Below, piece by piece: positions 1-64,000 of a stretch of 64,000 nucleotides of DNA (the stretch's first letter is position 1; each line of letters starts with the position of its first letter). The position numbers and the translations under genes are program-made. The notes beneath the pieces were generated by a model. The model was not told the origin of the DNA and did not search any database. It saw only the letters and a list, made by a program, of their open reading frames with translations. Origin of the DNA: Cladochytrium replicatum (lineage: Eukaryota; Chytridiomycota; Chytridiomycetes; Cladochytriales; Cladochytriaceae); assembly GCA_025526935.1 (NCBI GenBank), contig JAHLKD010000024.1, positions 434,001 through 498,000 on the forward strand, written 5' to 3'.

Positions 1-2732
1 TGCGCAGGCGGAGTAGCATGTGCAACCGTCGGGGTATTTGAAGGTCGTGTACCTGGTTGAGCAGAAGATCTGACCTGGTTCGCAGCAGGTGATTGTCGAT
101 TTGATGGGCGACGATCGAGGGACGCGGGATTTAGCGACGATGGTGTCGCAGGTCGAGGGAAGGTGAATCCCCCACCTTGAGCATGCTCGTCGCGGGGTGT
201 ATTCGCTGGCGTGGGAGGTACGCCGCTGATTGCGTGGGTCGCGGCATGCGACCCGTGAGCAGGAGCCTGTTGCGTTTGAACATGTATGGAGTTGGCCAGG
301 CCCTGCGATGAAGGTGGCTCCGCACTGTTTGACGCGTATGTAGGTTGCGAACTCAGTGGGGATAAAACAGATGTACGTGTTGCTCTCGGAGACACATCCC
401 GTGAGACTTTCGGTGAAGAACTCCGAGGGGGCGAGCTTGCTTGCGATGACGCTCTGGTCGACGGCCCTGCTCGAGGTGACGAGTCCCTTGGAGAAGCAGG
501 CGACCCAGAACTAGGCGGCGACGTTGCTCTGTACCTCGACGTTCCATTGACTCTCCTCGATGCGCGCCCCGAGCTAGCTGCGCTACTCGTGTCGCCCTCC
601 TCCTCTTCCTCCTCAACAATCCCTCTCGGCGTTTTCACGCCCATGCGATTCGCTCTGGACGTTCCGGATCGTGATTTCGGCTGCACTGACGGCGGTGACG
701 TCCCAAGTCCTGCATCACCCGCATCATCCTCATCCTCAACGATAGTTGGACCCAGGGGAGACGCGGGCCCATCTGTACCTTCCCTTCTTCGCCCGCTCTG
801 TGGACGTGAACTGCTTCCCGAGCCGCGATATCGCCCGTTCGGAGGACTGCTACCAGTCACCGGCGTTGCGTTCGATCGCATCGCATCCAGAAGCATGCTC
901 CGTCGTGAACCGCCGGTGGCACCATTCGCAGCCGAAAGTGCAGCCGCCGAGCTCGAGCTCTCAGCCGCATTCGAGCGTCGTCGGGCACCGGCAAGGTAAC
1001 GCTCAACGTCTGCCGGAGTCGGTGTCACACCTGGAGAGCCTGGCCCTGGGGATGAATGGTCCGAGCTTGTGTTGAGGAGAGAGGAAACTTCACGACCGTT
1101 TCGCCCGCGTGGGGTATTTGTGCTGGTCGCTCCGGTCGCTTGTCGCTTTCTCTGGTTCTCAAGGAGAAGATACCAAAGCCCAGCCAAATGGTCACAAGCA
1201 TCCGACTGCACTGATGCCAAAATGTTCTCGACGTCAAATCCGCACACGCTGAGTGCGCCAATAAGCTGTGCATCTTCAAGGGTCGAGCCGAGTGGTGTTC
1301 GATCACCGCCATACATCGATCGGCGAGAGCCCGGAGTCAAAGGAGTAACTGGAGGTGGTGAAGGTTGGGAGGTGGAAGTGACAATCCCCGCCAGCCACGG
1401 ATGCTGGACAATTTCGGCAATGGTGAATCGGTCCCTCGGGTCTCGCTTTAGGATTTTCTGAATCAGGTCACTCGACTCTACGCCAACAGGTTACAAATGA
1501 TAGCACAAACCAGAGACGATGCAGCAAACCTGGGGAAAGAAAGTCGGGCAGTTCGTAATCTACATTCAAAATCTTTCTGTGCACCGTCGCATCATTCTCA
1601 TCGTCAAATGGGAGGAAGCCGCACAGAAGGGTGTACAAGATCACACCAAGCGACCAAATGTCCGCTTGTGGACCGAGGTACTTCTCGGCCATTATCATTT
1701 CTGAAAGCGAATTGTGATGGTTGAGAAAAGCATGTATCAACATTAGCGTTAGAACTCACCTGGTGCTGCATAGGCTGTTGAGCCGCAATAGGTTTCAAGG
1801 AGCTTGCGCTCCTGATATTCTCTGGTAAACCCAAAATCAATCACTTTGACGTCCAGATCGTCCGTCAGCAAAATGTTTTCAAGCTTCAAATCCCTGCATA
1901 GAATAAGTACATTGATTAGTGAACACTCTGACACTGGAGGTGGCCATTTACCTGTGGACAAAGTTCAGCTCATGACAGTAGCCAACAGCTTCCACAATCT
2001 GCTTAAATATCCTCTTCGAGGTATCTTGAGTGTCATCCAGCCTTCCATTTTTGTAGATGTAGTCGAACGCCTGTAAAGCTGACCTTGAGTAATTCAGATC
2101 GCACCGCGGAAGTCCTCAAGCTAACCTCTCCACCATGACAAATTTCCATGACCATATAGATCTTGTTTTCCGTCGTAATAACTTCGTAGAGCTGGGCGAT
2201 GTTGGGATGATGCAAATGTCTCCACGTTTCAATCTAACATACCAAACATTTAGCGCACTTCACAATGACACGAAATACGTTACTCTGCAGACGCACCTCT
2301 CTCACAACTGTAGGCGCATGAATCTTGTCGACAACTTTAATAGCGACCTAAAATTAACCATCATAAGATCAATTCCCAAACACCCATCTTGTAAGACTAC
2401 CTCCTGCCCCGTAAGCTTGTGAACCCCCTGTTTCACCTTCCCGAAAGATCCTATTTAGAACAGTTGACCATATTAGGGAGCCTCTTTACGACGGAACCAA
2501 ACAGCACGCTGCACACCTTCTCCAACGGTTCGACCCAGAGAGTATCCTCCTATAGTCGACACACTGGTTGAAGATAGCATCCGAAGAAGCTCATTCTCTA
2601 CCATGGACTTTTTAACAATGTCAGTGACGGTGGTTGGGTGGTTGTGGTTCCTTCGGACAGCTTCGGATCGCTTCCCTCCCAAAGATAAACGCAATGTGGT
2701 ATGCTTACCTTTGGCCTGGTTGAGCGCGCCAT
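1..2732 (-). CDS. Kin4/CAMKL-type Ser/Thr protein kinase, 3' end outside window
   Basis: A multi-exon gene on the minus strand. The glycine loop GEGSFGKV is created by splicing out about 2440-2510; the VAIK lysine follows near 2325, then an [18 protein letters not shown] segment near 2200, the HRDLKLEN catalytic loop and DFG-like DFGFT near 1850, and the subdomain IX text [20 protein letters not shown] near 1650. This combination is typical of the fungal Kin4/Nim1-like CAMKL branch (family knowledge), which controls mitotic exit, polarity or the cell cycle. After the kinase domain an open frame from about 1465 down to base 1 encodes a short UBA-like helix segment (near 1150-1270) and then a long Ser/Pro/Arg-rich, probably disordered tail. 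The most likely start is the ATG at 2732 (MARSTRPK) followed by a GTAAGC donor, but the next acceptor is ambiguous (an intron of about 33-39 nt). The kinase assignment is firm; the subfamily name is inferred. Confidence 0.88.
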
Positions 2733-2904
2733 GGGATATCTCTGAAGTTCACAACGTCAAGTTGTTTCGTTGCTATGTGGCGGTGTTGATCAGTCTCAAA
2801 ATTTGGCAGTGTTATTTTAGCCAAGTTGACTAGAAAATAAGAAAGCAAATGAAGCAACTATTAAACAGGAAAGAAGGACATCTCAACCTCTACCATTCAG
2901 TTTT

Positions 2905-4189
2905 TCACACTTCCTTCTCACTTCTTGGGAAAGCCAGCACCCGAATCACATCAGTCAGGCTCACAACGTCCACAGGAACTCCCGTGTCCTCATCCATGAC
3001 CCAGACCCTGTGCACCAATCTCCCCGATCCTTCACCGACTAGTATCCGCATCACATGTCTGAGTGTGTCCGTCCGTCTACACACCACGAGTCCGCTGTGC
3101 AGTTCCCAGATATCTTTCACGCCATGCGCGGATTTTAAAAAGTCTTCGACGGTCACGAACGCGTTTCGCAGGATCACGGGGATCAGCGCTTTCACTGTAA
3201 TTGGAGAATCACCTTCAGGTGATGACGTACTTGCATCGGGTTTGTATGCTGCGCGGAGATCAGATAATGATAATGTGGCGACGAGTTTTCCGGCTTGGGA
3301 CTCGTCGACGACCGCGACGGCGTAGATCTCGCTGCTTGCCATGAACCGAATCGTGGTTTGGCATGACCAGCTAAACGCGAAGAACGATTTAGCATGTGCA
3401 GTGATCGAGGATTTTTGCTTGAACGTACCTTTTGTCAACGGCAACAAGCCCAGTCAAGGTCTTCTCGCTGTTGATGAGACCCAACTCGCTCAATGATGAC
3501 TCGGCTTTCTCTTTCAATACCAAATCCGAGTCGATCTTGTCGTACAGAAAGCGCACCACGTCGACCTGCGAGCATATCCTATAGTCCACATTCTGATTAT
3601 GGTGTCTGTGTGCTTTGCCGATGGGAACAAGCAGTCGGTGAACGCCTCCAGTCAGCTGCGGAAGAGCGTCTTGCAGCGTGGAGTTTCCGCCAGCTACCCA
3701 CAACCTCTGTCCCTCACGCGATCCTCCCAAAACAGCTGCGATCGATATCCCTTCAAGGGCAGTCGAGGGCTGCCCTCCAGGTCCCACAAGAACGTCGGAA
3801 CTCAAGCTGGTGTCAACATAATCCATCATGTACAGAGCAATATCAAGAATCTACAAGCACACGATTTTAGAAAGGCTCGAGAGCTGTAAATTGATGTAAC
3901 GCACGCTAACTACTGACACATATTCCTTGTCACCAACTCGAATGGACATAGGTCCTTCGTCTGCGTGTGTGCCGGCAGGGTTGTAAACCGGAACGGCAAG
4001 GATGTCATGCTTTGCCATGAGCTCCAAGACATCTGCGATCGATGCCGTTGAAGATACGTCGATGAGCACACCGGTGGATGCGGCATCAGCTGTGGTAGCC
4101 GATACTGCATTGCGGTCTGCAACCGAGCGCAGGATGTGGTTCAGAGTAGTAGCAGCCAAGACATGCGATCCAGGTTCGATTTCTTCCAT
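2905..4189 (-). CDS. CBS-domain protein (SNF4/AMPK-gamma-like architecture)
   Basis: Three or four exons. The start is the ATG at 4189 (MEEIEPGSHVL); an upstream TTG in frame is unlikely to be used. Exon 1 carries a CBS-motif stretch (SIADVLELMAKHDILAVPVYN). It ends at about 3915 before a GTAG donor and resumes at ILDIALYMMDYV after TTGTAG. Exon 2 ends at VAVDK near 3432, and a GTACGT...TTTAG intron leads to SWSCQTTIRFMASSEIYAVAVVDE. The last part contains another CBS pair ending in VVSLTDVIRVLAFP, the usual C-terminal CBS signature. A 36-nt GTACGT...TTACAG segment inside the last exon (about 3192-3230) keeps frame whether or not it is spliced. Proteins of this kind bind adenine nucleotides as regulatory modules; no kinase-binding motif was recognised, so AMPK-gamma function is only one possibility. 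Confidence 0.8.
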
Positions 4190-4474
4190 TTGATGGTGAA
4201 GCGATGGCAAGTGACGGGTGGAAGTGCCGCCTTTTAAAGCCGTAGCAGATGTGAGTCAACGAGGTGGTGTGGGTCATGTGGGGGGGCGACACCGATAAAC
4301 TGTCATCGTCGTACGAATCCGTTAGTTGCCATGCCATGCCATCCAGTGCACCAGACTCTTTCTTGCCACGACCACACTACGATCTTTTTCGTCTTGTCTT
4401 CCCCGGTTTGCCGTCCTGATCTGTTTACTTGTGATCTGATCTGGCGTTTATAAGCCACGCCACACCATCTGAAA

Positions 4475-5717
4475 ATGCTTTCCCAAACAGCCCGCGGGTG
4501 CTGCCGCTCCCTGAGAGCTCTCAATGCAACTCGCCCGTCGCTCGAATATATAGGCATTCGATCCGCAAACATGCTCATATCGTCCCCATTCCACACTACG
4601 GCAACCTGTTCGCTCCCTCGGAAACTCCCTTCATCACGCATTCCTACTCCGATCCATCCCGAACAACCCAAAATCATCGAGGAAGAACAAGACAACTTTG
4701 TTATCGTAGAGGATATCGGTGAGGACGATACCGAGCTAATCAAAGTGCCGCGCAAGAAGCGCGGAAAGGCTCCAAAAACATGGATCACGAACGAAGAAGA
4801 CTCACTCACGGCCAAAGGCATCAAGGATCTCTACGATGTCGATGCTCGAGCAGAAGATGCTCGGGAGAATGTTGAGGAAATTGAATTGTACGATGCACGG
4901 AGTATAGGCCACCCGGAGCCAGAATGGTACGAAAATCTCGTCGTAAACGCAGACGACAGCGCCGCACAGTCGTCCGCTACTCCGTCGTTTATTCCACGAT
5001 GGGCGAAAGCGGCGCGTATCGCGGACGCGAGAGCGCGAGGTGATGAGGAAGATTCGGTGTCGAAAGGAGAGTTCGATCCAAACATGGACCTTAAATCCGC
5101 ACGAAAGGCCGCGGCGCCGCTAACTGTCGCGGAAATCGTACATGTGCTGAAGGAGGAGCAGAGAGCAAAAAATATTGTCGTGCTCGACATGCGGAGTAAG
5201 GTCGATTACATGGAGTACATGATCATCGCGGAAGGCCGAAGCAAAAAGCAAATCTACTCCATGGCACACGCTGTGCGCATCAGAGTAAACATTCATGCGT
5301 CGCTGGAGCACAAATTTGATATTAATTCTTCGTCCATAGGCAAAACACCGTATCCCTGATGACCCTTCCATTCCCAAAAACCTCGAGATTGAAGGTGAAG
5401 GTACTGAAGATTGGATGGTTCTCGATACCGGTCGAATCATGGTCCACTGCTTCACTCCAGACATGCGTGCTACCATCAATCTCGAGGGTCTATGGATGGC
5501 AATCAAAGACCCGCTGCTTGCCGCTGCTGCGAACGCATCCAAAATCCAGGACGACTACTTTGAAGTATACGAAGCACCAGCGGCTATTCACGCGCCCTAC
5601 AGAAACAAGAAAACAAAGTGGCTGGACGAGAGTGATGTGCCGGATGAGGAGGAGCTCATCCGCAGGATGAACCGTGACTTTTCCTCACATCGGAAAGTGT
5701 TGAAACATGTGCATTAA
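4475..5717 (+). CDS. Mitochondrial ribosome-silencing-factor (RsfS/MALSU1/Atp25-N type) protein
   Basis: Two exons, 4475-5284 and 5340-5717, joined by a 55-nt GTAAAC...CATAG intron in phase 0; the protein is about 395 aa. The N-terminus (MLSQTARGCCRSLRALNATR) is rich in Arg and Ser with no acids, as expected of a mitochondrial presequence. A long acidic linker follows. Residues of about 220-345 form the RsfS/DUF143 oligomerisation domain: NIVVLDMRSKVDYMEYMIIAEG, the SKKQIYSMAHAV helix, and after the intron EDWMVLDTGRIMVHCFTP and INLEGLW. The family binds the large ribosomal subunit (uL14) and blocks premature joining or assists assembly; in fungi this domain is the N-terminal part of Atp25. 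The Atp25 C-terminal M-domain is not evident here, so the protein resembles free-standing MALSU1. It is convergent with the lipase gene downstream. Confidence 0.85.
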
Positions 5718-5890
5718 GTTCCACGAACATACTCGCATCTTCTCATCGTTCAATTAAGCTCACCGAAATGGTATTATATAGATGACATAGGAGTGAAAAG
5801 TCACGAATAACAAATAAAAACGAAAACAACTTGTAATGAGATCAAATACTGCCACTGTTCCCATCAAAGCATGCAATAGTGCTTTCTTTC

Positions 5891-7423
5891 TCACATGACC
5901 AACCGACGAACCAGCAAGTTCATGACATCTACATGCGGCCCTCTACGCACCACAATCGCAGCGTGTGCGTTTGTGTTCGGGAAGCTCGCGTCGATCTTCT
6001 CCCACCCGAGCGCATTCATCGAATCCACCATCCATCGCCGTACCTTCCCGATATTTTTAGGGTCGATTGGCGGTCGCTCACCGGAGAATTCTCCAGGGGG
6101 GACAACCCGCACAAGGAGAGAATAGTACAACTCGTCAAGCTCATCTTCATCACGAATGTTATCAGTGTCCGATAGCGGATCGACACGTGTGCTACCCGAC
6201 GCACTGGACGAACTCGTAGCGTCTTCTGGAGCCGCTATAGCCGGACTCGTCACGTCTTCTGGAGACGCTATAGCCGGACTCGTCGCGCTTCCACTGACAA
6301 GAACAACTTGGTTGGATGGTTGCTCCTTGTTCAAGTTGAACTCCTCAAACCATCTGGTATCATAGTCGATCTTTTCCGTCCTCCTCTTTCTGATCACCTT
6401 AAACCGAGCGTAATTGAGTCCCGATGTCATCATAATGATCCAAAGTGGCAATAGAACCGGCGAGAGTATGATCGCGACAGACAAGAAACCCAAAGTCTGC
6501 TTCGGCCACGGCTCTTTCCCCGCCACCCTCGTTTTTCTTCCATCAATCCCGCGCGACTTTGTCTCCACTCCCTCAGCTGAATCAACTTCGTCGTCTCCAA
6601 TTGCGCTCCTCGGCTTCACAATCGACGGGTACCGTTCCACGTCCATCACGATCGCATCGGACTTTCTGTACGGGTTCGAGTTCTCAATGGCCGCGGTCGT
6701 GTACCGGACCATAATATCGTTCCTCGTGTTTGCAAACAGCGTGCGCTTCTTAAATTGCGCCAGAGCTCTAACAAACACATAACGGGGGTCCGAGAGCACA
6801 ACGAGGAGGGGCTCGCCGTGGCCCGTGAAATCGTCCGCAAGGGTTATCTGCGAGCCTGTGCGGAGGGTGACAAAGTGCACGAGATTGTGGTAAATCAGAG
6901 AGGTGGTGTGTTTGTCCGGTTTGCGGACGCCGAGGTTGGGAGTTGCGACGGTGATAAAGTTGTAGGGAGTGTGTTTGGAGAAAAACTCTTTGGCATGAAG
7001 GCGGCCGACGGCGTAGCGGTTGAATAGACCACCCATCGAATATCCTGAAACGAATGCGGTTGATTGGAGTTATTAGATTGTTCGGAATGTGCTCACCGAT
7101 GAAAGATATCTTTGTCACAGTAACACCCTGTGCGAGAATGGCGGGAATGTTAAGCTCGCGATAGAAGTGTAGAACAACTTTAGCACACACACCTTCTTTT
7201 CGAGCTCCTCAACCGTCTGCTCGACTCTCTGTGCCTGTCGATCGCCACAGCCATCGACGCCATCATAGGTGAGCAAGCCTTCGTTGACTTCCGAGTTCAA
7301 AACGGTGACTGCATCGGAAGGGTGGACTTTCTTGAGCTGCTTTACGATGTAGTCCAGGTGGTCGGGGTTCCCCCACAAGCCGTGGTGCAACACGAAGAGA
7401 TGCGTTTCTGTTTCTGCAGACAT
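5891..7423 (-). CDS. DUF676 putative serine esterase / lipid hydrolase (ROG1-like)
   Basis: Three exons, starting at the ATG at 7423 (MSAETETHLFVLHHGLWGNP). The HHGLWGNP motif is the oxyanion region of DUF676 hydrolases. Splicing of two introns (about 7200-7130 and 7094-7045) builds VTVTKISFIGYSMGG: the GYSMGG nucleophile elbow supplies the catalytic Ser. Downstream, TVATPNLGVRKP and LADDFTGHGEPLLV continue the family pattern. A hydrophobic stretch (TLGFLSVAIILSPVLLPLWIIM, seen in pieces near 6430-6500) suggests one membrane anchor, followed by a Ser/Ala/Glu-rich linker with a short repeat (two near-identical TSPAIA-EDA units at about 6205-6290). The family includes yeast Rog1 monoacylglycerol lipase; the substrate here is unknown. 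It is tail-to-tail with the RsfS-like gene. Confidence 0.85.
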
Positions 7424-7653
7424 GAACGAGGAATGGGAGGCGGGAAATGTAGATTTGGAATATTTAAATGCTCCGCAGAGCGTGGGAACTGGTTGTGTCG
7501 GAAAATTACAGAAGTGCCGAGTGCCGGATGGGACGTGGAAGGTTTTGCAATTACATAAATACGTTTGGTCTATGCTTCAACAGATGATTGTGCAAAAATG
7601 CAGCAGTGCGGGAAGGAATGCAAAAGGGAAGAAAGCCAAAAATGAAAGTGCTT

Positions 7654-10350
7654 TCAAAGACCGCCGAATATTATCAAGGAAACCGCCCCTAACGCACACC
7701 ATAGCGGTGCCGCTTGCCTCGCCAAACCGCTAAATCCAACCGCACCGCTCGTTTTGAGTAGCCGCCGTTCTACTTCCAACCACATCGCGACATTGTCCGT
7801 CACATTCTTCACAAGGATCACTCCGTCGGACTGCACATACGTCCACTCCTGACTCCTATTCTGCCGCGTAGCAGTATAGAAATTGCTCGCGGGGATGGTC
7901 CAGGCAACAAGAAACGGGTTTAACGTCGAATTCACAATCAAATTTCCCCAGCTCTCCGCTGATCCTGGTGCAGCACCTACCACACCAGTCGACCCGACCC
8001 TCTGCAACCCGTCCGCAATCGAATTTACGCTCGTCTCGATACTACTGCTCGAAATCAGCGCGCCGCCTTCGTAGCCCCCGAATTGGAATACGGGTGGGTC
8101 CGCAGAGTCCTCGCCACCGCCCCAGACGTACACCTTTGCGTTCTTCTGTGCCTTTGCGGGACGGAGAAAGTTGGCACATGCGGAGCCGCAATTTCCGTCC
8201 GTGAGGATGGCGACTCTGGTAGATGAATCCGAGTAGTAGCCTTGGTAGTAGTTGACTTTGCTAAGATCAGTGAGCCACTGGTTGATGAAGCCAGTGCATT
8301 GATTGTCGCCCCATATTTTGGTGTACGTGCCGGAAACACCCGGTGGGCCAGGAGAGCGAGGCGACACCCAAGTCGGCGATGTGTATGTTTTATTGGTGGT
8401 CAAATCGATCCGGTCGACCGTGGACCACATGGATGTTTTAAACTGTGCGCTCGCGGCGTACGATGCGTTCGCCAAGGTCTCCAAAAGGCGACTGTACCTG
8501 CAGTCCAAGGTTGGGAACGAAATGTCGGTGTAGAGAAGTCTCAAAAATAAATATGATGCGCAAAGAGAGCCACCAGTATTTCCTGTGACGTCCTGTTAAT
8601 AAACAAGTTTAGAATACGAACGGCAATATTCCAACTGGGTGGCTCACAATGATCAGGTTCTTTACACCCTTGTCCTGAAGAACCTTTAGATTTGTCACAA
8701 CATTTGTGAGCCACACTATGGTGGCATTAGAGCCCGGTATCGCCACGATTTTTCCGTCTGCATCAAGGATACTTCCAGCGCTCACAATCGGGAAAACCCA
8801 CACGCCCGTCTTGCCTCCCGGCAGCAAATAGAAAGCTGTTGTGCTATCTGCAAACACTTTCGTCGGAGAAAGATCCTGTTCTATCGATCCTTCTGATATC
8901 ACCAGCGACGAGTACTGTCTATTCAGAGAATCGATCGTCGCTTTTGCCCTTTCGGAGACGCCGCGCATGAAGTTCATCCGTTCATCAGCTGATGTCTCCT
9001 CATCATATCCGAAAGGAAGTATCGATTGCGAACTGAGAAAGTTGTCCCAATCCCCAACTTGTTCCAGCTCGTTTCTAAACATTGTCGCCGACGTTCCGTT
9101 GCGTGCCTCAGGCCCATCTTCATGCCTTTTCGCCAAAGAGCCAACAACAGGCACCGCGTACGCTCCCTTCAAACACACCCGCGCAAAGAATTCTTGGTTG
9201 TTCGTCCAAACAAACTTCGATCTAGAATTGAAATCTATGGGCATGTGCATTAAATACTGTAATGACTGTCAGCAAAGGAAGGAAGATAATATATTCATAC
9301 GGTATACTCACCGGAACATCAAGGGTGGTGGTGTTTCCGGTCGGCGACCGCAATTTATAGGTTCTACTTGGCTTCAACGGAATCGTGCGTCCAACAGCAA
9401 GAATTGAATCTGGAGTTTTAAACTTGAGTATATCAACCGCAAATAATAATGATCACTGTCTCACCATCCATCACAAAGTCTCCACCAAAAAATCTAACGC
9501 CGCTAAACGGATAGTTGAATCTTGATGCCATATCCTTCGATCCCACTCGATATTCTTCTGCTAGCTTTTGGGCATATTTCTGTTCATTATCAATTCAAAT
9601 GAGCTCGGTTTAGTACGATCTGCTTTTGCTTATCAAACGTACCGCCGCTGGCATTCCATCCATCTCCAGGACTTCCCACCCGACGAATTCATTGATATCA
9701 AAAGAAAGCCTCGACTTGAAACCACTCACAAAGAGCGGCTTGTATCCGTAGTAATACCGACTCATCCAATTGTCCACAACAGTTGAATGAATTCTCACAA
9801 CTGGGGCGGCTTTGTTCGGATTTTCGCTGCTAGTACGTGACCCGTTACGTAAAATGCCGTAATTTGGGTACTCCTGCACTAAACTCCACGGCTGTATCCA
9901 ATAATACCACTGATAACAACCTAGATACGTCGCATGTGTATCCTTGAACGAGTTGAAGAGGTTGTAGATAGCTTCATGGAAGCCACGGTCAGTCCGAATC
10001 GTGCCATTCTGGACTTTTGTCTCAATGGATTGTAGTTCTGCCGCAATGTCAACCGAAACTTTGAAGCGAGGTTCGGGGGACGACCGAACTATGTCGTAGT
10101 AAGGGTACAGCTGGAGGATAGTAGCTGTTGTGTCGAGAACAATCTTTCGGGTTGCAGCGGGTGGAACTGCGATGGAATCTATGCATGCGAGAGCGGTGCT
10201 GTAGGGGACTAAGGCATCGTTTGCATTGAATGCTGTACAGGGGTCGCCTGCGGCCACTTGCGCATATGTGGTAGTTGGTTGGAGTGCGAGAGTGAAAACG
10301 ATTAGGAGAGCTGCAGCAGCTGCGACCGAATGCGTTTGTGGTGGTAGCAT
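7654..10350 (-). CDS. Secreted or GPI-anchored peptidase S41 family-like protein
   Basis: Starts at the ATG at 10350 with a clear signal peptide (hydrophobic AAAAALLIVFTLAL, cleavage near TYAQ). The body is split by several short introns (near 9600-9640, 9430-9470, 9255-9310 and 8545-8610). The N-terminal part matches the fungal secreted S41-like pattern (HATYLGCYQWYYWIQPWSL; FKDTHATY). The final exon contains LTDGNCGSACANF followed by a Lys-containing helix and VYVWGGGED, the position of the Ser/Lys pair in tail-specific proteases. The C-terminus ends with a hydrophobic tail (LWCALGAVSLIIFGGL) and no cytoplasmic residues, suggesting a GPI-attachment signal. Members are extracellular or wall-associated; the substrate is unknown and catalytic competence was not proven. 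The gene is divergent from HSE1 with a 386-bp shared promoter. Confidence 0.75.
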
Positions 10351-10736
10351 GTTGTCAGTCTATTCTCTAAGTCCACCTTGAGCTCTAATGTGGCGTTGAA
10401 TTGCGAAAACTTTAACGCACCAACAAAAAATTGAAGGAGTCCGTCGTCGCCCTCTTTTCATAATCTTCAGTTCAATGGCATTCTTTTATCACCTGCGGTG
10501 GCCAATGGTTGCATCTCGATGTAGCGAGCGTACTATACTAGAGCTTCTCTCAGCTCCGATCTGCAGTTCTTAACATCATGATCGAATGTGGACAGTAGCG
10601 ACATGATCACTAAGTTCAAACGAGAAGCTATGTGTCTTCTTTACTCGTTAGTTCTCAGAATAACTTTGGAAGCTCTGATCCACATCAAATCAGTGAGGAT
10701 TCCGTGTAAGCCACACCCCATCCTGCCCCTCTCAAT
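10351..10736. promoter_or_regulatory. Divergent intergenic region (S41 peptidase / HSE1)
   Basis: 386 bp between two divergent start codons. No ORF, repeat or RNA is visible. It presumably holds both promoters; no specific transcription-factor site was recognised. Confidence 0.4.
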
Positions 10737-12736
10737 ATGTCGCTTCTTGAGGATCTGATTAGTGAGTGTAGAGGGAGCGATGAGCATGGAAGAGGGCGGG
10801 AGAAAAAACGATTTGAAGAGAGATTGCTGCTATCGTTGAAACGGAAGGCTTACTCGAACATTTTATCAGCCAAGGCAACCAGTGAAACAAACACTTCGGA
10901 AAATTGGGGCGCTGTAATTCAGATATGCGAAAAGGCAGACAAGTAAGACGAAAGACACATACTTGTCGATAGGTATATGTATTCTTATTTTTGTAACGCA
11001 AGGACGGAAGCAACTGCACGTGAGGCAGTCCAAATACTCTGCCGCCGTCTTCAGCACAAAAATGTTAATGTAGGTTGTCGTTTTTACCCCAACTACAACC
11101 GTCATTAACGAATTTTTTTTTCTGCGTGCTGCTTTAGGTCGTTCTTTTCACCCTCACCGTCGCCAATGCGCTAGTTCAGAACTGCAGCGTCAAAGTTCGC
11201 CGTGAGATCTCATCTCGTAATTTTGTTGACATTATCGTAAAACTGGTCAATGCTCGCACTACACATGAGACGATACGGACCCGAATTTTGGACCTCCTTC
11301 AACAGTGGGCGGAACTCTTCAAACCTGACCCTACCCTTGGGTAAGTCAGGAAAGATGGGATAATGCAAATGTCTCATTTTCTCATCTTTTGACGATAGCT
11401 TCATTGTGGACACATTCAACCAATTGAAAGCGCAAGGTAAGGTAATTCCATGTCGGTCTGGTGTACAATATGCCTGATTTGCTACATCAGGAATGACATT
11501 TCCCTCCCCAAATGCTCAGAAAGAGCCACGGGTATGTTTTATCGAAGAAAGGTAACTGCGTTAAAGTGAATGTCGTTTTTCTCTGTAGAAACAAAGTGAT
11601 ATCGATAAGGCAAAAGAAGAAGAGGAATTACAGATTGCTGTATGTACCAGCATCTATGTGCCGTAATATTTCTGATATTCCATTAACAGTTGGCATTGTC
11701 GCTCTCCTCTCAAGAGAGCAAGGTAGTCAGTTCGTTCACCGATTATATTAATCACTATTTACGACACTTAACATAGCCGAAGAAAACAGCTGCATTCAGC
11801 ACAATCAACCGTAGTTCGGTTGAGGCGTCCCCAAAAGAGCCAGCAGCTCTTTTCCAAGTACGTGCCCTCTACGACTTTGCGGGAAACGAAGAAGGGGAGT
11901 TACCTTTGGCCCGGGACGAGATTGTCAACGTGTATGATTCGACAACATTTAAAGACTGGTGGAAGGGCGAGTCGACACGCACTGGCAGAGTCGGTATCTT
12001 TCCTGCAAACTACGTCGAAAAATTGTCCGATGGACCTGTGGCAGGGACGCCAACCGGTGCTGGTGGAAGCTCCGGAACGTTGGATGATTATCTCCAAGCA
12101 GAAAACCAGAAAATTCAGGAGTTCATCACGCTGCTCACGAGAGTGGATCCCATGAAAGACAATCTCTCGGAGAATGAGAAGCTACAGGTCCGTTTCAGCC
12201 TATTGTGCATAGGGGAATAGAAGTTCACTTTTTGATGTAGGAGCTATATCATTCCCTGATTATGACACGCGGGCGACTGATGAAGTTGATCGAAGGCTTC
12301 AAGACAAAGCAAGGTACAATAGTCACAAGTCTTGGTATTTCTCTTCTCATCTCACTGACCGTGGCAAAAGATAATTTGGTTACCTTGAGTGAACGGTTCA
12401 CGCGCGCCGCTGCGTCTTACCACAAGCTTTCTGAAGCTTCTCTGGCACAATTCCGAGGTAGGTTTGCAGTATTTATGAAGTTGTGGTTTGACTAATCTTC
12501 ACCAAGGTGGATATCAATACGGATCAAATGTTCCGGTTCCTCCTGCACCTGTTGCAGCACCTTACTATGCTCCAAATGTTCCTTCCCAACCTCCCGCAGG
12601 TATGCCAACCAACGACCCGTACCAGCAACACGGAGTCCAGCCACAGCAGCCGCCTCAGCAGCTCCAGTACATGCAGCCCCAGCCCCAGATGCCACCCCCT
12701 CAGGCCGGGCACGTTTACGGAGGATATGGCCAGTGA
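10737..12736 (+). CDS. HSE1: ESCRT-0 subunit Hse1/STAM-like (VHS-UIM-SH3-GAT)
   Basis: At least nine exons. Exon 1 (10737-10761) gives MSLLEDLI; exon 2 starts at 10870 and restores the VHS text TKATSETNTSENWGAVIQICEKADK; exon 3 (11003-11069) gives TEATAREAVQILCRRLQHKN; exon 4 (11138-11340) completes the VHS domain with ALVQNCSVKVRREISSR. A small exon holds FIVDTFNQLKAQ. Exons near 11590-11730 give a ubiquitin-interacting motif (DKAKEEEELQIALALSLS). The SH3 domain follows (VRALYDFAGNEEGELPLARDE, DWWKGE, GIFPANYVE), then a GAT-like coiled coil and a Pro/Gln/Tyr-rich tail ending GHVYGGYGQ. This domain order is that of the Hse1/STAM subunit, which binds ubiquitinated cargo on endosomes with Vps27. 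Length and order are as expected and nothing appears broken. Confidence 0.93.
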
Positions 12737-12950
12737 CAGAAATCATAACCCACCTTTGTATCTCATTAGTTCTGAAGAATGATATGTTAACTTGAAAATA
12801 ACAGCGCTATGTCTTGATACTTTTGCACCTCCTGTATCTCGATGGCTCCAATGGTCCTGCATGGTATCTGTCATTGGCCTCGGCGTTCCGCTACTCCGTG
12901 CACATTATCAAAATTTTTCTCCTTCCAAGTGAACACCTTAGAACACTACG

Positions 12951-14215
12951 ATGTCGTACGGATCCCTCACTCCCGATCAACAGGCTGCTCTCAAGGAGCT
13001 CGCCACAGCTACTTCAGCCCCTATCGCTGCCCTCGACGCTCCCGCCCGTGTTCTCTGGGGCGTCGATCTCTCCGATGTGAACCCGGACTCCATTTCCAAG
13101 AAGCACGCCGTTGTCTTCCTCAAGTTCCTGCGTGCTCGTGAATTCCGTGTCGCTGATGCAAAGGACATGCTGGTCAACACTCTGAACGTGAGTTTGAATG
13201 TGTCGCATGTAGGTTTTGAGTATTTCCTGACCTTCTGGATCATCTTTAATTGCAGTGGCGAAAAGAGTTTGACATGAAAAAGTTGGAGGATGAAAAGTTC
13301 TCTTCCGTTTTCAACGACCTTGGTCTTATCTATGGTACTGATAAGAACGGGAAGCCGATCACTTACAACTTCTACGGGTGAGCCTATTGCTTCAGTGGAA
13401 GAATATGTAATGACAGTTTCTTTGCAGCTCGATTGGCCAGGAAGAGATTTACAACAACCCGGAAAAGTTCCTTCGCTGGCGCATCCAGTTGATGGAGAAG
13501 GCCATCGCGCTGCTCGACTTTGAGAATGGTCTTGAGACTGTTACCCAGGTCCACGACTATGAAGGTGCCAGCTTATTCTTGGACAAGCGCATTAAGGCTG
13601 TCAGCACACAGATCATCAAAATCTTCCAGGACCACTACCCCGAGATGTTGGAGAAGAAGTTCTTCATTGGTATGCAAATCTCAAAGATCATTAAGAACTC
13701 TGTTTTCTAACCCTCAAATATGAAGGCGTCCCGACGTTGATGGAGTACCTCTTCTCCCTCTTCAGCTCCTTCGTCTCCAAGGCCACCCGCGACAAATTCA
13801 TCGTTGTCAGCAAAGCCCGCACCCGCGCGACCCTCCTCGAACACATTGCTCCCAACCAGCTTCCCGCACGCTACGGTGGCTTCGATGGGAGCGCAGACAC
13901 AAACGCCGAGGACCAGATCCACCAGATCATCATTAAAGCCCGTGCAGTCGAGAGGGTAGAGGTCCCCGTCATTAAAGGCGCAACCGTTGCATGGGAGTTT
14001 GCTACGCTCAAGGACGATGTTGCGGTCAGCGCCCGTATTGAGAATGCTCAGGGCGAGGTTGTGGAATCTGAGGGCGACAAGGACGCGGTTCGCTCGGATG
14101 GCGGCAAGGGAAAGATCGTTGCCGGAGCTGACGGAACGTTCATCATTTCGTTCGACAACTCCTACTCGCTCGTCACTGAGAAGACGGTGCTCTACCGCAC
14201 CACTATTAAGGCCTA
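12951..14215 (+). CDS. CRAL-TRIO (Sec14-like) lipid-transfer protein with C-terminal GOLD-like domain
   Basis: Four exons from the ATG at 12951 (MSYGSLTPDQQAAL). The CRAL-TRIO N-terminal helices are seen in KKHAVVFLKFLRAREFRVADA. After an intron the sequence resumes at WRKEFDMKKLEDEKF and GLIYGTDKNGKPITYNFYG; after a second intron at SIGQEEIYNNPEKFLRWRIQ and the core VTQVHDYEGASLFLDK. A third intron precedes GVPTLMEYLFSLFSSFVSKATRDKF and the HIAPNQLPARYGG motif that closes the lipid-binding lobe. The last about 85 residues (VEVPVIKGATVAWEFATLKDDVAVSAR, ending VLYRTTIKA) look like a GOLD beta-sandwich, as in patellins and SEC14L proteins. Probable role: phosphoinositide or lipid transfer in trafficking. 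Ligand specificity cannot be read from the sequence. Confidence 0.88.
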
Positions 14216-14831
14216 AGTTTGTTTCTTTGTTTATGCTTTTGTATTTTGCCTTTTTTCTGCCTTTTTCTATGTATTGATTTCTTGGTTGTCTGGGTTGAAT
14301 GGCTCTCGACTGATAATATGACCCGCATTGTCAGATTTACTAGAAGGTAGACACGTATTAGAAAGCTAAGTCTCATCAAGTAACACTTTGAAGGATTAGC
14401 CGAAACCCAGACAAAGGCCAGGCCACCTTGCCGACAAGGGATATGGTCTGACCATCCCGTACACCCTGCATCTTAATATTATTGATGTATGGATAGATTA
14501 TGTCAAGCAAAACATTCAACTGTATGGAGAAAGGGAGTTTGTATTAAAAGAACCCTCCCTACCAGCCTGTTGAACACATAAGTGACGATTAAACACCTAG
14601 CATTAAAAAAAAGCCAAGAATGCCCAACAAACACATCAAATGCGCTCAAGCAACATTCTACAAACAACCCAGATCCTCTCCACAACGAGTCTTGCGTATT
14701 CCACTTAGCTAGTCCCAAACCCAGCCCAGCCTCGCCCAACGGATGCAAACGATTGTAACCGTACCGGTCGTCGTCGGTAACCGGCGGCAAGACAGACGTA
14801 GATGCTCGACGACATAGCAAGAAACGAAGTA
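14216..14831. other. Intergenic, no gene seen
   Basis: Downstream of the Sec14-like gene. Small ORFs on the minus strand run into the adjacent dispersed repeat and have no recognisable domain. Nothing else was found. Confidence 0.4.
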
Positions 14832-15402
14832 GGTGAGCTGAAAGGTTTTGAGCGTCTTTTGACTGCGTGATACACACCGTGTTTTGGGGGAAGAGACCAG
14901 AGAGCCACGATCCGGAAAAGCTCGCGGTTCCAATTGGCAATCACTGTGCCACTAACCTCGAACTAGAACAACATGCTCAAGGGATTGTGGAACGAGAGAG
15001 AAGTTGCCGGGATCGGGTCTTGTTGACTTGATTGGACATTCAAGCTTGTCGTGGGCAGAGGTTGGCAGGAGAGACAAAGATAGCGAGATGAAAGTTAGTG
15101 GAAGTTGTACATTCCAATGTGTTAGAAAGGGACCAACGATATTGTCAGCGAGGAGATGACCGACTTGGACTTAGGTGACCTGACGACTTGCCTTGAGAAG
15201 ATCAAGGTGAGGGATCGAAGATTTGCACCGAAAGTGCGAAAGGGCCACGCCAACAAAGAAGATTTTGAAGGAGGGCTATTGAGATGTTAGTGAGACTCAA
15301 GTGATTTAAACGGAAGAAACACCACCATTGATCTTGCAAGAACGTCGCGACGGCAGAAGATCTCTAAAACACAGCACCAATACATTCGGACCCACTCTGT
15401 GT
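14832..15402 (+). repeat. Dispersed repeat R, copy 1 (inverted relative to copy at 38.9 kb)
   Basis: About 571 bp that matches the reverse complement of 38919-39482 along its full length. Shared landmarks include GGTGAGCTGAAA at the left, CCAACGATATTGTCAGCGAG in the middle (GACCAACGATATTGTCAGC) and ACATTCGGACCCACTCT at the right. The copies differ by scattered substitutions and small indels. No terminal inverted repeats or clear target duplication are visible. Short peptides read from the two copies are similar (LPIGTASFSxxWLSGLFPQ), but no long ORF is conserved, so a non-coding or non-autonomous element is more likely than a gene. Confidence 0.8.
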
Positions 15403-15771
15403 CCTTTACTTATCCGATAGCCCTCCGTAAAGTAGCACTGGCTCGTCTGTCTGCCCCGTATGCGATGGTTTGGTGGGATTTTCGGCGGGGTGTAAATATC
15501 GTGACAATAAGAGATCCTGCCTGTTTAGGAAGGTGCGCTTTGGGGTTGATGAACAAGTTAAAACGAGTGAAGGTGTGGCAGAAAAGAACGGACGGAAATT
15601 AATTGCACTCTTCCCAATACCGTATGCACTGAGAAGATGAAAATACCTACCGCTGTTCATCTGGGATGGATTCCTTATAAATAGCATAAACCGTAAATTA
15701 TCGCTTTCATTTTTTCAACAGAGTTCAAGAAGTTCCTTGCTTGAGATTAGTATGAGCTTCTCTAACTATAC

Positions 15772-16341
15772 TCAAACCAGGTCTTGGACACAGAAACTCA
15801 CGATTGGATTATCGGGGGAATGAGAGGTTCCGTGAAATTCGAAGGCATCTGGAGCGGAGAGCTTGTCTTGGTTTGATCGAAAGGCCGAGAAGAGTGGAGT
15901 TGAGCATGCGTGGATATCCCGAAAACAAGTGTTCGGACCTTGGACCCGAAGAGGAGAAAGATCTATATTAGCTTGTATCGAATACTCAGCGACAACATAT
16001 AAATGCTGCCACCGATGTTCGCGAAGCCATTCTTTCAGCATACGCACCAAATGACCAAATTGAGACCATGTCAGGTTCTGGAGATGGTCCATTGATGATA
16101 AAACGGAGTTGGGGTCGATTTCCATCGCAGCCTGGCCGTGATCCCCGCGATCGGTTGGTCCAGTGCTGAGTGGGTCGCCTGCCCTTTCATCTCCACTTGC
16201 CAGCGAGATGGTCCGTGTGTGGGGAGCTCTACGGGACCCCATACGCTCATTCTGCGAGCGGCGCACCGGAGCGCATTTTCTCTGGTTGTTGTGAGAATTT
16301 TTTGATTTAGACGTTGCACTCGGTTTGGGTTGTAGTTGCAA
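15772..16341 (-). CDS. Uncharacterised ORF, weak candidate gene
   Basis: A 189-codon open stretch; the first codon is TTG, and the first ATG in frame encodes MGSRRAPHTRT (near 16240). The middle has an amphipathic helix region (WSQFGHLVRMLKEWLREHRWQHLYVV) and no low complexity, which favours real coding. No domain was recognised and no intron evidence was found. It lies next to repeat R copy 1 and could be part of a decayed gene. Function unknown. Confidence 0.3.
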   Translation of the reverse strand: MQLQPKPSATSKSKNSHNNQRKCAPVRRSQNERMGSRRAPHTRTISLASGDERAGDPLSTGPTDRGDHGQAAMEIDPNSVLSSMDHLQNLTWSQFGHLVRMLKEWLREHRWQHLYVVAEYSIQANIDLSPLRVQGPNTCFRDIHACSTPLFSAFRSNQDKLSAPDAFEFHGTSHSPDNPIVSFCVQDLV

Positions 16342-17224
16342 TTTTATGTGTTCTTCGCTGGTGGATCTGGTTTATTTGTGTCACACTACAGATCGCCAAG
16401 ACCCACTCTTCGCTATTTGTTTCGTGTCTTCTTTCCTGAATCCCTTCGCTAAAGGATGCGCATCCGAGTACTCGCTGCTCTAGGGGTTCGACTCCACTAC
16501 TTAAACCATGGTAAAGTGGAACCGATTATTCATATCTCCAATTGTTCCGATATCCCATCTTATTTTTAGTCTGATTGATTTATGACGTTGTGTATGAGCA
16601 ATAAAATATCCTATTTTCTGTCCCAATATGATCTCCGCGAATCAATTCACTCTGCGTTGTGTACGGGAAAGTCTCTCCTACTTGAATAAGTTTGTGAACT
16701 CTGTTGAGCCTTCGCTCTTGCAAAAATGCCAAGATACCTCTCCTTGCATGCATATTGTCCAAAAGTTTCATTGAAAATCCTCACACCTTTCTTGATGTTA
16801 CTCTGCGACATCTGGAATTGTTATCCACAATCTAGGTCGCTGTTAGGGTACCACAACGTCATAGTTATGGATACTCTTCAGTTGCTTCGAAGTAGATGCT
16901 GTTTAGATTCTAATACAGGGATTCCTCGTGGAACGATGTACGATTCCACAGACACATCGTTGTTGACTGACTTTCGTCTTCTGTGTTACAAGTATGACGC
17001 GGTCGTCTGTGATACAATTAAAATAGATAAACTGCACCGCCACTCCACGGACCCTGTGCACCGCTGCCAAATTTTCATCCCTTCTGTTTATTTTGCACCG
17101 TATCGGCAAACACACGAAGGGTTGGTGTTGCTCTTCGAACACCTGTGTCCGTCATTTGCTTGGAGATGCTCTTGGAGAAACGTGCGTGAATTCATCAAAT
17201 CTCTGTGAAAGCAACAGTCGGCCC
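16342..17224. other. Intergenic, no gene seen
   Basis: About 880 bp with stop codons in all frames beyond short ORFs. A GGGGTTCGACTCC box near 16485 resembles a Pol III B-box, but no tRNA folds around it. Presumably the promoter of the WSC-like gene. Confidence 0.4.
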
Positions 17225-18718
17225 ATGCGAAGCGCACTATCGGGAAAGCCATGCTGGCTTGCGTTGAGCAAGCAGCTCACTATAACAGCCATTATCGCAT
17301 TTTTACTTCTGTCTCCTTCCAATGCTGCTGACACCGATGCTGAACCTAACACCGAAGTTGACTACATGCCGGTACCAAACGGGTGCCTGCAAGCAGCAAG
17401 GTCAATCGCCGCGACTGCAGCTTGGGTGATAGCCATTGTACCTGGTGACGATCCGAACCGAGATTCGGGAAAGTTCTTTGTCTCCGATCCTGTTCCGCTA
17501 GGACGTCTTTCAGTTGCGGAGTGTGCAGACACTTGTGCCATCAAGAAAAACACAACACTATTTGCTATCTTTCCATCTTCCGACTCTCCAGACTCCACTG
17601 CAGGATGTGCCTGCCTGAAGAAAAGGCCGAATGTTCCATCGTTGCTCTCTTGCAACTTGGAGTGTCCGCTTGGAGAAAGCTCCGATTGGCCGTGTGGAAA
17701 TGTCTCTCCAACCAACTCAAGTGTAGTGAATGGCTACGCTTTCTATTCTATTAAGGAAATCACAAAATCTCGACCTGTACCATCAGTGTCGCCCTCGCCT
17801 ACAACTCCGCGTAACTTCATTGGAAATCAGCCAATATCGAGAACAACCACAACGGACATCACCACAACAACGTCAAACCCTTCCCTGCAAACATCTTCTG
17901 TGGAATCTTCGAAGCCTACTGCAACGGCTCGAACCGTCACAGCAGCGGCCGCACTTGTTCTTCCGAATCAGGGGGCTGCCTTCCAAGTTTCAAATGCCGC
18001 AGCTCAGCCTGCAACGACAACTCGGGCAGGTTCGAATCCTAGCAGTGAACAATCGAATGCTGCTGGTATCGATCCCAACTTAATTTCGTCCGCAGGAGGA
18101 GGAGTAAATGAAGGGACCTCAGATGGAGCCAAACCTGACGTTGGTGGGAATTCATTGGCTCTGCCCCTTGCCATTTCCGTTCCGCTTTTGTTTCTGGTGG
18201 GCTTGCTGACAGTCACCTTAATGCGACGCCGACGTCCAACTCAAAGCGCAAAGGGTCGCAGTCTTGAGGAAGCCAATCCTTCGAATCGACGAGTTTCCTT
18301 CCCAGCTGGACTACCCCCGCCTCCTCGTGCAATTGCTCGTGTTCGCTCTGAAGATCTAATGGGATCGGTTTACTCCATACCCTTCTCGGGGACCGAGTCC
18401 GTCACGTCGAGCATCCGCTTTTCGAATGCGTTCACATTCTTCCAGGGCGGTACACTGAGATCCGAGGGATCCGAGGAAAGGCTCAGTGAGAGGGGAAGCT
18501 TCCGGCACTCCCCTCAGACACCAGGGTCATTGAGCCTCAGGCGGGCCGAGGAACCTGAAGATCCAGCGGAAATTGCGGGCCCAGAACCCCCACCAATTCG
18601 CAGAGCGTACACGGGGTTAGTGTCGAACCTGGTAGTAGTGAGCCCGAGTCCGACCTCACCAGTCATGATTGGGCATTACGGCAGCACACCAGAGATCTTG
18701 TCTACTGACAAACATTAG
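17225..18718 (+). CDS. WSC-like single-pass cell-surface protein (wall stress sensor type)
   Basis: Single exon, 497 aa from the ATG at 17225; an in-frame upstream extension to 17093 lacks an ATG. Residues of about 14-36 form a signal peptide (LTITAIIAFLLLSPSNAADT). Residues of about 55-180 hold a Cys-rich region with the spacing of a WSC-type domain (VAECADTCAIKKNTTLFAI, AGCACLKK, CNLECPLGESSDWPCGNV, AFYSIKE). A long Ser/Thr/Pro-rich region, likely O-mannosylated, follows. The transmembrane segment ALPLAISVPLLFLVGLLTVTL sits near residue 320 and is stopped by MRRRRPTQ; a cytosolic tail of about 155 residues completes a Wsc/Mid2-like sensor layout. Such proteins signal wall stress through Rho1/PKC. 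The domain name is inferred from Cys spacing and topology. Confidence 0.72.
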   Translation: MRSALSGKPCWLALSKQLTITAIIAFLLLSPSNAADTDAEPNTEVDYMPVPNGCLQAARSIAATAAWVIAIVPGDDPNRDSGKFFVSDPVPLGRLSVAECADTCAIKKNTTLFAIFPSSDSPDSTAGCACLKKRPNVPSLLSCNLECPLGESSDWPCGNVSPTNSSVVNGYAFYSIKEITKSRPVPSVSPSPTTPRNFIGNQPISRTTTTDITTTTSNPSLQTSSVESSKPTATARTVTAAAALVLPNQGAAFQVSNAAAQPATTTRAGSNPSSEQSNAAGIDPNLISSAGGGVNEGTSDGAKPDVGGNSLALPLAISVPLLFLVGLLTVTLMRRRRPTQSAKGRSLEEANPSNRRVSFPAGLPPPPRAIARVRSEDLMGSVYSIPFSGTESVTSSIRFSNAFTFFQGGTLRSEGSEERLSERGSFRHSPQTPGSLSLRRAEEPEDPAEIAGPEPPPIRRAYTGLVSNLVVVSPSPTSPVMIGHYGSTPEILSTDKH

Positions 18719-19226
18719 AGGAACCACACTGATTCTATCGGTAATTTTGTTCATCCTGTGAACGGTATTTTTGGGAGATTCACCCTTGTTGATATTGAAT
18801 TGTACCATCATTCCATCCGTCCTTCTTTCCTCCCAAGCTTACTTTGCAGAGTGTTTGCAGTACATGTTGGTTCTCTTGCTTTTTGCACCCCGGCGGTAAT
18901 CGGTGTTCCCTTTGATCTTTGCCCTTTGCCCGCACTTAAACCTAGAACGTACGTGCATCTTTTTTTTTTTCAACAGCTGTGTTGAGTGAGTAGAAATGCA
19001 GCAATCGAGAGCAATATACTTTTTCTTAAAAAAAGCCAAACGCGCTCAGCTGGCTTGGTTACCTTTTCTGCTCTGTGACTATCGGAGACTCTACGAGATC
19101 ACTTCGCAACTCTACTTTTCGGTTTGGAATCGGGGGAAACTCGTCTGGACACATCCGCTATTATCCAGGCTTCCTATCAGACACGTCATCATCCTCGCCT
19201 TGTGAACACAGCATTTTTCGACCGAA
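18719..19226. other. Intergenic between WSC-like gene and CCT5
   Basis: About 500 bp with AT- and T-rich tracts and no ORF of note. It carries the terminator of the upstream gene and the CCT5 promoter by position. Confidence 0.35.
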
Positions 19227-19624
19227 ATGAGTGCAGGTACCTTGTTGTGCTGGGAGACTTCTTCTTTCCTGCAGCAGTTTATTCCTGCGTCGAACTATTC
19301 GAGTGGCGGAATTGTGCCTTGAACAAAGACTCACCGTTTTCTTTCATCCGCAGTATACGCACAGGACGAGTACGGACGACCGTTCATAATCGTTCGAGAG
19401 GGAGAGAAGAAGTCTCGAAAGTCAGGTCTTGAGGGTCAAAAAGTACGAGACAATTGGTGAAATGGTTCGGAAGTGATGTGCTGACAAATGTTCGAAACAA
19501 GTCGAATATTCTCGCGGCACGGACTGTGGCAAACATCTTGAAAACGTCGCTCGGACCACGCGGGCTCGATAAGATCTTGATTTCGCCAGATGGTGATATT
19601 ACAGTGACCAATGATGGTGCAACA

Positions 19625-19665
<41 letters not shown>

Positions 19666-21347
19666 CCTCGTGCAACTTTCAAAGTCGCAAGATGATGAAA
19701 TCGGCGATGGTACGACGGGCGTTGTCGGTAAGAAAGGAGTTTACCGTGGCGAAACAGACCCACTAAATTTTCACAATTCAGTACTCGCTGGCGCTCTATT
19801 GGAACAGGCGGAATCACTGTTGGATCGTGGAATTCATCCAATCCGTGTCGCTGACGGTTTCGAGCGAGCCTGCACAGTTGCAGTGAATCATTTGGAGAAA
19901 GTCGCCGATGTTATTCCGGTTGGAAAGGAGAATACAGATACTCTTCTGCGGGTTGCGAAAACCTGTCTAGGTTCCAAGATGTATGTATTTATAGTGATAT
20001 TCATGGCCCCCGTGGAATTTAATTCGTTCGCTCCCAGCGTGTCGAAATGCCACGATTTGTACGCCAAAATGGCAGTGGATGCCGTTCTTTCGGTTGCAGA
20101 CATGGAACGCAAAGATGTAGATTTTGAACTTATCAAGATCGACGGCAAAGTCGGCGGCTCTCTGGAGGACGCAAAGCTCGTGTATGGTGTGGTTGTTGAC
20201 AAGGATATGTCCCACCCTCAGATGCCTAAGGAGATTCGAGATGCCAAGATTGCCATCCTCACTTGCCCGTTCGAACCCCCAAAGCCAAAGACAAAGCACA
20301 AGCTTGATATCACATCTGTTGAAGAGTTTAAGGCACTTCAGGCTTACGAGAAAGAGAAGTTTGAAGAGATGGTCCGGCAGGTGAAGGATGCTGGAGCAAA
20401 CTTGGTGATTTGTCAGTGGGGTTTCGACGACGAAGCAAACCACCTGCTATTGCAGAACAAGTTGCCAGCTGTACGATGGGTTGGAGGACCTGAAATCGAG
20501 GTAGGAATATTGTCCAATTTCTTTGAACTTGATTGACCATTTATTCACTCCAGCTAATCGCTATTGCAACAAACGGTCGCATCGTTCCTCGATTCGAAGA
20601 GCTCTCCAGCAAGAAGCTTGGAACCGCTGGTCTTGTTCGTGAAGTTGCCTTTGGAACAACGAAAGACCGAATGCTCGTTATCGAGGAGTGTGCCAACACT
20701 CGTGCTGTCACAATCTTTGTTCGAGGTGGAAACAAGATGGTAAACCACTCCAATAGTATTGGGGATTGAAACTAACCATGAAAATAACAGATCATTGACG
20801 AAGCCAAGCGATCGCTCCACGATGCCATCTGCGTCGTCCGCAATCTTGTCCGCGACAACCGCATTGTGTACGGTGGTGGAGCAGCAGAAATTGCTGCTTC
20901 ATTGGCAGTTGAAAAGGCTGCCGACGAAATCTCGTCCATCGAGCAGTATGCTATGCGTGCTTTTGCCGCAGCTCTTGACGCAGTCCCTCTTGCTCTTGCT
21001 GAAAACTCCGGATTCTCGCCCATTGAGACCCTTGCTGCTGTAAAGTCGCTGCAAGCAAAAGAAGGAAACTCAAGGTTGGGCATCGACTGCAATGCTACTG
21101 GCTCAAATGGTGGGTGGTAGAAGCATCTTGTCTAAGTCGAGCTCCTGAAATTCCTTTTCAGACATGCGAGAACAACATGTCTTTGATCCCCTCATCTCCA
21201 AGCGATCACAGTTGCTTCTGGCCACCCAATTGGTCAAGATGATTCTCAAGATCGATGATGGTAAGTTGTGATTGGAGGGAACTATAAACCAAGTTGAAAC
21301 CTAACACATATATCTTCCCAGTCATTATTTCTGGAGGAGACCAATAG
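19227..21347 (+). CDS. CCT5: T-complex protein 1 subunit epsilon (CCT5)
   Basis: Multi-exon. Exon 1 (19227-19236, MSA) joins exon 2 at 19354 to give [20 protein letters not shown]; a 59-nt intron (19443-19501) leads to [24 protein letters not shown]. The group II chaperonin ATP-binding motifs are present: TNDGATIL and [11 protein letters not shown]. The apical region [22 protein letters not shown] and [15 protein letters not shown] is diagnostic of the epsilon subunit, as is GSKIVSKCHDL formed across the intron near 19980-20038. The C-terminal ATPase half includes [20 protein letters not shown] and [10 protein letters not shown]. The last exon gives [10 protein letters not shown] and TAG at 21345-21347. 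It folds actin, tubulin and other substrates in the cytosol as part of the TRiC ring. The next gene starts only 60 bp downstream on the same strand. Confidence 0.96.
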
Positions 21348-21407
21348 TGTTTGTGTGCGTCCAAAAAATAATAAAAAATAGTGATCATTATTTTGCGCCA
21401 CAACTCG

Positions 21408-24400
21408 ATGTTTGAACAAGAGTCCGAAATTCCTCCCAAATGGCCGAACGGCCCAACGATCACCGTCTTCAAGCACAAATGGTATCCGAAATTCACTGAA
21501 AAGAAGATTTCTGCTTTAATTATGATCATACATAGGTCTGGCTTCCGTGCCGTCTTTGCAAATGTTGCCACTCCGCTGTGCTCTGCAGCAGTCGTTGTCC
21601 CAACATTCTCGTCCGATGATAAAGGACTCCCGCACACACTGGAGCACCTTATCTTCACCGGATCACAGAATTTTCCCATGCGTGGCTACCTGGACAGCCT
21701 TGCGATTCGTTGTTTGTCAACTGGAACAAATGGTGACTATTCAATGAGTGACATCCGATCATGTTGACGCTAAAATGATGAATATGATGAAACCAACAGC
21801 TTATACTACGGAAGATCACACAGCTTACACCATATCAACAGCCGGTAATCCAAGCACTATGGGTATTTTTCGCATTGGGACTAATAAACGTTTCAGGATC
21901 TCAAGGACTGATCGATATGTTCAACGTTTTCTTGGATCATATATTACGTCCCACTCTTCGACCTAATCAGTTCCTTGCGGAAGTGGTTCATATTGATGGA
22001 AGTGCAAAATATCAGGGCGTCGTTTACTGTGAGGTAAGCTCAAGCGATTTGGGCCATTCCTTTGCACATGCCTATAATTGTCGTGGATAGATGGCGGGGA
22101 GAGAAAACACTGAGGGCGATCTGGTGGACCTCCACCTACGACGGCTTTTATATGACCGTAAAGGTGGACGATGTTTGACGGAGGTGTTGGCTGTTTTTCT
22201 AATTGCTTCAAGTTAGGAACATATGCGTTTGAGTGTGGCGGCTTAACCCCTGACATCAAGACGCTTACCAACGAAGAGATCAAATCCTACCACGAACGTT
22301 ACTATAACCTCAACAACATAACAGCAATCATTGCCGGTCGTGTCGACCAATCAGCGTTTCTGAGCAAATTGTGTGAGTACGACCTGATTGGTGCTCATTC
22401 GAACGGTGACCACTACATACCGCCTCCTTTCCCCGCTTTGGGCGTGGGACAGACGCATGAGAGCGTTGTATCAGATACGGTCAAGTTCCCTTCATCAGAC
22501 GCGGACGTTGGTTCGATCGCATACGCTTGGGTTGGACCTTCATCTTCTGATGTGTTTGAAATTGTCGCGATCGAAATCCTGATTAGATATTTATCCGACA
22601 CATCCGCGTCACCATTGTCGCAGGCATTTGTGGAATGTGCCAACCCTTACGCTTCGGAGCTAAATTTTGAGTTACGAGACTACTACCAGTCCGCGATATT
22701 TCTGTCATTCAGTGGGGTTAGCTATGTCGCGGAAGGAGAAGAAGAGGTAGTCGACGATGAACTTGATGCAGAAAAGGCTGTAGATGACGATGGCGATGAA
22801 GCATGGGAGGATGAAGACGTCGAAATGGAAGATGCGGATGATGATGATGACGACGAAGATGATGAGGAAGATGACAACGAGGATGATGGAGATGATGATG
22901 GTCAGGCAGATCATAAAGACCTATTCCAGCCCGGTGTCTTCTATGGTCGACTTCGTTTTTCATTGAACAGCGTGCGAGAGAACGGATTTAAAGACACTGC
23001 CGGAATTAAGGCGGCCATCTCGCGACATCGCCGAAAGTGGGTCGAACTCTTCGAGACTGGTACGTCCGCTCACCAACAAAAACAAAGCAGGACTCTGATC
23101 TTTGGGAATTTGCAGATCCGCTTGACGGAGTAGTGGGTTTACTGTTGCCAGACATCATCAGGAACAGTGCGAACCCGACAACCCGTGTTGACATTGGCTT
23201 GAGGACAGAGCTCTTTTCGATAATGGACCAGCTTGACCAAAAGGATGCTTCTTTTTGGATTGAACTCCTGGACAAATGGTTCCTTTCAACGCCACCGGTC
23301 GAATTGTTCTCTGTACCGGATCCAGCTGGCGCGAAGTTATTACAAAAAATGGAATCGGCAGAGCTGGAAGAGCGTGTCAGTACTTTGGGACCAGAAGGGC
23401 TTGAGAAACTCGACCGCAAAGTGAAAGAGTTCCTCGAGGAGAACCGAGTGAACTTGAGCCGCAAGGATCGTGGAGCTATGCCAAAGGTGGCCGACTTCTC
23501 AGGGGTAACGCAGCTTATCTCGAAAACGAGCTTGAAAAAGTTCTCTGATGATGGAGCAGCTATGCGTCCATTCAATGACGTCGAAATTATATTCACTGAG
23601 ACAGTGTTCTCCCATTTCCGAGTTGCTATTAACGTGGCGGAGAACGTCATCCCGGGGCATCTACGACCGTACTTCGTGCTTTTCCAAGAAAGTTTATTCT
23701 ATTGTGATCTCGACTTGCCAGATCAACTGGTTAAGTCTGTCGGTATGGGTCCTCACGTCGATTACAGAGACCTGGCGAAGAAAACTGCTGAGCTTTTGTG
23801 TTCAAACGAAGGTGAGAAGTGGTTCTCATATTATTGTAGTACGACCAATCATAGCCCTTGATAGCATCGATCGGTTTTGGCAATGATCTTTGGCATGCCG
23901 CTTGGCTAGGCGAGACATTTATGATTGGCGGAACGAGCAACCCGAAGGATACAGAGAAAATGGTTTATCTCCTTATTGCCATCCTGTGCTTTACAACTTT
24001 CACCGAGGAGCGAATCCTCACAATTGCAAAGAACCTGCTGAGTGAGCTTGTCGAAATTAAACGGAGCGGAGATGACATGCTTTCAGCGATTACGACTAGA
24101 ATATCCTCCTTTTCGTCCGGTTCGCAAAACGTGAAATTTAAGAAATCCACCAAGAAGGTCGGAAAGTCGAAGGCCAAAGTTCAGAAGAAAGCGACTTCAG
24201 ACTCAGCTGAGTTTGATTATACAAATGATATCTCGATCAGCGTACGTTTTCTCCCGTAGTCGATGAGAGTTGCTTATTTCCATTTCAGGTTTTTACGCAA
24301 GAGAAATTCCTTAAAGGTGTTATCAGTGCGATTAAGAATGGAAAGGGCAAAAAAGTGTTGGATGATCTAAACTCCTTGAAAGCGGCTATCCTTCTTCCCG

Positions 24401-25479
24401 GCTCCGCTCCTCGTGGTCCAGGATTCGTGCAGTTTGGATACCCAGTTGTCCCATCGACAGCAATGGACGCAAGTGCAACCGCTCTCGTTAACTCATTTGT
24501 CAAGGTTTGGGACTCCTGCATGTCCGCGTACTTAATGGAGAGACCAACGCTGGCGAAGGGTATGGGATCCAGTTCGCCTCCCATTCCTACTGGATTCCCG
24601 TTCCCCCGGAACAGCTGGTCCCTCGATATGGTTGACCCAAAGTTTGGACAGTCGATCATGGTGCCAATACAAGGTCTCGGGGCAAACTTCTTGTCGCAAA
24701 TAGTGGCTTGCGAGGTTATGCGCCCACACCCTCATCCGGACTACTTCCCAGGTGAGCGATTGTACAAAGCTTTTTTTGACATCAAATTCATTTCGAGTAG
24801 TGTTTGTTCTTTCTGAGCTGCTATCGATGTCGGAAGGCCCGCTGTTTAGTGGAATCAGAGGGAAAGGCTATGCATATGATGGAAGTATGCATATGGCATT
24901 GTGGACAGGACAGCTCAGTTTCGAGCTTCACGAGTCTTCCCAACCATTGCTCGGACTTGCTGAATTTCACTCTATTATCAAGTCTCTTGGTACTGAGGAC
25001 GGGTTTAATCAAATCGTGACATATTTTACAATTGAGAGTGCCTGCTCTTCCGTCGCCTATAAGTTGGTGGCAGGTGTCTCCACACCGAGCTCGCTCATCA
25101 CAACAGGGATCCGTTCGGTCCTCAGGGTAAATTTTTATTTTTCATGTTTGTGTTTAATCGCAAGTTAAATAGTTTGGACTTTCAGGGATTCAAGAGCCTT
25201 GAAGACGAGCTCGCAAGCTATCAAGCGTTGTTCTCCGTTACAAAATCGGATCTGAAACGTGTTTACGACAAATACTTCGTGCGCTTTTTACGCTCCTCCG
25301 AGTAAGCACATTTCTTCTGGTAATAAGTGGACTCTGATGGCTTTCGTAGGCGTGTGACAGTGATGACCACACCAGCAGGTCCGAGAGTCAAGCATTGGGC
25401 AAATGAGTTTAAACAGAAGGCGGAAGATGAGGGAGGGGTGAGCTTTTCGGTTGTAAATTTGTCTGATTTACAGCTATGA
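21408..25479 (+). CDS. M16 family metallopeptidase (inverted zinc motif; yeast YOL098C/Sdd3-like)
   Basis: About ten exons from the ATG at 21408 to TGA at 25477-25479. The inverted zinc-binding HxxEH motif is HTLEHLIFTGS near 21640, followed by RGYLDSLAIRCLSTGTN and, after an intron, DHTAYTISTAG, as in the M16C-like subgroup with about 1000 residues. GRENTEGDLVDLHLRRLLYD joins GTYAFECGGLTPDIKTL across an intron of about 54 nt near 22163-22216. An Asp/Glu-rich insert encoded by a GAT-type repeat (22740-22910) interrupts the middle of the protein. The C-terminal halves retain FIGSxxND-like surfaces less clearly. A last segment of 36 nt (GTGAGC...TTACAG) is in frame either spliced or retained. 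Probable peptide-degrading enzyme; localisation not evident because no presequence is seen. Confidence 0.85.
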
Positions 25480-28062
25480 TCACAGCTTATTACATCTGGT
25501 TGTCGTCTCCTCCAATCAGTCCGACTCATCATCACTAACAACAAAGAGCCTCCTTCGCTTGCTTGTATTCGCTGCACTTCTTCAGCCACCTGATAATTCT
25601 TCATTTTCGGCAGACACTTCGTCCACAGCAATTGACCTTTTTGGTGACTTCGTCCGCATTCGCCCTTCTCATCAGTACTTTCTTTTGATGTTGAGTTCGA
25701 AATTTCCTGAACTAGACTTGTAACAAATTCCATGCCGCCATTTGTTTTCGATGTGTTGGAAGCTGTACTGTGAGCAAGGCGATTTGGCATGCGACTACCG
25801 CCAAACCGCATTACCCCTGATTGGACAGAACCATCAGTCTCAGAGTCTGCGTCATCCTCGCAACTGTCGCTACTGATCATTCCTCCGCTCTCTATGTCGT
25901 GGCCATCATCTGTATCGCTGTTGAGTGCTTCCAGAATGTTTCGCAAACGTTTGGCACCTTCACCCAATGATTCTGACGGCTCCCTCCCTTTTCGACCTCG
26001 TTTGGGCTTTAGCTGCGTTTTCACCACCTTTGCCTTTGTTGCAGCTTCGCTCGATAGTTTCTCAGCTTCGGGCTCATCGCGGCCCGATCTCAATGCCGTC
26101 TCGATGTTCCTCCGATTGATTTCACGTTGTATCAACTCACGCTCAAAGAAGTCGGGATCATTTAGTTCATCATCTGCGTCACCGATAAACTTGGAAGAAA
26201 CCGGCTTTTCTTCGTGGAAGCTTTACGTCTTCGTGCTGCTCCACTGGTTCGTCAGTTTCTTCTACAATCTTCTTTCTCCTCTTCTTTTACTTTCCTGTCC
26301 CTCCCGGTTCACTTTCGGCAACCTCTACATCATCACCACCATTACCGTTATGTTGTGCATCCTCGCCGGAAAAGTTGTCGTCATCGCTATTGTTTCCGCT
26401 CTTCCGCTTTCGGTATTGAACCTTCTTGCGCACGAAGTTGCTCGGGTCCTCCTTCGTATTGCGAGCCTCCGCCATCTCTATCGACTCCTTGATCGTAAAA
26501 AGTAACTCCTCCATTGTGTCCACACTGAGTTCTCGAGGAAACAACCACTTTCCGCGATCATCTGTGCACAAAATTGTTGTAGTCTTTTGCAGCACTATGT
26601 TGTGAGTTCTGGATTTACTTACACTTACCTTCGCCTTCCTCGAGCTCAATTTGTTTAAGTAACAACCTCAGTTGGAAATCTTTTTGGACTGCCCTTGCAA
26701 GAGATGTTGCAGGGTCCTCCAGTGCAGTGCTTAAACAACATTGTAAGCTCTCGTTACAGCAGTCTCCGGCAAAACATTAACAAACCTATGATCGGTCACG
26801 TCCAGTAAATTCATCCCTGGTCTCCTTTCTCTTTGTAATCGCCGTTCGAGCTCCTGTCGGCAAAAAGAGGTGTTAAATAAAGAAAGAGCACCGCGGTAAC
26901 TTGCCGATACCTTAATCACCCATTCCACCATCTCTCTTTTTCCTTTGTGCACGAGCAAGCGAACTGCGGCATCTACCTTTTTTCCTCCAAGACACTACAA
27001 TAGGAGGAAGAGACCAAATGAGCACGAAATAGAAGTTAAAGATCTCCATGATAACGAGATTCCAGTCGTGGTGGTCCGGCTCGTCAATGGAGGCAGCTAA
27101 ACCGATCAGAATATCAACAACCTGCGTCTTGGTGAGCAGGTTCAAAAGAACTTCCTGATATAGATGACAACTCATTAGTAAGCAAGCACATCCGCCCATT
27201 AACATCGAAACGTCTACCTGAAGACTGGACTGCAGGACGCTCTCAGCAGAAGAACCAACTCCAGCCTCAATGTCGGATATAGCCAAAAGGTTCCGGAAAA
27301 AGCTAATGAGCAGCCGAATCCGTCCATAGTCCTTTTCGTTCTCAAACCACACATTAGCAATTTGACTCAGAATATGTTTCGCAGAGGACATTTAGCTCAC
27401 TTTTCTTCAATTTTCAACACTCCGACCAGAAAATCACGAAAAATAAGAATGACATCCTCGTTTGTTAAGGCTTCCTTTATCGCCTTAGAAATTCGAGCTC
27501 TTCCGGAGCAAAATCCACTGCTTCTGGTAGTATCGGCCAAATCAAAGGGACAATGATCTCGACTAGCCATCATCCTTCATTCATAAGCATACTATAGCCC
27601 GGAAAACTGTCCAATTAATCGAGCCTGCTCATATAAGCACTTTCCGATCAGAAGTTGCAGAGCGAATGAGCGGCACAAGTGTCGCAATATGTTCCAACGG
27701 CCAGGCATTCAAAACACCTCCCTAGACACAGTCTCGTCGTCTCTGCGCAAGTACCTCCTCAGAGCGCGAAGACAAGCTGAAAAATATGACGCTTAGAAAG
27801 AACTGTCTTTGGTTCCGTTGGGATTCGTCAAACCTAAGCATTCGTCACCAAGACGAAGACTTTTGTTTCCACTGGTGCATTTGAACCGTCGCCCTGCTCC
27901 AGCTGCTTTTCTATTCCGTCGATTGCGGTGCATGTTTGTAAAAGGTGCTGATCGAAGATTCGCTTCAACTGTTTCGCCCTTTCAAGTTGTTTCTAGTCGT
28001 GAGCTTGTGGTGGTTCAATTGCCAATGAACACCAAATTTGGAAGGAGCTTTGCAGGCATCTA
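25480..28062 (-). pseudogene. Timeless/Tof1/Swi1-type replication fork protein, frame-disrupted
   Basis: Minus-strand coding signal runs from about 28,000 to 25,500. The N-terminal region reads LLQTCTAIDGIEKQLEQGDG, then a one-base frame change near 27848 inside what should be VFVL-GDECLA. A GTTTGA...TTTCAG intron then leads to ACLRALRRYLRRDDETVSRE. A second frame change at a T-run near 27714 precedes LNAWPLEHIATLVPLIRSATSDRK; after a GTGCTT...CGAG intron comes IIVPLIWPILPEAVDF; a third frame change near 27480 precedes KEALTNEDVILIFRDFLVGVL. The following exons are clean: RIRLLISFFRNLLAISDIE, HHDWNLVIMEIFNFYF, ELERRLQRERRPGMN and a basic, acidic-patch C-terminus with PKRGRKGREPSE. These are hallmarks of the Timeless fork-protection family. 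Three single-base breaks suggest a pseudogene, although assembly error is possible. The exact 3' end is uncertain. Confidence 0.6.
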
Positions 28063-28665
28063 AAAAATTACAGATGGGTACTTTGTTTATCTATATTACA
28101 GTGTTGTTCCCTTTTTAACGTAGCAGTGGGTACTCTTGAATGAGTTGGGGAGAGGCAAGAATCAGATTTCAGTTTGACTGCAATGACAGCTAGAAATCGC
28201 AACAGTGGATGAATTAGGCGGTTCTCTCAGTTCACTGAAACGCGAAGCTATATTCATTCTCTTAGAGCAAACTGGAAAACAATGGACATTGGAAGTTAGC
28301 AGGTAACGGGAGCCAGCCGTTGCAAGATTCTTTTTAAAAGTTGTAGTGCGGAATGCAAAGGAATGTGCGTCCTTTCAAAAATGCTAGAGAAGCGCAGAAA
28401 GTACACAAAAGTAAAGTATCTGCAAACAAAAAAGTGAAATGTCGAAGTTATATTCGAGAAATTAGAAGGCGTAATAAAAGGAGTGAAAAGTTCGTGTGCC
28501 GATGAGTGCATGTGAGGTTCTTGTGGCCATGATGATTATTTTTTGGTGACGTCGTAGTGATGGTTGAATACAGTGAGTTTAGTGAATGTGAGTCTGCGTG
28601 TGGCGGGTAGAGTTGCTTCTTGGGACGATTACAATTGCGTCCTGAGCTTTCTTCTCGAATGGCTC
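28063..28665. other. Intergenic, no gene seen
   Basis: AT-rich region between the 5' end of the Timeless-like sequence and the 3' end of the homeobox gene. No domain-bearing ORF; a 3' UTR and a promoter are expected by position. Confidence 0.35.
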
Positions 28666-29707
28666 CTAATCGCGAATTCGCATTTGAGCGACAGCGTTGG
28701 CAAAAGAAGTGCATGGCGACGGTGCGACACTGCTCGGCGGTGTTGGTGTAGCCGGAGTTGTAGCAGATCCATGTTTTGGTTTTGGGCCTTTCTTGCCGGG
28801 CATTCGAACCACGTACACGATCTGTCCGGACGGAGTTCGCGTTTTGGAAAGGTAGCGCCTGCGGCCGTTCACAAACCTATGGCACTTCAATATGACGAAG
28901 GTTTGGGTGTCTAACATATAAGAATACATACCAGTTTTCCAGTTGTGTCTCGCTGAGGTTGTACAGTTCGATCATTTCAAGCTTGGTTTTCCTGTCGGGG
29001 AAAGGGCAAGCCTTGTGCTCGTGAAGCCAGGCGATAAGGTCTCTGACAACTTCCTTGGGAAAGTGCCTCCGCTTCTGCTGCACCGGCTCATACGCGGGGG
29101 CAGGTTGTGGAGATGGAGACTGGCTATCATCTGCCATCAAGGCCATCATGGAAAGTGCGTGCTGGTGGTCGTTCGACGCCATTGGGTCGTACATATGCTC
29201 ATGCTGGTGGGCATGGTGATCCGGGTTGAGTGCGGCTTGAAGGTGCGCAAAGTGGCCTTGTTGGAAGTGCTCCTCGCGCATAAACGGATGAGAGAACGAA
29301 GAAACGTATGAACGAGGATCTTCGTCAGCGTCTCGCTCCATGTTGTCCGCTTGGGTGGGAGATGAGTCTCTACGGGTGTACGCCGGAGTCGCGGAGTCTC
29401 TTCCGTATTCTGGCGAGGCGGAGAGATCACGCCAGGCATACGCGCCCATTTCCTGCTTGACCTTTACGCGATGGGGCAAGGTCCTTGTGCGTACTTGTGG
29501 AGCTTGGGTTGGTGGAGGCGGTGAGGGCAGCGCATGATCCGGAATCGACTCCGGATCGGATAGCGGTGGTGAATCGGCGCGAGAAGAGTCCGGAGTACGC
29601 GAGATTGAGTTATCGGCGAGAGCGAGGAGGTTCTGGGCTGCAACATAATCACCCTTGTCGGGGATAGCGATGGGCAGGGACGGGGTTGGGTAGGCGTTGA
29701 GAAGCAT
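28666..29707 (-). CDS. TALE-class homeodomain transcription factor
   Basis: Two exons: 29707-28932 and 28876-28666, separated by a 55-nt GTATGT...CATAG intron that splits the invariant Trp codon. The first exon begins MLLNAYPTPSLPIAIPDKGD and is Ser/Pro-, His- and Gln-rich. The homeodomain starts at QKRRHFPKEVVRDLIAWL, continues HEHKACPFPDRKTKLEMIEL with the three-residue loop extension typical of TALE, and ends with recognition helix ETQLENWFVNGRRRYL (W48, F49, N51 and R53 present). The tail after the homeodomain carries a basic GKKGPKPKHG segment. It should be a nuclear DNA-binding regulator; targets are unknown. It is divergent from DMC1. Confidence 0.88.
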
Positions 29708-30493
29708 TTGCGACAGATCAAAGGCAGAGCAGCAGAGAGCAAGGGCGAGTCAGCGAGGTTAAATGCTGGACTGGGAGCGTAAAGCGTTGACGGGAGGGCG
29801 GCAGTTGGGAGCGCTGTGTGTGTGACAGGTGTGGCTGGAGCGGGGCGATTTGTGACAGGTGACTGGTGACGGGGGTGGGTGGGTGGAATAATAGAGACAT
29901 GAGACGCGATGATACACCAGAGAATCCTGCTGGGGGATGTAGGGCAGCAGACGCTACAGAAATGCGTTGTGCGAACTGTATGTCTATCGAGAGTGTGTCT
30001 GGTAGTTTACTGCTCTGGCCGAATCTGGAAATGAAGCTCAATTTGGCGATGATCTGCCGGACGGAAGATCATGGGTGTACTGTGCATATCATTATCAAAG
30101 TGCATAATGATACACTGTAATCATCGTTTATCTTGGTCCTTGATGCAGTCCCCATGCTTGCTTGCTTCATTATTCTCTCATCCGACCATCCAACCCTGTA
30201 GTACACAACTGAAGTCCACCGCTAACCCACACTATTAGCGCACGAGTCATCAAAATCTCTAGCAAAATCTCTCGAAATGGCAAAAGTTGAGTGGTGTTAT
30301 CGAAGCTGAATCACGCACGTGAGGGATGCGATGCTGCCCGATGCTGGTTGGTCGAAATCTTAACTGCCATATCCGGATAAATTGCGAGAGTTTAAATTGT
30401 TTGTGGCTTCAACAAAACGTGTCGTTAACATTCGAACATTATCATTACTCTGAACAGCTAGTCCACTTACTCGATATCTGAAAGGCACTCAAC
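29708..30493. promoter_or_regulatory. Divergent promoter region (homeobox / DMC1)
   Basis: 786 bp between the divergent starts of the homeobox gene and DMC1. The left half is GC-rich with GT/GGTG-type runs (about 29800-29890), the right half AT-rich. No RNA gene or ORF is supported. Confidence 0.4.
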
Positions 30494-32010
30494 ATGTCCG
30501 CACAAGATCAGCAAGTTGCAAACCTGGAGGATCAAGATGATGTCGATGTAATTACCTAAAGTTCTTAGTTCCATACAGTTTTTGCGCTTTTGCTTTATCC
30601 ATAGCCATATCACCACTCTTACTCTTCTCAATGCGCTTCGCAAAATCGCAGCTATGATCGCTCTGATCTTTTTTGTGAAACATTCCCGTATCAACTTTTC
30701 TTCGTGACATGACGGGATGACTACTGATGACCACCTATCAACTCATACTTCTCTCCACCATGCAGATGGCTCCAGTATGATATCCAAGGTGCAAGTTCAA
30801 CTAGTCCGGTGACTAATACTCTTGCAGGATTTCATTGAAATCGAGAAGTTGCAAGAGACGGGGATCGGAATGGCGGATATCACCAAGCTAAAGGCGCAAG
30901 GGATCGCAACCGTCAGGGTAATGATTCTCTCAAATTGATTGGTTTACGTATGTTGATCCTGCCTTTCTCCAATCAGGATGTTCAAATGGCAACCACGCGT
31001 CATCTGCAAAAGATCAAGGGCATGTCCGAAGCCAAAGTCGAGAAGATCAAGGAAGCCGCAGCGAAACTCCTTCCAGCCACTTTCATGTCAGGTGTCGAGG
31101 TTTGTTAGGAATTGAGAAAGAACTTCGATTGACCGAGGGATCGTACTTAAGTTCTCTGAGCGCCGCAAGCTTGTTCATCGCATTTCCACTGGAAGCAAGG
31201 AGCTCGACAAGCTTCTCGGTGGGGGCGTCCAGTCGATGTCCATTACCGAAGCATTCGGAGAGGTTATAATGGCTTGATTGTGCCAATCATATCTTGATGC
31301 TGATAGGTTTCCTCAGTTCCGAACTGGAAAAACCCAAATGAGTCACACGCTCTGCGTAACTGCCCAGCTACCTCGAAGCATGGGTGGTGCAGAAGGCAAG
31401 GTACGTTCGCCCGGCGTCTGTTTGCCTGCGGTTGAATTTCCATGTGATTCTCTAGGCTGCTTTCATCGACACGGAGGGCACCTTCAGACCCGAACGTATC
31501 GAAGCAATTGCAAATCGCTTCGGCGTTGATCCCGAAGCCGCTCTCGAGAACATCACCGTGGCCCGAGCCTACAACTCTGAGCACCAGCACGAACTTCTCA
31601 ACATCCTCGCCGCAATCTTTGCTACTGAGAAAGATTATCGCCTCCTCATTGTTGACTCCATCATCGCACTCTTCCGCACTGACTTCTCCGGTCGCGGTGA
31701 GCTCGCGGATCGACAGCAGAAACTGGGCGTCATGCTTTCGAAGCTCATGAAGATCGCTGAGGCGTTCAATGTTGCGGTGTTCATAACCAATCAGATGTGC
31801 GCTGACCCCGGAGGAGCAGTGAGCTTTGTTGCCGACCCCAAGAAGCCGATCGGTGGTCACGTTTTGGCACATGCAAGCACGACTCGACTTTACCTGAAGA
31901 AGGGAAGGGGGGAGTCAAGGATTTGCAAGATCTACGACTCACCAGACGTTCCCGAGGCGGAGGCAGTCTACAGCATCTCAGTTGGAGGAATCGTCGACGT
32001 TTCCGAGTGA
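30494..32010 (+). CDS. DMC1: Meiotic recombinase Dmc1 (RecA/Rad51 family)
   Basis: Six or so exons from the ATG at 30494 ([16 protein letters not shown]). A long first intron (about 280 nt) leads to [20 protein letters not shown], the helix-hairpin-helix domain, and [20 protein letters not shown], a Dmc1-type phrase. After [20 protein letters not shown] comes Walker A GEFRTGKTQ, then Walker B region [14 protein letters not shown]. Loop 2 and its surroundings ([29 protein letters not shown], then [20 protein letters not shown]) follow the Dmc1 rather than the Rad51 pattern (Rad51 has [19 protein letters not shown]). It catalyses strand exchange between homologues in meiosis. The ATPase residues are intact and the frame is clean, so it looks functional. 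Confidence 0.93.
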
Positions 32011-33239
32011 TATGTGGGTTTAATTCGAAGTACTCAAACATGCATCTCAATGAACCCTTATGTACAGCAATATGATCTTTCTCAATATTTCTGTGTTAAT
32101 TTCTCAACCTTGCCCGAAACATTGCAGCATCATTTATTATACCCAATCAGCGGCAACCGTGAGATAAAATTAAAATTGGCATTTAAGTCGCCCTGTCGAA
32201 GTGATGACATCCGGCTTTTGCCAAGACAGGGCAGCGATATTTTATCGGAAAAAACTGACCCGCATCAGATTCGTGGCAGACTTGCCAAAGCTATACTGCA
32301 AAGTGACGACCAAACTAGCCCATCACTTGGAGGAATTATTCGAATCCCTCCTGATCCACTTCCGCTCCCTCCATCTTATCAAAACAACCATCCCAATCAT
32401 TTCGAACGTGACGTAAATTGGCTATCTCACCAACTAACTTCACACAATTCAACCACCAAGTTGTCCATCCAAAACGCTCGATCTCTTAATCTGGTGGATT
32501 AAATTCAACCTCGATCTAATGATTCGTCCGGCTTGATCTGTTAATCTCACACTCTGCAACCACCTACCTTCTACAACAGCGAACAGAACCGTTGAGCTCT
32601 CGTACAAGGCGATGAAAAAATGTGCTATATTTCTCTTCAGAATCGTCACCACCCACAAACCCATGTGTTTTTGCTGCCAGAGGAGCTACTAGTCTCAGAT
32701 CTTTGCCATCATACTTCAGCCATCGCGTGCACTGTCGCTCAACCCTCTCTCATCTTTTATCACAGAATCATGATCCGTTTATTTCACTACGTAAGTGAGT
32801 ACCCGGAGATTGAATGAGACCTACTAGTGGGCCATTTTTGGTAAGCAGAACTGGCGATGCGGGATGAACTGAACGTTGAGTATCAGTCTCCTGACCACCC
32901 CCGCGACGCGTCCCCCGACTTCTTTTAACTCCGAGTGCTGCACGCATCTCTTCGGCTCTTCCCTTCGCACAAGCTATTGCTTCTCCTAAATACACCACCA
33001 ATCAGAGATCCGTACTTTTCGTCACCGTAATTGCGCGTTGAGAACACGTCAAATCCTCCAGCTCTGTACATATCCTCATCCGACTCGACTGTTTGGCTGC
33101 GTACATAGATAGATGTGTCCGACATCGAGCGATGATTTGGCACGCAATTCTGTGGCTCGCTTTCCTTGGGATGACGTTTGTACACTCGGAGCGGAAGTCC
33201 TCACGAGCATCTGCTTCCATATGCGCGGAGGTGCTACTT
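32011..33239. other. Intergenic, no confident gene
   Basis: A 162-codon open stretch just after DMC1 (32014-32502) starts with GTG and lacks any domain. A minus-strand stretch at 32925-33185 (SDTSIYVRSQTVESDEDMYR) has protein-like composition but no start or homologue that I recognise. Neither is called a gene. Confidence 0.3.
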
Positions 33240-34280
33240 CGCGAAGTCAGGGCTAAAAACCTACGCCTATCTTGCAACTCTGACGCAAGGATGCGCGTGA
33301 CGGTCTTGAAACGACGCGAAAAGTCGCTTTACATCGAAGCACTCAATGCTCGAAAACGACTCGCGATCTCGCGCCGTGATGAAAAGAAGAAAACGAAGGC
33401 GTTCAAAGTGCTCGCAAATGCCTCAAAGCGGAGCGACGATGGAAACAGTGCCACACTCGCACTTATTCTCAACATGGAGGCAAAGTTCTCCGAGCGTCTT
33501 CAGGAAGTGACCTCGGTGTATGCTGTACCATGCGCGCAGGAGGAATTCAATTGAATGTCAGCTGCTATATGAACGCAACAAGCACCAACAGTAAATCGAC
33601 GCAACGACGCATGATCTGAACGAAGCCAAGGCCAGGAACAAGTACTTATCATACACCATCAAGAACCAACGAGAGGATATTATGAAATCACCGTTCGTTT
33701 CGCTTTCGCTGTGATCGAGCTCAAAGCCAAGAAATCGCGTATCTTCAGCACGCTTAACGATGCAAACAACGAAATCGCAAGTCTGGACGACGACAAAGCG
33801 GAACTGCAAGCGTCTCCTTGTCGGGGAGGTTGTTGAGAAGGCTGAGTTTTACGAACAAGCGGAGACGCATTCATTGGAGCAAAACAAAATTCTTGATGCT
33901 CTCAACAGAGAGATTCAGAGCTCTTCCACAACCTTACAAAAGAACGCGCTCGCATATCTGAGTTGGAGCGGAAGTTCGACGAATGGACATCGACATACAG
34001 TTCTGCAACGGAGCGCATACAGGTGAAGTTTACTGGAATCGTGACACGCACGATCATCAAAGGCCCCAGATGTCAGAACTACAGGATGGGAATGTCAAAC
34101 TTTCCAAACCCTCGAACAAGCGCGATACGACAACGGATATCCCGTTGAACACGGTGAGTATGATGAACAGAATGCTCGCACGCCTCATTCGAAGCCGAAG
34201 TCTATTCTTTCAGAGACAAAGGACACGAACACTGTGAAGCCAGCAGGAAGCACTCACAATTGCACAGTTCGGTTCTGTCA
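33240..34280 (+). pseudogene. Decayed coiled-coil protein gene
   Basis: Fragments of heptad-rich coding sequence occur in successive frames on the plus strand: LREVRAKNLRLSC and SLYIEALNARKRLAISRRDE (to 33554), then ELNEAKARNKYLSYTIKNQR near 33620, IELKAKKSRIFSTLNDANNE near 33720, VEKAEFYEQAETHSLEQNK near 33840, and SELERKFDEWTSTYSSATER near 33960. Stops and frame changes separate them and no introns with good sites explain all of the breaks. This looks like a long coiled-coil protein eroded by indels. The parent family was not identified. Confidence 0.45.
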
Positions 34281-34750
34281 GAGCTTCGATGAGCTTACTA
34301 AGCGAGTTGCCAAATATTCTGTACACCGAGATCGCCGTAACCAATGATGAATCAGGGATTGTTTCATTAGCCAACAATCCTTGCGTGTGGAGCACGTACC
34401 TTGCAAGCAAACTTTCTACGGATCTCCCCATTATGACACTCAAAGGCTTCTCCGACACATCAGTTGAACTCGCGATCGCGGCTAGTATCGTTATCCCCCG
34501 GTTATCTAGGACCATATTGCATCACACATTCATGTTCTTACGCGCTGTTACTGCATCATTGCTTCCACACTCAAACGAAGGAGATTCGTAAAGGTGCCTG
34601 AAGTTAAGGATCACGATGTCCGAGAAATCGCACCGGTTCTTCTTCAACTCGGGAACAAGTGAATGAAGCATCCTTTACTTTGGACTTTTTCTTGTTGATG
34701 TTGTACCCAATGACTAATTTCGACAGTACGTTTTACTTGAGAGCTATGTT
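34281..34750. other. Non-coding or uncertain, left of tandem duplication
   Basis: A 100-codon open stretch at 34289-34591 has protein-like composition (SIVIPRLSRTILHHTFMFLR) but no recognisable domain and no context. It may belong to the decayed gene to its left. Confidence 0.25.
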
Positions 34751-35215
34751 TAGTGACCCATTCAGTTCGGGATGGTTTTCTGAAATCTTTGATGTGAGCT
34801 TGTTATTTTCATTTTTATGTGACCAAATCAGACAGACCTTCTTTTTGCTACTTTTGCATCATGCATGTTTGCTTTATAAATGTTGCATCTGACAATTCCA
34901 CAGTTCCGGTCCAACTGTTTGAACGGGGAAGTGGAGGTATCTGGACGTACCACTCAACCAATTCAAATCATTACCATTAACTTAGTGACCCATTCAGTTC
35001 GGGATGGTTTTCTGAAATCTTTGATGTGAGCTTGTTATTTTCATTTTTATGTGACCAAATCAGAACAGACCTTCTTTTTGCTACTTTTGCATCATGCATG
35101 TTTGCTTTATAAATGTTGCATCTGACAATTCCACAGTTCCGGTCCAACTGTTTGAACGGGGAAGTGGAGGTATCTGGACGTACCACTCAACCAATTCAAA
35201 TCATTACCATTAACT
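34751..35215 (+). repeat. Tandem duplication, 2 x 232-233 bp
   Basis: Unit 1 is 34751-34982 and unit 2 is 34983-35215. Both start TAGTGACCCATTCAGTTCGG and end ACCATTAACT. The only difference noticed is one extra A in unit 2 (AATCAGAACAGACC against AATCAGACAGACC), so the duplication is very recent or homogenised. No ORF spans the unit. Confidence 0.95.
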
Positions 35216-35703
35216 TAGTAATTCCAAGCTGAAGACTCGAGACCGAGCAACTTACGCCTGACTTAGTGTCTCTCGACAGTCTCATTTACTAAGACGGGAG
35301 CGAGTTAGATATCCTGAACATTGAGACATGGAATAATTTTCTGAGCCCCCGCAATCACTATGCTGACTTGGGTCCTATCTACTATGATACATGTATGTCA
35401 TTACTTCACATTGCATTTTCAATTCGCTGCATGCGCTAAGAGCGTTTGTCGACGCCAAGCCCCGAGACGAAACACGACAAGTTGCTAGCTGGCATTGTTG
35501 CTGGAAGGAAGTGCGAACTCTGAGAAAATCCTGGTTTGCCACATCTCTTGGTGAGGACTAATGCGCATGCATTGTCGCCGAAATATTGAAAACTTCTTCG
35601 CATTTCGAAAGTGCTTTATGAGGGATGGAATTGCTCGAGAATTGAAGCTCGACACTTCTCAGATTGTTTCTAATATCGTGCACAATAGGTTCTTACTTCC
35701 GTC
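35216..35703. other. Intergenic, upstream of transporter gene
   Basis: No ORF with a domain and no RNA gene is visible. Contains the promoter of the downstream transporter by position. Confidence 0.35.
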
Positions 35704-37341
35704 ATGGTAGATTCACCCTCGAGAAATTCTCGAGCCAGTAACTCCCTGAACCTTAACATCCCGGTGTATCGGCTCCCATCAGTGATTGGGACTGATCACA
35801 TCGCTCTCGCCCATTCCCGCTCCAGCAGCGCACCATCATCCCAATCGGTGCATGCCAGCCCCCATCGACCGCTTTACTCTAATAGCATCACTTCCACTTC
35901 TGCACATTCACCCACCTTTGCACCGAGCGCTGAACTTCCAACAAACTACATGGAAGAAAGCGAAAACTTTGGTGCCATGAGGATACCCAATGGATCGAAT
36001 GGCACAGGACTATCGCTCCACCGTTCTTCAATTACAACTGCTGAGAACAACGATCATTACTTCACCTCACGGCAACATCAGACTGACGTAGATCACGACA
36101 TGCTCTCGAAAAAGTTTGACGCTGTCCACCATGATAAGGAGAGAAGCTCATATTTTGCCGCAAACGGCAACAATCACTCACACGAGAGCCATCAACAAAA
36201 TCACAAGCATCAGAGCTCAAGTAGCTCCATATATGAGACCGTGCGCTTCTTAGTCCTATGCATCCTGTGGTACTCCACGTCTGCTATGACCAACAACCTC
36301 GGAAAGCAGATTCTCAACATATTTCGTTATCCGGTCACGCTCACACTCGTCCAGTTTGCTTTTGTTGCGTCGTTTTCGGTTTTGGTGGAAAAGCTTGGGT
36401 GGGGACGATTACGTCCATGGAGTAGAGAGATTGTGATGACCACGGCCCCTCTGTCAGGATTTCAAATTGTTGGACATATTTTTTCCAGCATTGCGATTTC
36501 GAGGGTTACTGTTAGCTTTGCGCACACCGTGAAGGTAAGATAGCAACGGGATACTCCACACGATTAATTCAGATTACCATTACATCAGGCGCTTTCCCCT
36601 CTTTTCACCGTCGCAATATACCGGGTCTTTTACAGCATCGCATATTCCTACAGAGTTTACGTGGCGCTTATTCCATTGACTGCGGGCGTAATGCTTGTTT
36701 GCAGCAACAAAGTCAGCTTCAACCTGGTTGGCTTTGTATGCGCACTGGGATCCACGTTCACTTTCGTGCTTCAGAACATCTTCTCCAAGAAGCTGTTCAC
36801 GTCTCCAGCACCGGATACTCTTCATTCCAATGCGAACGGCGTGGCCAACGGGTCAGCCGGCACAACTACAAAACCCACAATGAAGAAGCTCGATAAACTG
36901 AACCTTCTATTCTATTCCTCGGCGCTCGCCTTCGCTATGATGTTCCCGATCTGGTTTTACTCTGAAGGAACCACTCTATTCTTTTCTTCCCGGACAGCGA
37001 ACGTGGGCGAAATAATCTTACCGTCGGCACCTCCACCGTCAGCCCTTCACGTTGCCTTTCTTTTTTTCTTGAACGGCACGTCGCACTTCCTTCAGAACAT
37101 GTTTGCGTTCTGGATCCTCTCGCTCGTGTCCCCGGTCACGTACTCCATCGCCTCCCTCGTGAAACGTATCTATGTGATCGTTGCGAGCATCATCTACTTT
37201 GGCGACGCTGTTGCGCCGCTGCAGAGCTTTGGGATCGTTCTCAGTGTAGTGGGACTCTACATGTACGACCTTGCTAAGAGGGACGTTGATAAGGGCGAGG
37301 CGAAACTAGCCGCTCAACCTGTGTTGCCGGGTGGATCGTAG
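35704..37341 (+). CDS. Triose-phosphate/nucleotide-sugar transporter family protein (Sly41-like, TPT/EamA fold)
   Basis: Two exons (35704-36534 and 36589-37341) with a 54-nt phase-0 intron; about 527 aa. The first about 175 residues are Ser/His/Asn-rich and cytosolic. About ten hydrophobic segments follow: FLVLCILWYSTSAMTNNLGK with the family NxxxK motif, YPVTLTLVQFAFVASFSV, MTTAPLSGFQIVGHIFSSIA, VTVSFAHTVKALSPLFTV (the SFxxxVKxxxP signature built across the intron), VALIPLTAGVMLV, GFVCALGSTFTFVLQNIFSK, then SPVTYSIASLVKRIYVIVAS and SFGIVLSVVGLYMYDLAK near the C-terminus. These are classic TPT-family motifs. Members exchange phosphorylated sugars or nucleotide sugars in ER/Golgi; the substrate is unknown. 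A hydrophilic loop at about residue 330-360 is Asn/Gly/Thr-rich. Confidence 0.9.
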
Positions 37342-37596
37342 GCGTCGTAGAACACTGTAATCGAGGGCGTTGGAGTCCATACTTTTTGGGGTAAAATTCT
37401 CACGCCAACTTTATGCCACCGTTTATGCTATCTTTGCACATCGAAGTGTTTTGGTGGATACCTCCACATCTTTAACCGTAACTGAATCTGTCCACTTTGT
37501 TTTGAAATCGTCGATTTGTGTCATTGCATTCCCCGCCATTCAAAACTCATTCATTGATCTCCAAACTGATCCAAAATGAAGCTCGTCACAGAATAA

Positions 37597-38239
37597 TCAT
37601 GCTTTTGCCTTGATCTGGTAGAGGGGGTTCATCTCATCTGCAGCAATGTCCTCCTGCACGTTCTTCCACTTGTACGAACGGTCCACGATCGGGGGGAACC
37701 ATTCACCCTCCGTATTCAGCGCGTATACTCCAGTCTTCTCTGGTGCTGCTACTTCTTTCGCCGGGGAAGGAAGCCTAGTTTCATCCACCCCAAAGATTTC
37801 GATTCAATAACAAATCAGAATCTACAGGAGAGGATTAACATACGCAGGCTGAGCCGCAGCAGAGAGAATGTGCGTGGAGATATCCGAGGAAGTGAACACC
37901 ACCGTCTGCAAAAGAATCGGTCAGAAAACTATTCCATCGAGACATTGTCAGTGTTTCATACTTGGGGGTAGCTTCGTCTGGTGTCACGGTTGAAGTAGTA
38001 GTTCTTGTGGATCGCCTCATTCTTCCATGGGACGTACGCTGGCTGTGAACCAGGGTTCGGCGAGCGGGTGTAACTTGCTGGAGGCAAGCTGCCCGGGTGG
38101 TCCGGGTTCTAGTTGGAGTAATTGAGATAATTCAGCACTAAGGTCTCTGGATTCATACAACAATGACGAGCCATTTCCAGTCCTTGATGCTCTTAGGAAT
38201 CCACGACAGCCAGCGAGGCGGAGGGACCGGAGGTGCCAT
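37597..38239 (-). CDS. Mitochondrial complex I accessory subunit, NDUFA7/B14.5a-like
   Basis: Four short exons from the ATG at 38239 (MAPPVPPPRWLSWIPKSIKD). Exon 2 starts at 38109: NPDHPGSLPPASYTRSPNP then IHKNYYFNRDTRRSYPQ; a GTATGA...TTGCAG intron leads to TVVFTSSDISTHILSAAAQP, and after another intron to LPSPAKEVAAPEKTGVYALN and the end LYQIKAKA. The segment P-LP-G/A-S-xKxxNYYxxRDxRR followed by P-x-VVxxSS corresponds to the conserved core of NDUFA7 (B14.5a). That small peripheral subunit stabilises the matrix arm of NADH:ubiquinone oxidoreductase. The name rests on this motif alone; another small mitochondrial protein remains possible. Confidence 0.6.
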
Positions 38240-38918
38240 TCAGTTGATCAATTCAAATAACACACAGGTTGTGGCTGTGCATGCATTTATTAGTGATTAT
38301 TAGTTATTATATCTTCCCTTGCCAATGACGGATACCCGCACCATTTAAGGAAATTTAGCAATAATAGCCTTTGTGAGCGACACCCACTTTGTCGTTGATA
38401 TTTCTTTTATTTTATAATATTTTCATGGAATATTTATGAGTAAATATTACGAGGATATAAAGATCATTTCAGCAGAACCCCGATTTGTGTACAAAACGAG
38501 CCAATGTGCTGATTATTAGTGAGTTTTTGTGAGAATGGGTGTTTTTTGTTGATTTGGTTGCTTACCTATTCTTTCAGAATTCAAAATCATTGACAATATC
38601 TTCCGTATTGGTATCTTTAGTGATTGTATGGGTACTCTTCCCAAAGATCTTCAATTTCGAGAAAATAAACCGCGAATGCGTAGTGATGTTTTTGTCGTTA
38701 TTGCTCTCATAGAATCCATATGTGATTTAGCCTGCGACAAATACAACCGGTCCCGGAATCAGGATGTCAATCCATGCTTCCGGTGTGATCGTGGTTCCTT
38801 CAGGATCGAAACTAAATCCATAAACTAATTTACATATTTCAACTCTCCTCAACCAACCATTAATAGTAATTGAGTGTTCCGTAAGTTTCATACAAACTAA
38901 AATAACATTCAGAGATAA
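38240..38918. other. Intergenic, AT-rich, no gene seen
   Basis: Strongly AT-rich around 38400-38480 (runs such as TTTTATAATATTTTC). Only a short ORF (38628-38828) without domain. Ends at repeat R copy 2. Confidence 0.4.
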
Positions 38919-39482
38919 CATAGAGTGGGTCCGAATGTATTGGTGCTGTGTTTTAGAGATCTTCTGCCGTCGCGACGTTCTTGCAAGATCAATGGTGGTG
39001 TTTCTTCCGTTTAAATCACTTGAGTCTCACTAATATCTCAATAGCCCTCCTTCAAAATCTTCTTCGTTGGCGTGGCCCTTTCGCACTTTCGGTGCAAATC
39101 TTCGGTCCCCGACCGTGATCATCTCAAGGCAAGTCGTCAGGTCACCAAAGTCCAAGTCGATCATCTCCTCGCTGACAATATCGTTGGTCCCTTTCTAACA
39201 CATTGGAATGTACAACTTCCACAGACCATCATCTCGCTATCATAGTCTCTCCGCTGCCCACCTAAATCGACAAGCTTGAAATTCCAATCAAGTTGACAAG
39301 ACGCGATCCCGGCAACTTCTCTCTCGTTCCACACCCTTGAGCAGGTGGTTCTCGTTCGAGATTGATAGCACAGCGGTTGCCAATTGGAACCGCGAGCTTT
39401 TCCCTAACGTGGCTCTCTGGTCTGTTCCCCCAAACAGGGTGTGAATCGCAGTTAAAAGACGCTCAAAAAATTTCAGCTCACC
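38919..39482 (-). repeat. Dispersed repeat R, copy 2 (inverted relative to copy at 14.8 kb)
   Basis: Reverse-complement match to 14832-15402 over about 564 bp, from ACATAGAGTGGGTCCGAATG on the left to AAATTTCAGCTCACC on the right. Divergence is by scattered substitutions and short indels, so both copies are old relative to the perfect 232-bp duplication at 35 kb. ORFs crossing it are not conserved between copies. Confidence 0.8.
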
Positions 39483-39585
39483 AAGATCGGCGCTGTCATT
39501 TGAGCGTTCCAGCACGGAGAGCGTCGAACATAGCTCACCCAGCACAAGGTCAGGGTCCGTGGGTCGAAGTCTGCGAGTGTTTGGC

Positions 39586-39660
39586 GCAAGCAATGCAAGC
39601 AATAGTAAGCAACGGCAAGCAATGGCAAGCATCCGCAAGCAGTGGCCAGCGGCGGCAAGC
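39586..39660 (+). repeat. 10-bp tandem repeat array (GCAAGCAATG-type)
   Basis: About 7.5 imperfect units in a strict 10-bp register, each with AAGC or CAGC at the same place (GCAAGCAATA, GTAAGCAACG, GCAAGCAATG, GCAAGCATCC, GCAAGCAGTG, GCCAGCGGCG). Located about 100 bp beyond repeat R copy 2. Confidence 0.85.
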
Positions 39661-41357
39661 TCATCGACTTTGAGGATTGACGGATAACAGCAGGTGTATC
39701 ACAGGCACCTTATTATGTTATGTTAATTCTTTCTTTGGTACCCAGTTCGCATACTGGTCGGCACACCAGGTCGATACAATCTGTGCTGGTTTACTTTTAC
39801 GCTCCCAAGACCAGCTCAAGCCGCCAAGATGCAATCTCGTCGGCCTCTCTAGTTTTATACCCTCAGGACGCTCTTCTATTCCGAAGACGGCGGCACAGCC
39901 CAGTTGGATTGCGAGATTCTCGAGCAACTACTGGATTTACGGATCTTTGCTCTCTGCATCCTTCCCCACGAAAATGTAGGTATCTCTCAGTCTTGAAACT
40001 TCAGCTTACCACATTTCGCTACATTCCAGAATCTTTCCTTTGTGCCACTTGTGTGAGGATGGCTGGTAAATGTTACCTTATTTCGCTTTTTGTTCTCAAT
40101 CGCTTTTGTTTCCCTGAACTCAGCGGCTTATGGTTCAAGGTTGGCTCGACAACCATTGTGCCTCGGACTTCCCGATTCCGTTGGCCTCTCTCGTCTCGTC
40201 CGTCCAAGTGCATCGGCCAAGGACGGTGCTGTGGGTTCAGCCATCCAGTATGTACGCAGAAAGCGTCGAATTTGGCTCCCCCTGCACATATTTGTAGGTT
40301 ACATCCATTGGGCAAGCTTCAGGACAAGCTAGTGCAAGGTCAGGATACTGAGGGTAATGGGCGGAGAGCGATGGGATCATAAGTGAGGAATCAAATCGCT
40401 CTAGAGAAAATTTAGGTGTCGGCTGATAAGTTGCTTGGGCTGCTTGTTGATGTCGTTTTGTATTCATGAGATGGGATTTGGACCATTTTGGTAACACGGG
40501 GTTGGTTTGGTGGGTTTATTTGAATGCGTAGTGCTTTTCACCTTATTCCGAGTCCAACACAGAAGAAATGAGTGTCGGAGTGGAATAGGACTTGTGAGAA
40601 CTTCCTGAATACTCACTGATCGAATGGGGACCCGCGGAAGGCTAACGAGCGGCCCGCCTGTGCCATCCAGACTCGGAGATGATATATGTTGCTGAAAGCC
40701 CTTCACCGTGGTGGAGATTGCAGTGACGTTTCTGTTCTTGCCGATCTTGGAGAGAGATATTAGTAATGGGATGTATTATAAAAGAGACTAACAACAGGAT
40801 TTATAGGTTGACGGACGGTGCACGCCGACAATGCACGGACCAAGGAGAACAACATCATCGGACATGTCAGGAAGGAGGAGATGGATGCCAACGTAGATGA
40901 GCTCGAGGATCAGAGGCGTCAACGGATTTAGGAAGTGCGTGGTTGTCAGCAGGAATGACGGGAACGTATATGAAACTAAGAGTATAGAAGGAAGAAAGGA
41001 GGGTAGAAGTGATGGGGTGATCTGTCGGGGAGGGTTTACCTCAATACATTTGCTTTTGTTTTCTTCTGGGCTTGCGGCGACACATGTTTTGCCGGGCACC
41101 TGCATGGTGCAAATGTTGCTCCCCGACTTATTTGGGGATGTTTAAAGATTAACTGCCATAACATCAATGCTTTCATTTTCTTTAACACCAACAAAACACC
41201 AGCTGGTAAGTTTTGGATTGTGAGTTTAGATCGCGGGGGACGGATTGGGACAATACTAAAGTCTCTCCCGTTATTGTTTTCTCCCGTTATTGTTTTCATG
41301 AACATGTGTATTAAGAAACAAAGCGGAGCATTTTGACATTCAAGTCATATCTAACAT
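39661..41357. other. Region without a confident gene
   Basis: Open stretches overlap on both strands (39720-40382 plus, 39718-39927 minus, 40073-40315 minus) with no domain. On the minus strand 40749-40618 reads like an exon (IGKNRNVTAISTTVKGF) followed by a GTGAGT donor, and 41105-40790 holds a hydrophobic stretch (LVSYTFPSFLLTTTHFLNPL). They could be exons of an unrecognised membrane protein gene, but I cannot assemble a model. Confidence 0.25.
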
Positions 41358-42053
41358 TTACTTCTCCGCGGCCATCGCAGCGCGGGCAGCCTTGACGTTC
41401 TCGAGGTTGTTAAAGTTGTCCAAGTAAGCGACGACATTCTTGTATGCCGAGATGTCAACGCCAACGTATCCAGTCCATCCGAGGATAGTGCCACAGTAAG
41501 CGTCCGCAACGGTGAAATGGTCGCCAACCAAGTACTTCTTTCCACCGGAAAGCTCAACGTCGTTGAGGTAGGTCAGACGCCTGTTGGCGGCGGCGGTGAA
41601 GAAAGCCTTCTGCTCAGCAGTTAGGGTGGGGTTGAAGTGCGCTCCGATCGAGGTGTGGAGCTCGGAGGAGAGCCAGTTGAGCTTGGACTGGAGGAGGTAG
41701 CGCGCTGAAGTGCCGTTCGCTGGCGCAAGGTTCGAAGTCGAGTTCAGATCCGCGATATACTGAAGCGAGGCGGAGTTTTCGTTGAGGAGGGTGCCGTCAG
41801 CGAGAACCAAGCCGGGAACGTTGCCCTTGGGGTTGATCTTGTAGTACTGGGAAAAGATCAGTTAACGATCATTCAATTCAAGCTTGTTTTGTGGGTATAC
41901 ATCAGCCTGGGCATTTGGGCCCTTGAGGACAATGTGGGACCGGATGTCGGTTTCGTTGGGAACGACCTTCGAAGGGATCAGACCTGCGGTGTGGGCGGAG
42001 ATGTAGGAGGCAGCACCGCACGACGTTTGTGTGTAGAAGAGATGAGTAGCCAT
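41358..42053 (-). CDS. Glutathione S-transferase, bacterial beta-class-like
   Basis: Two exons from the ATG at 42053 (MATHLFYTQTSCGAASYISA) with a short intron at about 41848-41903 that joins NAQAD to YYKINPKGNVPGLVLADG. The thioredoxin-like N-terminal domain has the NPKGNVPxL cis-Pro loop and the glutathione-contacting NENSASLQYIADL helix. The C-terminal all-alpha domain includes YLNDVELSGGKKYLVGDHFT and the N-capping box VADAYCGTILGWTGYVGVD. The TSCGAAS segment places a Cys where beta-class GSTs have their catalytic Cys10. It detoxifies electrophiles in the cytosol. The beta-class resemblance could reflect old transfer from bacteria, but the intron shows integration into a fungal gene structure. 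Confidence 0.9.
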
Positions 42054-42219
42054 TTCGATCTGGAACTTGATCTTTTGCAGGAAGTACGCGCTTTTATTGT
42101 GGGGGAGGGGTGTGGCGTATGCCCAGTCAATTGAAGAATAGATGACAAACAGCAACGCGTGAGGAAAAACTTTCGAACCAGGTAATACTATTTTAGGTCA
42201 TCGTTAAATTTGAGCTAAA

Positions 42220-44188
42220 TCAGGCTGAGGAAACTTTGACGAGGTGTGCCAAGATGTCCACCTTTGTAACAACGTGCTTGACTGCAACATCGCCCTTTTC
42301 TGTCACAACCGCAAACGAGTGCTTATCGAAAAATTTGGTTAAGGAATCCAGAGGAGTGTCCTCTGTGATTTCGACAAACTTGGTACGTTTGAACGTGAAC
42401 ATGGGACCATCTTTCAGGACGTCCGTGATCTGGATTCTTCTTGACTGGATCTTGGCAAGAAGGTTTCCTGCAGAACCCACGAAAGGATTCAATACACGGC
42501 GTGATGTTCAATGACCGTTTACCTAGTGTTACCAGACCAACAAGCTGTTTTGAAGAGGCCGAAGCGGTCACGGGCAACTGATCGAAACCCTTCGCTTGAA
42601 GAATGTCAATCGCTTCTTTCACGGTGGTCTAAATATTGATGATTTGTAACAAGGAACGAACCAATGCAACGATTTAATCTCACCAACTGGGGGACCGTAA
42701 CAGCCACGGGGAGGTGGAGATCCTTGATTTTGGCACCTTTGAATGTGACCTGCTCTGCCGCCTTCTCCTTCTCCACCTGCTGCTCGTCAGTGAAGCCGTG
42801 TGTCTTCATCCAGTCATCACTAAAACGTAAGCTGAGTCAGTGTCGCGAGAGGTAATAAAAAATATCATTGCTCACTTCAAGAACTTGGTCATGTAGTTAC
42901 GAACGGAGTCTGGCAAAATCACAACGCATCGCTGACCCTTCTTCAGGCTCCTGGCAGCCTTCAAAGCGCCCACCAGAGCCGTTCCTGATGACCCGCCGAC
43001 CAGCAATCCTTCCTCGCGGATCAAGCGGCGAGCCATGATGAAGGCTTCTTTGTCATCCGTTTTCACCCACTCATCGACATATTGGCGTTCCAGGACCTGA
43101 GGAACAAAGTCGTACCCAATACCCTCGACCTGGTATGAGTGGACTCCCTCCTTGTTCAAAGCATCAGGGTGAGCCAAGATGGATCCGTTAGGATCCACAC
43201 CAACAACCTGAACCAAAACTGTCAGCTCAGAAGTGAGCCATATTGCAAGACCTATACCTTGATACCAGGAATTTTCTCCTTTAGCTTCTTTGCTGTTCCG
43301 GCAATTGTTCCACCGGTACCAGCGCCGGCAACAAACATATCAATCTTGCCGCCGCACTGCGCGATGATTTCCTCAGCGGTCCCTTATAGCTAGCTGTATG
43401 AGAACAACACAAGAAAATGCGCACATAAATGCAGGTACCTTCATAGTGGGCAAGTGGGTTGTAGATGTTTGAGTATTGGTCCGGAATCAAAGAGTTCGGG
43501 ATCTCCTTGTTGAGACGTTTCGCGACACCTTAGATCGAGCAAAAATCAATATCATTTGGAAATGAATGAGTCCAGATTCGGCCCACCAATGTGAGAGTCA
43601 GGGGAATCCCACGCGGCCTCAGTAGGCGTGCGAATGATTTCGGCACCAAGGGCTTTCAAAACATCGACCTTTTCTTTGCTCATCTTTTCCGGCAACGTGA
43701 TGATTGTCCGGTATCCTTTGACAGCACCAGCGAGAGCAAGACCGATACCAGTGTTTCCTGAAGTTGGCTATAAGACAAAAAATAAGAGTCATTTATGAAG
43801 AGCGATAAACTAAGCAAAGGACAATCCTGGAGAGCGACGCAAGATAGCCCTGTCCTCACAACTGCTCGAGAGCAAAACAATGAATCCTACCTCGATCAGT
43901 GTGCTGACTCCGGGTTTGATGGTACCGGCCTTCTCAGCCTCTTCAACCATGCGCTTCCCAATGCGGTCCTTAACCGAGCCTCCAGCGTTAAAGTACTCGC
44001 ATTTGACCACTTCAGTAAAGGAGGACCAAGGAATCAAAGGTAGAACAAATTACAAGGTACAGAGTCGTACCAACTTCGCATTCAATTCCCATAGACTCAG
44101 GAATCCTGTTCAGACGGACACATGGGGTTCCTCCGATGTGCTCGAGGATGTTGTCCAGGATCCTGTTCCGCTCGCATCCCCTGCTCAT
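42220..44188 (-). CDS. CYS4: Cystathionine beta-synthase with C-terminal CBS pair
   Basis: About nine exons from the ATG at 44188 ([20 protein letters not shown]). The PLP-enzyme core shows [13 protein letters not shown], the lysine-bearing [20 protein letters not shown] (Schiff-base Lys in SVKDR), the PLP phosphate loop [53 protein letters not shown] and [16 protein letters not shown]. After the catalytic domain come two CBS repeats ([19 protein letters not shown] and [18 protein letters not shown]). This is the full eukaryotic CBS layout; no N-terminal heme-binding CPW...H segment is visible, as in yeast Cys4. It condenses serine and homocysteine to cystathionine in transsulfuration. Only 57 bp separate its start from the divergent start of the small protein at 44246. 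Confidence 0.95.
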
Positions 44189-44245
44189 CTTTTCTGCAGT
44201 TCGCAAATTTCAAGTGTTGGAGTTCAAGCCACGCCAGTCGACACC

Positions 44246-44473
44246 ATGCCGCAATCCCGCACACACGGGTCTCGACAGCCGAAAGGGTCGACTGCGGTGG
44301 TTGCACAAGCCAGCAGCAGTCAGCAGTCGACTGGTGCGCTCGTCTTCGGGGCAATTACACATATCCTGCGTGACTGGATCATCGTACCGTTCGTCAGCGG
44401 GTTCGCTCAGGGAGGGTTTAATGCTTTCATTCGACGACCGAGGAAGACAGCAAAACAACCTGCAAAAATTTGA
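44246..44473 (+). CDS. 75-aa single-pass membrane protein, Mim2-like candidate
   Basis: Single exon: ATG at 44246 (MPQSRTHGSRQPKGSTAV), TGA at 44471. A Ser/Gln-rich N-terminus is followed by a hydrophobic helix region ALVFGAITHILRDWIIVPFV and SGFAQGGFNAFIRRPRKTAK. The WxxxPFxSGF-G pattern resembles small mitochondrial outer-membrane import proteins of the Mim2 type; this is inference from memory of the motif, and other small membrane proteins are possible. A longer in-frame reading upstream (from 43880) is antisense to cystathionine beta-synthase and is ignored. Confidence 0.5.
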   Translation: MPQSRTHGSRQPKGSTAVVAQASSSQQSTGALVFGAITHILRDWIIVPFVSGFAQGGFNAFIRRPRKTAKQPAKI

Positions 44474-44697
44474 GAAGCCTTGGATATGTGAATGGTCGTG
44501 AATCTGTACACCATGAGTTAATTGATTATTCGAGCTGGTTTGAAATTATAATCCTTGAAAAGAAATATTAGGACTGCATGATTAAAAAAAATTACTCTGT
44601 CTGGTATGCTGAGGTACATCTTGCTTACGACTTTGCTGCCGATCTCTGTTTTTCGCTGTGAGTGTGACGTATCATCGTGCTTCCAAGCACTATTGAC

Positions 44698-44723
44698 CAC
44701 GTGGACGTCCGATACCCCACGTG
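44698..44723. promoter_or_regulatory. Two CACGTG E-boxes upstream of autophagy-receptor-like gene
   Basis: CACGTG occurs at 44698-44703 and 44718-44723, 20 bp apart (two helical turns), about 135-160 bp before the ATG at 44857. In fungi CACGTG is bound by Cbf1/Pho4-type bHLH factors; in animals related sites drive autophagy genes. Binding here is inference. Confidence 0.4.
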
Positions 44724-44856
44724 ACTTCAGTTCAACTCACAAAATTTGATCCGTACAGTGGCCCAGCTACCCAAAGGCACTTTGCGGGAAAAAGGTGTGT
44801 GTTGTGCGCAAGAGTCCGGAAGGTTGCATAGCTAACCTTGTACGATAGACTCAGCA

Positions 44857-46932
44857 ATGGCCGCCGCGATATCCGCAAAAATCTTATTTGAAAACCAGCT
44901 CCGAAAGGTGCAATTGACGGCCGGTCCAAGCTCTTCCGCTATCTCTTGGGCCCAGTTGACTTCCCGATTGGAGGACTTGTTCAAGTTTCCCTCGTCATTC
45001 AAAACCTTCCAGTTGACTTACACGGACGATGATGGCGACACCATTGTCATTGATTCTGACAGGCCTGTCTTGTTATCAGAGGATGTCGATATATTTTAAC
45101 AGGTTTTTAATATTAGGGAGCTTTCCGATGTCGTCACCTTTTCCAAACGAGACGGACAGACTTCACTGCGATTCAATCTCTCCATTGGTAATTCGCCCGT
45201 GCTAGGGGTGAAAAATGCGTCTCTCGTAGCACCCGGTGCCGAACAGCTAAGCGACGATTCAGATGTCGACCCCGATTTTGTTCTTGTCTCTCCGCCTAGC
45301 TCGCCGCGCTCATCCTCCGAGCCGTCCCAATTTGAGCCGGAAAGCCCCATTGAGCGAAGGGATGAAATCAGTGAAATACACTCCCGCAGCATCGGAACAG
45401 CCTACCCAGCCTTTCAAAATGAAGCACTTGCCATTGTGAAGGAGACGGAGGAATTCAATTCTGAAGATTCACCTTCAACTGTTACGCCAGCTGCTGTTGT
45501 GGAAACTCCCAGCGATGGAGATGCCGCGGATGTGTTTCCCATTTCTGACATCCCAGAGATCGAACCAACTCTTTTGGTGGTTCCGTCAGTGCAGCCCAGC
45601 GAAGAGGCCGTCCAAGATAGCCAAGTCGATGATGACAAGCCGAGCCAAATTGACCTTATCAGTTTCACTGACGAGTCAGTAGCGGAAGTGGAGCAAGTTG
45701 CAACAGAAGACAAAAGCCAAGTTGAGACTGATGGTTTAGCGACCCAGTTATCCCAGCCAGAAGCCAGAGAGCAGGCTCGTCAGCAGCCAGTGTACGAGGA
45801 TCTCGACTCCTTTATTGCTGACACTCAACCTCTCATCAACAATATTATCGAAAGATTGGAATCCAACCCTCACTTTATTTCGTAAGTTCGACAATGGACT
45901 GCTTTCAAAGTTAACATGCGTTGCAGAGGATTATTGTCGCGCTTTGAGAGCCAGCTCTCAGGTTCCAACTGGGGAATTGCTGTTCTGCCTCCTCAAGCAC
46001 TCCACCTCTCTTCGTCAAGTGCAACACAATGGGGAATGGCCGACATCCATCCCCAGCCTTCTACCCCGACGGAGCAAGTTCGGAGCAGAGCTTTAAACAG
46101 GTTGCTCGGAGTGAACAAGCCAACCACCGTTCCCACCACGAACTGGAGCGGCGTGATCTGCGATGTGTGCAACAAAGTCAGCTTTTCTGGAGCTCGCTAC
46201 AAGTGTGCTGAGTGCTACGACTTTGACATGTGCGGCCAGTGCCACGACGACGGAGCTTTCCACCAGCACACTACCTTTGACGCTGTCCGCAGCATCAACG
46301 ACGTCTGGCGCAACATCGAGTGCGACGGCTGTGGAGTTCGCAGCTTGTTTGGCAAACGATACAAGTGCGCAGTGTGCAGAGATTACGACCTTTGCAGCCG
46401 CTGCTTTGGCTCAGGGAAGATCGAACATGAGGCTTCGCACGGCTTTGTTGCACTTGAGAAAGTCGCGAGGGCAGTTGAGGCTACCCAAAGCTCTGCGCCG
46501 TCAGCTGAACCCGTAGCCCCGACCACAGCTGCATCTTCGTCTCAGGTTTCTGCACCAGCTCCTTCAACATTTGAAGTCCCCATTTCTCGGGTTTCGTCGG
46601 TTGGTGCACCTCCGCCTCTCCCGCCGTACCCCGGAACTGCTAATGTTTCCGATGTCCGCATGCCCGGAAATTTCCCATCTGAGCCAGTCGCTCCGCACCC
46701 GCCTACAGAGCAAAACCAACGGTCTAGGCGAGCTCCAGAGAACAGGACTTACGCCAATGTGTTCGAGGACGCTCTTGTAAGCCACAACCTGCGTGAATGC
46801 CGTGAAATGTTGGCGTCTATGGGCTACTCGGGTCTTATTGATGACGACGTTCTGGTTCCGCTCTTGGAGCGCCATGACGGCGATGTTGGTGACGTCGTGC
46901 GTTACCTTTTGGACGAGGGGCTGATCGCTTGA
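44857..46932 (+). CDS. PB1-ZZ-ZZ-UBA protein, p62/NBR1-type selective autophagy receptor-like
   Basis: Two exons, 44857-45881 and 45927-46932, about 676 codons. Residues of about 1-115 form a PB1 domain with a basic ILFENQLRKVQL strand and an acidic OPCA box (YTDDDGDTIVIDSD). An in-frame TAA at 45097-45099 interrupts it, yet coding continues in frame (VFNIRELSDVVTFSKRDGQ). The TAA lies in an 18-nt GT...CAG segment (45085-45102) whose removal would keep frame. Near residue 141 SDVDPDFVLVSPP is a good LIR/AIM candidate. Two ZZ zinc fingers follow: CDVCNKVSFSGARYKCAECYD (about 420-465) and CDGCGVRSLFGKRYKCAVCRD (about 470-515). The C-terminus (NLRECREMLASMGYSGLIDD) is a UBA domain. No FW (NBR1) domain is seen, so the order is closer to p62/SQSTM1. 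Such proteins link ubiquitinated cargo to Atg8. Confidence 0.82.
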
Positions 46933-47399
46933 GTTGCGTCACTGTTTTCCTTTCCACCGCTTCCGCACCGTGTATTATTTGACTGGCCAATTATCATGTC
47001 TTTTTATTGTATATTGGTGTTTCTCATCCTCAAGGAGTTGACATTTCTGCGAGGATGCTGTTCCACGAAGTATTTTATTCTTAGCTGTACAAGAGGGAAG
47101 TACCAACGACGTTCAACAGTTGTGTCGTTGCTATTGTTCGCTAATGCCTCATTCTTTACAAACGTTTCAACAAACAAAAATCGATCATTTTACGACATTT
47201 TCTATTATATCCTTAAGCAGCAGAAAAAGAGGAAATTGAGCAAAAGGAGATAAATCGGTGCCTGCGGCAAACGACCCTTATTGGGGGAGGACATGCCGTT
47301 GGCGTTGTTGATATTGTTGGTATGACAGATTTGGATGATGTGAACCCCGTCTCCGCCTGAAATCTGCTGGTGCACTGATCGCCAACTGGGAAAAATTGG
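46933..47399. other. Intergenic between convergent genes
   Basis: 3' regions of two convergent genes. AT-rich, with an A-rich stretch near 47225 and no coding signal. Confidence 0.4.
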
Positions 47400-48457
47400 T
47401 TAATCTTTGATAGAACGATGCCCACCGTCTAAGAGAATACGCACCTCTATATCTCTGACCCAAAACTTGGCGAACGCCGCACCAATATTTCCCATAACCG
47501 ACCGCACGGGAACGCTAACCAGGATCACCCGGACAAGCAATAAACACCCAATGCCGATCCACAAGCTCGTATACTCCATCGGCGCATCATCCGCACGCAC
47601 CCATAGTGGATCGTCACCATCCTCCGGCGATATGCTGAAATCCGTCGGCAGTATGACGTATTGAAGGGGGGGCTGAGGTTTGTACACCTGCTTTTGGATC
47701 TGCTGAGACTCAGGGACCATCGGCGCCTTTCGAATCTGCAATGCGAGGAACCTGTCAGCTAGGGGGACGAGCAGATCATTTTGGCGCGGGAGAGGTTCCG
47801 GTCGTGCGCTTCGCGACAGGCGGAAAACAGACGACATTGATTTGTCAGTTCGAGGAGCTGGAGACACGTTGGAGGAGTACGTATACAACAGGTTGAACGA
47901 GCACAGTGCTTCGTTGAATTCGGGGGCAAGGTCTGCATCGGTAACGTTATAATCCCAAAAGAATTCATCTGGAAAGCACAATCAACCATGCATTGGAATA
48001 CAACCCGTTAAATTCGACGCACCCTTGGGGTTGTAAACGATGGTTTCCTCTGCATTCACGGATAATCCCCCATCTTTTCCTCCTGCGCATCGCAAACCTT
48101 CCATATCATATTGGTCAGGCCATACTCTCAATCGTGCGATGCACATTGGCCTACCTATCGTCATCTGTACCCGGTAAAAGTTCCTTCGCTTTTGAATGCC
48201 GCCGCCTTTGTACTCCAGGGTCATGTTCACTATCTCCCCAACATAGATTGCCTTTGCCGTTGATGGCGCGCCGAACCATATGTGAAGTGCATCACTCTTT
48301 GTTTGAACTGCGTCGAGTACTCGGTCTTTTCGGATTTATAGCGGTTATTTAACAGTCCAAGTCTAATGAACCTGTTTGACTCACCGAAGAGCGACCATGC
48401 AAGGAGCACCAGAGCAAGTGCGGCGATCTGAAGGAGACCAATGAAGACTCGCCACAT
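47400..48457 (-). CDS. Uncharacterised two-TM membrane protein
   Basis: Starts at the ATG at 48457 (MWRVFIGLLQIAALALVLLA), a signal anchor. An intron with donor GTGAGTC near 48384 joins WSLF to DRVLDAVQTKSDALHIWFG, and the lumenal part continues APSTAKAIYVGEIVNMTLEY and MTIGRPMCIARLRVWPDQYD, with beta-rich composition. A second intron leads to DEFFWDYNVTDADLAPEFNE. A second transmembrane helix is YTSLWIGIGCLLLVRVILVSV near the C-terminus, followed by a short basic tail ending HRSIKD. I do not recognise the family. The topology suggests an ER/Golgi or plasma-membrane protein with a folded lumenal domain. Confidence 0.7.
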
Positions 48458-48639
48458 AGATAGCTGCTGCCAAATTTTTGGCCTACTTCGACGGAGCACC
48501 ACAGTGAGTTTGCCTTCACGTGTTTTGTCTGTGATTTCAACTTTATTTGGGGGGGGGGTTCGAAAGTATCGCGATTTTATTGTAATCCTTTAGGATAGCC
48601 TAAATTGATGTTCTGTCCTCCTTTACTTCTGCTTCCTTC

Positions 48640-49075
<436 letters not shown>

Positions 49076-49810
49076 AATGCAGATGATCGATTGTTGTGTT
49101 CAAAGCAACGCGTATCACGGGGAGCAGCGAAAAGCAACAAGATCATTACACTAAAAAATGACATTTCTGAGGGCGATTATTTCCAATGGAGCTGTCATTA
49201 AGATAAAAGAAAAGCATCAATCGCTATAAGGCAAAGCCCACTTTTCACATTTGCTCATAGTAAAAGCCAAAGAAATTCTCTTCAGCACAAGTCATTGCAT
49301 GATAATTAATTCTGTTCAGCACTAGGAGATAGTCATTCCATGAAAATTCATCGGTGCTTGCAGTCCATCAGTGCATACAATCAATAAAGCTTAGGGAGTT
49401 GTTTTAAATGTCATAATGTGTTGTGCTGATATTGTGAGAATGTGAGTTAACTACTATGTTGAACGAAAAACAAAGCGCCAAATTCTTTCAGCATTCACTA
49501 CATTTTGCATGTTTTGGTACATACCCAGAAGATGGATGTTCAATATTCTCGTTTTGTTTTATTTTGTTTGAACAGCAGTGAGAGTCCAAACAATCAACCA
49601 ATAAAATGAAGGTTGAAGCAGATTGCTCCAATGTCATCAAAACTACTCAAATTATGAAGTCTTGCCTTCCGTTCATCCCTTTGTCTCCACATTCCAAAAT
49701 ACTTCTGGGATAAACTCTAATGAGCGAGGAAAAATAGATCAAACAATCTTTCTTGTAATCTATGGTTTCTACTCATTCCGAGCTTTACATACATCTGTCC
49801 GCAATTTCTC
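49076..49810. other. Intergenic, no gene seen
   Basis: AT-rich upstream region of histone H4. No domain-bearing ORF, no RNA gene. Confidence 0.4.
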
Positions 49811-50072
49811 CACCCCACGTTTGATGAGCATGTAGACAACAGGTACCTTCAACCACCACAGAGATAACTGCCACCTGCGCAGACAACAGAGACTTACCTC
49901 AATTTCCAAAATATATAAACCGTTTGTACACGGAAAATGCGCACCCCACGTTTGATGAGCATGTAGACGACAGGTACCGTCAACCACCACAGGGATATCT
50001 GCCACCTGCGCAGACAGCAGAGACTTACTTTAAATTCCAAAATATATATACCGGTTGTACACGGAAAATGCG
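49811..50072 (-). repeat. Tandem duplication, 2 x 131 bp, at the 3' flank of tRNA-Phe
   Basis: Unit 1 is 49811-49941 and unit 2 is 49942-50072; both begin CACCCCACGTTTGATGAGCA and end TACACGGAAAATGCG. They differ by about a dozen substitutions. The AAAA of ACGGAAAATG is, on the minus strand, the first TTTT after the tRNA and so probably its Pol III terminator. Confidence 0.9.
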
Positions 50073-50076
50073 TCTT

Positions 50077-50149
50077 GCGCCCTCCCGGGATTGAACCGGG
50101 GACCTTAAGATCTTCAGTCTTACGCTACTCCCAGCTGAGCTAAGGACGC
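50077..50149 (-). tRNA. tRNA-Phe (GAA)
   Basis: On the minus strand the 73-nt sequence starts GCGTCCTTAGCTCAGC. The acceptor stem GCGTCCT pairs with AGGGCGC (one G-U). The anticodon arm TAAGA-CTGAAGA-TCTTA has a perfect 5-bp stem and anticodon GAA. The T arm CCCGG-TTCAATC-CCGGG is perfect. The D arm is slightly odd: GCTC faces TAGC, leaving three pairs and one extra loop base. No intron and no encoded CCA, as expected for a nuclear tRNA. A minus-strand TTTT terminator lies just downstream. Confidence 0.93.
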
Positions 50150-50160
50150 CTATAATAACT

Positions 50161-50452
50161 CATAGTGGCTCAGTCGGTACGAATGCGACTTTTCAAAGCT
50201 AAACTCCGCGGTTCGAATCCTATAGGGGACTGGATTCGAATTTCCTACGAAATATATCTCTCGCAATATCGTGTCACGTGCAAGTACCGCGCCACACCTC
50301 CTTCGATTCGCCATTGCCTTCGCTCCTCTTTCCTACGGCTCGCACGGCTCCCCAAGTACTGAAGATTCCAAATCTTGGTTGAAGTACACGTGGGTGACAT
50401 GTACTGATTAAGCATTGTCAATACATGTTATAACATTCAAAAAAAAAAAAAA

Positions 50453-50453
<1 letters not shown>
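50161..50453 (+). mobile_element. tRNA-derived SINE with LINE-like 3' tail
   Basis: The head has an A-box-like TGGCTCAGTCGG (about 50166) and a perfect B-box GGTTCGAATCC (about 50211) at tRNA spacing, but cloverleaf pairing is poor, so it is a tRNA relic. The 3' part contains TTCCTACGGCTCGCACGGCT and CCCCA, also present in the 3' UTR of LINE A1 at about 55308-55333. The last part (GTGACATGTACTGATT ... ACATTC) is a diverged version of the LINE tail GTGATATGTATTGGTT ... AGTTC, and it ends in 15 A (50439-50453). A tRNA head plus a LINE-related tail plus poly(A) is the standard SINE plan. Confidence 0.65.

Positions 50454-50454
<1 letters not shown>

Positions 50455-50505
<51 letters not shown>
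50455..50505 (+). repeat. (CT)n microsatellite at 5' end of LINE A1
   Basis: About 25 CT units, uninterrupted, between a poly(A) and the first ATG of the element. A longer interrupted version occurs at the matching place in copy A2 (58493-58565). Confidence 0.97.
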
Positions 50506-50508
<3 letters not shown>

Positions 50509-50587
50509 AATCAATGCCGCCTCCCAGCGCTCCGCATGCGCAGCCGCCTGATGCGCCGCATGCCGCGCCGCCCGCCGCACCCCCGCT

Positions 50588-51910
50588 GTGCCCCCTGATG
50601 GACTTTCTGGTGGCACCGTGATTTTTGAGGCCCGTTCGCACCCCCGTGCCTCCTCTGTTGAAAATTCCGCTCCACAGCTTCCATTCTCTGCTCCTGCCTC
50701 TCCAATTCACTGGGCCGATGATGTGAATATGGGGGAGGATGAAAATGCCGAATCACGTGACTTCCGATCACGTGACCGACGCGCCAAAAGACCTGCTGAA
50801 CATGAATTGCCCCGTGGTCGCTCCCGTTCTCGTTCCCGATCACATCTGACGGGTGTCCGGGTTCTTGCTGCTGTGGCTGCTCCCTCGAGTGTTGCATCTC
50901 TGGCCGATCTCCGTGTCGTTCTCACTCAGATGCGATCTGTTTGTGCAACCTTTGATCCGTTGGCGATGCTGGATCCTATGCTTGCACATTTGCCGAGGGA
51001 CACTCCTGCTGAATTTTTTAGTGTTTGTCGTGATATGGCCGAGGATCTGGTGGGTCGCTTTGGGAGGCCGCTGCCTTCGCCTTCACCTCCGGTTGCCCCT
51101 GTCTCCCGCCATGATGATGTGGCTGCGCCTGTGTGCCTTCCCCCTAGACAACTGCATGGTAATCCTTCAATTCAGGACGATCTTGGGAACTCTGGTGCTC
51201 CTGGCCCTCGCCCCCCGTCTAGTCGACCTGCCCCACGTGGACCTCGTGGTCCACGCACTTATGCCGCTGCTGCTGCCAATGCCCGTGCCCGTGTGCTTGA
51301 GAGTCTCCCCACACTGAGTGCTGAATCTCGTACAGAAGCTGTCAGGACTGCCCTTGCTGGTCGTGACCCCACTTCGAATGTCAGCCTTCGTGGCCCTCGG
51401 CCTGTCGTATTCTATCCTCCGACCTCTCCGCTGCTGGTCTCCCCACCTGCTGATCTTCAGGCCCGTGTGGATGATTTGACCACTGTGTACATCAAGGACA
51501 TCATGAGACAGCGGCTCGGCTTTGTGCGGACCATGCTGAGGGCTCTCTTGGGCGATGAGGTGGTGCGTGGTATCTGCCACATCAGTTTCGTTGGTCGCAA
51601 CATTGCTTCCTTTATCTGTATTTGCTCAACCGCAATTGCTCTCCGTGCGCACTTCTCCACCCAGGAAGCTTCCACTGACGAATCAAACCCTGACTTTCTT
51701 CGCCGAGCCTCTACTCTGCCTTTGGAGCAGCGGGAGGCTGCGGTCAGGGAAGTTGTTCACAAGAGATATGCACATATCCTCAGTTCAGTTACTGATCCTG
51801 CTATTTTCCTGTATGTCCGTGGTCAGCTCCCCATGGATGCTCAGGAAACTGTGCTGGACAGTGCCCGCGGGATTGCGCGTCAGCCTCGCTCAACCCATCT
51901 TCGTCAATGA
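50588..51910 (+). CDS. LINE A1 ORF1 protein (nucleic-acid-binding type)
   Basis: An open frame of 440 codons ending in TGA at 51908-51910. In frame, the first ATG is at 50729 (MGEDENAESRD). In copy A2 the equivalent frame starts at an ATG 8 nt after the (CT)n tract (MPPPSTPHAAPPSAPPAVPP). In A1 one C is missing from the C-run before GCTGTGCCCC (about 50581-50584), which puts the same first ATG (50514) out of frame. The protein is Pro-rich, then Arg/Ser-rich (GRSRSRSRSHL), with a C-terminal folded part (RQRLGFVRTMLRALLGDEVV, ICHISFVGRNIASFICI) resembling ORF1 proteins of fungal LINEs. No CCHC knuckle was seen. Confidence 0.8.
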   Translation: MPPDGLSGGTVIFEARSHPRASSVENSAPQLPFSAPASPIHWADDVNMGEDENAESRDFRSRDRRAKRPAEHELPRGRSRSRSRSHLTGVRVLAAVAAPSSVASLADLRVVLTQMRSVCATFDPLAMLDPMLAHLPRDTPAEFFSVCRDMAEDLVGRFGRPLPSPSPPVAPVSRHDDVAAPVCLPPRQLHGNPSIQDDLGNSGAPGPRPPSSRPAPRGPRGPRTYAAAAANARARVLESLPTLSAESRTEAVRTALAGRDPTSNVSLRGPRPVVFYPPTSPLLVSPPADLQARVDDLTTVYIKDIMRQRLGFVRTMLRALLGDEVVRGICHISFVGRNIASFICICSTAIALRAHFSTQEASTDESNPDFLRRASTLPLEQREAAVREVVHKRYAHILSSVTDPAIFLYVRGQLPMDAQETVLDSARGIARQPRSTHLRQ

Positions 51911-54900
51911 TTAGTGTTCGAGTTGGTACCTTCAATTGTCGCAATTTGAGCTTTGGAGTTCTTGATTCACTGTTTCGTTTTATGCGCGCAAATCACATTG
52001 TTTTTCTGCTCCTGACTGAAACACACCTTTTTCCTTTAGACCCGCTGCCTTCTCCAGATTTGATTTTTGACACTCGTTTTTCTCCTGGGTCATCGGGCAC
52101 ACGACGGGCTGGTGTGGGAGTCTTGATCAATCGCAGTCTTTGTAGAGCTTCTGATTTCCGTCTCGTTTCTAGTTATGGTGGCACCTCTCTATGGTTTACA
52201 TTTCGTGGGCTTTTGGTTGGAGGGTATTATTTGCCTCCGTGTGGTATTGCTCAGGACCCCTTCCTTGAAGAGTTTATTGCTTCACTTCCTCAACATGTCC
52301 CGTCGTCTCCGTGCCCTGTTCTTTTGTTGGGCGATTTCAATGCCCGTTTTTTAGCTACTGGTGATCATTCTTCAAATCGTAGGGGTAGGTTGTTTGAGCA
52401 ATTTATTTCTGCCGCTAGTTTCTCTCTAGTTAAGCACCCTTCCTGTCATAACCCCACATTTTCTTCTCGCAATGGTGACTCCATTATCGATTTGTTGTTT
52501 GTCAATCCTCTGCTTCAATGTGATCCTATTTCTTACATAGTTCATAGTCGTCTAGCCGACGGCGAGTTTATGCCTTGGGCTTCTGACCATTTTCCGGTTA
52601 CAGCTGTTTTTTCTTTTGCTCCTCCCAATGCCAGCGCTCCCTCTGCTGCACCCCCCCACAAGCGCTGGGCTGCTCATCTGTTGCGTGAACCTGCTGTCTT
52701 TCAAGCAATGGAGGATGTGGGACATTTGTTTTTTGATCCCACCCTTGCTGATGTCAATGCTGCACTCAGTCCAATTTTAGAAGCTCCCGCCTTTGCCCAA
52801 ATGTCTGTGGATGTTGCACAGGGATGTATTGACTCTGCATTGGATATTATTTTGTCCTTTGTTACTTCATGTGCTGCTTGTGTCATTGGACCCCCCAGTT
52901 TAGTTCGCCGTCGCCCTGCCCTGCCATTGTTGCCGCCGCATTTAGTGGCCTTGCGACGGAGCTACTTACTTGCTCATAAGCACTATTTAGCTGTTTCTTC
53001 CTGTGATGATCCTGATCCTGGTTTAGTTGAGTATTGCCGCTTGGAGCGTGACCGGCTATCGCGTGAGCGTGTCAAAGCTTTTCGTACTTGGTCTCTTTCT
53101 CAGCGAGCTCGAGAGGCTTCTGGCGACAATATGTTTAGTTCTTCTCCTAGTTCTTTAACCGAGGTTAGCAAAGTTCTTTCCACCGCGCGTAGGTGTCATC
53201 AACGGCGCTCAGCTGCAAGTGGTTTATTGTCTGATCCTGCCTCTTTATCTCATTATCGCAATCACTTTGCCTCCGTTTATCAGACTCAGTTTGCACAATC
53301 CTCTGCCAGTGCAGAACACGTTCGTCTACATGCGCTGAATGATTCTGTGTCAGTTAGTGTTAGTGACTTTGTTTGTGCTATTCGTTCTTCCCCAAACAAC
53401 TCTGCTCCTGGCTCAAACCATATTCCAGCTGAGTTATTTAAGCCATTAGCTTCTGATGTTGCTATCCTTTTTGTTCAACTTTCAAACGCTATTTTCCGTT
53501 CAGGTTTGTCGCCCTCTGCCTGGAATGCTGGCTTGTTGTTACCTGTTTGGAAGAATAAGGGTTCCATTGGTGATATTAGTCAGTACCGCCCCATTACTTT
53601 AACCAATGTTGATAGAAAAATCTTTGAGCGTACCCTGCTTCCTATGCTTGTAGCTCATGTTGGTAAACTTGATCCCGCCCAAGCTGGTTTCCAGGCCAAT
53701 CGTTCAGGTGTTGAGTGTGTTTTTGCATTAGATGCTACCCTTCGACGGGCTTCCCGCACTGCTCTGCCTTATTGTGTTACTTTCTTAGATATTAAAGCAG
53801 CGTATGATACTGTGCATAGGCCTCTTTTGTGGGAACGTCTTCGTCAATTTCCCAGAATTCCAAACCGTTTGATCTCTGTTTTGATGAGTATGTTTGATCG
53901 TTGTTCTTCTCAGGTTGTTGTAGAGAATCGTTCTTCTGATTTGTTTTCGCTTCCACGAGGTCTTTTTCAAGGTTCTGTTTTGTCTCCGTTCTTGTACTCA
54001 GTTTTCATCAATCCTTTAGCACAGCTCCTTCGTCGTGAATCTTCTCATCTTGCTAGGTTTTCTTATAACACTCCTGTTTTCAATTCGTTGTTTTTTGCTG
54101 ATGACATAGCTTTGTTTTCTGCCACCCCTGAGCAGGCCCAACGTGCATTGAAAATTTGTGAAGATTTTGCTTTAGCTTCTCATTTTGTGTTTTCACCTTC
54201 AAAGTGTGCTGTGTTATCTTCTCAACGGTTACCCACCCCCTTGAAGCTTCATGGCTCTGCCCTCCCTGTAGAGGTTTCATTTAGATACCTTGGTCACTAT
54301 TTTACTATTGAAGGGTTTGATCTTGCTGCAACTATTGATCATCGCTTAGAGAAAGCTCGTGCCTCATTGTATCTTTTTGCACCTTATGTCTCGTACTTTG
54401 GTGGGTCTGCTCCTCGTGTTGCCAGGTTGTTGTTTTTGTCTTTTATTAGACCTTCACTTGAGTTTGGTTTAGCACTTATTCGGCCATCCACTGCTCAGCT
54501 TCAGGTACTCGAGCGTTTTTGTTATCATGCACTGTGTCGTCTGTTTTCGATAGCCCATACCACTTCGCGTGTTGGTTTGTTGCTGTTAGCGCAAATTCCT
54601 ACTTTTGAGTTCAGGCTGAAGTACCTTCAGGCACGTATGTTTGCTCGCTGGTCTAGTGATTCCAGCCCTCTGTTACCAGCTGCTGTGTTGCAATTCTATC
54701 GGTCATCTCCAGTCGGTTATGGTTCATCTCCTTATTTTTCCGCTTGTCACAATGATCTCATTGTTCCTATGCCTGTTGTGCCCCCACTTCATCCGTTGAT
54801 GTTGCATTTTCAGTCTTTAGCTGTTGCACATAATGGACCAATTGCAGTTTCGTTTGCCCCTGTCCGCAATTTGAAACTTCGCCACCCTTTGTTGCTACCC

Positions 54901-55287
54901 CCACACCAACATCTCCCAACAGTATGTCTTCGTTTGTTCCTGCTATATCGGCTTGGCCGCCTGTTTCCAAACCCCCGACCTTATTGTAGGAACTGTCATG
55001 ATGCCCCTGAAGTGTCGCGTGCCCATGTCTCTGTGTGTCTACATTTGCGTGCTAGTTTGTCTGCTAGTTTTGATCTAGGCCCACCTGATGATCCCCGCCT
55101 ACCTCTTGACATTGCAATTGATATGCTTTCACCACGGCCTTTTTATCCTTCCCCTGCTTTTTCCCAGTGGGTTCTTGTTCTTCGTGCACTTAACCGCATT
55201 TGGTCAAACTGTCTTGGTTATGAGTTAGTTTTGTCTCCAGCTCCTGATTGTATCTTGTCTGCTTTTGTTGATTTGGATATGCCTTAG
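51907..55287 (+). CDS. LINE A1 ORF2: APE endonuclease-reverse transcriptase
   Basis: 1126 codons, starting at an ATG that overlaps the ORF1 stop (ATGA), which suggests termination-reinitiation coupling. The N-terminus is an exonuclease-endonuclease-phosphatase domain with VGTFNCRNLSFG, LLTETHLFPLD, LLLGDFNARFLATGD, SIIDLLFVNP and SDHFPVTAVF (catalytic N, E, D/N, D, H all present). The reverse transcriptase core (about residues 520-790) has SQYRPITLTNVDRKIFE, AGFQANRSGVECVF, FLDIKAAYDTV, GLFQGSVLSPFLYSVF and the catalytic FFADDIALFSAT. Near the C-terminus YCRNCHDAPEVSRAHVSVC is a CCHC zinc knuckle as in LINE ORF2 proteins. The frame is uninterrupted, so enzymatic function looks possible. Confidence 0.95.
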   Translation: MISVRVGTFNCRNLSFGVLDSLFRFMRANHIVFLLLTETHLFPLDPLPSPDLIFDTRFSPGSSGTRRAGVGVLINRSLCRASDFRLVSSYGGTSLWFTFRGLLVGGYYLPPCGIAQDPFLEEFIASLPQHVPSSPCPVLLLGDFNARFLATGDHSSNRRGRLFEQFISAASFSLVKHPSCHNPTFSSRNGDSIIDLLFVNPLLQCDPISYIVHSRLADGEFMPWASDHFPVTAVFSFAPPNASAPSAAPPHKRWAAHLLREPAVFQAMEDVGHLFFDPTLADVNAALSPILEAPAFAQMSVDVAQGCIDSALDIILSFVTSCAACVIGPPSLVRRRPALPLLPPHLVALRRSYLLAHKHYLAVSSCDDPDPGLVEYCRLERDRLSRERVKAFRTWSLSQRAREASGDNMFSSSPSSLTEVSKVLSTARRCHQRRSAASGLLSDPASLSHYRNHFASVYQTQFAQSSASAEHVRLHALNDSVSVSVSDFVCAIRSSPNNSAPGSNHIPAELFKPLASDVAILFVQLSNAIFRSGLSPSAWNAGLLLPVWKNKGSIGDISQYRPITLTNVDRKIFERTLLPMLVAHVGKLDPAQAGFQANRSGVECVFALDATLRRASRTALPYCVTFLDIKAAYDTVHRPLLWERLRQFPRIPNRLISVLMSMFDRCSSQVVVENRSSDLFSLPRGLFQGSVLSPFLYSVFINPLAQLLRRESSHLARFSYNTPVFNSLFFADDIALFSATPEQAQRALKICEDFALASHFVFSPSKCAVLSSQRLPTPLKLHGSALPVEVSFRYLGHYFTIEGFDLAATIDHRLEKARASLYLFAPYVSYFGGSAPRVARLLFLSFIRPSLEFGLALIRPSTAQLQVLERFCYHALCRLFSIAHTTSRVGLLLLAQIPTFEFRLKYLQARMFARWSSDSSPLLPAAVLQFYRSSPVGYGSSPYFSACHNDLIVPMPVVPPLHPLMLHFQSLAVAHNGPIAVSFAPVRNLKLRHPLLLPPHQHLPTVCLRLFLLYRLGRLFPNPRPYCRNCHDAPEVSRAHVSVCLHLRASLSASFDLGPPDDPRLPLDIAIDMLSPRPFYPSPAFSQWVLVLRALNRIWSNCLGYELVLSPAPDCILSAFVDLDMP

Positions 55288-55448
55288 TGTTTTGAAACAT
55301 TTTACTTTTCCTACGGCTCGCACGGCTCCCCATGTGCTGCCAATTTACGTGTATTTTTACACTTGTATTTGGATTTTGCACCAGCGGGTGATATGTATTG
55401 GTTGGACAATAAATGCATATTATGAAGTTCAAAAAAAAAAAAAAAAAA
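55288..55448 (+). other. LINE A 3' UTR and poly(A)
   Basis: From the ORF2 stop to 18 A. Contains CCTACGGCTCGCACGGCTCC shared with the SINE, and TGATATGTATTGGTTGGACA followed by an AATAAA poly(A) signal near 55409, shared with the detached tail at 58389-58492. Confidence 0.85.
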
Positions 55449-55576
55449 TGTCCGACTTGCGCGCTTCCCTATGTGCTGGTCCACGACCATCTTGTAAGGC
55501 ACTTTACTTTGGGTGTTGTTTATTGTTATGCATTGTATGTGCAAATAAATAAATAATATTGTTCAAAAAAAAAAAA
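55449..55576 (+). mobile_element. Detached 3' tail of LINE family B with poly(A)
   Basis: Contains CTATGTGCTGGTCCACGACC and ATCTTGTAAGGCAC, nearly identical to 58090-58130 at the end of LINE B, then GTTATGCATTG, AATAAA and 12 A (55565-55576). It is a short 5'-truncated copy lying between A1 and B. Confidence 0.85.
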
Positions 55577-58186
55577 CTTGGAATCTCCGATTGTTTAACA
55601 ATCAAGTTATTCCATTGGAACTCACTTCAGGTCCCTGTGGGGACTTCTCTTTCTCGTGCAGTGGCCCAGGGAGCAATTGATTCCGCATTTCAAATTATAG
55701 TTGATTTTGTTGAGGCAGCAGCAGTTCTGACATTGGGACCCCCAACACCTCGTCGTAGAGCACCAGCGACCACTCCTTTGCCCCCTGAGATTGCTTTGTT
55801 GCGTAGTAAGGCTCGTTCAGCATTCCGTGACTATTATTCCCTCTTTCACCACAATTCTTCTGACCCTCTTCTTCCTTTTCTAAGAACTCGCCAACGTGAT
55901 AGTCACAAAGCATTCAAATCAGCTCTGAGATCACACAGGAGTAAGACAAAAGCAAAATTTTTTGATGACCCTAGTTCTTCATCAGTGCCTTCTCTTCTGA
56001 AACATGTGTCTCATGCTCGGCGCTGTGCTAACTTTCGTACTTCAGCTAATGGTTTAGACTTTGATCCTCAGTCTTTAGCCAAATATTCTGATCATTTTGC
56101 TAGTGTCTACAATGCTCAAGCTGCTGACCCAGTTTCACCTTCAATTGTTCTGTGTGATTTTCAGCTGCCATTGGATGTTGAAGCTTTTGTTCTAGCTATT
56201 AGGGACTGCCCTTTGGAGTCTGCCCTGGGTCATGATCGTCTCCCTGCAGAACTATATCGCCCAATACTAATTATCGCCCCATTACTCTTTCGTGTGTTGC
56301 CCGAAAAATTTTTGAGCGAGATTTGTTGCCACATCTTTATTCTGCTATCACGTCTCAACGCCCACTTGATGCTGCCCAAGCGGGATTTCAGTCACACCGC
56401 TCGGGAATGGAATGTGTTTTTGGTCTTCAGGCATGTATCTCCCGTGCGTCTAATGCCAAGGTTCCTTGGGTTGCTGGTTTTTTAGATATTCAAGCAGCTT
56501 ATGACACCACAAATCGTGCAATTCTTTGGGCTGAGCTTCTTTCTAGGGGAGTACCGTTGCCATTTGTTTTTGTTTTGAAGTCTCTGTTTGATTTTTGTTC
56601 TTCCAGAGTGGTTGTTGCAAATTGTTTTTCAGATGCTTTTGATTTGTTTAGAGGTTTGTTTCAAGGTTCTGTTCTCAGTCCACTTCTCTATATCACTTTT
56701 CTTGATCCTCTACCTGGGCTCCTCCGACCATTTGCCCCACCTATAACACTCTTTCATCCTGCCAAACCACGATATAATTCTTTTTTATTTGCAGATGATT
56801 TGGCCTTGTTTGCACTTACTTTGGATGCTATGCAGGTTCTTCTCTCTGTTTGTGACCAGTTTGCCCAAGCTCGTGGTTTTTCTTTTGCTTCTTTGAAGTC
56901 TGTGATTCTCACAAAAATTCCTATTCCTGCTCATTCGCCTTTGCTTCTTCATGGTCAAACTCTGCCTGTCAAGCCTTCATTTCGTTATCTGGGTTGCTTT
57001 TTTGGAGATACTGGATTTGATGTTTCACTGACTATTTCCCATCGACTTGCCAAAGCGCGCGCAGCTTCTTTTCCTTTGCTTTGTTTTTCAAGGATGTTTG
57101 GTTCTCATTCTCTGGTTGTGGTTCGTCATTTGTTTTTGTCTTTTATTCAACCTACGCTTGAATTTGGTTTATATTTTACTCTTCCCTCTGTTGCTGGTTG
57201 CAAACCAGTTCGGACTTTTATTCACCAATGTTTGTGTCGATTTCTTCGCCTTTCATTTTCCACTTCAATTGCTGGGGTTTTACTGTTTTTTAAGTTTCCT
57301 GACCTTCAGTTTCGGCTTCAATATCTGCAGTTTCAGATGTTTCAAAGTTGGCTGGATGATGATGCCCCTGATATGGTTCACTCTATGTTATCATTCTTTC
57401 TTCACCAGGGAAAGCACTTTCGTTGTTCTCCTGTCCCTTTCAACAATCACTTCCTCTTCCCGGCTGCAAATGTTGTAGTTCCCAAACCTTCTGATGTTAT
57501 GGCAAATCACTTTCACCAAGTAGCCTCATCTGCCTATGGTTCTATAGCTGCTAGCTTTGCTCCCCTTGCATCTGCACACCCTCATGCGCTAGCAATTGCT
57601 CCTCCATGCTTCCCTATTTCGTCAATCTTGAGGCTTCTGCAGTATTGTGTTGGAAGTTTGTTTTATCACCCCCGCAAGCAGTGTTGTCGCTGCTGCACTG
57701 CAACTCTCTCTAGATCTCATGTTTTAGAATGTTTGCGTCTTGACCTATTGTTGCCTCCAGTTCCTGTTCCTGTTTTACAACTTCCGCTTGAAGTTGCAAT
57801 TGATAGCCTTCGTCCACTTTGCATTGTCAACCCAGCGAATCTTGCACCGTTGTATCTAGTTTTTCGTTGTCTCCATAAGATTTGGCTTCACTGTATGGGT
57901 CTGCCATTAGAAGTTTCTCCTCCAGACTCCCTCTTTGGCCCTGCATTTGTGGATCTTTAACTTTTTCTTTTTTCATTAATTATTACTCACCTGTTTTTTT
58001 GGCACCTTAGCAGTATCTGACAGGTAGCCACAGGTTTGAGTTTACATTCTCTGTTTTGCTTTGTTGCTTTTCCTTATGCTGCGCGCTCCCCTATGTGCTG
58101 GTCCATGACCATCTTGTAAGGCACCTTTGGGTGTTGTTTTTTGTTATGCATTGTGTGCAAAATTAACAATAATATTGTTAAAAAAT
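55577..58186 (+). mobile_element. LINE B, 5'-truncated and internally deleted
   Basis: Starts inside ORF2, after the endonuclease, and ends with its own 3' UTR and a short A-run near 58180. The linker region (RAVAQGAIDSAFQIIVDFVE) and RT are homologous to LINE A ORF2 but clearly diverged, so it is a sister family. Confidence 0.85.
55590..57960 (+). pseudogene. LINE B ORF2 fragment (reverse transcriptase)
   Basis: The frame reads from about 55600 to AELYRP near 56260. A deletion of roughly 45 codons relative to LINE A (the segment between the AEL-KP and QYRPITL motifs) then changes frame, and coding resumes as NYRPITLSCVARKIFER, AGFQSHRSGMECVF, FLDIQAAYDTTN, GLFQGSVLSPLLYI and FLFADDLALFAL to the stop at 57958. 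The zinc knuckle RCCTATLSRSHVLEC is present near the end. The catalytic FADD is kept, but truncation and deletion make the copy dead. Confidence 0.85.
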
Positions 58187-58300
58187 CATCATTCACTTAA
58201 CCGATGCAGTTTTGTCTCCTACTCCTGATTCAATCTCCACGTGCTGGTGGAAGTCGCAAGTGAAGAAAGAAATTTAATTCCCTCAATATTGCACTACAAT

Positions 58301-58382
58301 CGTCGGCGCTAGGACTTGAACCTAGGCGGGGAAACCCCATGTGATTTCTAGTCACACTCCTTAACCACTCGGACACACCGAC
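58301..58382 (-). tRNA. tRNA-Ser (AGA)
   Basis: On the minus strand, starts GTCGGTGTGTCCGAGTGGTT, a class II tRNA of 82 nt. The acceptor GTCGGTG pairs with CGCCGAC (one G-U) with G as discriminator base. The anticodon loop ACTAGAAAT gives AGA. The long variable arm is ATGGGGTTTCCCCGC, and the T arm is TAGG-TTCAAGT-CCTA. All are as expected for serine. Intronless. The detached LINE A tail begins right at its 5' end. Confidence 0.95.
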
Positions 58383-58492
58383 TTAATTTTGCCGTTTTAC
58401 GTGTATTTTTTCAATTGTATTTGGATATTGCACCAGCAGGTGATATGTATTGGTTGGACAATAAATACATATTATGAAGTTCCAAAAAAAAA
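58383..58492 (+). mobile_element. Detached 3' tail of LINE A with poly(A)
   Basis: TTTTACGTGTATTTTTTCAA, TGATATGTATTGGTTGGACA, AATAAATACATATTATGAAG and 9 A. Matches the 3' UTR of A1 (55345-55430) closely. It is 5'-truncated at the tRNA-Ser 5' end and followed at once by the (CT)n start of copy A2. Confidence 0.9.
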
Positions 58493-58519
58493 CTCTCTCT
58501 CTCTCTCTTCTCTGTCTCT

Positions 58520-58563
<44 letters not shown>

Positions 58564-59019
58564 TCAAAAATCAATGCCGCCTCCCAGCACTCCGCATGCC
58601 GCGCCGCCCTCCGCACCCCCCGCTGTGCCCCCTGATGGACTTTCTGGTGGCACCGTGATTTTTGAGGTCCGTTCGCGCCCCCGTGCCTCCTCTGTTGAAA
58701 ATTCCGCTCCACAGCATCCATTCTCCGCTCCTGCCTCTCCAATTCGCTGGGCTGATGAATGTGAATATGGGGGAGGATGAAAATGCCGAATCACGTGACT
58801 TCCGATCACGTGACCCTGGCGCCAAAAGACCTGCTGAACATGAAATTGCCCCGTGGTCGCTCCCGTTCTCGTTCGCGATCACATCTGCCCGGTGTCCGGG
58901 TTCTTGCTGCTGTGGCTGCTCCCTCGACTGTTGCATCTCTGGCTGATCTCTGTGTCGTTCTCACTCAGATGCAATCTGTTTGTGCCACCTTTGATCCGTT
59001 GGCGATGGTGGATCCTATG

Positions 59020-59496
59020 TGTTAAAAACCAAGGGCTTCTCCGGCAGCGGTAGGGCGTGTTTAGCTGTACTGTAGCTAGCACAACAGCTCCAGGTTCCGT
59101 CTCTTGGCCCAGTACCTGTTCTCCCAGGTGTGTATATGCCTAATACTCCGACAGGCTGTACACTACACCCAAGCTGGTCAGGCAACCAGGGAATGCTGTG
59201 GTCAAAGACATTGGTCACATCAACTCCTAAATTCAAGTGAACAGTGCGTGTGGGCATACGTTGTGGTCAAAGACATTGGTCACATCAACTCAAAGGACCA
59301 AGCCACACCACATTCCCCACTAAATGCCAAGATCACTCCACACAGGACCTGCCAAACATGGATATAAATACATGAAATACAAGTCCATAAATAAGAATGA
59401 AGAGGGATTGACAAAAAATCTGTCAGGTCAAAGAGAAAAAAGACAACCCAAAGGATAACCCATATAGCAAACAGTCTGATATGCTAGTTTTTAGCA
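59020..59496. mobile_element. Solo LTR, 477 bp, inside LINE A2
   Basis: Begins TGTTAAAAACC and ends TTTTTAGCA, with a 5-bp target duplication CTATG at 59015-59019 and 59497-59501. LINE A1 has the uninterrupted site (GGATCCTATGCTTGC), so the borders are exact. Contains a directly repeated GTGGTCAAAGACATTGGTCA unit at 59198 and 59263 (65-bp period) and a TATAAATA box near 59360, as expected for an LTR promoter. The internal retrotransposon is not present. Confidence 0.9.
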
Positions 59497-59734
59497 CTAT
59501 GCTTGCACATTTGCCGAGGGACACTCCTGCTGAATTTTTAGTGTTTGTCGTGATATGGCCGAGGATCTGGTGGGTCGCTTTGGGAGGCCGCTGCCTTCGC
59601 CTTCACCTCTGGTTGCCCCTGTCTCCCGCCCTGATGATGTGGCTGTGCCTGTGTGCCTTCCCCCTAGACAACTGCATGGTAATCCTCCAATTCGGGACGA
59701 TCTTGGGAACTCTGGTGCCCCTGGCCCTTGCCCC

Positions 59735-59795
59735 CCGTCTAGTCGACCTGCCCCCCGTCTAGTCGACCTGCCCCCCGTCTAGTCGACCTGCCCCA
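59735..59795 (+). repeat. 20-bp triplication in LINE A2 ORF1
   Basis: CTAGTCGACCTGCCCCCCGT-type unit present three times; A1 has it once (about 51217-51240). Probably replication slippage in a GC-rich run. Confidence 0.9.
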
Positions 59796-60970
59796 CGTGG
59801 ACCTCGTGGTCCACGCACTTATGCTGCTGCTGCTGCCAATGCCCATACCCGTGTGCTTGAGAGTCTCCCCACACTGAGTGCTGAATCTGGTACACTTGCT
59901 GGTCATGACCCACTTTGAATGTCAGCCTTCGTGGTCCTCGGCCTGTCGTATTCTATCCACCGACCTCTCCGCTGCTGGTCTCCCCACCTGCTGATCTTCA
60001 GGCTCGTGTGGATGATTTGACCACTGTGTACATCAAGGACATCATGAGACAGCGGCTTGGCTTTGTGCGGACCATGCTGAGGGCTCTTTTGGGCGATGAG
60101 GTGGTGCGTGGTATCTGCCACATCAGTTTTGTTGGTCGCAACATTGCTTCCTTTATCTGCATACGCTCAACCGCAATTGCTCTCCGTGCGCACTTCTCCA
60201 CCCAGGAAGCTTCCACTGACAAATCAAACCCTGACTTTCTTTGCCGAGCCTCTACTCTGCCTTTGGAGCAGCGGGAGGCTGCAGTCAGGGAAGTTGTCCA
60301 CAAGAGATATGCACATATCCTCAGTTCAGTTACTGATCCTGCTATTTTCCTGTCAGCTCCCTATGGACGCTCAGGAAACTGTGCTGGACAGTGCCCGGGG
60401 GATTGCGTGTCAGCCTCGCTCAACCCATCTTCGTCAATGATTAGTGTTCGAGTTGGTACCTTCAATTGTCGAAATTTGAGCTTTGGAGTTCTTGATTGTT
60501 TCGTTTTATGCACACAAATCACATTATTTTTCTGCTCCTGACTGAAACACACCATTTTCCTTTAGACCCGCTGCCTTCCCCAGATTTGATTTTTGACACT
60601 TGTTTTTCTCCTGGGTTATCGGGTACACGAAGGGTGGGTGTGGGAGTCATGATCAATCGCAGTCTTTGTAGAGCTTCTCATTTCCGTCTCGTTTCTAGTT
60701 CTGGTGGCCCCTCTCTATGGTTTACATTTCGTGGGCTTTTGGTTGGAGGGTATTATTTGACTCTGTGTGGTATTGCTCAGGACCCCTTCCTTGCCGAGTT
60801 TATTGCTTCACTTCCTCAACATGTCCCGTCGTCTCCGTGCCCTGTTCTTTTGTTGGGCGATTTCAATGCCCGTTTTTTAGCCACTGGTGATCATTCTTCA
60901 AATCGTAGGGGTACGTTGTTTGAGCAATTTATTTCTGCCGCTAGTTTCTCTCTAGTTAAGCACCCTTCCT

Positions 60971-61651
60971 TGTTGATGCATGCACATATATGGAACTAGC
61001 TACTCCAGTCTTCATCCACTACCGACACTGAGGGGAAATACCCTTACCAGAGACGTCTGGGACAAGTTCATGCGTAATCATACATTACATGAAAGAACTG
61101 GCATTTCTATATATTGGTCATGAAGACATCCTCCTTTACTCATTAGAATCTAGTAGAGTTCTGCGAGTGATCACGCGTTTGAGAAAGAATGTGATGCTAA
61201 TCAGTTTGCTGCTGACAGTTATATCATACTCGAGTACATCTCGTATGATATTAATGCAAGGTACTACATACTTATTTCTCATAGAGAACATGTCATTGTA
61301 GACAAGATTATAGCTAATCTTCATGTTCTGCTCACAATGGTTATTGTGAACGATCACTGGGATCTATATCTCTCTATTCGAGAGAATAATGTTTATATTA
61401 GATATTTCCATATATATATAGCCACAGGTTAATTATAAAAGCCGAAATGACAGTATATTTGAATTGTTTGCACAATTCAAAGAGCCTGTGGCGATATGAG
61501 ATTTCAGGTGGCTGTGGCGCAAGAGCGTGATTGGAGAAACACGAAACTCTGCACCTACACAGATCAACCTGAGGACTATCTCTAGCGCAAGTCCCAGATC
61601 AGCAGCACTAAAACTGATCAAATCACATCGCCCTCAAACCAAACTTCGACA
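60971..61651. mobile_element. Solo LTR, 681 bp, inside LINE A2 (second family)
   Basis: Begins TGTTGATGCATGC and ends AAACTTCGACA, with the 5-bp target duplication TTCCT at 60966-60970 and 61652-61656. The empty site in A1 reads CACCCTTCCTGTCATAAC. TGTTG...CGACA ends are typical of Ty1/copia LTRs (family knowledge). Its sequence is unrelated to the 477-bp LTR nearby. Confidence 0.9.
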
Positions 61652-63375
61652 TTCCTGTCATAACCCCACATTTTCTTCTCGCAATGGTGACTCCACTATC
61701 GATTTGTTGTTTGTCAACCCTCTGCTTCAATGTGGTCCTATTTCTTACATAGTTCATAGTCGTCTAGCCAACAGCGAGTTTATGCCTTGGGCTTCTAACC
61801 ATTTTCCGGGTTACAGCTGTTTTTTCTTTTGCTCCTCCCAATGCCGGCGCTCCCTCTGCTGCTCCCCCCACAAGCGCTGGGCTGCTCATCTGTTGCGTGA
61901 ACCTGCTGTCTTTCAAGCAATAGAAGATGTGGGACATTTGTTTTTTGATCCCACCCTTGCTGATGTCAATGCTGCGCTCAGTCCAATTTTAGAAGCTCCC
62001 GCCCTTGCCCAAATGTCTGTGGATGTTGCACAGGGATGAATTGACTCTGCATTGGATATTATTTTGTCCTTTGTTACTTCGAGTGCTGCTTGTGTCACTG
62101 GACCCCCCAGTTTAGTTCGCCGTCGCATTGTTGCCGCCGCATTTAGTGGCCTTGCGACGGAGCTACTTACTTGCTCATAAGCACTTTTTAGCTGTTTCTT
62201 CCTGTGATGATCCTGATCCTGTTTTAGTTGAGTATTGCCGCTTGGAGCGTGACCGGCTATCGCGTGAGCGTGTCAAAGCTTTTCGTACTTGGTCACTTTC
62301 TCAGCGAGCTCCAGAGGCTTCTGTCGACAATATGTTTAGTTCTTCTCCTAGTTCTTTAACCGAGGTTAGCAAAGTTCTTTCCACCGCGCGTAGGTGTCAT
62401 CAACGGCGCTTAGCTGCAAGTGGTTTATTGTCTGATCCTGCCTCTTTATCTCATTATCGCAATCACTTTGCCTCCGTTTATCAGACTCAGTTTGCACAAT
62501 CCTCTGCCAGTGCAGAACACGTTCGTCTACATGCGCTGAATGATTCTGTGTCAGTTAGTGTCAGTGACTTTGTTTGTGCTATTCGTTCTTCCCCAAACAA
62601 CACTGCTCCTGGCCCAAACCATATTCCAGCTGAGTTATTTAAGCCGTTAGCTTCTGATGTTGCTATTCTTTTTGTTCAACTTTCAAAAGCTATTTTCCGC
62701 TCAGGTTTGTCACCCTCTGCCTGGAATGCTGGCTTGTTGTTACCTGTTTGGAAGAATAAGGGTTCCATTGGTGATATTAGTCAGTACCGCCCGATTTCTT
62801 TAACCAATGTTGATAGAAAAATCTTTGAGCGTACCCTGCTTCCTATGCTTGTAGGTAAACTTGATCCCGCCCAAGCTGGTTTCCAGGCCAATCGTTCAGG
62901 TGTTGAGTGTGTTTTTGCATTAGATGCTACCCTTCGACGGGCTTCCCGCACTGCTCTGCCTTATTGTGTTACTTTCTTAGATATTAAAGCAGCGTAAGAT
63001 ACTGTGCATAGGCCTCTTTTGTGGGAACGTCTTCGTCAATTTCCCAGAATTCCAAACCGTTTGATCTCTGTTTTGATGAGTATGTTTGATCGTTGTTCTT
63101 CTCAGGTTGTTGTAGAGAATCGTTCTTCTGATTTGTTTTCGCTTCCACGAGGTCTTTTTCAAGGTTCTGTTTTGTCTCCGTTCTTGTACTCAGTTTTCAT
63201 CAATCATTTAGCACAGCTCCTTCGTTGTGAATCCTCTCATCTTGCTAGGTTTTCTTATAACACTCCTGTTTTCAATTCATTGTTTTTTTGCTGATGACAT
63301 AGCTTTGTTTTCTGCCACCCCTGAGCAAGCCCAACGTGCAAGGAAAATTTGTGAAGATTTTGCTTTAGCTTGGGA

Positions 63376-63464
63376 ACAACATGGTTCGAGACTCCCGTGG
63401 ATATTCCGAATGATAAAATCTAAGATCATTACGTAATGCCCTAAAAGTATGACGTAGATTGTGT
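63376..63464. other. About 80-90 bp foreign segment in LINE A2
   Basis: Replaces a short piece of A1 (CTCATTT between TTTAGCTT and TGTGTTTT) with sequence including GGTTCGAGACTCCC, reminiscent of a B-box, and CATTACGTAATG, a palindrome. No target duplication is clear. Origin unknown. Confidence 0.6.
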
Positions 63465-64000
63465 TTTCACCTTCATGGTGTGCTGTGTTATCTTCTCAGC
63501 GGTTGCCCACCCCCTTGAAGCTTCATGGCTCTGCCCTCCCTGTCGAGGTTTCATTTAGATACCTTGGTCACTATTTTACTATTGCAGGGTTTGATCTTGC
63601 TGCAACTATTGATCATCGCTTAGAGAAAGCTCGTGCCTCATTGCATCTTTTTGCACCTTATGTCTCGTACTTTGGTGGGTTTTGGTACTCCTGTTGCCAG
63701 GTTGTTGTTTTTGTCTTTTATTAGACCTTCACTTGAGTTTGGTTTATCACTTATTCGGCCTTCCATGCTCAGCTTCAGCTACTCGAGCGTTTTTGTTATC
63801 ATGCACTGCGTCGTCTGTTTTCGCTAGCCCATACCACTTCGCGTGTTGGTTTGTTGCTGTTTGCGCAAATTCCTACTTTTGAGTTCAGGCTGAAGTACCT
63901 TCAGGCATGTATGTTTGCTCGCTGGTCTAGTGATTCCAGCCCTCTGTTACCAGCTGCTGTGTTGCAATTCTATCAGTCATCTCCAGTCGGTTATGGTTCA

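Follow-up and report, generated by a model that had tools for sequence, protein, structure and literature searches.

Two LINEs together with a SINE and an ORF1-only element stack divergently just upstream of tRNA genes in a probable fungal genome

LINEs upstream of many kinds of tRNA gene have been described in dictyostelid amoebae (PMC5911963, PMC5006619). In the parts of these papers available to us, TRE5 of Dictyostelium is presented as a LINE with an APE endonuclease, a reverse transcriptase (RT) and an oligo(A) tail that inserts upstream of tRNA genes in the opposite orientation, at a distance of 40-54 bp, and that also uses extrachromosomal 5S genes (PMC5911963), while NLTR-A of Dictyostelium purpureum, which encodes an RNase H after its RT, is placed in front of the mature tRNA at a distance of 2-6 bp (PMC5006619). 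According to the available text of the latter source, Ty3 of yeast and DGLT-A of Dictyostelium sit about 12-15 bp in front of the mature tRNA (PMC5006619). These two are LTR retrotransposons with an integrase and not LINEs. Another non-LTR element, NeSL-1_TV, has Trichomonas as its host. As far as the accessible portion of the source goes, it is tRNA-gene-specific, as are LIN15_SM and LIN25_SM of planarians; each uses one tRNA species (tRNA-Pro for NeSL-1_TV), and the clades concerned are RLE-type and sequence-specific (PMC4640811). In the literature that we covered, which is incomplete and was in part available only as excerpts, we found no fungus for which an APE-type LINE is described in front of tRNA genes.

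The stretch of DNA analysed here, referred to as the window, comprises 64,000 nucleotides (contig C24, 434001-498000) of a genome assembly of 50.5 Mb in 198 contigs. The preliminary description of this window had taken its host for a fungus, and the 24 matches to Fungal_trans in the genome are in keeping with this; together with seven matches to the ciliary protein IFT46, they suggest that the host is a zoosporic fungus. According to ARAGORN, the window contains two tRNA genes, each on the minus strand and each with a plus-strand element upstream, an arrangement already recorded in the preliminary description and on which ARAGORN and the matches to our library of four elements agree. The first, tRNA-Phe(gaa), occupies 50076..50149 (Rfam RF00005, 56.1 bits) and is separated by a 9 bp leader remnant (50150..50158) from a SINE with a tRNA-like head and an A-tail (50159..50453, plus strand; library match, with A- and B-box-like motifs recognised by eye). 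The second, tRNA-Ser(aga), occupies 58301..58382 (Rfam, 54.7 bits), and the alignment of a 5'-truncated LINE A tail of about 100 bp with an A-run (58390..58492, plus strand; repeat family D18, library match) begins about 7 bp from it. The closeness of both elements to their tRNA genes had thus been correctly seen at the outset; the spacings given then, 12 bp for Phe and 1 bp for Ser, are replaced by 9 bp and about 7 bp, and the piece at tRNA-Phe, which had been described without distinction as LINE/SINE, is a SINE bearing a LINE A tail. Window positions 1-50000 gave no match to any of the four library elements, in keeping with the earlier statement that the first 50 kb is free of them. Directly past the 3' end of tRNA-Phe, a 131 bp unit is present in two tandem copies (49811-50072, 92% identity).

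Behind the SINE, all on the plus strand, follow a full-length LINE A (50454..55449) with a (CT)n head, two ORFs and an A-tail; a 5'-truncated LINE B-type tail with an A-run (55451..55576), 96% identical to the tail of the element at locus L025; and a 5'-truncated LINE B that retains the RT and the 3' end (55580..58190; Pfam, protein comparison and library match). Beyond tRNA-Ser, a second LINE A copy with a (CT)n head (58493..64000, plus strand; read from sequence and library match) lies head-to-tail directly behind the truncated LINE A tail, is broken up by inserts and extends beyond the window end. One of the inserts, at 59020-59499, is a MITE-like sequence of about 480 bp with terminal inverted repeats (by eye), the end sequence of which recurs upstream of a 5S gene (L073) and in a LINE stack (L206).

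LINE A ORF1 is a frame of 440 aa from GTG (50588..51910, plus strand) for which the Pfam scan gave no match. ORF2 (51907..55287, plus strand; 1126 aa) carries an APE-type endonuclease (Exo_endo_phos) and an RT (RVT_1); no RNase H was found in it by Pfam at E <= 0.001, and its top PDB matches are LINE-1 ORF2p. With APE and RT in a single ORF, an A-tail and 5' truncations, LINE A is an APE-type LINE. Genome-wide, it is represented by 272 tails and 186 heads, of which 100 were listed. LINE B is 42% identical to LINE A across 545 aa. The SINE and LINE A have 33 bp near the SINE 3' end in common (94%); the SINE has at least 45 genome matches, and a pattern search allowing up to three mismatches found 110 full heads, of which 100 were listed, a count that covers full heads and excludes truncated SINEs. 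The window SINE gave no Rfam tRNA match at E <= 1, and relaxed ARAGORN called one SINE head (L212) tRNA-like in structure. The fourth element, of 1.28 kb, is entire in L025 (1579-2568 noted) and present with its first 1.2 kb in L196; a 330-aa frame, open in both, is 25% identical to LINE A ORF1 over 136 aa (E 3e-6 for a single comparison), and the element bears a LINE B-like tail. LINE B is known here from its 3' half, and this ORF1-only element may therefore be an internally deleted LINE B. All four elements follow the same rule of placement upstream of tRNA genes, the ORF1-only element being the first one upstream within 100 bp at 5 of the 61 tRNAs sampled below (L041, L054, L086, L090, L101). 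SINE/LINE pairs with common tails and ORF1-only elements of the HAL1 type are known kinds, and the SINE with its LINE A tail and the ORF1-only element with its LINE B tail resemble them; the difference is that here both passengers also use the tRNA-gene landing site.

An Rfam tRNA search of the genome, in which 63 of 2278 candidates were scored, returned at least 62 matches. Omitting one at a contig end that had no upstream sequence (C116), we obtained a sample of 61 tRNAs chosen by tRNA score alone, and searched 1.4 kb upstream of 31 of them and 301 bp upstream of 30. An element starts within 20 bp upstream in 41 of the 61 and within 100 bp in 50, and all 50 of these elements are divergent, pointing off the tRNA. 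At five further tRNAs the element lies 146-251 bp upstream; a tRNA-Thr (ARAGORN) intervenes at L039, sequence resembling tRNA stretches from other loci intervenes at L080, L100 and L102, and the fifth tRNA is that of L047. The remaining six flanks had no library match (L042, L076, L078, L097, L099, L105), though for all except L042 the flank sequence recurs in other loci fetched; an Rfam search on 20 flanks gave no match. Downstream of 30 tRNAs, 1.4 kb of flank yielded a match in four, the nearest at 164 bp with 77% identity. The preliminary description had, on two cases, conceded that chance might be at work; the genome sample is far above chance, as, of the 100 SINE heads listed, 8 are divergent and within 15 bp upstream of one of the 62 listed tRNAs, compared with 0.0009 expected. 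The preliminary description had proposed to judge the matter by whether copies peak sharply in the 20 bp or so ahead of tRNA genes; in the samples of the genome analysed they do, and the suggestion of a LINE that integrates beside Pol III genes as TRE elements do is supported. Within the listed sets, 11/11 SINE heads and 9/9 LINE A heads found within 500 bp of a listed tRNA are upstream and divergent, as are 18/20 SINE heads, 19/22 LINE A heads and 19/24 LINE A tails within 10 kb. At L008 a SINE lies downstream of a tRNA-Gly 5' end, divergent, and its A-tail directly meets an apparent tRNA-Val.

The same pattern was read from the side of the elements. We examined the 5' sides of 46 SINE heads (L110-L155), leaving out most of those already known at listed tRNAs or in fetched loci: 19 adjoin a tRNA or tRNA-like gene, 25 another element's tail and two LINE A. 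Among the 19, a reverse-strand tRNA is called by ARAGORN at 6-23 bp in 17, and the other two are tRNA-like, L115 by relaxed ARAGORN and L122 by eye. Judged by eye, the 25 come after a LINE A or LINE B A-tail and are separated from it by 0 to about 15 bases. At L153 the SINE head is opposite a LINE A head, and at L135, beyond 14 bases resembling a tRNA start, it is opposite a piece of LINE A in antisense. Forty of the 186 LINE A heads were read likewise (L156-L195): 12 are at a tRNA (10 by ARAGORN, L164 by relaxed ARAGORN, L172 by eye), 24 are behind another element's tail (by eye), and four are other or undecided (L160, L161 with antisense LINE A, L171 and L178). In the ARAGORN set the head-to-tRNA distance is 8-62 bp, measured to a scripted mark that sometimes falls inside the (CT)n. 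Of the 24, L182 lacks an A-tail, and the inserts at L159 and L174 are longer and contain tRNA starts. The head on C55 (L178/L200) is in apparently unique sequence, about 0.8 kb past old LINE tails. L193, also one of the 24, has at its tRNA an insertion of barely more than A-runs with CCTTGC on either side.

Many loci are stacks, a feature absent from the preliminary description. On C7 and C44 some LINE A tails are spaced about 5,017 bp apart in series, and a walk along the C7 array leads through a 407 bp LINE A piece and a LINE B piece of 1.8 kb to a tRNA-Ile at 10 bp. Such series fit repeated insertion at one spot, in which older copies would have been displaced outward. No consistent target-site duplication was found among the A-tail junctions listed, and extra bases, up to 15 or more of them, are present at some junctions. 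At L159, a tRNA start of 15 bases that follows the LINE B tail was considered as a target-site duplication and rejected, as the other end is a different tRNA (Tyr). Stretches of 14-15 bases resembling tRNA starts and ending near the A box are stranded within the stacks at L159, L174 and L135. In a tRNA-Lys stack (L071, 1501-1589, the same locus as L050), a U6 snRNA fragment below the Rfam cut-off is flanked by the A-tail of a LINE B on one side and a piece of LINE A on the other. U6-LINE chimeras are known elsewhere, and this arrangement is alike.

LINE A also precedes SINE heads, again a finding beyond the preliminary description. At three places, C18 (counted together with its reverse copy at C24), C127 (distance by eye) and C36, LINE A stands head-to-head with a SINE, the tRNA-like start of which is 9 bp away. 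Had LINE A targeted the SINE promoter, the tRNA gene beside which the SINE had landed would be expected at the far end of the LINE A, and at C36 the A-tail indeed lies 7 bp from a tRNA-Ala (ARAGORN default). In the far stretches fetched at C18 and C127 no trusted tRNA was found; the stacks continue with LINE B or unmatched sequence, at C127 with a second LINE A in the same direction after a LINE B tail. Relaxed ARAGORN calls of tRNA-Ser in these stretches look spurious and were set aside. Other Pol III genes were free of elements in the 235-1500 bp read upstream, namely the two U6 genes over the Rfam cut-off and the best four of eight 5S matches; at one 5S locus (L072), LINE B and LINE A sequence starts about 0.5 kb downstream. 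Searches for SRP RNA and RNase P gave no match, either here or in control genomes. With the small numbers of U6 and 5S genes available, this points to a target preference for A/B-box promoters.

From the position, orientation, high occupancy, stacking and common tails, all of which are directly observed, we propose, with a probability of roughly 0.85, that LINE A and LINE B, both APE-endonuclease non-LTR retrotransposons, insert at a fixed spot upstream of tRNA genes under the guidance of the Pol III complex, and that the passengers share their machinery. The landing site, in most cases 5-15 bp ahead of the 5' end of the mature tRNA, would correspond roughly to the Pol III start. Target-primed reverse transcription would begin from a nick on the tRNA sense strand and would leave the element with its 5' end toward the tRNA and its A-tail outward. 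Newer insertions would enter between the tRNA and earlier copies, which would build head-to-tail stacks, and the LINE machinery would mobilise the SINE through its LINE A tail and the ORF1-only element through its LINE B tail. The most likely cue is the TFIIIC/TFIIIB complex at type 2 promoters, those with A and B boxes, probably through protein contact, because LINE A also precedes the tRNA-like heads of SINEs and no element was found upstream of the U6 and 5S genes read.

It might instead be that the endonuclease reads a DNA motif, or the boundary between an A-tail and (CT)n, and not the Pol III complex. Stacks do often join an A-tail to (CT)n or to a SINE head with few bases between, but leader sequences vary (by eye) and yet the distance to the tRNA is maintained, and we think this explanation unlikely. 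Nor would a tRNA and its element copied as one unit, with few actual insertions, readily account for the diversity of the loci. In the loci fetched, an element lies within 25 bp of 64 of 79 tRNAs called by ARAGORN, a set that takes in element-fetched loci and a few genes fetched twice, and all are divergent. The element-adjacent tRNAs represent 27 anticodons with differing truncation points; insertion was therefore repeated. Some pairs are duplicates (L079/L082, L095/L096, L107/L108), but the 64 element-adjacent calls have 60 distinct upstream stretches (up to 60 bases compared), and the nine tRNA-Lys(ctt) genes at L057-L065 carry different elements with different truncation points. This diversity of junctions contradicts copying of whole units, which we regard as highly improbable.

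A further possibility is that the elements insert widely and that, in a gene-dense genome, only the copies beside tRNA genes escape selection. The promoters of tRNA genes are internal, and inserts upstream of them may be tolerated. However, selection could scarcely confine the elements to a few bp and a single orientation (50/50), place LINE A 9 bp before SINE heads or leave the downstream flanks of tRNA genes nearly empty, and we consider such survivorship very unlikely. Insertion directed by the Pol III complex is the reading that we retain.

In behaviour, this system is nearest to TRE5, the ORF1 protein of which binds TFIIIB, and to NLTR-A, a likeness that concerns placement; the comparisons that follow extend as far as the accessible parts of the sources. 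It shares with TRE5 (TRE5-A) an APE-type LINE, an A-tail and a divergent position upstream of tRNA genes, but the distance is usually 5-15 bp here, with 41/61 within 20 bp, against 40-54 bp there; the four 5S genes read here are clean upstream, whereas 5S genes are used by TRE5 (PMC5911963); and the elements here include a SINE and one with ORF1 only. The preliminary description had seen in the much closer range a departure from TRE elements, which holds against TRE5 but does not amount to a new kind, given the 2-6 bp of NLTR-A (PMC5006619). NLTR-A is likewise a non-LTR element at close range, mostly 5-15 bp here versus 2-6 bp there, but has an RNase H, for which Pfam found no match in LINE A. 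The landing place of Ty3 and DGLT-A, which are not LINEs, is nearly identical. NeSL-1_TV, LIN15_SM and LIN25_SM share tRNA-gene specificity outside the dictyostelids, but here an APE-type LINE lies upstream of many tRNA kinds.

Whether the SINE is a portable landing pad, with a tRNA-like promoter that recruits the LINE-guiding complex, so that the two LINEs, together with the SINE and the ORF1-only element, make up a self-extending community on most tRNA genes, is in our estimation an evenly balanced question. If it is true, each SINE insertion beside a tRNA gene would be a fresh target. The fungal case is distinguished by its high occupancy, by its SINE and ORF1-only passengers and by LINEs before SINE heads. 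It would provide many natural replicates for asking what steers the endonuclease of a LINE to Pol III complexes, as well as, within one genome, a contrast of promoters between tRNA genes and the SINE on one side and U6 and 5S genes on the other.
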